In this document: positions 1 through 29,111 of the stretch, piece by piece
Layout of the letters: every line of letters begins with the position of its first letter
Position numbering within the stretch: position 1 is the stretch's first letter
Origin: a virus
Strand: one strand, 5' to 3'
DNA length: 29,111 nucleotides
IMG/VR virus record: IMGVR_UViG_3300042387_000583
Span: 1 to 29,111 of that record
Program-made: the position numbers and the translations under genes
The notes under the pieces: model-generated
What the model was told of the DNA's origin: nothing
Seen by the model: the letters and a program-made list of their open reading frames with translations, nothing else
The model's database searches: none

Positions 1-14
1 AGAAAGGGAATACA

Positions 15-233
15 ATGACGACCAAGCCAATGACAATGACAACTGACCAACACAGGAACGTGGTTGCTATGTTCTTCGGTAATGTTATTGACAATGTCAA
101 GACACATGAATACTGGAAGAAAACAGACGCAGTAGAACTGTTAATCGGGGCTATTGAAGAAGTACAACGCATGACCCCTGACCAATGGACTCAACTCAAG
201 AAAGACTTACAAGATAGATATGTAGGTCGCTAA
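15..233 (+). CDS. Small protein of unknown function
   Basis: I do not recognise this 72-residue protein. The ATG follows a purine-rich ribosome binding site (GAAAGGGA, about 5 bases upstream). After a Thr/Met-rich start (residues 1-10) the rest is predicted to be mainly helical and soluble, with no membrane segment and no cysteine. Its TAA overlaps the ATG of the next gene by one base (TAATG), so the two are probably translationally coupled in a rightward operon that begins outside the window. It looks like a typical small early phage accessory protein; no function is proposed. Confidence 0.7.
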   Translation: MTTKPMTMTTDQHRNVVAMFFGNVIDNVKTHEYWKKTDAVELLIGAIEEVQRMTPDQWTQLKKDLQDRYVGR

Positions 234-409
234 TGAGTCAGCATATATTTAAGAACGGACAATCCTATTATCTAGCAGAAATTAGTCCACAAGGACAATT
301 AACGCTAAAAGTAAAGGAGTTCGGGTGGTCAGATACTTGGTCACTTCCTTTAGATACATGTGACCACAATGGTCGTACCCACGATGAACTCACAGTCGGG
401 GGTGAATAA
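233..409 (+). CDS. Small protein of unknown function
   Basis: A 58-residue protein that begins MSQHIF and ends VGGE. The start is fixed by a TAATG overlap with the gene before it, and its own stop overlaps the next gene in the same way, so three genes form one coupled set. The composition suggests a small beta-rich fold: short stretches such as SYYLAEI and LTLKVKEF alternate with turns, and two Trp sit near residues 32-36. There is one Cys, in DTCDHN. The tight packing and uninterrupted frame are the evidence for a real gene. I recognise no family. Confidence 0.6.
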   Translation: MSQHIFKNGQSYYLAEISPQGQLTLKVKEFGWSDTWSLPLDTCDHNGRTHDELTVGGE

Positions 410-627
410 TGGAAGAAACAAGAATGTCACCTGCAGAACGTCTTAAACTACGTACTCGCGCCCAACGCTATGCACTAATATTTTTAGGGCAAAAGTATAG
501 ACAAGAATACAGGGAGTTATATCAAGCCTATCTAAACAACAGAGGATATAAACCATACGCACGTTATGTGGCTAAACCACTAGTAGATGAGCGCAATACA
601 ATGGAAACAAGCCTATCTAAACAATAG
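409..627 (+). CDS. Small basic protein of unknown function
   Basis: A 72-residue, strongly basic, Arg/Tyr-rich and probably helical protein (RTRAQRYALIF, YRQEYRELYQAYL). The ATG at 409 overlaps the previous stop (TAATG); an in-frame ATG at 424 (MSPAERL) is an alternative start. It is the last gene of the first rightward cluster, and a stem-loop terminator follows within about 10 bases. The charge and helical character would suit nucleic acid or protein binding, but no family is recognised. Confidence 0.65.
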   Translation: MEETRMSPAERLKLRTRAQRYALIFLGQKYRQEYRELYQAYLNNRGYKPYARYVAKPLVDERNTMETSLSKQ

Positions 628-637
628 GGTAGATACA

Positions 638-684
638 ATGCCTCACAGGTCGGTTAACGCTGGCTTGTGGGGCATTTTGTTTGT
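638..684 (+). terminator. Rho-independent terminator
   Basis: A 10-bp stem, ATGCCTCACA (638-647) with TGTGGGGCAT (666-675), has one G-T wobble and an 18-base loop, and is followed by TTTTGTTTG. It starts 10 bases after the stop of the gene ending at 627, so it probably ends the first rightward operon. The long loop makes it a medium-quality terminator. Confidence 0.65.
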
Positions 685-773
685 GTTGACCCACCCTTAT
701 ATTTAATATACCCACCCTTTAATGAAGCCCTTTGGGCTGCTGATTTGGCAAGCGCAGCTTGCCAACACAAACA
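678..773. repeat. 11-bp inverted repeat enclosing two hairpins
   Basis: TGTTTGTGTTG (678-688) is the exact reverse complement of CAACACAAACA (763-773), with 74 bases between. Inside lie a 5-bp hairpin AGCCC-TTT-GGGCT (726-738) and a 9-bp hairpin TTGGCAAGC-GCA-GCTTGCCAA (745-765). The second shares bases 763-765 with the outer stem, so the two pairings compete. A repeated ACCCACCCTT also lies inside (around 689-720). Confidence 0.6.
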
Positions 774-783
774 TCTGCGCTTT

Positions 784-805
784 ATAACGATTCTATAACA
801 ATTCT
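784..805. repeat. Tandem 11-mers, iteron-like
   Basis: ATAACGATTCT (784-794) is followed directly by ATAACAATTCT (795-805), differing at one base and spaced by one helical turn. An inverted copy, ACAATCGTTAT (1064-1074), matches the first unit at 10 of 11 positions. Shorter ATAACAA/ATAACAG matches lie at 957 and 977. The arrangement resembles binding sites for a replication initiator or regulator. Confidence 0.45.
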
Positions 806-876
806 GCCAACTCTATTGAAAAGAGAGAGCACCTATGGTAATGAGAGAGGAGAGAGTAGCCCACTAACTATCCTAT

Positions 877-920
877 TATCGGCTACTGTCAGCCCTGATA
901 GCGAGTCCGTAGGACTACGC
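877..920. other. Two adjacent hairpins
   Basis: TATCGGCT (877-884) pairs with AGCC-CT-GATA (891-900) around a 6-base loop, with a 2-base bulge. It is followed at once by GCG-AGTCC-GTA-GGACT-A-CGC (901-920), an 8-bp stem with one bulged A and a 3-base loop, then CCAGATTTTT. Read rightward the second could be a weak terminator or attenuator; the pair could also belong to a structured RNA. Confidence 0.4.
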
Positions 921-928
921 CCAGATTT

Positions 929-955
929 TTGACATACTGTCAGGCTAGATATAGT
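929..955 (+). promoter_or_regulatory. Possible promoter with operator-like palindrome
   Basis: A perfect -35 hexamer TTGACA (929-934) is followed after 15 bases by TATAGT (950-955); the spacing is shorter than ideal. A palindrome TGACA-TAC-TGTCA (930-942) overlaps the -35. The half-site TACTGTCAG (935-943) also occurs at 884-892, which suggests a regulator binding both. It would drive the AAA+/VWA operon with a leader of about 220 bases. Confidence 0.3.
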
Positions 956-1027
956 GATAACAACGAGTCTGCAACAATAACAGGATAGAGATATAGACTC
1001 TCCCTCTATATATGGTTAATAAGGCTC

Positions 1028-1036
1028 TTATGCACA
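1028..1036. other. DnaA-box-like site
   Basis: TTATGCACA matches the bacterial DnaA box consensus TTATNCACA at all nine positions. A second, near-consensus site, TTATCCACT, lies at 1121-1129 in the same orientation (8 of 9). A single 9-mer can occur by chance; two within 102 bases in the only long gap of the window is more suggestive. Confidence 0.4.
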
Positions 1037-1045
1037 ATCAGTAAT

Positions 1046-1108
1046 CCCCCGACTTGGGGCGTAACAATCGTTATGTAATTGTGACCTTTCAAGGCTACCC
1101 CCGACTTG
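1046..1108. repeat. 11-bp direct repeat pair
   Basis: CCCCCGACTTG occurs at 1046-1056 and again at 1098-1108, 52 bases apart (about five helical turns). The first copy also forms a small CCCC-GACTT-GGGG hairpin; the second does not. They lie between the two DnaA-box-like sites and could be protein-binding sites. Confidence 0.4.
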
Positions 1109-1120
1109 AGTTATTAGAAG

Positions 1121-1129
1121 TTATCCACT
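1121..1129. other. DnaA-box-like site, one mismatch
   Basis: TTATCCACT matches TTATNCACA at eight of nine positions and lies about 50 bases before the AAA+ gene start, in the same orientation as the perfect match at 1028-1036. Confidence 0.35.
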
Positions 1130-1177
1130 ACGCTCGAACTATCATGGGACAAGCCATGACCAAGCAAGGGACAAAGC

Positions 1178-2524
1178 ATGAGCATAGGTATCTATGTAGA
1201 AAGTAATGAAACAAATAGTCTAGTTAATCAGACCTTGATTACCCCGACTCCAACAGAAGTAAAGATATTCGCCCGACAGATAGATAAGTCCAACCCACAG
1301 GCTCGTTGCCTATGGCAGGTAACAACTCAGTTAGATATGCCTGAAAGTGTAGTGACTAAAAGCCCTATTGCAGTTATCTTGACCGATAGGGATATAGAAG
1401 CCTTATCAAGAAACAATGTATCTACTCTAGGTGTCAAGGCTATTAGAGCCAACGAGACTCATGGAACAGTATTAGGACTATCACAACCACACGATAAGTT
1501 AGTCCAAGAATTAGTAGATAGATTAAAGTCAGCCGACGAAACTCTTAACAATCTAGTTACTGACAATCGTAGGAACAACCCTATTATCCTTAGACCTATT
1601 CCTTATGAACAAGAAGTAACTAACAGGGTAGTTAATGTAGATATACAAGCCCCAGAAAAACAGCATAGTTATTCTATGGAAATGGCAACGATTCCAGATA
1701 TGAAATGGAGTCGAGATTACATTACTCGCAAGTTAGTTAATAACCTCACCGAGTTTGAGGTATATGACAATGCCATGCGTAACCATGAAAATATCCTATT
1801 AGAGGGACATGCAGGGTCAGGTAAGACAATGTCAGTATTGGCATACGCAAGTGCCAGAGGACATAGATATTACAATGTCTCATCTCATATTGGATTAGAA
1901 GCAAGCCAACTATTCGGTAAATGGATTCCAACCCCAGACGGACACTTCCGTTGGCAAGACGGCGCAGTAACCGAGTTAGTTCGTAATGGTGGCGTATTAT
2001 TACTGAACGAAGTTAATTTTATGCCAGAACGAGTAACTACAGTATTGTTCGGACTACTAGACGCTAGGCGTGAGATTCAACTCATGGATAATAACGGCGA
2101 AGTTATCAAGGCTCATAACGAGTTATTAGTAATCGCTGATATGAACCCTAACTATCGTGGTACTCGACCAATGAACCAAGCATGGAAAGATAGATTCCAC
2201 CATATAATCGAGTTCCCTTATGACAAGGCTATTGAAACCAAGTTAGTTAAAAGCCCTGCTCTTATCAACCTTGCTAATCAACTTAGAGATGAGTTTGATA
2301 AGGAAGCAATCGAAACTCCAATATCAACTCGTAAGTTAGTAGCGTTCATTAACAATACTGATAACTTAGGACTTGATTATGCAACCTATTGTTTCATAAA
2401 TGGATTTGCTGAACATGAACGCCAAGCAGTTAAGTTAGTCATGGAAACTCACAAAGCCAATCTTGTTACTGACTTAGTACCTGCAACTAACAAGGTTGTT
2501 ACTGAAAGTGAAGTGAACCTATAA
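1178..2524 (+). CDS. CobS/MoxR-type AAA+ ATPase
   Basis: A 448-residue AAA+ ATPase. Residues 1-170 are a phage-specific N-terminal region. The ATPase core follows: Walker A GHAGSGKT (210-217); a Walker B-like LLLNE (274-278) in which the usual Asp is Asn277; a sensor-1 region ADMNPN (about 320-325); and a candidate arginine finger in KDRFHH. Layout and motifs fit the MoxR/CobS/NorQ/CbbQ group, whose members remodel target proteins together with a VWA-domain partner. That partner follows directly: this gene's TAA overlaps the ATG at 2524 (TAATG). Phage relatives are often labelled cobaltochelatase CobS, but cobalt insertion cannot be inferred from sequence. The Walker B Asn may slow hydrolysis; the catalytic Glu278 is kept. 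Confidence 0.9.
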   Translation: MSIGIYVESNETNSLVNQTLITPTPTEVKIFARQIDKSNPQARCLWQVTTQLDMPESVVTKSPIAVILTDRDIEALSRNNVSTLGVKAIRANETHGTVLGLSQPHDKLVQELVDRLKSADETLNNLVTDNRRNNPIILRPIPYEQEVTNRVVNVDIQAPEKQHSYSMEMATIPDMKWSRDYITRKLVNNLTEFEVYDNAMRNHENILLEGHAGSGKTMSVLAYASARGHRYYNVSSHIGLEASQLFGKWIPTPDGHFRWQDGAVTELVRNGGVLLLNEVNFMPERVTTVLFGLLDARREIQLMDNNGEVIKAHNELLVIADMNPNYRGTRPMNQAWKDRFHHIIEFPYDKAIETKLVKSPALINLANQLRDEFDKEAIETPISTRKLVAFINNTDNLGLDYATYCFINGFAEHERQAVKLVMETHKANLVTDLVPATNKVVTESEVNL

Positions 2525-4731
2525 TGTCAGCCTTGACAGATAAAGTATTAAGAAATTGGCATGACGACGGCTATGGAAGTAAGCACAACTACTTCTATAG
2601 AAATGCAGACTTATTAGATAGTGATGTCATAGATGAGGACACAGTAAAGTTATTCTTAGTAGAAATAACTAATGACTTTACTAAGATACTTGAAACTCCT
2701 ATTAGACATATATCTCTTTGGGCAATAGAAAAGGTTAGAGACGACTCTTACGGAACTCTATTAGAAGTTGATTACACCAACTTAATGTCTGATGATTACA
2801 AGGCTAATACTATGAAAGTATTATCAGAGATGATAAACAGGCTTGATAGTATTCATAACGAAGTTCAGGAATTAAATTGGAAAGATGAACAAGACCGAGA
2901 AATTAAAATGCAAGAGTTCAGACAATTCCAATCTGATACTACTTCCAAGATAGATTCACTAACAGCCGTATATGCTAAGGCTGATAGTGTGCTATCTAGT
3001 GAGACGATAGATGTCAAGGTAGTTAATGAACCTGATAAACCTAATCCAGCATGGACAGACGGCAAGATTATCAGCCTTAATAAAGCCGTACTTGATGATA
3101 TTACCAATCTTACTGACGAAGCATTAACAGTATTAAATGGTATTAACTATCATGAGTTAGCCCATATCTTATTCTCACCTAGAGTAAATACAAAGTTTGC
3201 TAAATGGGTAATGGAAAAGCAATACCTAGCAACTTGTCAGTTATTAGAGGACATAAGAATAGAAACTAAACTGATAACTATGTATCCAAGTACCAAGCCT
3301 TTTATTGAATCAACCTTTTATCGCCATGTGTTAAACACTAATGGGCTTGTTAGTCTTAGACCAGAGTTGTTTGCCAGAGTCTATGGTGCTAAATATATCA
3401 GCCTTGATATTCGTCAAGAAATTGTTAATCAACACAAACAAGTATTGACAGCAGAAGTAATGCAGGATATTGCCAACCTTGTTAATGAATATCGCTTGTT
3501 ATCTTATCCACGCGATTATCAAAAGGGTATGGATATTATCGAGAAGTTCAGTAAATATGTAGCACTACCTCAAGGTAACGCCCAAAAGGAAGCAGTAGGG
3601 TGCAGTAATCAACCTTTCAATGGTAAGGGTCGCCCAATAGGTCAAAAGGAACAAGATTACGCAACTCCAACAGGCGAAAATGACGAATTACAATTACCAA
3701 CAGAAAGCGACAATACTGATACTGATAATGGTAATAGCCCTGATAACAATACTGATAGTGACTCTAATAACAATACTGATAGTAATGAACAAGGCAATAA
3801 GACTAAGAACTCTAAGTTAAGTGACAACGCTATTAGTGAAATAAATAAACGCATGAGTGAATTAGTATCTAATAGTGATGTCAAACAAAAGAATAAGGAT
3901 ATTCGTAAGTCTATTGCTAATGAGGACAGCGTTAGGAATCCATTACGCAAAGCAAACCACTACAAAGCGCTTCCAAACACCTCTTACTCATCTATGGCAA
4001 CTAAGTTCGGTAATGAATTAGAACGATTAAGAACCGACTTAGACCCAATGTGGGAACAAGAAACTCCAAGTGGCAGATTAAATATCCAACGAGCCATGAA
4101 GCGTGATATTAACAGCCTTGATACTTTATTTGATAAATGGAGTGAGGGGTCAGACGCATGTGATATTGAAGCAGTAATCCTATTAGATAACTCAGGTTCA
4201 ATGATGAACTCCATGCAAGAAGTATGCCAAGCAACATGGGCTATGAAGCGTGGTATCGAGAAAATACAGGGTGATGTAACAGTATTAACTTTCAATGGAA
4301 CTGCTAGAAAATTATACGAGAAGCATGAAAAGGCTACCAATGCCTTTCGTGCAGTAGAATCTAGTGGTTGCACAGACCCTACTGAGGCTCTTAGATTAGC
4401 CGAGCAGATATTAGTTAAAAGTAAAAGACAAACAAGATTGTTACTTGTAGTTACTGACGGCTATTGGTCAAACGATACTACTTGTAACTTAACAATACAA
4501 AGCATGAACGACTCAGGAGTTATATCAAGCCTTGTATATTATGGTCAAACAGAATATATCCAAAATAGAATAAGACTTGCAAAGCATGACGCTAAAGAGG
4601 AAAGGGATTTACAAAAGTTCGTTAAGCATAACTGCACTCTATTCAACGCAGTTGATACTCCAAAGGACTTGTTAAAAGTAGCAACTATGATTGTAAAAGA
4701 ACGAATCAAAGAAGTATCTAGGGTCGCCTAG
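2524..4731 (+). CDS. CobT-like protein with HExxH metallopeptidase motif and VWA domain
   Basis: A 735-residue protein and likely partner of the ATPase before it. Residues 1-170 are helical. A metallopeptidase-like region carries HELAH (210-214), a match to the zinc motif HExxH, followed by LLEDIRIE (240-247), which could supply a third ligand. Residues 385-430 form a low-complexity Asp/Asn/Ser/Thr linker. A C-terminal VWA domain has the metal-ion-dependent adhesion site DNSGS (554-558) and the later TDG that usually completes it (VVTDGYW, about 643-649). The helical N-terminus, acidic linker and C-terminal VWA recall CobT; the HExxH recalls VWA proteins with a DUF2201-type metallopeptidase domain. 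In such pairs the VWA subunit usually recognises the target and the AAA+ ring supplies energy. Whether this one cleaves protein is unknown. Confidence 0.85.
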   Translation: MSALTDKVLRNWHDDGYGSKHNYFYRNADLLDSDVIDEDTVKLFLVEITNDFTKILETPIRHISLWAIEKVRDDSYGTLLEVDYTNLMSDDYKANTMKVLSEMINRLDSIHNEVQELNWKDEQDREIKMQEFRQFQSDTTSKIDSLTAVYAKADSVLSSETIDVKVVNEPDKPNPAWTDGKIISLNKAVLDDITNLTDEALTVLNGINYHELAHILFSPRVNTKFAKWVMEKQYLATCQLLEDIRIETKLITMYPSTKPFIESTFYRHVLNTNGLVSLRPELFARVYGAKYISLDIRQEIVNQHKQVLTAEVMQDIANLVNEYRLLSYPRDYQKGMDIIEKFSKYVALPQGNAQKEAVGCSNQPFNGKGRPIGQKEQDYATPTGENDELQLPTESDNTDTDNGNSPDNNTDSDSNNNTDSNEQGNKTKNSKLSDNAISEINKRMSELVSNSDVKQKNKDIRKSIANEDSVRNPLRKANHYKALPNTSYSSMATKFGNELERLRTDLDPMWEQETPSGRLNIQRAMKRDINSLDTLFDKWSEGSDACDIEAVILLDNSGSMMNSMQEVCQATWAMKRGIEKIQGDVTVLTFNGTARKLYEKHEKATNAFRAVESSGCTDPTEALRLAEQILVKSKRQTRLLLVVTDGYWSNDTTCNLTIQSMNDSGVISSLVYYGQTEYIQNRIRLAKHDAKEERDLQKFVKHNCTLFNAVDTPKDLLKVATMIVKERIKEVSRVA

Positions 4732-4742
4732 ATAACCAAGCC

Positions 4743-4791
4743 CCTGATTATCGGTTGGAGTTACTTGTCCTTTCGCCAGCCGATAGTCAGG
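4743..4791. other. Strong 16-bp hairpin between operons
   Basis: Bases 4743-4758 pair with 4776-4791 along all 16 positions (14 Watson-Crick, two G-T wobbles), with a 17-base loop. No T-run follows, so it is not a standard terminator. It lies between the VWA gene stop and the next start at 4818, where it could protect or process mRNA, attenuate transcription, or bind protein as DNA. Confidence 0.65.
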
Positions 4792-4817
4792 CTCTATAAG
4801 TTAGGAAAGGAAAACAA

Positions 4818-5009
4818 ATGATAAGTAATTTATTTATGGTTGCAACTTTCATGATAATAATAGGCTCAGCATTAGTCTTGATATTCGATAGAGATGAAAA
4901 GACTAAATACATATCAAGGGAACACCAAGATTTCATGCGCTTCTACAGAGCCATGAAAAGAATACAAGAAGCCGATAACAAGGCTATTAAAAGAAAGGGA
5001 AAGAAATAA
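4818..5009 (+). CDS. Small single-pass membrane protein
   Basis: A 63-residue protein with one hydrophobic segment (about residues 5-23) followed by a charged, helical, Lys/Arg-rich tail ending RKGKK. The basic C-terminus suggests a cytoplasmic tail with the N-terminus outside. A good ribosome binding site (AGGAAAGGA) precedes the ATG. It opens a run of small rightward genes after the 16-bp hairpin, and the next gene starts on the base after its stop. A function in lysis or superinfection exclusion is possible, but nothing in the sequence decides this. Confidence 0.65.
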   Translation: MISNLFMVATFMIIIGSALVLIFDRDEKTKYISREHQDFMRFYRAMKRIQEADNKAIKRKGKK

Positions 5010-5300
5010 ATGGATACTCCAACACAAACAACACAAACTTTTGCCAGCGCAGATGACCCCTTTGATTCAGGGGTGTTCAAGCCGATTATTATTATTGACC
5101 AATACTCAGCCATGTATGTCTATTACAAAGCATTAAGCGATAGATATGACATAAGCCATGAGGTTGAGTATATGAATTACCAAGAACCAGAGTGGCATGA
5201 AAACTTGACAGAAGCAGAAGCAGAAGCAAAGATAGTAGAACTACAAAACCACAGCGTAGCAAGAGACAGCGAGTTGTTACACCAAGAGATAAAGAGATAA
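5010..5300 (+). CDS. Acidic protein of unknown function
   Basis: A 96-residue acidic protein. The first 20 residues are Thr/Gln/Asp-rich and probably disordered; FKPIIIIDQYSAMYVYYKAL (about 23-42) could form a strand and helix; the C-terminal third is a charged helix rich in Glu and Ala. There is no Cys and no membrane segment long enough to span. It starts immediately after the previous stop, with a ribosome binding site (AAAGGGAAAG) inside the preceding gene's last codons. I recognise no family. Confidence 0.65.
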   Translation: MDTPTQTTQTFASADDPFDSGVFKPIIIIDQYSAMYVYYKALSDRYDISHEVEYMNYQEPEWHENLTEAEAEAKIVELQNHSVARDSELLHQEIKR

Positions 5301-5314
5301 GAGAGATAAAAATA

Positions 5315-5524
5315 ATGAGAGTAAAAGAACTAAGAGAGCAATTAAATAAATATAAAGATGATGATGAGATTATTGTATCGCTTCATCATAAAAGTGATTA
5401 TCAGTTACATGACCAAGAAATATCAGAGCAAATATGGAGTGAAGTATGTGAAAAGGCTGATAATCAAGGCTATGACCAACTATTAACTAATCTAATTGCT
5501 GATGATGTGGATAGTCATGCCTAA
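5315..5524 (+). CDS. Small acidic helical protein of unknown function
   Basis: A 69-residue acidic protein. The opening, MRVKELREQLNKYKDDDEIIV, resembles the start of many small phage and bacterial proteins of the type MTVKELIEELKKFDPDAEV, a short helix followed by a strand; this is a resemblance, not a functional assignment. A purine-rich AGAGATA lies upstream. The last eight bases overlap the start of the next gene, so they are probably translated as a pair. Confidence 0.6.
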   Translation: MRVKELREQLNKYKDDDEIIVSLHHKSDYQLHDQEISEQIWSEVCEKADNQGYDQLLTNLIADDVDSHA

Positions 5525-5696
5525 TTATGAAGTTAATGCAGAGCAGACTCACTACTACACGATAAAAGTAGAAGCCAAAGACACAGAGGAAGCGTTTGAG
5601 AAAGCATGTGCAACCCCTGTTGATAAATGGGTAGAGAGACAAAGCCCAGACTTATATGTATATAGAGATGAAGATGATATTAAGGAAGTTGAGTAA
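5517..5696 (+). CDS. Small protein, possibly DpnD/PcfM-like fold
   Basis: 59 residues from the ATG at 5517 (MPNYEVNAEQ). I prefer this to the in-frame ATG at 5496, because that start would overlap the previous gene by 29 bases and add an out-of-character MLMMWIV. The pattern YTIKVEAKDTEEAFEKA, a strand followed by a helix, recalls the short domain seen in DpnD/PcfM-like proteins; this is a weak resemblance. The C-terminus is acidic. Its TAA overlaps the next ATG (TAATG). Confidence 0.55.
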   Translation: MPNYEVNAEQTHYYTIKVEAKDTEEAFEKACATPVDKWVERQSPDLYVYRDEDDIKEVE

Positions 5697-5869
5697 TGGA
5701 AGACACACTATACGGCGCACCTTTTTTTGATTTAGTAATCCAAGATTGGTGGTTATCACTTTACATAGAAAATGTAATAGGACTTGATATTTCATGGTTC
5801 GGCGCATTACTGATAGCAGGACTAGGAGTGGTAGTCTATTGGGTAAAGAGACGCAGGAAGCGTAAATAA
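5696..5869 (+). CDS. Small single-pass membrane protein
   Basis: A 57-residue protein found by following the TAATG overlap at 5694-5698. It begins MEDTLYGAPF, has a hydrophobic segment ISWFGALLIAGLGVVVYWV (about 32-50) and ends in a basic cluster, KRRRKRK. By the positive-inside rule the C-terminus would be cytoplasmic. Its stop lies directly before the ATG of the Ntn-hydrolase gene. The clean frame and clear topology support a real gene. A holin-like or anchoring role is possible but unproven. Confidence 0.6.
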   Translation: MEDTLYGAPFFDLVIQDWWLSLYIENVIGLDISWFGALLIAGLGVVVYWVKRRRKRK

Positions 5870-6406
5870 ATGACCACGATAATAGGGTTGCAGAAACCAG
5901 ACCATTGTTTGCTAATCGCAGACTCTCGTACAACCGACGATGGTGGTCGTACCTATTCTCACCCTATTGTCAGTAAGATTACCAAAAGAGGTAAGTATCT
6001 AATCGCAGGTTCGGGATTAACTCAGCCATGCGATATTGTCCAGCATGTATGGAAACCACCAGCAATACCTACTAATGCTAAGAAAGATTTATACCACTTT
6101 GTTATATCAGAAGTAGTGCCCTCTATTAGAGAAGCGTTAAATGCTAATGGTTATATTCCAGATAAAGAGAATAGTAACGAGCCAGATTTCTTATTCTTAA
6201 TAGCAATTCAAGGAACTATCTTTGAGTTAGACGAGTCTCTATCAGTAATGATGAGAGATGACGGCTTATATGGAATAGGTAGTGGTTCGCCGTATGCAAT
6301 AGGCGCATTACAAGCAGGGGCTACATGGAGAAAAGCGATGCAGATTGCATGTAAGAATAATATATTTAGTGCACCACCTTTTATTACACACACACAGAGG
6401 AGATAA
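5870..6406 (+). CDS. HslV/20S proteasome beta-like Ntn hydrolase
   Basis: A 178-residue protein resembling HslV and proteasome beta subunits along its length. It begins MTTIIG, as HslV begins MTTI, so removing Met would expose the catalytic N-terminal Thr1 with no propeptide. Counting from Thr1: ADSR gives the expected Asp17; Lys35 in VSKI lies near the usual Lys33; AGSG (45-48) matches the glycine loop; and GIGSGSPYAIGAL (134-146) matches the Ser129-region signature. The length is close to HslV (about 175) and shorter than many beta subunits. HslV works in rings fed by HslU; no HslU is visible here, and the only AAA+ ATPase nearby is the CobS/MoxR-type one upstream. It could degrade host or phage proteins, or join host proteasome rings. 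The C-terminal part after residue 165 is divergent. Confidence 0.85.
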   Translation: MTTIIGLQKPDHCLLIADSRTTDDGGRTYSHPIVSKITKRGKYLIAGSGLTQPCDIVQHVWKPPAIPTNAKKDLYHFVISEVVPSIREALNANGYIPDKENSNEPDFLFLIAIQGTIFELDESLSVMMRDDGLYGIGSGSPYAIGALQAGATWRKAMQIACKNNIFSAPPFITHTQRR

Positions 6407-6408
6407 TA

Positions 6409-6612
6409 ATGTTCTATTGGGGCGATTACTTAGCCGTAGTATTACTCGTAGGAGTAGCAAGTTTTTTAGCAGGTTGGACAGCGTACGGATTCGCAGAGCG
6501 TAAAGATAAAAAGATAAACCAAGAAGATTTAGACGCTTATGTAGATATTATGTGGGCACACTATAAAGAAAGGTATGCTCAAGATGAGCGCCGTCACAAA
6601 GATAGAGGCTAG
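6409..6612 (+). CDS. Small single-pass membrane protein
   Basis: A 67-residue protein with a hydrophobic segment (YLAVVLLVGVASFLAGWTAYGF, about 7-28, with a possible GxxxG-like face) and a highly charged C-terminal helix (about 30-67) that should lie in the cytoplasm. A ribosome binding site, GAGGAGATA, lies just upstream, overlapping the end of the Ntn-hydrolase gene, so the two are likely co-translated. It could anchor a complex at the membrane; no family recognised. Confidence 0.65.
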   Translation: MFYWGDYLAVVLLVGVASFLAGWTAYGFAERKDKKINQEDLDAYVDIMWAHYKERYAQDERRHKDRG

Positions 6613-6769
6613 ATATATAAGGCTCAAAACTTGTAAGAAGTGTGGGGACACCCAAGTGTTTAGAAAGCCTAGCGAACCTTTATTACAGTTAGATTATCAA
6701 GGAGAGTTATCAAAGTGGAGAGAGATAGTTTTATCTCGCTATATGAAATACCACAAGTGTAATGTTTGA
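6584..6769 (+). CDS. Small zinc-ribbon-like protein
   Basis: 61 residues from the ATG at 6584, which has AAAGAAAGG about 10 bases upstream; the ATG at 6575 is too close to that site. CKKCGD (about 17-22) and HKC near the C-terminus could hold one zinc ion. The middle is helical with two Trp/Tyr-rich stretches. The gene overlaps its neighbours on both sides (29 bases upstream, 8 downstream), consistent with coupled translation. Function unknown. Confidence 0.6.
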   Translation: MSAVTKIEARYIRLKTCKKCGDTQVFRKPSEPLLQLDYQGELSKWREIVLSRYMKYHKCNV

Positions 6770-7517
6770 AAATAGTCCAAGAATTAACGACGACAATAAC
6801 CTAGTACCTGAAAACACAGTTGTAATAGTACCTAAGATTGGTATTACCAAAGAGAGTATTAGCAATGTTATTGAATCTCTTAAGGGCGAAAAGAAAAGAG
6901 ACTTCTTTGTTGAAGCCTCATACTTCTGTTTACCTATGATGATTGCCAACCAATACGGTTTTATTATCAAAAGCACAAGTAATCTAACAATAAAATGGGA
7001 CGGAAAGAAGCCTTTAACCTTTATTGAAAAAGATGAGCTTCCGGGTGGTTTGCATGTATCAAACAGCCCTCAAAGCAATGTTATTAACTTTAGAATACCT
7101 TTCATGTTGAGAACACCACCTTTAGTTAATCTTATGGTCTTAGCCCCACCTAACTTTATGTTACCCACAGGGATAACAGTATTAAATGGAGTTGTAGAGA
7201 CAGATAACTTACAGTTTGATTTCACTTTGAACTTGATGATAAATGAACCAATGACAGTAGAGATTCCCAAAGGCACTCCGATAACAGCGTTGATTCCAAT
7301 ACCAAGAGGTTTTGCAGATAGTTTTGAATTAAAACATGCTGATGAACTATATGATAACAAGGTTATTAACTTTGAGAAACTAAGTCATGGGCAATGGGAA
7401 CACATACGAGATACAGTAGATAAACAACACTATGCAGAAACAGGGCAAAGAGGTAGAAGATACTTCAAAGGGATAGATGCCTGGAACAATCCCTTTAGAT
7501 TCTTTCATCAAAAATAA
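6762..7517 (+). CDS. DUF6065-like protein
   Basis: A 251-residue soluble protein, the last gene of the rightward block. It resembles the DUF6065 family as I remember it: YFCLPMMIANQYGF (about 48-61) matches that family's CLPLxIANxxGW; FRIPFMLRTPPLVNLMVLAPPN (about 107-128) matches its FxxPYLFRTPPGxNLxVxGPxN; a strand reading GVVETDNLQFDFTLN and a proline-rich IPIPRG follow. Members occur in bacteria and phages and have no known activity. The C-terminus (about 205-251) is charged and helical. Six bases after the stop codon the bidirectional terminator begins. The family call is from pattern memory and needs a profile search. Confidence 0.6.
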   Translation: MFENSPRINDDNNLVPENTVVIVPKIGITKESISNVIESLKGEKKRDFFVEASYFCLPMMIANQYGFIIKSTSNLTIKWDGKKPLTFIEKDELPGGLHVSNSPQSNVINFRIPFMLRTPPLVNLMVLAPPNFMLPTGITVLNGVVETDNLQFDFTLNLMINEPMTVEIPKGTPITALIPIPRGFADSFELKHADELYDNKVINFEKLSHGQWEHIRDTVDKQHYAETGQRGRRYFKGIDAWNNPFRFFHQK

Positions 7518-7518
7518 T

Positions 7519-7555
7519 AAAAGCCCCTAGTCATTAAAACTAGGGGCTTTTTAAT
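7519..7555. terminator. Bidirectional terminator between convergent operons
   Basis: AAAAGCCCCTAG (7519-7530) pairs perfectly with CTAGGGGCTTTT (7540-7551) over 12 bp, with a 9-base loop. A T-run follows rightward and an A-run precedes it, giving a T-run leftward, so it can stop transcription from both sides. It sits exactly between the DUF6065-like gene and the reductase gene. Confidence 0.93.
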
Positions 7556-7560
7556 TGATA

Positions 7561-9579
7561 TTACTTTGGAATCTCACAAAAATCAGTAGAGCAATACTTC
7601 TCACCAATAGCGTCGGCTGCCATTCCTGCGTACACATCTGTGAAGTCAATTGGCAATAAATCGTATTTATACTTTTCGTATTCATCTTTAGTTATCTGTG
7701 TGTATGGCATTTGTGGGTAAGTCTCGTTCCCCATAGGTAAGAAGGAAACGGTTTTGAGTTGCCCATCAAACATGTGCAGAACTGTGCCTACGGCATCTTT
7801 TTCTTTATCTTTGTTAAAGGATACTGTTACTGATACTGAGTTGTCTGACCAATGTCTTTGAGCCATCGCTGCGAGTGATACTTTCTCATAGATAGAAACA
7901 TCTTTCTCAGAACGAGAGGCGCTTGATTCAACTGGGAAAAATACAACTGAAGTAGTCTTTGGTGATTCACTAGCAGGTTCGACTCTGTAATTAGCAAACT
8001 TAAAGAGAGGCAACATAGGGTCTTCGTTAGCAAATCTAATAGAGCGTAAGAAGTATTGACCACCGGGAGTCCAATGAACCCCGGGAGATTCTCCTGCAAG
8101 GATTGATACTGTTCCTGATGGCTTTACTGTTGTTAATTTTATCGATTCTCTAATACCAAACCATTCAGAATACACATGGTCATAGTATTGAACTGTTGAG
8201 TAGCCTGACTCCATCCACTCACGCAATACTGGTAAGCCAACTCTGTCAGCAAAGTTAGCAATACCTGAAATAGAAGTACCAATGCGACGATTGCGTTGCA
8301 TGATTGCGTTAGTTTCTTCCCAATGAGTAGGGATAAGCGTAACTGTCTTGGCGTATAAGAAAGCAAACTTCAATGTTCTCTTGAAATCTTCTAGGCTGTC
8401 ATGTCTGTTTAAGTATGTTTCAACGAGAGTACAGCACTCGAATGACTCAAGTGATTGTTCTGCACATGGGTTATATCCGGCTGCGCGATGGTCTTTGTTA
8501 TTAGGTGGGTCAATAAGTCTCCCGTATTTACGGGTTACATCCATCCATATAACGCCCGGCTCACCATTTAATGCAATGCCGTCGATAATAGTAGATAGGT
8601 CATCACCAACAGATACTTCAACAGAGTTGTTAGACATCCAAGCCCAACCCGGATTCTTTGTATCGTATGAGTTTCTTTGTGGATATACTTCTGGGTTCTT
8701 TAGATTAAGGAAGTCTTTATCATCCAAGCGACCAAGCAATAGTTCAGCAGAACGTCGTACATTTCCTGATACAACACAAACTCCGATTAAATTACCAATG
8801 TCTGCAATATCAACTCTAGTTAGTTTAGAACCTGCACGATTAGCGAATATTACCGAGATTGCCTTGTGTAAACGCATCAACGGTTCGGGCCCAGCTGCTG
8901 TGCCTCCAAAAGTTTTAATAGGTGCTCCTGCTGGTCTTACTTGAGAATAGTCAAATATTAGTTTAGATTGGTCTGGTTTTAGATAAGAATTGATTAGTGC
9001 GTTAGTTGATTCAACCCATCCCTCTCTGGTATCTGGGATGACATGGGTAACTTCTTCTTTTGGTTCGTAGATGGTGAAATCTTTATCTGCACCCTTGTCA
9101 TCAAATCCCACACCCACTCCAAGCATGGATGCTTCCATTAGAAATGCAAATGGTTTAGCAGGGTCTAGTTTAGTCATAGACGCAGTAGAAACAAATGAAC
9201 AGTTTTGCAAAGCGGCGGAGTTTCGTTGTTCATTAACAATAGGAGTTCCCATTACCCATAGTCCTCGACCCGGTGGGGTCCATTTCAAATTAAATAATCT
9301 ATCAAACGCTTCTTTAGCAGAGGCTTGACCTTTGGAATCATTCCATGGAAGTCTGCTGGTTTTACACCAATCCTTTTGAATTGAGTACATGCCATTGATT
9401 ACTCTTTCGCATACATCAACCCATGTCTCTTTAGTTCCATCAGCCTTTAATCTGGAGTAAGTTCTAAGAAAAGTTATTTCCCCAACTGAGTTACCACCTG
9501 CATCTTGATAACCCCAAGGTACTTTTTTATCTTTGTAACCTGCTACGAAATCTTCTGCTAATTTGAACGAAAAAGCCAT
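7561..9579 (-). CDS. nrdJ: Adenosylcobalamin-dependent ribonucleotide reductase (class II, monomeric type)
   Basis: A 672-residue class II reductase that makes deoxynucleotides using adenosylcobalamin; the Lactobacillus leichmannii-type enzyme uses nucleoside triphosphates. Visible catalytic features: Cys127 in LQNCSF; NPCAE (370-374), with the radical Cys372 and Glu374; Cys383 eleven residues later, as in C408/C419 of that enzyme; the phosphate-binding TVKPSGTVSILAGES region; and a C-terminal CSTDFC (663-668) giving the CxxxxC shuttle pair. At 672 residues it is somewhat shorter than the 739-residue reference. No small subunit is needed. The ATG has an AGGAGA site 5 bases upstream and a leader of about 150 bases. 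The phage would need cobalamin from the host or environment. Confidence 0.95.
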   Translation of the reverse strand: MAFSFKLAEDFVAGYKDKKVPWGYQDAGGNSVGEITFLRTYSRLKADGTKETWVDVCERVINGMYSIQKDWCKTSRLPWNDSKGQASAKEAFDRLFNLKWTPPGRGLWVMGTPIVNEQRNSAALQNCSFVSTASMTKLDPAKPFAFLMEASMLGVGVGFDDKGADKDFTIYEPKEEVTHVIPDTREGWVESTNALINSYLKPDQSKLIFDYSQVRPAGAPIKTFGGTAAGPEPLMRLHKAISVIFANRAGSKLTRVDIADIGNLIGVCVVSGNVRRSAELLLGRLDDKDFLNLKNPEVYPQRNSYDTKNPGWAWMSNNSVEVSVGDDLSTIIDGIALNGEPGVIWMDVTRKYGRLIDPPNNKDHRAAGYNPCAEQSLESFECCTLVETYLNRHDSLEDFKRTLKFAFLYAKTVTLIPTHWEETNAIMQRNRRIGTSISGIANFADRVGLPVLREWMESGYSTVQYYDHVYSEWFGIRESIKLTTVKPSGTVSILAGESPGVHWTPGGQYFLRSIRFANEDPMLPLFKFANYRVEPASESPKTTSVVFFPVESSASRSEKDVSIYEKVSLAAMAQRHWSDNSVSVTVSFNKDKEKDAVGTVLHMFDGQLKTVSFLPMGNETYPQMPYTQITKDEYEKYKYDLLPIDFTDVYAGMAADAIGEKYCSTDFCEIPK

Positions 9580-9731
9580 TTAATCTCTCCTAAAAATAAA
9601 AGTACCATTGTGGTAAGTGTGGGGGGAATAACCAATCTTACAGAGTCTTAACCTAGTGCACAACCCTTGCTAGCGCCACTTTAGAGAGTGGTGTGTTTCA
9701 TATACTTGTAAGGCTTATTATAATGATAACT
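9580..9731 (-). promoter_or_regulatory. Leader and possible promoter of the reductase gene
   Basis: This 152-base gap precedes nrdJ on the leftward strand. Read leftward it holds TTGTGC, then 17 bases, then TAAGAT (about 9655-9627), a weak -35/-10 pair. It also holds a 5-bp hairpin CCACT/AGTGG (around 9676-9691) and a small palindrome TACCA-TTG-TGGTA (9603-9615) near the start codon. I looked for a cobalamin riboswitch, whose B12 box would be expected, and saw none; the gap is also too short for a full one. Confidence 0.3.
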
Positions 9732-11213
9732 TTATTCTTCGATTGCGCCTTTAATTATTTGATTGGTTGTGTTGGCATCGAATCCGCCATTAGGCATTTC
9801 TCTTAATGCTTGTGCTTTATCACCAAAAATAGAAGACAATACACCTGCACCTGCGGCTCGTCCTTCTACTGATAACTTAATAAAAGATGAAGAATCATCT
9901 AATTCTTTAACTGTCTTTAACAGTTTAAATAACCTATCTATCTCTTGGGAAACGTTAGGGTCTGGGTATCCACCGTTAATTTCTTCAGAAAAACGAGCAA
10001 AAGCCACTCTTTGACCCTGCATTTCTACTATTGCATTGATTAAAGCCTTTAATTGGTCTTTAGTTTTAACTTCAACAGGTAAGTTAAAAGCACATTGGTT
10101 CTGCGGCTTGAAGGCCGGGCAATTGGCTGCAACAAAGCAGGTATCACACATTCTTAACGAACCTTGGTTAGATTTAACTACTGGAACATCTTTTATTACA
10201 TCATTTCCATCTTCATCTTGTTCAATTACGGTCTTAAATTCGTAACCAAAGACGGGTAAATTGGTCATTTCAGTTGGATTTCTGCGTTCAAGTTTCCGCA
10301 TCGGAGTACCCTTATTATCACTATCTGGTGGGTACATTTCCACATTAGAACCGAATACTATTTCCTCACTATTATCATTATAAGAAGAATCATCTGGCTT
10401 ATTGTGAATCATATTTAATCTAAACTCCAATTGTTGGTATGACCACAAAGCCAACTTACTAATCTCTTTTAGGTCGTCTGTAATAATCTTATCGAAGTCT
10501 AAGCCTGCTTTCTCATAGACGTGGCGATATCTTGAACGTGCTTGTTCCTTCATTCTTTTTGGGTATCTAACTAATTTAGTACCGTCCCAAACGATTGTTT
10601 CCCCATTCATCATTGGCGATAGCCATGACATAGTGCTGGCTGTTTCCAAGGTAACTTGGCGTAGGTTATCAGGCTTAGCGCACGCTAAAGCATGGAATCT
10701 AGTCTCTTGATTGAAGGATATGGACTTAGTTAAAGCGGCTAAGTAATGGTGGTTTTCTATATCTTCACCAGTTATGGCAACATTTAGATAGTTGTCCGCT
10801 AGTTTTCTTAATCCATCCGTGCCAGTGGAGTCATCCCATACAACCCAGAACTTACCTTCAGGAACTTGAGACCAACAGGTCTTTCTTTGTTGCTCTACAA
10901 AATCAGTCGTTAATAGTGGGTGGTCAAACTCGGTAAAACTATCAATACAATCGATATTATTAGCTACAAAGGTCTCATAATCAGCTGCAAATTGCTCTAG
11001 CTCAGCTGAGCTCAGCTGCAATCCCTTTGGAACGCCTGCATGTAAATGTATCCTCATACTATTATCAAAGTATGTTGAGAATAGGTAATCTTTGTTTTTA
11101 GGAAGCCCTCTTTTAACTAATCTCCAATAACTAACCCCTACTTCTAAAACCCCTGCTTCTTCGAGGATGGTTCTATTACTGGGAACATCTGCTCCTAGGT
11201 AAATAATTTTCAT
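9732..11213 (-). CDS. TGT-like (queuine/archaeosine transglycosylase fold, possibly DpdA-like) protein with Cys4 domain
   Basis: A 493-residue, two-part protein. The first 270 residues look like a TIM barrel related to tRNA-guanine transglycosylases: MKIIYLGADVPSNR at the N-terminus, then NNIDCIDSFTEFD, FWVVWDD, and FHALACAKPDNLRQV followed by TMSWLS, where TGT enzymes have their HGxGxP and specificity region. Similar phage proteins are labelled queuine transferase or DpdA, which exchanges guanine in DNA for 7-deazaguanines. The C-terminal part has a Cys4 motif, CDTC-x5-C-x8-C (about 355-373), then a helical region, possibly a zinc or Fe-S site. No preQ0 synthesis genes are in the window. It overlaps the next upstream gene by four bases. 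The fold call is moderate; substrate and activity are unknown. Confidence 0.5.
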   Translation of the reverse strand: MKIIYLGADVPSNRTILEEAGVLEVGVSYWRLVKRGLPKNKDYLFSTYFDNSMRIHLHAGVPKGLQLSSAELEQFAADYETFVANNIDCIDSFTEFDHPLLTTDFVEQQRKTCWSQVPEGKFWVVWDDSTGTDGLRKLADNYLNVAITGEDIENHHYLAALTKSISFNQETRFHALACAKPDNLRQVTLETASTMSWLSPMMNGETIVWDGTKLVRYPKRMKEQARSRYRHVYEKAGLDFDKIITDDLKEISKLALWSYQQLEFRLNMIHNKPDDSSYNDNSEEIVFGSNVEMYPPDSDNKGTPMRKLERRNPTEMTNLPVFGYEFKTVIEQDEDGNDVIKDVPVVKSNQGSLRMCDTCFVAANCPAFKPQNQCAFNLPVEVKTKDQLKALINAIVEMQGQRVAFARFSEEINGGYPDPNVSQEIDRLFKLLKTVKELDDSSSFIKLSVEGRAAGAGVLSSIFGDKAQALREMPNGGFDANTTNQIIKGAIEE

Positions 11214-11671
11214 TTAACCCGTTTGTCTTCAAAGTACATCTCGTTTTGTTTATCAATTTCTGCTTGTATATCAGCCCAACGTCTTACGCCTTGTGCCATA
11301 TCTGGTCTAAATTCAGGTCGTATGTACTGTGGGTGTAGAAACAGTAAAGTTTCAATGCCTTCTTCTAATAAATCTTTTGCTAACTCAGTGTCTGAAGTAA
11401 CTACAAAATCAACTTTACCCTGTGACCTGGCGTAATCTACCTGTCGCTTTAAAAGGCTTCTTCCATATTCTTTTTGAACATACTCTTTATCGATTAGATT
11501 ATCAACTTTGCTTATTTTATTACTGACTAGCCAGTTCTCGGCTTCAGCTTTATCTTCACATAAAATAAATACTCTATGAAATTCATTCAAACAACGGTAA
11601 AGGGCAACACCAGAAACTATGGGTTTTTTCTTGATGCGTAAAACATCGTCTAAGGTTATTAGTATCGCCAT
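11210..11671 (-). CDS. HAD-like protein, possibly degenerate
   Basis: A 153-residue protein with a Rossmann-like alternation of strands and helices that resembles small HAD phosphatases: MAILITLDDVLRI at the start, FILCEDKAEAENWL in the motif II position, and DFVVTSDTELAKDLLEEGIETLLFL as a late strand-helix-strand. A working HAD enzyme needs DxD at the first motif; here only the adjacent Asp pair in TLDDV is present, so it may be inactive or have changed function. Its last four bases overlap the TGT-like gene, suggesting a joint role. The assignment is tentative. Confidence 0.4.
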   Translation of the reverse strand: MAILITLDDVLRIKKKPIVSGVALYRCLNEFHRVFILCEDKAEAENWLVSNKISKVDNLIDKEYVQKEYGRSLLKRQVDYARSQGKVDFVVTSDTELAKDLLEEGIETLLFLHPQYIRPEFRPDMAQGVRRWADIQAEIDKQNEMYFEDKRVK

Positions 11672-11692
11672 TGTGCTCCGTATTTATATCTG

Positions 11693-12622
11693 TTACTTTC
11701 GAGTAACAGCCCTGCGTATCAATAGACTAGCATCAGGTAGTTCTGCGCCGTAGGTTTGAGCCTCAAATTCTCTGCGTGTTTTGCTAGAAATATCTTTTAA
11801 TGCTTTTAATGCTTGTACTATTCCAGATGACTTACCGACTTGCCAACGATAATTAGCGTAGTCAGCGTATCCTAATCCTTCTGGACTAAAGGCGTAGTTT
11901 CTACCTTTATGTATATCTTCAAACAAAGCAGAACCTTGGTCTACAGCCAACCTTAAAGTTGCTTCTGCGTTTAATCTTGCGGCATCAGATTTAGCACCAC
12001 TTGCTTGAGTCAAGGCTTGTTCGTATCTTGTTAATATTTCTAAAGCCATGCTTTTATCTTTTTGTGCTTTATTAATCCATACCTTGTCTGGGTTCACTGT
12101 CTCTATGACTGGGTCAACTGTCCAATCATCTGCAGTCAATGAATAGGCTGCGTAGGGTTTAATCTTCTTAATATCAGCAATAACATTTACATAAAATGTT
12201 AATTCAAATGAATCTAAAAACTTGTTAGTAAAGGGATGCAGCTCATTTCTAAACCCTTCGTTTAGCATAGAAGCTATTTCTTTGTCGCTAAATCTAACGT
12301 AGTTTTGATTAGAACTACGGAATATTACATAGTCAATGCCTATAAGACAATCTAAATCAGCGGGTTCTCTAGCTGCAGCCCAGCTAAACGATACCCCTGA
12401 ACCAGCTAGCCAAACATTGGACCAGCTCTCGGCATCTTGATAATTTTTGTTTAAATGCGTGAAAAGAATCGATAATATTGCATCTCTAACAGATGATATT
12501 AACTTCTTGTTTCTAAATAGACGAGGGTCTAACCCTGGCTCTGGGGTGCTGAAATAGGAGGTTTCAGAAGGCTCAGCTTTTACTGATGAAGCCTGGGATA
12601 ACAATGCTTGATAATAATCCAC
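11693..12622 (-). CDS. Nucleotidyltransferase-fold protein
   Basis: A 309-residue protein whose N-terminal half carries a nucleotidyltransferase signature: GSGVSFSWAAAREPADLDCLIGID (about 76-99), which fits hG[GS] followed after a spacer by DxD (ADLDCL) as the metal-binding pair. A third acidic residue may lie in SFELTFYVNVIAD. The C-terminal half (about 190-309) is helical and Ala-rich, as in many poly(A)-polymerase-like enzymes, where it positions substrate. It could add nucleotides to RNA or modify another substrate; the target is not evident. It overlaps the preceding small gene by one base and precedes the HAD-like and TGT-like genes. Confidence 0.6.
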   Translation of the reverse strand: MDYYQALLSQASSVKAEPSETSYFSTPEPGLDPRLFRNKKLISSVRDAILSILFTHLNKNYQDAESWSNVWLAGSGVSFSWAAAREPADLDCLIGIDYVIFRSSNQNYVRFSDKEIASMLNEGFRNELHPFTNKFLDSFELTFYVNVIADIKKIKPYAAYSLTADDWTVDPVIETVNPDKVWINKAQKDKSMALEILTRYEQALTQASGAKSDAARLNAEATLRLAVDQGSALFEDIHKGRNYAFSPEGLGYADYANYRWQVGKSSGIVQALKALKDISSKTRREFEAQTYGAELPDASLLIRRAVTRK

Positions 12623-12822
12623 TACGACTCCTTTTCTTCTTTATTAAACGCAATATTATATGGTTTTGTTCTTTCTTGATTATCCACTTTTAGTGGGGCC
12701 ATATAACCACAGCTGATGTGTGAGGCTATAAATCGGTTAGCCATTAACCATAATTCTTCTTCATGACCGTCAGCATCGACGTGAAAGGACGCCTCACATG
12801 TACAGTTCATTTCAAAGAACAC
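12622..12822 (-). CDS. Small Cys-containing protein of unknown function
   Basis: A 66-residue acidic protein. It probably starts at the GTG (complement of 12820-12822) with GAGAG about 6 bases upstream; an in-frame ATG at 12810 (MNCTCEASF) lacks a visible ribosome binding site. CTC near the start and SHISCGYM in the middle could bind metal. Its stop overlaps the start of the nucleotidyltransferase-fold gene, so both are likely made together. No family recognised. Confidence 0.5.
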   Translation of the reverse strand: MFFEMNCTCEASFHVDADGHEEELWLMANRFIASHISCGYMAPLKVDNQERTKPYNIAFNKEEKES

Positions 12823-12831
12823 GGGCGCTCT

Positions 12832-13065
12832 CTATTCTTGTTTAAGCCTTGCTACTACTCTTTCGGACAACTCGTCTTGAGCTATTGCTTCTGATAAATC
12901 CCTACAAGCCTGTCTAATATCAGCTCTTGTAGCGTCTCTAACAACCAAAAACGCAGATGTTAGGTCTGTTGTAGCTCTAAACGAACCATCCAGCTCTTTA
13001 ATAATTATAAACGCAGTCTCGGCATCTGGCTGTTCTTGTGCTTCTATCATGCCACCTTCACTCAT
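12832..13065 (-). CDS. Small acidic protein of unknown function
   Basis: A 77-residue acidic protein. Its start overlaps the stop of the gene before it by four bases (ATGA). AETAFIIIKELDGSFRATTDL (about 15-35) suggests a beta hairpin, followed by a helical C-terminal half (residues 45-77). There is one Cys. Many actinophages carry a protein of this size with an IIxxxDGxxxAxxDL-like hairpin near an operon boundary, but I cannot assign a role. Confidence 0.6.
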   Translation of the reverse strand: MSEGGMIEAQEQPDAETAFIIIKELDGSFRATTDLTSAFLVVRDATRADIRQACRDLSEAIAQDELSERVVARLKQE

Positions 13066-13604
13066 TTATTCAATCCTTTCGATTCATTGAACTTATGCAT
13101 GTTAAATGATTTGACTGGGCAGAAATCGCAAAGGTATACCTTTGGACCTTTAGCCTCTGCTCTACCTAAACCTAATTCACGGCGCTCTTTATCTGTTCCT
13201 GGCTTAAGTCTTTTCTTTTCTGACTTGTAGTCTGGGCATTGACCTTGTGGTCTGTTGTGCTCTTTGTAGCACTTCATAGCATCTTCGTGGAATGTCATCT
13301 TTACGTCATAAAAATTAGTTCCAAATACGTCTAATCCTGTTGAACCTACGTTAATTTGTTTAATAATTTCTTCACGAATTTTAGGAACAACCCAGTAACG
13401 AAGTGGGAATTTAAGTAAGTTACCTATGTGAGGTTGAGGACGTTGATGTTTTTCTACAGATATGTTTAGTAATAAATCGTCAGAAGGACGGCCTTCATAA
13501 TCTGGAAGTTCTTCAATACTCTTACAAGTACGACAGACTAATAATCTTATTTGGGACTCGTCTGTGGGTTTAGCGGTTTCCCCAAGAATAGGTATATCTG
13601 CCAT
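13062..13604 (-). CDS. Cysteine-containing protein of unknown function
   Basis: A 180-residue, basic protein. CRTCKS (about 24-29) near the N-terminus and CDFC (about 158-161) near the C-terminus could form one zinc site across the fold; C131 and C142 (KCYKEHNRPQGQCPDY) add a further Cys pair. The middle reads as a soluble alpha/beta domain (about 60-125), followed by a lysine/arginine-rich stretch. The ATG has TAGGAGC upstream. Nucleic-acid binding is plausible from the charge and Cys pairs but not shown. Confidence 0.6.
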   Translation of the reverse strand: MADIPILGETAKPTDESQIRLLVCRTCKSIEELPDYEGRPSDDLLLNISVEKHQRPQPHIGNLLKFPLRYWVVPKIREEIIKQINVGSTGLDVFGTNFYDVKMTFHEDAMKCYKEHNRPQGQCPDYKSEKKRLKPGTDKERRELGLGRAEAKGPKVYLCDFCPVKSFNMHKFNESKGLNK

Positions 13605-13632
13605 ATAATGCTCCTAATAGTAGTACGGTTTA

Positions 13633-13653
13633 TATTACCAGATGTAGGTAATA
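13633..13653. other. Small hairpin in intergenic gap
   Basis: TATTACC (13633-13639) pairs with GGTAATA (13647-13653) around a 7-base loop in the 53-base gap between two leftward genes. There is no T-run; it could be an operator or an mRNA structure. Confidence 0.35.
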
Positions 13654-13657
13654 CTGC

Positions 13658-14167
13658 TTATCTACGACTTCTTGACGCTCCTGCTACATCTGCTTTCATG
13701 CTTTGTAGCTTCTTTTCATTTGATGTGCATGTTGGGCAAGTTGGTTCATCTTTAAAAGTACTAACGTTTGAACATCCTGCTCCAGCACATGGACCAGGTT
13801 GTCCACTTGGGTAACCTTTTGCAGATGCTTGTTTATGGTATGCGGCTCTAGCAGATTCTCTTTCTGCACCACTTGAAGCTAAAAATTTACCATAATGTTT
13901 TTCTAATTCTTGTCCAACGCGTTTTGTTGGTTTTGGGTAATCTTCTGTTTTAGGTGCATCTGGATTAAAACCTCTTGGTGCGCCTTTATATTTTTCAACT
14001 TTATGAACCATTAAGTTACGTTCTTTATATGGCTCCATTTGTTTTGCCATATTTTCACGATAATTCATTTGAGCAAGTTCAGATTGTGCTTTGCGTACTA
14101 TCTTACGTCCTGTACCACTTTTAACAGGTACGGAATCTGTTGGTGCAAAGACTTTAACTTTTTTCAT
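13658..14167 (-). CDS. Basic protein with C-terminal Cys4 motif
   Basis: A 169-residue, strongly basic protein. The first 25 residues are Lys/Val/Pro-rich, the middle (30-115) is helical and charged, and the C-terminal part has C-x4-C followed by C-x2-C (PCAGAGC and CPTC), a likely zinc site, ending ASRSRR. This is a pattern for nucleic-acid or virion-associated proteins; no family is recognised. Its start shares the last base of the preceding gene. It belongs to a run of about eight similar orphan genes (12832-15958). Confidence 0.6.
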   Translation of the reverse strand: MKKVKVFAPTDSVPVKSGTGRKIVRKAQSELAQMNYRENMAKQMEPYKERNLMVHKVEKYKGAPRGFNPDAPKTEDYPKPTKRVGQELEKHYGKFLASSGAERESARAAYHKQASAKGYPSGQPGPCAGAGCSNVSTFKDEPTCPTCTSNEKKLQSMKADVAGASRSRR

Positions 14168-14466
14168 TATTTTATTTTTCTTTGTACAATATTTGAAATA
14201 TCTTTTGCTGGAACAAATTTAGCTGTAGGTCCGCCATGAAGATGAACACCACTTACTCCTTTATTAGTACCAGGAGTTGCTCTGGTAAATGTTCCTAAAA
14301 ATGTATCTGATGCTGTTGCTTTTGGATTATCAGAAGTTTTCCATGCGGAAACTCCCCAATCTGGGTGACCATGCATCCAAGTATTTTGCATACCTTCAAC
14401 TGCAGAGGTTGGTGATGTTCCAGACTTAGTGTTCCATTTAGAAAACTGACCGTCTGTAGGATTCAA
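14167..14466 (-). CDS. Gly/Thr/Trp-rich small protein of unknown function
   Basis: A 99-residue protein rich in Gly, Thr, Ser, Pro and Trp, with few predicted helices. Short pieces such as WMHGHPDWGVSAW, TFLGTFTRATPG and GVHLHGGPTAKFVPA suggest a small beta or extended structure. It has three His in two short clusters and no Cys. Its ATG lies directly next to the stop of the gene before it. It may be a minor virion protein, but that is a guess from composition only. Confidence 0.55.
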   Translation of the reverse strand: MNPTDGQFSKWNTKSGTSPTSAVEGMQNTWMHGHPDWGVSAWKTSDNPKATASDTFLGTFTRATPGTNKGVSGVHLHGGPTAKFVPAKDISNIVQRKIK

Positions 14467-14467
14467 A

Positions 14468-14674
14468 CTAAGCTCCTGGGTTTACTTTTGCTGTTTCTTC
14501 TGAATTAATAAATCCGTAGTTCATGTATGGGTGTAAACCTGCACGGTTTTGTACAACCTTTTGGTCACCCATGCCTGCGGCTACAGTTGTGTTTGGACGG
14601 CGCTTACGGTATTTACCATCTGTTGCACCTTCGTTTAATTCTGCGTTTTCTGAACGTACTTTACGAACGGTCAT
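14468..14674 (-). CDS. Small basic protein of unknown function
   Basis: A 68-residue basic protein starting MTVRKVRSEN, with an Arg/Lys cluster KYRKRRPN (about 22-29) and a Gly/Asn-rich second half (HPYMNYGFINSEE). It has no Cys and no membrane segment. Its start overlaps the end of the zinc-ribbon gene upstream by 14 bases, so the two frames are both probably read. No family recognised. Confidence 0.55.
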   Translation of the reverse strand: MTVRKVRSENAELNEGATDGKYRKRRPNTTVAAGMGDQKVVQNRAGLHPYMNYGFINSEETAKVNPGA

Positions 14675-14900
14675 TAGTCATCCTACCTTTTACTAGTTTT
14701 GCCTTACTGTGCCTTGAACAGGAAGGGCAAAGTTCATTAAGCAATGATTGATATGGGTCAAGGGTATAACCACAATCCTTGCAGTGCTTAGAACCATTAT
14801 ATTTGGTTTTTAACTCTTGTTGGGTGCTGAAGCGTACGTCAGTTCCACCAACCGTACCTTCTCCGGTTGAGTCTGTGAATAATCCTGGGTCTTGTGTCAT
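14661..14900 (-). CDS. Small zinc-ribbon protein
   Basis: A 79-residue protein. A clear zinc ribbon lies in the second half: CKDC (about 40-43) and CPSC (about 58-61), separated by 14 residues. The N-terminal 35 residues are Gly/Thr-rich and probably flexible, and the C-terminus is basic. Its ATG overlaps the stop of the gene before (TAATG). It could bind DNA, RNA or a protein; the ribbon alone does not decide. Confidence 0.65.
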   Translation of the reverse strand: MTQDPGLFTDSTGEGTVGGTDVRFSTQQELKTKYNGSKHCKDCGYTLDPYQSLLNELCPSCSRHSKAKLVKGRMTNDRS

Positions 14901-15073
14901 TAAGTGTGCTTCTCCTCATACCAATCTGAGTACTCAGAAGGCGTATGTTTGTTCATATCGCTAGGAGGCTTTGGGTTAAAATCTTTGCCTGTTACTCTTT
15001 TGGCGGTTTTGTAATTAAACACATCATCACTGTTACTTTGTCCAACTTTAAAGTCTTTGTTATTACGTCCCAT
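14900..15073 (-). CDS. Small charged protein of unknown function
   Basis: A 57-residue protein found by following the TAATG overlap at 14898-14902. It begins MGRNNKDFKVGQ and ends DWYEEKHT. It is rich in Lys, Asp, Asn and Pro, with no hydrophobic core segment, so it is probably disordered or a short peptide partner. It starts one base before the stop of the 116-residue gene upstream (CAT at 15071-15073), fitting the tight packing of this cluster. No function proposed. Confidence 0.5.
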   Translation of the reverse strand: MGRNNKDFKVGQSNSDDVFNYKTAKRVTGKDFNPKPPSDMNKHTPSEYSDWYEEKHT

Positions 15074-15424
15074 TTATATACTTTTTCCTAACGTATTTCG
15101 GCTTGTAGATTCTTGGGTAGTTGGTTCGCCTGAGAAATCTTTACGTTGAACGCTTCTGCCTGTCAACTCCACAATATCCTTTATGCCTACTTCTGTTGTG
15201 ACATACCCATACTTATCTGGGAATAGTTCAATCTGAGGTAAGTTTGGACGAACATATTCTTGCACTTCTTCACTAGTCATTGACCCAACAGCAATTGCTT
15301 GTGTCATTAAACGTTCTTGATTGCTTGCAAAAGGTCCAATATAAGCTTGAGGTGGGAACGCTGCTTCTTCTGGAGTTATCCAAGGTTTACGGGAATAAAC
15401 ACCGTCTGCATATTTACCTGCCAC
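15074..15424 (-). CDS. Protein of unknown function
   Basis: A 116-residue protein. The N-terminal 30 residues are aromatic and proline-rich (KPWITPEEAAFPPQAYIGPF). A helical region follows (NQERLMTQAIAVGSMTSEEVQEYV, about 35-58), then a beta-type stretch and a Ser/Thr-rich tail. The pattern could suit a small structural or scaffold-associated protein, but nothing identifies it. Its ATG lies directly after the stop of the 177-residue gene upstream. Confidence 0.6.
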   Translation of the reverse strand: MAGKYADGVYSRKPWITPEEAAFPPQAYIGPFASNQERLMTQAIAVGSMTSEEVQEYVRPNLPQIELFPDKYGYVTTEVGIKDIVELTGRSVQRKDFSGEPTTQESTSRNTLGKSI

Positions 15425-15958
15425 TTATTGCCATTGAGGTCTCATACGTGCAAATTGGTCTACACGTCGTTGATTAATTTCAGCAGGAGATGTGCTCTTA
15501 ATATTAGCTTTACCATCATTAACTAAATGTGGAGTAGGAACAATAGTTGTTGCTTCTGTGTTACGTTTAGCACGCATAACGTTTCCGTCTTTAACTGCTT
15601 TCATTTGTCTTTTAATTCCGCGGTCTGCTTCTAACCCACCTGGATAATAATAATCTGATGGGTCAATTCTTTCACCACGATGAACGCCACGTTGATACGA
15701 GCGTTGTCCGACGCGACTCTTGAGCGAGTCCATAACTTTATCAGATGTACTTGAAGGACGTCCTCTGTCATCGCGTCGGGAACGAATAGTGCCTAAGTAA
15801 CCATCTGGGTACTCTGCTTGTGGTTCACGACCTACGCCGATGCGTAGAAAATCAAGCTCAGAACGAGCAACAGGAACACCACCGCCACCGTAATTAGTGT
15901 ATGTACCAGAAAGTCCCGAGGCGCCGAGACTTTGTATATTTTGATGGTTACCAGGCAT
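15425..15958 (-). CDS. Arg/Gly/Tyr-rich protein of unknown function
   Basis: A 177-residue, strongly basic protein rich in Gly, Arg, Ser and Tyr, probably largely disordered. Notable pieces: SGTYTNYGGGGVPVARSE (about 17-34), repeated RSRRDDRGRPSS-type basic segments (58-72), and SDYYYPGGLEADRG. The composition resembles nucleic-acid-binding or virion-internal proteins, but this is composition only. It is the first gene of the orphan cluster after the phosphoesterase gene, from which it is separated by 26 bases. Confidence 0.6.
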   Translation of the reverse strand: MPGNHQNIQSLGASGLSGTYTNYGGGGVPVARSELDFLRIGVGREPQAEYPDGYLGTIRSRRDDRGRPSSTSDKVMDSLKSRVGQRSYQRGVHRGERIDPSDYYYPGGLEADRGIKRQMKAVKDGNVMRAKRNTEATTIVPTPHLVNDGKANIKSTSPAEINQRRVDQFARMRPQWQ

Positions 15959-15984
15959 AAAACAAGTTTATGCCTATTTAATTA

Positions 15985-16995
15985 CTACTTAGCCCTAAAC
16001 TCTTGGCCTGAATAAATAGCCCAACCATCCATGATGTGAACTGGTTCAATACTGAACTCACCTGTGGTTTTATACCAAACTAGGCCCATACCTTGTTGCC
16101 AATTTTCCCATTGTTGTACTGGTTTCTCATCCATATTGATTCCACCTTTATAAGACGGAACTGCCCCATCTATACGACATAGGCATCCTGGACTAAACCC
16201 ACCGTTTTGCTTTGGACCGTTCATTGTTGAATGTGTTTTATAAGCCAATTCAAATCTATGTGAATGACCAAACAGTGTTGTAACGTGTGGGTTTGCATTT
16301 ATATATTTATATGCAGTAGAACCATTGCTTTGAGCTTTAGTTCCGTGAATGGCTATTAAATTTTCATTTAAATAAATATGACCTGCTGGATACCCACCTG
16401 CGTATTCAACTCTTAGTTCATCAAAAGCTAAAAGATGAGGCATGCTAATAACTGGAAATTCATCATCATTTACTCTGCGAACATTTCTTGCTGCTGGTGC
16501 TTTATCTCTTAAATATCGTTCCATACGGCAATCATGGTTACCTTCTAAGTAAACAATTCTTGCGTGTGGAGAAGCTGCTCTTTGACCTGCAAAAAAAGCA
16601 TGACCTGCGCGTAAGCTTTCATTTACAGAATTTTGCATTGATTCTTCTTGCATATATTTACCAAAATTAGGTAGGTCTAATGTGTCACCTAAATTAATAA
16701 TATCGTCTACGCCATATTCTTCTTCTAATACAGCTGTAATTTGTAAAGCTACATCTATAGCTTTTGTATCGTGAAACGGGTCTAACTCTCCGTCATTAAA
16801 TTTACGAAATCCTATTTGAGCGTCTGGAAGAAGTACTGCTAACTTCCAATCTCCATCTTTTTTATTTTTTTGTTTTACTGGCTTTGATAATTTTGCTGCT
16901 GTTACGCGAGTTAAATCAACACCATCTTCTACTGGTGATTCTAATTGAGCTTTAATTACTGAAAATAAATCATCTAAATCTTTTGTTACTGACAT
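15985..16995 (-). CDS. Calcineurin-like metallophosphoesterase
   Basis: A 336-residue metallophosphoesterase. Motifs in order: PDAQIG (57-62), where Gln60 replaces the usual His of DxH; LGDTLD (102-107); EGNHDCR (151-157); IHG (216-218); and GHSH (243-246). Together these form the two-metal active site of the calcineurin-like family. The Gln substitution is found in some phage relatives and may change metal use. The first 50 residues are a Lys-rich extension. Substrate unknown: candidates are DNA ends, cyclic nucleotides or modified nucleotides. The start overlaps the stop of the HTH-like gene upstream by 10 bases. Confidence 0.88.
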   Translation of the reverse strand: MSVTKDLDDLFSVIKAQLESPVEDGVDLTRVTAAKLSKPVKQKNKKDGDWKLAVLLPDAQIGFRKFNDGELDPFHDTKAIDVALQITAVLEEEYGVDDIINLGDTLDLPNFGKYMQEESMQNSVNESLRAGHAFFAGQRAASPHARIVYLEGNHDCRMERYLRDKAPAARNVRRVNDDEFPVISMPHLLAFDELRVEYAGGYPAGHIYLNENLIAIHGTKAQSNGSTAYKYINANPHVTTLFGHSHRFELAYKTHSTMNGPKQNGGFSPGCLCRIDGAVPSYKGGINMDEKPVQQWENWQQGMGLVWYKTTGEFSIEPVHIMDGWAIYSGQEFRAK

Positions 16996-17216
16996 TTACA
17001 TTGACCTCCGATATGCATCCTAAATATGGTTACTTTGAATGGCAATTCCGCTGCTTTATTCATCACTTTAAATAACGTGTGTAAATTTACATCTTTTTTA
17101 GTTCTTGCTTGTTCTAGTAATTCTTGTACGCCTGGCGTTTGTTGGTTAATCCATCTGTTAACAACGCAACCTTCTGTTGGTGCGTTTACGAAATCTTTTA
17201 ATACTTGTTCTAACAT
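16986..17216 (-). CDS. Small HTH-like protein with C-terminal CxC
   Basis: A 76-residue protein. It resembles a widespread actinophage family of about 70-90 residues: a Cys before an RW pair (CVVNRWI, about 17-23), a helix in ELLEQARTK, a second helix reading HTLFKVMNKA, a third around FKVTIFRMH, and a terminal CKC. These are usually annotated as HTH DNA-binding proteins. It is the first gene after the strong terminator at 17292-17327 and so probably has its own promoter; a palindrome in its upstream region could be an autoregulatory operator. Family placement is from pattern memory. Confidence 0.6.
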   Translation of the reverse strand: MLEQVLKDFVNAPTEGCVVNRWINQQTPGVQELLEQARTKKDVNLHTLFKVMNKAAELPFKVTIFRMHIGGQCKCQ

Positions 17217-17229
17217 ATTGTGCCTCTCC

Positions 17230-17268
17230 CATGGTTCGCCATGTAGTTTTAAATCTTATCACAAGATT
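17230..17268 (-). promoter_or_regulatory. Possible promoter/operator region of the HTH-like gene
   Basis: AATCTT-ATCAC-AAGATT (17252-17268) is a 6-bp-arm palindrome. Read leftward it contains TAAGAT, a weak -10. Next to the gene, CATGG-TTCG-CCATG (17230-17243) forms a 5-bp hairpin just before the ribosome binding site GGGAGAGG. No good -35 was found at 17 bases; TTGCAT lies farther upstream. Confidence 0.3.
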
Positions 17269-17291
17269 ACACCAATGTTATTTAGTATGCA

Positions 17292-17327
17292 AATAAGAAA
17301 ACCCCGCGAGTTTTGCTCGCGGGGTTT
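17292..17327 (-). terminator. Strong terminator, leftward
   Basis: AAACCCCGCGAG (17299-17310) pairs perfectly with CTCGCGGGGTTT (17316-17327) over 12 bp around TTTTG. Read leftward a T-rich tract (TTTTCTTATTTG) follows. It ends the leftward transcript that carries the genes from 17375 upward; it could also work rightward. Confidence 0.88.
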
Positions 17328-17374
17328 AAACAGGGATGCCAGGCAGGTGGCAGATGCCCTATATATTCAATTAA

Positions 17375-17710
17375 TTATTCGGTCATACCAGCGTTGAAGT
17401 TGGGACGAGAACGATTAACTGCTGAAGGAATAATGCGACCATTGCCTTGTGTATAACCAGCTTCTGGGCTTGTTCCTTTTGGCATCTTAACACTTACACC
17501 GTAACGTGCTCCTGAACGTTCACGTAGTTTATTAGTACGTGAAGGCTTTGGTTGCTTATATGGGTCTGTTCCACCCTTAGCGTTACCAGTTTTTTTCATA
17601 AGTTTTGTATGTTTTGACGGAGTAGCAGCTTTTGCAGCACCTTTTGAACCTACGTTGCCCATAGTTTCAAAATCACTAGCTTTAGCTGACTTCGATACGA
17701 AATCTTCCAT
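17375..17710 (-). CDS. Small basic protein of unknown function
   Basis: A 111-residue, strongly basic protein rich in Lys, Gly, Ser, Thr and Pro, with no Cys and little predicted structure. Lys-rich pieces such as KHTKLMKKTGNAKGG and RTNKLRERSG would suit DNA, RNA or virion binding. It is the last gene before the strong terminator. It shares composition, but no clear homology, with the proteins at 13658 and 15425. The ATG has GAAGG about 7 bases upstream. Confidence 0.6.
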   Translation of the reverse strand: MEDFVSKSAKASDFETMGNVGSKGAAKAATPSKHTKLMKKTGNAKGGTDPYKQPKPSRTNKLRERSGARYGVSVKMPKGTSPEAGYTQGNGRIIPSAVNRSRPNFNAGMTE

Positions 17711-17778
17711 TTACTACCTTCTCTTGGCCTAAGAGTTACTATTAACTACGGTAGTGCTTTATTGATTTTTACAAATGC

Positions 17779-18060
17779 TTAACTAGCAATAATTGAAAAT
17801 ACAATTGCAGAAATCTGTCCATCGTGGCTTTCAATTGACGCAAAACCAGGAACACAGACAAGGTCTAGTCCTCTTGGGGCTGCGTACCCACGGGCTATTG
17901 CAATGGCTTTAACGGCTTGATTTACGGCTCCTGCGCCTACAGCACGGACTTTACAGGTACGATTTTCATAGATACTGTGGGCTATTGCTGAGGCTACCGC
18001 TTGAGGGTTACTGCCGCTAGATACGCGCAGTATTTGTTCTTCTTTTTGTTCTTCAGACAT
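17779..18060 (-). CDS. spoVS: SpoVS-like protein
   Basis: A 93-residue protein closely resembling stage V sporulation protein S. The signature VRAVGAGAVNQAVKAIAIARGYAAP (about 38-62) matches SpoVS IQAIGAGALNQAVKAVAIARGFVAP, and the N-terminal LRVSSGSNPQAVASAIA matches its LKVSAKSSPNSVAGALA. SpoVS proteins are small Alba-like folds that probably bind nucleic acid; in Bacillus they affect late sporulation and septation. This phage's likely hosts do not make endospores, so the role is more likely in nucleic-acid binding or regulation. The first 8 residues are acidic. It sits among small genes upstream of the strong terminator. Confidence 0.88.
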   Translation of the reverse strand: MSEEQKEEQILRVSSGSNPQAVASAIAHSIYENRTCKVRAVGAGAVNQAVKAIAIARGYAAPRGLDLVCVPGFASIESHDGQISAIVFSIIAS

Positions 18061-18104
18061 ATTGTTCCTTTAAGTGTTCCGGGTCTTAAAAGTATGTCAA
18101 AGAA

Positions 18105-18224
18105 TTACTTTTTAATGGGGCTAAGCGGGCAGGTGTGTTTATCCCTTAAATTTTCATATTCTACAAGGCTATTTGCTTCTATTTTGCATCCACAAGGCAA
18201 AGTAGAAGTAATACGAACTGACAC
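18105..18224 (-). CDS. Very small Cys-containing protein
   Basis: A 39-residue protein with a GTG start whose G is shared with the stop of the next gene upstream (TAGTG). The sequence has LPCGCK (about 9-14) and HTCP (30-33), giving three Cys and one His: the CGC...HxCP pattern seen in many tiny phage zinc proteins. The overlap and the metal pattern are the evidence for a real gene; no function proposed. Confidence 0.5.
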   Translation of the reverse strand: MSVRITSTLPCGCKIEANSLVEYENLRDKHTCPLSPIKK

Positions 18225-18463
18225 TAATCCTCCTCTCCATCTATAGGAGTTGGGGCAGTGGCTTTGCTACCACAGAATGTACACTCCATGTCTAAAAAGT
18301 ACATTGAAATACCATCTCCATCAAACATGCAATTTACTTTAAATACAGTTGAACCGCAAACGCATACTGAAGTTGGGGTACCTCTTAAATCCATAGCGTT
18401 TTTGTAATCTGGGACTACTTCGCTAATTGGAATTGAGTTTAGTTTTTCTTCGTTATTTCCCAT
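18224..18463 (-). CDS. Small zinc-ribbon protein
   Basis: A 79-residue acidic protein with CVCGS (about 33-37) and CTFCGS (about 61-66), a classic zinc ribbon of two CxC/CxxC knuckles, with a beta-type stretch between. The surrounding residues are acidic. Start and stop overlap its neighbours (25 bases with the gene upstream and TAGTG with the gene downstream), as in a coupled operon. Function unknown. Confidence 0.65.
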   Translation of the reverse strand: MGNNEEKLNSIPISEVVPDYKNAMDLRGTPTSVCVCGSTVFKVNCMFDGDGISMYFLDMECTFCGSKATAPTPIDGEED

Positions 18464-18657
18464 GGTATCGATTCTATTGTATATAGAAAGCTATCTGATG
18501 CTATAGAAGCAGCTACAGCTAGGTCCTCTACGTGGTATTTATGGTCTTCCGTTGGGTGGAATCTATTTACTGAAGCCGCAACAGTTCTTGTAAAAAACTG
18601 TACAAACTCTTCTACTGTCATATATGGGCTAAATATTAGTTTTACTTTTTTATCCAT
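18439..18657 (-). CDS. Small protein of unknown function
   Basis: A 72-residue protein. It starts with VKLIFSPYMTVEEFVQFF, a strand and helix, followed by an Ala/Ser-rich helix EDLAVAASIASDSFL (about 44-58). It has no Cys. Its start overlaps the end of the RuvC-like gene by eight bases. No family recognised. Confidence 0.6.
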   Translation of the reverse strand: MDKKVKLIFSPYMTVEEFVQFFTRTVAASVNRFHPTEDHKYHVEDLAVAASIASDSFLYTIESIPWEITKKN

Positions 18658-19216
18658 TTTGTTTCTCCCTGTATTTTGGGTCCTTTAAGTTACCTTGTAT
18701 AGATTTTTCATAATCTACCGTTGCGTATCCAGAAGCTATACGAGCTAATGAGTAAGAATCGGCAGCATTGTCATCTGTTAATTCTACGCCCCACTTCTTA
18801 AACACTGCAAGTAGCATCTGGCTTTTCTTTACATCTTTTCCTTTTCCTGCTACATATTTCTTTAATGTAGTAGGAGGAATAATAAGTGGGAACATTCCAT
18901 TATCAAATAAAACTAATTTAACAATAGCTCCCAACTCACCTAACATATGGGACATTTGAGAACCATAGGCGTAACCTTCTATAGCTGCGTCTAGCACTTT
19001 GTTTTTATCTGTAGTAACGCTATTTAAAGACTCAACAATAAACTCAGCAACGGCTACTAACCTAGTAATTCCCCCTCCCTCAAATTTTTTAACTACCGTT
19101 TTGTATTTTGTAGGGTCTTCTTTGGATATGTAGGTAATAGAAAATCCACCATAAGATTGGTCTATACCCATATAAACTGAATGACCCGAAGGTATTCCTG
19201 GGCCGTATGTTTTCAT
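18650..19216 (-). CDS. ruvC: RuvC-like Holliday-junction resolvase
   Basis: A 188-residue RNase H-fold nuclease of the RuvC group that would cut recombination or replication junctions. Acidic residues fit the family: Asp19 in MGIDQS, Glu80 in AIEGYA, and Asp149/Asp153 in DDNAADSYSLA near the C-terminus. PPTTLKKYVAGKG (about 114-126) matches the conserved region before the last acidic motif. It lies in a recombination cluster with a Cas4-like nuclease, a RecA-like protein and another PD-(D/E)XK protein. The ATG overlaps the preceding stop (TAATG). Confidence 0.88.
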   Translation of the reverse strand: MKTYGPGIPSGHSVYMGIDQSYGGFSITYISKEDPTKYKTVVKKFEGGGITRLVAVAEFIVESLNSVTTDKNKVLDAAIEGYAYGSQMSHMLGELGAIVKLVLFDNGMFPLIIPPTTLKKYVAGKGKDVKKSQMLLAVFKKWGVELTDDNAADSYSLARIASGYATVDYEKSIQGNLKDPKYREKQNG

Positions 19217-19716
19217 TAGAGGTTAAAGCTCTTCTTTCTTGTTTTGTATGAATCTCCAGCAGTGCGTCTAGTCAACTCTCTGCTTATTAAAGCTAAATCT
19301 TTATTAACGTTGTCATACATCATTGATACTAATTTTGTATAACTTGTACGTTTCATATGTTCAGCTTCTATTTCAACTATCTTTGGGTCTGTGGCTACCT
19401 TTAGCCTAGCTACCGTTATCTTTTCCGCATTACTTCCGGTTGTTAAAGATAGGGTAAGCAATCCCACCTCATAATCTAACTGTTTTTTTGTATTTAATTC
19501 ATCAATTTCTGCACACGCTAGTTGAGTATTGATGAAAGCTAGATAAGAGGTTAAATGTGTAAATAACTCCATCAGTTCTTCTTCACCTAAACTTGTTACA
19601 TCTGATGGAACTCTGGGGGTATCAATAAAAGTTTCTCTTTCTATTAAAAACCCTTGAGATTTAAGGGAATCTAAAGTTGTTGAACTCTCTTCAGATACTA
19701 ATTTAGTTAGTGACAT
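19216..19716 (-). CDS. Helical protein of unknown function in the recombination cluster
   Basis: 166 residues from the ATG at 19716 (MSLTKLV), which has AAGGAG seven bases upstream; the ATG at 19746 would place that site inside the gene. It is largely alpha-helical with a likely coiled coil (about 45-155), acidic in the middle and basic at the C-terminus. It lies between the Cas4-like and RuvC-like genes and overlaps the former by 14 bases. I recall similar proteins in the same place in other actinophages, which would suggest a recombination accessory, but no activity is known. Confidence 0.6.
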   Translation of the reverse strand: MSLTKLVSEESSTTLDSLKSQGFLIERETFIDTPRVPSDVTSLGEEELMELFTHLTSYLAFINTQLACAEIDELNTKKQLDYEVGLLTLSLTTGSNAEKITVARLKVATDPKIVEIEAEHMKRTSYTKLVSMMYDNVNKDLALISRELTRRTAGDSYKTRKKSFNL

Positions 19717-20578
19717 ACTCGAACTCCTTACATTGTTTACATCCATCTATCCCTTTTAAATTACAAATAGGTGGAGTTTTGGTATCAACAGCAGTCACAA
19801 TCATTTGAGCTGCGTCTAGTAACTCTGTAATACCAAAATCACTTTTAGGTATAATAAACTCTTTTACCTCTTGATTTAATTTAGACTCATAAATAATAAC
19901 TGCTTCTTGAGGAGCATCTTCCATACCAATTAATTCCATAAGTTTCATATATAACTGGGCTTGTCTTTGATGGCTATAAAAAGGGGCAGTCATGGATTTC
20001 CAAATTTTCTCAAAATCCCCGTCGTATTTTACTAACAAGTCGGGGTCTTCCCATCTAACAGTTCCAATTCCTAACGATTTAATTTCTAATAGTAATGGGT
20101 CCCCAAATCCAACTAACCAACCATCGGAATGGCCACTAATTTTTAAAGGTTCGTAAGATAATGAAACTTCTCTATAAGTAAAAGGTCCAACACACTGTTC
20201 TTTTGCCTGACTATGTAATCCCCAAAAAAGTTCATTGCAATGACTACAAAGCCATGAACCAATAATTTTATCCATATCTTTAAACCACTCTTGCCACTTA
20301 GCATGTATTCTGTGGCCTTCTTCAAACATTAGTTCTCGTTTTAAGGGAGACCTAAAAGAAGAATCAGCTGGTGTATATCCTTGCAATTTATAATAAGAAG
20401 TTCTATGACACCAAAAGGGTTTAACCATATCTGATGGATGAAGTACATCTTGTCTTCTATCAGTATTCTGTGGTTTAGATAATAAATATCTTTCTATTGA
20501 GTTAATTACTCTTGTATCTTTTTTACCCACGTCGATGAACTGCTTTAGTGCTTTTGACGGTTTGTACTTTGTTGTCAT
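19703..20578 (-). CDS. Cas4-like PD-(D/E)XK exonuclease
   Basis: A 291-residue nuclease. PD-(D/E)XK elements: GHRIH (88-92), SGHSDGW with Asp152, LEIKS with Glu165 and Lys167, and HQRQAQLYM (203-211). One N-terminal Cys57 and three C-terminal Cys (272, 280, 283) fit the 4Fe-4S cluster of Cas4/AddB-like enzymes. A separate CSHC...H...C knuckle (111-129) looks like a zinc insertion. Phage proteins of this type act as recombination exonucleases that process DNA ends for a RecA-like partner, which is nearby; there is no CRISPR system here. It overlaps the WhiB gene upstream by 56 bases. Confidence 0.85.
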   Translation of the reverse strand: MTTKYKPSKALKQFIDVGKKDTRVINSIERYLLSKPQNTDRRQDVLHPSDMVKPFWCHRTSYYKLQGYTPADSSFRSPLKRELMFEEGHRIHAKWQEWFKDMDKIIGSWLCSHCNELFWGLHSQAKEQCVGPFTYREVSLSYEPLKISGHSDGWLVGFGDPLLLEIKSLGIGTVRWEDPDLLVKYDGDFEKIWKSMTAPFYSHQRQAQLYMKLMELIGMEDAPQEAVIIYESKLNQEVKEFIIPKSDFGITELLDAAQMIVTAVDTKTPPICNLKGIDGCKQCKEFEYVTN

Positions 20579-20888
20579 TTTCTTTTACCCACTCTTCTAA
20601 CGTTTTACCATTACGTATGGCTTTACGTTTAAGAGCGTTCCTCTCCCTATGACTGAGCCCGCCCCAGATACCGTGCTGTTCGTCCATACTATCTGCATAT
20701 AACAAACATGCAATACGCACAGGGCATTCTGGTGCACCATCTTTACCAAAGCAAACAGCTTTTGCTTTATCTGCAATTTTTTTATATTTAGTCTTGTCTC
20801 TTGGGGGATACCATAATTCGGTGTCAAGCCCGCGACATTTGGCTTTATAACGCCAATCATTTACTTCGTTGCCTTCGTACAAGAACAC
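20523..20888 (-). CDS. whiB: WhiB-family iron-sulphur regulator
   Basis: A 121-residue WhiB-like protein, confined to actinobacteria and their phages. Counting from the GTG, the four cluster Cys are 18, 46, 55 and 61, then HGIWGG (72-77), the family's G[VI]WGG turn, and a basic C-terminal tail (87-121) for DNA binding. The spacing C-x8-C-x5-C differs from the usual C-x2-C-x5-C: FGKDGAPE replaces two residues. The start may be TTG at 20882, since AGGAG lies 5 bases before it and touches the GTG at 20888. Phage WhiB proteins can repress host WhiB-regulated division and exclusion genes; here the target is unknown. Confidence 0.92.
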   Translation of the reverse strand: MFLYEGNEVNDWRYKAKCRGLDTELWYPPRDKTKYKKIADKAKAVCFGKDGAPECPVRIACLLYADSMDEQHGIWGGLSHRERNALKRKAIRNGKTLEEWVKENDNKVQTVKSTKAVHRRG

Positions 20889-21199
20889 TCCTGAAGTCTG
20901 TGGCGCAGGCTTAGAAAGTCGTCCTCTAACAACATGACATAATTTTCGTCATTTAGGTGGAAGCCAAGGACGGGCATTCGACTGTCAAGAATTGCTTCTT
21001 CAACAATCTTTTCTAAGACCTTTGCCTTTACGGTAAAGGAGGCTTTGCCAGTCCATTTATGTTCTATCAATAAGTCTTTTGAACGGACATCGCCTTTACG
21101 ATTCCAAAAGCCACCGCTTGCAGCATTTCTTTTGCCGCCGATAACTTTTGCTAATCGGTCCTCGTGCTTCCTAGACTGACGTTGTCCCTTAGTTGGCAT
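20861..21199 (-). CDS. Small PD-(D/E)XK nuclease, resolvase-like
   Basis: 112 residues from the ATG at 21199 (MPTKGQRQSRKHE); an earlier ATG at 21229 would give 122 residues and a longer overlap with the RecA-like gene. RKHEDRLAKVIGG supplies a helix with Glu, and GDVRSKDLLIEHKWT gives the Asp and ExK pair, as in the Hjc/VRR-type PD-(D/E)XK nucleases. The basic N-terminus would suit DNA binding. It overlaps both the RecA-like and the WhiB genes. Junction resolution or single-strand cleavage are both possible. Confidence 0.7.
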   Translation of the reverse strand: MPTKGQRQSRKHEDRLAKVIGGKRNAASGGFWNRKGDVRSKDLLIEHKWTGKASFTVKAKVLEKIVEEAILDSRMPVLGFHLNDENYVMLLEDDFLSLRHRLQECSCTKATK

Positions 21200-22241
21200 T
21201 TTCCAACTCAGCAACATGCTTAGACCCAACTTTGACGCTTTCTAAAACGTCACGTTCAAGGTTCTCGCGAAGGTCAATATCCTCCCGGATACTATCTAGC
21301 ATAGCATCTGCGCCCTGCCATTGCTTTCCGCTGTATCGGTAATACGCGCCGGCTCTAACAATAACTTTATTTAAAATACCTAAAGCAACTATTTCTTTAG
21401 CAAAGTCATAGTGCCCAGCAGGTACTATTCCACCTTCTGCAAAATAAAAATCAACAAATGCTGGCTCTGATATAGGGGCTGATTTATTTTTAAGACTACG
21501 AATCTTTATAGTCTGTCCTATGCGACGTTTTTCTTGTCCAGTTCCTTCTTCTAACCATTCATCTCTTTTTACTTCAAGACGAGTGAAGAAGAAATAATCT
21601 TTAGCTTTACCACCTGGGGTAGTTCTTGGGTCTCCGTACATAACACCAATACTCATACGATATTGATTAATAATAATTCCAATAAATGGTCTTTCTTTTT
21701 CAACCATACTTCTTTTACCAACATGCTCTACTTTGCGAAAGAACTTACCTGTTAATAAAGCACCTCGTCCTACGGTTGCTTCATCCATATCTTTTTCTTC
21801 TTCAGTTGTTGGAACTAATGCTGGAAGTGAATCAATAACAACGCAATCTACTTCTTTAGTTTCTACAAGGTTTATAGCAACTGAATAAGCTTCTTCCATA
21901 ACATTTGTAGATACAACATATATACGACTGACATCTACTCCACACATTTCAGCATATGCAGGAACCCATTGTTCTGCGGCAATCCATACGGTTGTGAAGT
22001 TAGGGTCACGTTTTTGATTAGCAGCAATAGTTTTTAAAGCAATAGCAGTTTTACCATTACTTGCTTCTCCTACAATTTCATGCCATTGATTAGCTGGCCA
22101 TCCCCCACCTAAAACTACATCTAAAGCAAGTGAGCCAGAAGGCATACGGCTCATATAGTCTTCTCTAATTTCAGACCCAAGAATTACTGTGTTATCACCA
22201 AATTGTTTATTAATATTTGCCAGTACTTTTATTAGACTCAT
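21189..22241 (-). CDS. recA: RecA-like recombinase
   Basis: A 350-residue RecA-fold ATPase that would load on single-stranded DNA and promote strand exchange. Walker A is GEASNGKT (58-65); AAEQWVP (about 88-94) holds the likely catalytic Glu; Walker B is CVVIDSLPAL (133-142); and INQYRMSIGVMYGDPRTTPGG (about 190-210) corresponds to the RecA loop-L2 region (NQxRxxxGxxxGxPExTxGG). The C-terminal 60 residues carry a small acidic domain. Its length is near that of bacterial RecA (about 350), but it is a diverged phage type. Its start directly abuts the zinc-ribbon gene upstream. Confidence 0.9.
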   Translation of the reverse strand: MSLIKVLANINKQFGDNTVILGSEIREDYMSRMPSGSLALDVVLGGGWPANQWHEIVGEASNGKTAIALKTIAANQKRDPNFTTVWIAAEQWVPAYAEMCGVDVSRIYVVSTNVMEEAYSVAINLVETKEVDCVVIDSLPALVPTTEEEKDMDEATVGRGALLTGKFFRKVEHVGKRSMVEKERPFIGIIINQYRMSIGVMYGDPRTTPGGKAKDYFFFTRLEVKRDEWLEEGTGQEKRRIGQTIKIRSLKNKSAPISEPAFVDFYFAEGGIVPAGHYDFAKEIVALGILNKVIVRAGAYYRYSGKQWQGADAMLDSIREDIDLRENLERDVLESVKVGSKHVAELENAN

Positions 22242-22618
22242 TATTCAATCTTTCCTATGATGCCTTGTGGGTTAAAGTTATTTGTAGTTGATATTTGTTT
22301 TGCTGCTTGAGTTGGTCCATCTACTGGGACTCTTGCACCTGGCATTCCTGTACCAGATTGTGTTATTGGATACCCACAGTCATAACAACGAGGTCTTACT
22401 CCGGGCGCACCACTTCCGTAATTACCACTACCACAACCTGGACAACGGTTAATAGTAGTTGCACTTTCAGGAAGTCTGCGGTCTTGTATCTGTTCTTGCG
22501 GATAATAAGGTTGAGTTGGTTGTTGAGTTGGAGGCGTTGTAAATTGCCTTGGTTGTTGCTGTTGTGGTTGATTTGTAGGAGTTGTACCTAATTTATTTGC
22601 CCACCAATTACTGCTCAT
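22241..22618 (-). CDS. Gln/Pro-rich zinc-ribbon protein
   Basis: A 125-residue protein. Residues 10-45 are very rich in Gln, Pro and Thr and are probably disordered. A zinc ribbon follows: CPGC (about 59-62) and CYDC (about 78-81). A short C-terminal tail ends GIIGKIE. Such a flexible arm plus ribbon is common next to recA and polA in actinophages and may bind single-stranded DNA or replication proteins; that is inference from position. One-base overlap with the recA start. Confidence 0.6.
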   Translation of the reverse strand: MSSNWWANKLGTTPTNQPQQQQPRQFTTPPTQQPTQPYYPQEQIQDRRLPESATTINRCPGCGSGNYGSGAPGVRPRCYDCGYPITQSGTGMPGARVPVDGPTQAAKQISTTNNFNPQGIIGKIE

Positions 22619-23048
22619 CTAGCTCCTCGATTTCGTATTCTTCAAATTCAGCCCCACCGTGGTCAAGTATGGCAAGTTCCATACCTGCTGAAATAGCTGC
22701 AGTTATTGCTGAAAATGATATGTGTCTAAAAGTATTTCTTAAATTTTCTTCCATCTCTTCAAGATTTAAAGTTCCATTAGAACCATTTACTAATATTTCT
22801 GTTGAAGGTCTTTGAACAGCAACTAAAACTTGTGCATTAATTTCAGAAATATTATCTATAAATGGTAATAAACTAACTAATTCAGACATACGATTATCGC
22901 TGTCTTCTATTTCTTTTTCTTCTCCTTCTTGGCTAATAGGATTTAATCCAAGAATTTCTGCAATTTTATTTGGATGTACAACTTCTAAATCGTACAAATA
23001 CCACCTAACTAAAGTGGTAAAAGGAATAGGATGTAAAGAATCGGTCAC
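22608..23048 (-). CDS. Acidic protein of unknown function
   Basis: A 146-residue, strongly acidic protein. The N-terminal part (5-35, PFTTLVRWYLYDLEVVHPNKIAEILGLNPIS) may be a small helical domain; the middle is helical with long Glu/Ile stretches, and the C-terminus (about 133-146) is almost all Glu/Asp/Tyr. It lies between polA and the zinc-ribbon gene, overlapping both (four bases with polA). Acidic tails next to polymerase genes can mimic DNA or bind SSB partners, but nothing here shows that. Confidence 0.6.
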   Translation of the reverse strand: MTDSLHPIPFTTLVRWYLYDLEVVHPNKIAEILGLNPISQEGEEKEIEDSDNRMSELVSLLPFIDNISEINAQVLVAVQRPSTEILVNGSNGTLNLEEMEENLRNTFRHISFSAITAAISAGMELAILDHGGAEFEEYEIEELDEQ

Positions 23049-25021
23049 TTAGCTTCTCCCCATTTTTGAACTACTTTTATATCTGCTACCAAGGGAATGT
23101 TTAACACTTTTATACCTTCCATAGCATCTTTAATTGCAGTCGTTGATTCTTCAACCAGCCTATCAGGAGTAAGTGTGACTAGTTCGTCGTGAACCGTTAA
23201 TAAGAGTTTCGCGCCTTCTGGTAAAGCAGCGTTGGCCCTCACCATGGCAACTTTAATAATGTCTGCAGCAGTGCCTTGAATACGAGTATTAAACGCCTGA
23301 CGTTCAGCACCTGCTTTTAACCCTGGGTCTCGTGATAGTAATTCTGGTAAATATCTCTTTCTACCTAAAATTGTGGTTATGTGAGGCGGCCTACTGTTTC
23401 TAGCAACACCAATAATCTTTTGTCTGTATCTATTTACTGAAGTAAAGTTAGCCCCAAAATCATCTAGTAATGTTCTAGCCTCTCGTACGCTGCAACCTAT
23501 TTGCCTAGCTATTTTGTCTGGACCTACTCCGTAAGCCATCGCTAGCACTAGTACCTTCCCAGCTTTTCTATCTACTCCCATAGTGTTTCCTACGGTTGTA
23601 TAAATATCTCCACCTTCTTGGTAGTTCTTTAACATAATTGGGTCTTCTGACATAGAAGCAATAATGCGAGGTTCAATCTGTGAATAGTCAGCAACAATCA
23701 ACTTATAACCTTCTGGAGCTATAAATAAATTTCTAATAGCTTTACCATGGGCTGTATGAGGGGCTGGTACGTTTTGTAAATTTGGGTTACGACTTGAGAA
23801 TCTACCTGTCTCAGCTCCGTGTTGAATGAAATCACAATGAATGCGACCATCTACTAATAAACTTTCTTTATAGTCGGTCTTAGATTTTCCATTAACAGTT
23901 CTAATTACTTCCCCGCCTAAATAAGGAATAACATAAGTTGTTAATAATTTATTTAAATCTGAATATTCTAAAAGAGCGTCTACTAATTCGTCTCTACCTC
24001 TAAAAGCCTCAAGGGCTTCAGAAGACACTGAATAATCTGATACTGATAAATCTATACCTTCGTCATCTTTTTTCTTCCCCTTGCCTGTTAAAACGTGGGT
24101 CTTTAAACCTCGGCCACCTTGGTCTTTAGGACCATATAACTTTGCTTGCTTTTCTTGGTTAGAATTAATATTAAAAAATCCAGCAATTTTGTAAATAGTT
24201 TCTCTTGCTTTTTCTATATCAACTTCTAATAAATCTTTAAGTTCTTGTAGGGCTTTCATATCTATTGGTGCACCAGTAAGCTTCATTTCGCAAAGGACTG
24301 CTAGAACATCCATCTCTAATTTAAATACATTATGTACTGCTTGTTCTTTAATCTTTGGTGTTAAAACTTTCCACAACATAAATGTGTATTTAGAATCTAA
24401 ATAAGCATACTTAGCAACCTCAGTAAAGGAATACTTCTCTACTTCTTTTCCAATACCTTTAACCATCTCATAGTTAAACTCTCTCTTTAAACAATCGTCA
24501 AGACCTACTTTATTTTTATTACGGTTGTCTACAATAAATGAAGCAATCATTGTGTCAAAGTAAGGACCTACTGGAACTTTATTGTCAAAATATTTAGCAA
24601 CAGAAGTTAAATCAAATACAAGATTGTGACCTATTTTTAAAATATCTTTATTAAACATTAAAGGTTTTAATGCTTTAAATACCTCAGCCGGAAACAATTG
24701 TTTAGGAGCTTCACCAAATAAAACAGTTGACTTTCTTTTATCTCTTGAGTAATCACTTGGTCTTACTTCTAATCCTTTAGCAACACGCTTCTCACCTTGA
24801 CCAGTAAGAGGAAATAGTTCTTCTAAAAATTCTCCGTTTGGATGTCCCATAGGAATAACATCACATCTACCATAGGTTGCAAGGGTAATCCATAAAACTT
24901 CATTAACGACTGTAACGCCTCTGCGTGGACCTACTGTTTCAACGTCATAAGCAAAAGCATCTTGAGTTAGATAATGACTAACCATTTCGTTTAATTGGTC
25001 AGTAGTGGTAATTATATTCAT
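23045..25021 (-). CDS. polA: Family A DNA polymerase with 3'-5' exonuclease
   Basis: A 658-residue replicative polymerase of the phage Pol I type, with proofreading but no 5'-3' nuclease domain. Exonuclease: Asp26 and Glu28 in YDVET, HNLVFD (132-137), and YAYLD (205-209). Polymerase: TGRFSSRNPNLQNVP (405-419); motif A VADYSQIEPR with Asp445; motif B R485...K489...Y497-G498; motif C VHDE with Asp612. At the position equivalent to E. coli Phe762 (Tyr526 in T7) the residue is Leu493, which lowers speed in studied enzymes and has been linked to temperate or slow-replicating phages. No ribosome binding site is visible; instead a strong hairpin lies just upstream. Confidence 0.96.
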   Translation of the reverse strand: MNIITTTDQLNEMVSHYLTQDAFAYDVETVGPRRGVTVVNEVLWITLATYGRCDVIPMGHPNGEFLEELFPLTGQGEKRVAKGLEVRPSDYSRDKRKSTVLFGEAPKQLFPAEVFKALKPLMFNKDILKIGHNLVFDLTSVAKYFDNKVPVGPYFDTMIASFIVDNRNKNKVGLDDCLKREFNYEMVKGIGKEVEKYSFTEVAKYAYLDSKYTFMLWKVLTPKIKEQAVHNVFKLEMDVLAVLCEMKLTGAPIDMKALQELKDLLEVDIEKARETIYKIAGFFNINSNQEKQAKLYGPKDQGGRGLKTHVLTGKGKKKDDEGIDLSVSDYSVSSEALEAFRGRDELVDALLEYSDLNKLLTTYVIPYLGGEVIRTVNGKSKTDYKESLLVDGRIHCDFIQHGAETGRFSSRNPNLQNVPAPHTAHGKAIRNLFIAPEGYKLIVADYSQIEPRIIASMSEDPIMLKNYQEGGDIYTTVGNTMGVDRKAGKVLVLAMAYGVGPDKIARQIGCSVREARTLLDDFGANFTSVNRYRQKIIGVARNSRPPHITTILGRKRYLPELLSRDPGLKAGAERQAFNTRIQGTAADIIKVAMVRANAALPEGAKLLLTVHDELVTLTPDRLVEESTTAIKDAMEGIKVLNIPLVADIKVVQKWGEAK

Positions 25022-25036
25022 AAATAGTTTAGGGCC

Positions 25037-25068
25037 CAGGGGCTGAGAAAGGGGAGAGTCAGCCCCTG
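25037..25068 (-). other. 10-bp hairpin upstream of polA
   Basis: CAGGGGCTGA (25037-25046) pairs perfectly with TCAGCCCCTG (25059-25068) around a 12-base loop. In the leftward transcript it ends 15 bases before the polA ATG; no T-run follows, so it is not a simple terminator. It may control polymerase translation or mRNA stability. Confidence 0.6.
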
Positions 25069-25085
25069 AGCGGTCTAATGTTTGC

Positions 25086-25730
25086 CTATCTATCCATTAG
25101 TTCTTCAGCAATGGCAAGCAAATCTGTGTAAGAAGTTTGCTTGATTGTTGAATAAGAAAATGGTTCCATTGAAGCAATTGCATTTGCAGCAGTTGCTGGG
25201 TCGATACCATAATCTTCTGCCAAGTCGCGTTCTTTAATTGCGACTACATGGTAGACAGTGCTTTGTTTTACGCCTGAACGGCTTATTGCCCAATAATTTT
25301 TATTTAAAGGACCTTGTGGTGTTGAGTTAACCATGTGCAAAGTCTTAAACAAACGAGGAGAAGCGATAATCATTTGCTTCTGCGCTGGAGTTATGCTTAA
25401 GTTAGCAACAGTAAACCCACGCTTGTCTTCTGGGCGATGGCGCAACTTAAGACATAATGGGCATTCTGCACCCAAACATACATAAGATTTGCGACCAGCC
25501 TTTTCAGTCAAGAAATGCTGTCTGTAACTTGCGAACGGACCATTAGGGTCAAGAAACTTAACCACTTGTAATTCTTCGCTGTGTTTAAATTCAACTGGAA
25601 AATCGCCAGTAGGAGGTGTTAATTTCTCCGCAGCTTCCCAGCCTGATTGAACTGCTGAACTTGTTGCTTGTTCAGGTCTTGCATCAACCATATATGTGTC
25701 AATGCCTGGTACTTCTTGTTGTATAGCCAT
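25086..25730 (-). CDS. Probable single-strand DNA-binding protein
   Basis: A 214-residue protein directly upstream of the polymerase. It has a zinc knuckle, CLGAECPLC (85-93) with His98, inside a likely OB-fold region (about 45-170). Zinc knuckles in phage SSBs of the gp32 type have this kind of spacing. The C-terminus is acidic (AIAEELMDR), less so than the classical SSB tail. Position and architecture support an SSB role: coating single strands for polymerase, helicase and RecA. The family is not shown by sequence identity that I can see. Confidence 0.6.
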   Translation of the reverse strand: MAIQQEVPGIDTYMVDARPEQATSSAVQSGWEAAEKLTPPTGDFPVEFKHSEELQVVKFLDPNGPFASYRQHFLTEKAGRKSYVCLGAECPLCLKLRHRPEDKRGFTVANLSITPAQKQMIIASPRLFKTLHMVNSTPQGPLNKNYWAISRSGVKQSTVYHVVAIKERDLAEDYGIDPATAANAIASMEPFSYSTIKQTSYTDLLAIAEELMDR

Positions 25731-25734
25731 TTAT

Positions 25735-26217
25735 TCATCTCTTTTCATCTGTTGTCATCTTATTTTCATCCTCGCGAATTTTATTCCACGAGTCAACTAG
25801 GTTTTTTGTAACCTGTTGATGTTGAGACCAGTTTATCCTTTTTTCTTCAAAAAGTCTATTCTGATTAAATATCTCAACAGCTGCCTCAATCATACGTCTG
25901 CTGTACAAACGACGACCTCGGTATTCCTCCCCTGACTTAGTTGTCGTGGAAGGAAGTCTATAAGGGGATTGGGGAAGATACCCTTCCTTAATCCATGACC
26001 GTATAGTTACTAACGGCCTGTTTAAAGCTTTACATAAAGAACCAATAAGAAACATATCAACCTGTGTACCGTTAGGCAAAGTAGTTTTTCTAGGTTTGGA
26101 ATCCCAATCTAGTATTTGTACTTCTTTTTTTGGTTTAGGTTCTTTGCGTTTTCTTTTACTACCTGGATAGTAAATATCTATATCGCTAAAAAACTTTTCA
26201 ATATTTTCTTCGGTCAT
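25735..26217 (-). CDS. MerR-like DNA-binding protein
   Basis: A 160-residue protein. Residues 1-50 are charged with a Lys-rich KRKRKEPKPKK block. Residues 53-115 look like a MerR/excisionase-type winged helix: FLIGSLCKALNRPLVTIRSWIKEGYLP gives the helix-turn-helix with the family's typical W and G, and YRGRRLYS gives the wing and strand. The rest is helical. Such proteins in phages act as regulators or recombination directionality factors. It overlaps the upstream gene by four bases and the SSB gene follows five bases later. Confidence 0.7.
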   Translation of the reverse strand: MTEENIEKFFSDIDIYYPGSKRKRKEPKPKKEVQILDWDSKPRKTTLPNGTQVDMFLIGSLCKALNRPLVTIRSWIKEGYLPQSPYRLPSTTTKSGEEYRGRRLYSRRMIEAAVEIFNQNRLFEEKRINWSQHQQVTKNLVDSWNKIREDENKMTTDEKR

Positions 26218-26624
26218 TGTTTGACTAATAACGCGTAAGTAATCTTTGATGGAAACATTTCATCTACTTCTTGTTCGGTGATTAAACCTTCATAGTAAGC
26301 AGCCATAATCTCATCTTCATTAATAGTAGGTACTAACTTAATGCATCGGTCTTTAATTCCTTTTGCATCAAGAATAGATTCTGCTTTATCTATATCTAAA
26401 GATTTAGAAATCCTTTTTTGATGAACAACAGTAATTCTGGTTAAACCAGATTTTTCGTCATTAATTTCAGCAACAATGTGCCCACGACTATCTTCTTCGC
26501 CTATTTCTAATAACGATTCAATAACTCGTTTTTTAATTTCAGTTTGGCGTTGATTTAAAAATTCAACTTCATCTTTAAGTACTATGTATTGTTTAACTTC
26601 TTCTTTAAGTTTTTCTAAAGACAT
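26214..26624 (-). CDS. Coiled-coil protein of unknown function
   Basis: A 136-residue protein. The first 45 residues are a charged amphipathic helix likely to form a coiled coil; RGHIVAEINDEKSGLTRITVVHQKRISKSLD (about 47-77) gives a beta pair; then DKAESILDAKG and ITEQEVDEMFP indicate helices. The ribosome binding site is strong (AGAAGGGGG). It is vaguely like host-nuclease inhibitor Gam in its long N-terminal helix, but the match is too weak to name. It sits among DNA-replication genes. Confidence 0.6.
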   Translation of the reverse strand: MSLEKLKEEVKQYIVLKDEVEFLNQRQTEIKKRVIESLLEIGEEDSRGHIVAEINDEKSGLTRITVVHQKRISKSLDIDKAESILDAKGIKDRCIKLVPTINEDEIMAAYYEGLITEQEVDEMFPSKITYALLVKQ

Positions 26625-26681
26625 CTTGTACCCCCTTCTAGGCTACGTGAATAACTTACCACTAGCCAAAAGGAGATGCAA

Positions 26682-26819
26682 CTATCGCTTTCCGGTGTTT
26701 CCTCGGTATCCTGTCTTTTTCTTATTCATGCTTCCTGGGACATGATAGCCCGACTTTTTAGGAACATGCTTTTTTCTAATTTCTAAAGATTTAACAATTT
26801 TATCTAAATGTTTTCCCAT
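26682..26819 (-). CDS. Very small, very basic protein
   Basis: A 45-residue protein with a high share of Lys, Arg and His (MGKHLDKIVK ... NTGKR). The first 16 residues form a possible amphipathic helix. The start is fixed by a TAATG overlap with the stop of the ribbon-helix-helix gene. No hydrophobic segment and no Cys. It may bind nucleic acid or act as a partner of the ribbon-helix-helix protein; both are inference. Confidence 0.5.
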   Translation of the reverse strand: MGKHLDKIVKSLEIRKKHVPKKSGYHVPGSMNKKKTGYRGNTGKR

Positions 26820-26989
26820 TAAAAAATATCCTCTTCGTACACAACGTCTTCTGCTAAATATTTTTCTAAAGCCTCAATAATAACACTGGTAACAGTGCGT
26901 TCGTCGGCAGCGGCCTTATATTGGACAGCTTGCCATAGGTCATCGGCTACCCGAATAGTGCGAGTAGGGGTTTTTGGGGCGTTAGGCAT
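26819..26989 (-). CDS. Ribbon-helix-helix (CopG/Arc-type) protein
   Basis: A 56-residue protein. TRTIRVADDLWQAVQYKAAA followed by DERTVTSVIIEALEKYLAED (about 9-48) matches the ribbon-helix-helix fold: one strand with alternating basic and hydrophobic residues, then helices with Trp/Val and Ile/Leu at the core positions. Such proteins dimerise and bind DNA as repressors or antitoxins. A very basic 45-residue gene follows through a TAATG overlap. There is no known toxin next to it, so a regulator is more likely than a toxin-antitoxin pair. Confidence 0.7.
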   Translation of the reverse strand: MPNAPKTPTRTIRVADDLWQAVQYKAAADERTVTSVIIEALEKYLAEDVVYEEDIF

Positions 26990-27008
26990 ACACCCTAGGT
27001 TATAGGAA

Positions 27009-27230
27009 TTAAGGAGCGCTGTGTGGCTCTGTAGCCCACATAGGTTCTTGATAAGGCACTTCTGCCTTTGGAAGGCCGTTTAAAACGATGTCAGCAGCCA
27101 CATGTAGCCCGGCAACAAAGTTGTTTGATAAGCCTATTTTTAAGCAATGGTCTGCGTACCTTTGAATCTCCATGGCTATATCAGATTTGGCCGTAGTCAC
27201 TTCTGCAGAACAATCTTTCCAGTCTTCCAT
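27009..27230 (-). CDS. Small protein of unknown function
   Basis: A 73-residue acidic, helical protein (MEDWKDCSAEVTT...). Its central part, DIAMEIQRYADHCLKIGLSNNFVAGLHVAADIVLNGL (about 17-53), reads as two helices with a short turn. Two Cys lie at 7 and 29. It starts with a TAATG overlap after the helicase gene and stops 19 bases before the ribbon-helix-helix start. No family recognised. Confidence 0.6.
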   Translation of the reverse strand: MEDWKDCSAEVTTAKSDIAMEIQRYADHCLKIGLSNNFVAGLHVAADIVLNGLPKAEVPYQEPMWATEPHSAP

Positions 27231-28819
27231 TAAACCGACTCTCCTTGTAAGAACTTACTTAAACTTTGTACAGTAAGTTTAACACCCCCTTTGTCATCTA
27301 TACCTTCTCCGTCAATAACGGCGTTTGCAACAGCATTCTTTTGTTGAAGCATGTCATGCTGCCTAACTTCTATTGAGCCACCCATAAGTAAATCTTGAAT
27401 AACAATAGATTCCCAAGTAGAAGATGCTCGTTTAATACGGCCGTTACGTTGAGCTGCCGAACCTGATGACCAAGGAAGGTCGTAATTTATGAGGAGATTA
27501 GCTGCAGGCAAATCGACGCCGTAACCACCAGCGTCACTAGAAATAAGTACACGCACAGAAGAATCTTCGTTGAACGCAATTTTATTTTCCTCTTTAGTTC
27601 TAGCGTCTAATTTTCCTGAATAAAGCCTACATCTTTTAGGGCCTAGTTTCTCAGCAATCTTGTCCAACATATCTACATAAGAAGCAAATATTACAACCTT
27701 ATGGTTGTCATTTTGTTCTAAAAAATCTAAAGCATATTCTGTCATTGTTTCTAATTTATTAGAAGTTTTTATATCTTCTAGTAAACCGCTTTCAAACAAC
27801 TCATTAGCGTAAGAAGAGCCTTCACCATTCATTTGTTTAAACTTTTGAGCACTGGTTCTTAATAGGTCTGGGTGTGAGCATAACATTTTCAATGCACCAA
27901 TTTTAGACATAATTTTTCCACGCATCTCGTCTTCTGGTCCACCAGATTTAGATTCAAGTCCGTAATGAGACATTATGTTAAAAGAACTACCAAATAAATC
28001 TTGAGCTTCTTGTAAATCGTATAAAAGGTCAGTCTTTATTTTTTCGTATAGTTTTGCGCTTTTTCTGTCGAACGGGACGACAAGCGGGTCATTATGGATA
28101 GTGTCTGGAAGGTATGGGGCAACGTCCGGGTCTTTTTGAGCTTTTCGTACGCAAGCTGTACTAAGACGAGTATGAAGAGTAGGAAGATTCCTATAACGCT
28201 CAACACCGCCCCAGTTATTACGGACAATAAACGCTTGGTCAAATAAATCAAACCTTCCTAATACCTCGGCATCTACAAACTGCATAATACTAAACAACTC
28301 TTCTGGTTTACCATTCTCAATAGGTGTGCCTGTAAGAGCAAACTTAAATGGAGAAGTTCCTAAACGCTTGGTGTACTTAGAGCGCTTAGACCTAAAAGAC
28401 TTAATAGCAGTAGCCTCATCTAATACTACAAACCCTCTTGGTAATTTTTTAATCAAATCCCAATCGTTAACCACTTGTTCATAATTCATAATTACATAAT
28501 CTACTTTGGTTTCTTTCCAGTTATACGCTTCTTGGTATTGAGACTGGCGTTTTGCTTTAGAACCATCTATGACTATGGCTTTAGAAGTATCATTAGTAAA
28601 TTTTTTAATTTGATTAGCCCATTGATATTTAAGACTAGATAAGCAAACGACTATTCCAGGCTCTTTTACTTTTCCTTCATCCATTAACCGCTCAATAGCA
28701 GCAATAGTTATAACAGTTTTACCAAGACCTAAATCGTATGCAACAAGCATCTTAGTTCTTTGGCACATTTTGTCTACAGCTTCTGGTTGATAAGGAAGAA
28801 GAGTTCCTTTAAAACTCAT
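27230..28819 (-). CDS. SNF2-family DEAD/H-box helicase
   Basis: A 529-residue SF2 ATPase of the SNF2 type. Motif I DLGLGKT (29-35); Ia LSSLKYQW; II LDEA (133-136); III LTGTP (162-166); IV/V KVVIFASY and LISSDAGGYGVDL; VI QRNGRIKR near 470-477. Domains run about 1-220 and 300-480. Such phage enzymes remodel or unwind DNA, or translocate on duplex DNA, near the replication fork. It follows the primase by a four-base overlap, which supports a role in replication; SNF2 proteins usually do not separate strands, so the exact action is uncertain. Confidence 0.9.
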   Translation of the reverse strand: MSFKGTLLPYQPEAVDKMCQRTKMLVAYDLGLGKTVITIAAIERLMDEGKVKEPGIVVCLSSLKYQWANQIKKFTNDTSKAIVIDGSKAKRQSQYQEAYNWKETKVDYVIMNYEQVVNDWDLIKKLPRGFVVLDEATAIKSFRSKRSKYTKRLGTSPFKFALTGTPIENGKPEELFSIMQFVDAEVLGRFDLFDQAFIVRNNWGGVERYRNLPTLHTRLSTACVRKAQKDPDVAPYLPDTIHNDPLVVPFDRKSAKLYEKIKTDLLYDLQEAQDLFGSSFNIMSHYGLESKSGGPEDEMRGKIMSKIGALKMLCSHPDLLRTSAQKFKQMNGEGSSYANELFESGLLEDIKTSNKLETMTEYALDFLEQNDNHKVVIFASYVDMLDKIAEKLGPKRCRLYSGKLDARTKEENKIAFNEDSSVRVLISSDAGGYGVDLPAANLLINYDLPWSSGSAAQRNGRIKRASSTWESIVIQDLLMGGSIEVRQHDMLQQKNAVANAVIDGEGIDDKGGVKLTVQSLSKFLQGESV

Positions 28820-29111
28820 ACTATTGCTTTCTCTCCATGCAATGAATGACGTGCTGTTTCTAATCCCTGTAGTATTTCTACCTTACTCATAGCCCCAACG
28901 TCTTTAACATCAATACCATCGTAATTAAAAAACCAAACTTCAAAACCTTTTTCTTTAGCAAGCTTTAGCATTTGTACTGAAGATTTTTTACCAGCCTCAT
29001 CGTTGTCCATAGCCATAAATATTTGTTTAGCACTTTTAATAAGTTTTACTTGTTGATTAGAGATGATTGCGCCAAACACAGCAACCCCTCCTGTTATACC
29101 TACTGAATCAA
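28816..29111 (-). CDS. TOPRIM primase, cut by the window end
   Basis: The C-terminal 98 codons of a larger gene whose start lies beyond base 29111: the frame is open to the edge, and the GTG at 29079 is an internal Val codon. The visible part is a TOPRIM fold: DSVGITGGVAVFGA, as in the SxxDxxxxxxxGxxxVAxxG segment of primases, then QIFMAMDNDEAGKKSS with the DxDxxG metal motif, as in DnaG-type primases. The N-terminal zinc and core regions are outside the window. It would make RNA primers for the polymerase; a primase-helicase fusion cannot be excluded from this piece. Overlap with the SNF2 gene is four bases. Confidence 0.8.
   Translation of the reverse strand, partial: DSVGITGGVAVFGAIISNQQVKLIKSAKQIFMAMDNDEAGKKSSVQMLKLAKEKGFEVWFFNYDGIDVKDVGAMSKVEILQGLETARHSLHGEKAIV

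Follow-up and report, generated by a model that had tools for sequence, protein, structure and literature searches.

What does a bacteriophage do with a proteasome-like peptidase when its genome encodes no dedicated unfoldase to work beside it? The question is raised by one gene in the 29,111-base stretch of viral DNA analysed here, an IMG/VR record that we refer to throughout as the window. Fuchs, Alva and Lupas described the phage-borne proteasome homologs PPH, AAH and CPH in 2021, reporting neither a co-occurring AAA+ protein nor a genomic context for them, and AAH in no actinobacteria-specific phage (PMC8665760); a jumbo-phage paper has likewise noted HslV without HslU (PMC7823757). Phage proteasome-like peptidases are already known in kind, through that survey and through the PHROGs. 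Here we describe a close-knit form of them that is very common in the phages of freshwater actinobacteria and positionally mobile within their genomes, features that are new to this study.

The product of the gene is a phage-encoded proteasome-like threonine (Ntn) hydrolase. It matches PHROG 1040, the 'peptidase HslV family', over residues 1–177 (E = 1e-25), and a profile built from 22 relatives and compared with the PDB reaches HslV at 1e-16 (positions 2–171) and BPH at 6e-14, full length. As a single sequence it scores 16.7 bits against Pfam Proteasome (PF00227; E = 0.0058), below the 22.4-bit cut-off, which we attribute to divergence given how far the family profile still extends. An AlphaFold2 model of the monomer (37 homologs; pLDDT 92.9, pTM 0.88), in which helices are predicted at 51–60 and 74–92, retrieves BPH first from the PDB with Foldseek (5ovs, E = 7.5e-11, TM up to 0.75), followed by HslV (1e94, 2.3e-9) and 20S β-subunits, and these three head the 982 PDB fold matches at E ≤ 0.001; in BFVD the model matches many phage proteins. 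Profile and fold thus both bear out the sequence-only reading, which had proposed a phage-encoded proteasome/HslV-like peptidase.

The ORF lies where that reading had placed it, with an ATG start and a plausible ribosome-binding site containing AGGA about 10 bases 5′ of the ATG (Table 1). In mature numbering, after removal of the start methionine, the protein has Thr1, Asp17, Lys35, a glycine loop and GSGS at 136–139 (137–140 in the precursor). The active-site lysine had been expected near position 33; Lys35 is its equivalent, offset by a two-residue insertion. The HslV-like MTTI start, which leaves Thr1 free of any propeptide, is likewise evident. Among 56 representative homologs, ranging from members of the protein's own clade as far as E. 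coli HslV, 55 keep Thr1 and one has Ser in its place, and Asp17, the catalytic lysine and both glycines of GSG are present in all. To judge by the alignment, such conservation of catalytic residues, glycine loop and GSGS far exceeds chance. An HxWxPP motif is conserved and family-specific. A divergent C-terminal region after residue 165 had also been suggested, and this holds loosely: the Asp166 equivalent (precursor residue 164), variable across the family, is Asn in the window protein, but HslV homology extends as far as residue 171 or so. In gene pairs that include the window, pS is 0.67–0.86 and pN 0.15–0.34, with protein identities of 60–77%; silent sites near saturation together with low pN indicate strong purifying selection on the peptidase.

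Table 1 Features of the window discussed in the text, by position
Feature	Position	Strand	Remarks
CobS/MoxR-like AAA+ ATPase (AAA_5, PHROG 249)	1178..2524	+	nearby gene; partnership not conserved
VWA-domain protein, companion of the CobS-like ATPase	2524..4731	+	left edge of the variable gap
Probable ribosome-binding site	5850..5869	+	caggaagcgtaaataa before the ATG; read from sequence
Extent of nucleotide similarity to other freshwater phages	5864..6414	+	~70–72%
Proteasome-like (HslV/BPH-type) peptidase ORF	5870..6406	+	178 aa, ATG start
Class II (B12-dependent) ribonucleotide reductase (NrdJ)	7561..9579	-	right edge of the variable gap
WhiB-family transcription factor	20523..20888	-	marks an actinobacterial host

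Known systems resemble this protein to different degrees. The phage proteins of PHROG 1040 have the same length and active site, and the window protein is a member with no defining difference. BPH (5ovs, 5ovt and 5ovu), the best fold match, shares the propeptide-free start, an acidic pore loop and the lack of a known unfoldase, but is chromosomal, only 20–24% identical and a tetradecameric double ring, whereas the window protein was modelled as a monomer. The same limit applies to comparison with HslV (ClpQ), a dodecameric double hexamer: HslV is the best sequence-profile match in the PDB and shares the MTTI start and the group I fold without S12/H5, but the window protein has no HslU and a longer acidic pore loop, with 15–21% identity in fold alignments. 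This loop, located where the pore loop normally lies, carries a net charge of −3 in the window protein and −1 to −5 across its freshwater clade, as compared with +2 in E. coli HslV; for BPH, the long acidic loop has been connected to its lack of an unfoldase (PMC8665760). PPH is likewise phage-borne, but at about 140 aa lacks helix H2, whereas the window protein has H1 and H2 and lies elsewhere in the tree. AAH (also from Fuchs et al. 2021) has a similar length, an actinobacterial link and a PP motif after H1; the probable AAH proteins of Streptomyces and rhizobial plasmids, which stand in here for the reference AAH sequences, form a separate clade (100/98). The 20S β-subunit differs in having a propeptide and a companion α-subunit. 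No second proteasome-like subunit was found, either as a PF00227 match in the record or as a family-profile match among the window ORFs.

Relatives are numerous. Scanning IMG/VR gave at least 541 confirmed ones, and related proteins occur in named Phapecoctavirus, Microbacterium, Arthrobacter, Vibrio, Geobacillus, Caulobacter and rhizobial phages. The tree nests the window protein inside a nine-row subclade (100/97), itself part of a clade of freshwater phages with 36 rows (100/98), and this larger clade stands apart from both the PPH-like and the probable AAH groups. The WhiB gene of the window, found also in many of its relatives, indicates actinobacterial hosts. The closest named records, OX376640 (described as LanE43-AprE7) and OX376641, are unannotated genomes of 39.1 and 38.9 kb. 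These sizes equal those of E7 and F5, Planktophila phages that were the first infecting 'Ca. Nanopelagicales' to be cultured (PMC10202952), and by name and size the two records probably correspond to them. A search of genome contigs for chromosomal relatives with a 10-row alignment gave a match in one Gammaproteobacteria MAG contig, and a plasmid search with the peptidase protein of Pumpernickel gave no matches. Two rhizobial plasmids carry proteasome-like genes of two different subfamilies inside nitrogen-fixation clusters, one beside nifQ/nifS (L136, 3001–3546) and the other beside nifB/nifT (L138, 1860–2393).

The near-complete genomes with this peptidase share a backbone of about 41 kb in which TerL, portal, a protein of ~1,600–1,800 aa, a scaffold-like protein and MCP are followed by DnaB, a Holliday-junction-resolvase-like protein, TOPRIM and sigma. 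The peptidase gene is present in 10 of 11 records of at least 40 kb chosen by MCP alone; an unfiltered profile search over 40.0 kb found none in one 41.2-kb genome (G059) with TerL, portal and MCP. Its position is not fixed. With about a dozen contigs counted twice because two scans returned them, the gene lies directly 3′ of portal in about 140–150 loci, mostly across a gap of 14–15 bases, and in about 60 it is flanked by the zinc-finger ORF of a primase and by the TOPRIM ORF, 56 of these having a 4-base overlap. Elsewhere it follows TOPRIM or DnaB, lies on the opposite strand beside a lysis gene or stands alone, and the gene tree requires at least six changes of position within the shared backbone. 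In one locus (L041, 9675–11178), the peptidase gene separates the zinc-finger and TOPRIM ORFs of a split primase and shares 4 bases with the latter. An 82,688-base record (IMGVR_UViG_3300027754_000069) has two peptidase regions, ~74% identical and spaced 42,054 bases from each other; it resembles a fusion of two phage genomes of ~41 kb, either an assembly chimera or a true double genome.

The window phage itself belongs to a different and larger lineage, with relatives of up to 93.4 kb. Profile searches found the peptidase gene in none of 30 window relatives selected by PolA, records of 93.4, 80.6 and 64.3 kb among them, whereas the same profile detected it in 17 of the 24 records used for comparison; an unfiltered repeat search, for which the window served as positive control, agreed. 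In six of the 30 relatives, the block of CobS, VWA, gap and NrdJ is retained without a peptidase. Within window positions 4732–7600, nucleotide similarity to other freshwater phages was absent outside the stretch given in Table 1. Similarity that ends at the edges of the gene, in a lineage whose 30 searched relatives lack it, indicates that the peptidase entered the variable gap alone, and by these sequence comparisons it is a single-gene acquisition from the pool of ~41-kb freshwater actinophages, one represented in the window species by a single contig, since the nearest siblings (100% at PolA) stop short of the locus. Side by side with the peptidase, the gap holds a DUF6065 protein gene (6762–7517, + strand; Pfam E = 3e-28). 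More broadly, the CobS-like AAA, VWA protein and class II ribonucleotide reductase at 1178–9579 form a block conserved in relatives of ~80–93 kb, and the VWA–reductase gap, 1.8–3.7 kb long, is a hotspot of small ORFs.

Seen in the window alone, the gene invites a simple interpretation, namely that the peptidase makes up an HslUV-like machine with the CobS/MoxR-like AAA+ ATPase, whose gene lies on the same strand and in the same neighbourhood, 3.3 kb upstream. Phage DSL-LC01 also carries both genes, 10 kb apart. However, the CobS-like gene is missing from nearly all other peptidase carriers tested, and CobS–VWA is retained without the peptidase in the six window relatives described above; co-occurrence thus rules out the ATPase as a dedicated partner in both directions, and we regard a machine of this kind as extremely improbable. 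The earlier statement that no HslU is adjacent stands, with the correction that an AAA+ gene is present upstream, although unlinked. Unfoldases of the AAA_2 (ClpX/HslU/ClpA) type occur in none of 30 carrier records and none of the Pfam-scanned genes of the window, nor is a ClpX/HslU-type unfoldase encoded in 25 near-complete freshwater relatives; PF00004 matches in the ~40-kb phages that were checked correspond to the DnaB-like helicase ORF. The peptidase is, in this sense, an orphan. Its wandering position uncouples its function from that of any neighbour and excludes the AAA gene, to which the window on its own would point.

Given these observations, we favour, as the rather more probable account, an orphan self-compartmentalizing peptidase of the BPH/HslV type that acts in trans on host or infection-specific proteins. 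The start methionine would be removed to free Thr1 as the nucleophile, with Asp17 and Lys35 completing the site. Fold and group I relatives suggest that the subunits most likely form a double ring of their own, of BPH/HslV type, which may, as has been suggested for BPH, accept small or unfolded proteins unaided, or else borrow an unfoldase from the host. That the gene is kept in single copy while its genome position changes argues for action in trans, and the phage would probably benefit by degrading, in the course of the lytic cycle, proteins of the host or proteins specific to infection.

Other functions have to be weighed against this proposal. The gene order of the ~41-kb phages would suit a head-maturation protease that clears the scaffold or trims capsid proteins as the head is assembled: the gene directly follows portal, the usual slot of a prohead protease, in about 140 loci, the order in Sinorhizobium phage phiM5 is TerL–peptidase–portal–scaffold–MCP, and scans of head-module ORFs in three ~41-kb phages turned up no known prohead protease. 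Phages with the same head module nevertheless also carry the peptidase gene elsewhere, within the replication operon, next to DnaB or next to a lysis gene; G059 has the head genes without the peptidase, the window lineage has a genome plan of its own that lacks it, and a scaffold without any protease is the case in many phages. We consider a role in head maturation unlikely. Still less plausible, in our assessment, is a false β-subunit that enters or poisons the host 20S proteasome, an idea raised on first reading of the sequence. Actinobacteria typically have a 20S proteasome and the fold is β-like, but the 20S β chains among the listed matches are only 14–18% identical to the peptidase, which has no propeptide; its active site is intact, something that a poison subunit would not need; relatives occur in phages of E. 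coli and Vibrio, hosts without a 20S proteasome; and group I homologs build homomeric rings of their own (PMC8665760). Joining or poisoning the host particle is accordingly less likely than a homomeric ring. That the proteasome-like family includes a ligase, connectase (PMC8665760), and that the conserved HxWxPP motif could shape specificity, would be consistent with a specific processing enzyme or connectase-type ligase in place of a bulk protease. The S3/S4 insertion of connectase is absent from the peptidase, however, and the ring-contact helices H1 and H2 are predicted in the model, which leaves such an activity doubtful at best.

Going beyond the orphan ring peptidase that we favour, a broader and more tentative reading is that these proteins form an actinophage-specific subfamily apart from PPH and AAH, in which a stand-alone ring protease, near-universal and single-copy in phages of the dominant freshwater actinobacteria, moves freely among replication, head and lysis modules and serves infection generally, independent of any unfoldase from the phage. 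If true, this would define an actinophage-specific infection protease open to study in cultured Planktophila phages. The phages in which this related peptidase form is common infect a bacterial group that ranks among the most abundant in fresh water, and LanE-43 with E7 and F5 provides a cultured phage–host pair as a system in which its role can be studied.

Two further genes of the window deserve mention. A 79-aa CxC/CxxC protein (18224–18463, - strand) has up to 63% identity with proteins of the 41-kb phages, where most loci with this gene have it 3.3–4.3 kb upstream of the peptidase gene; it may be another transferred gene or a marker of a shared gene pool. The 93-aa product at 17779–18060 (- strand) has the look of the SpoVS family, which we take to be unusual in a phage.
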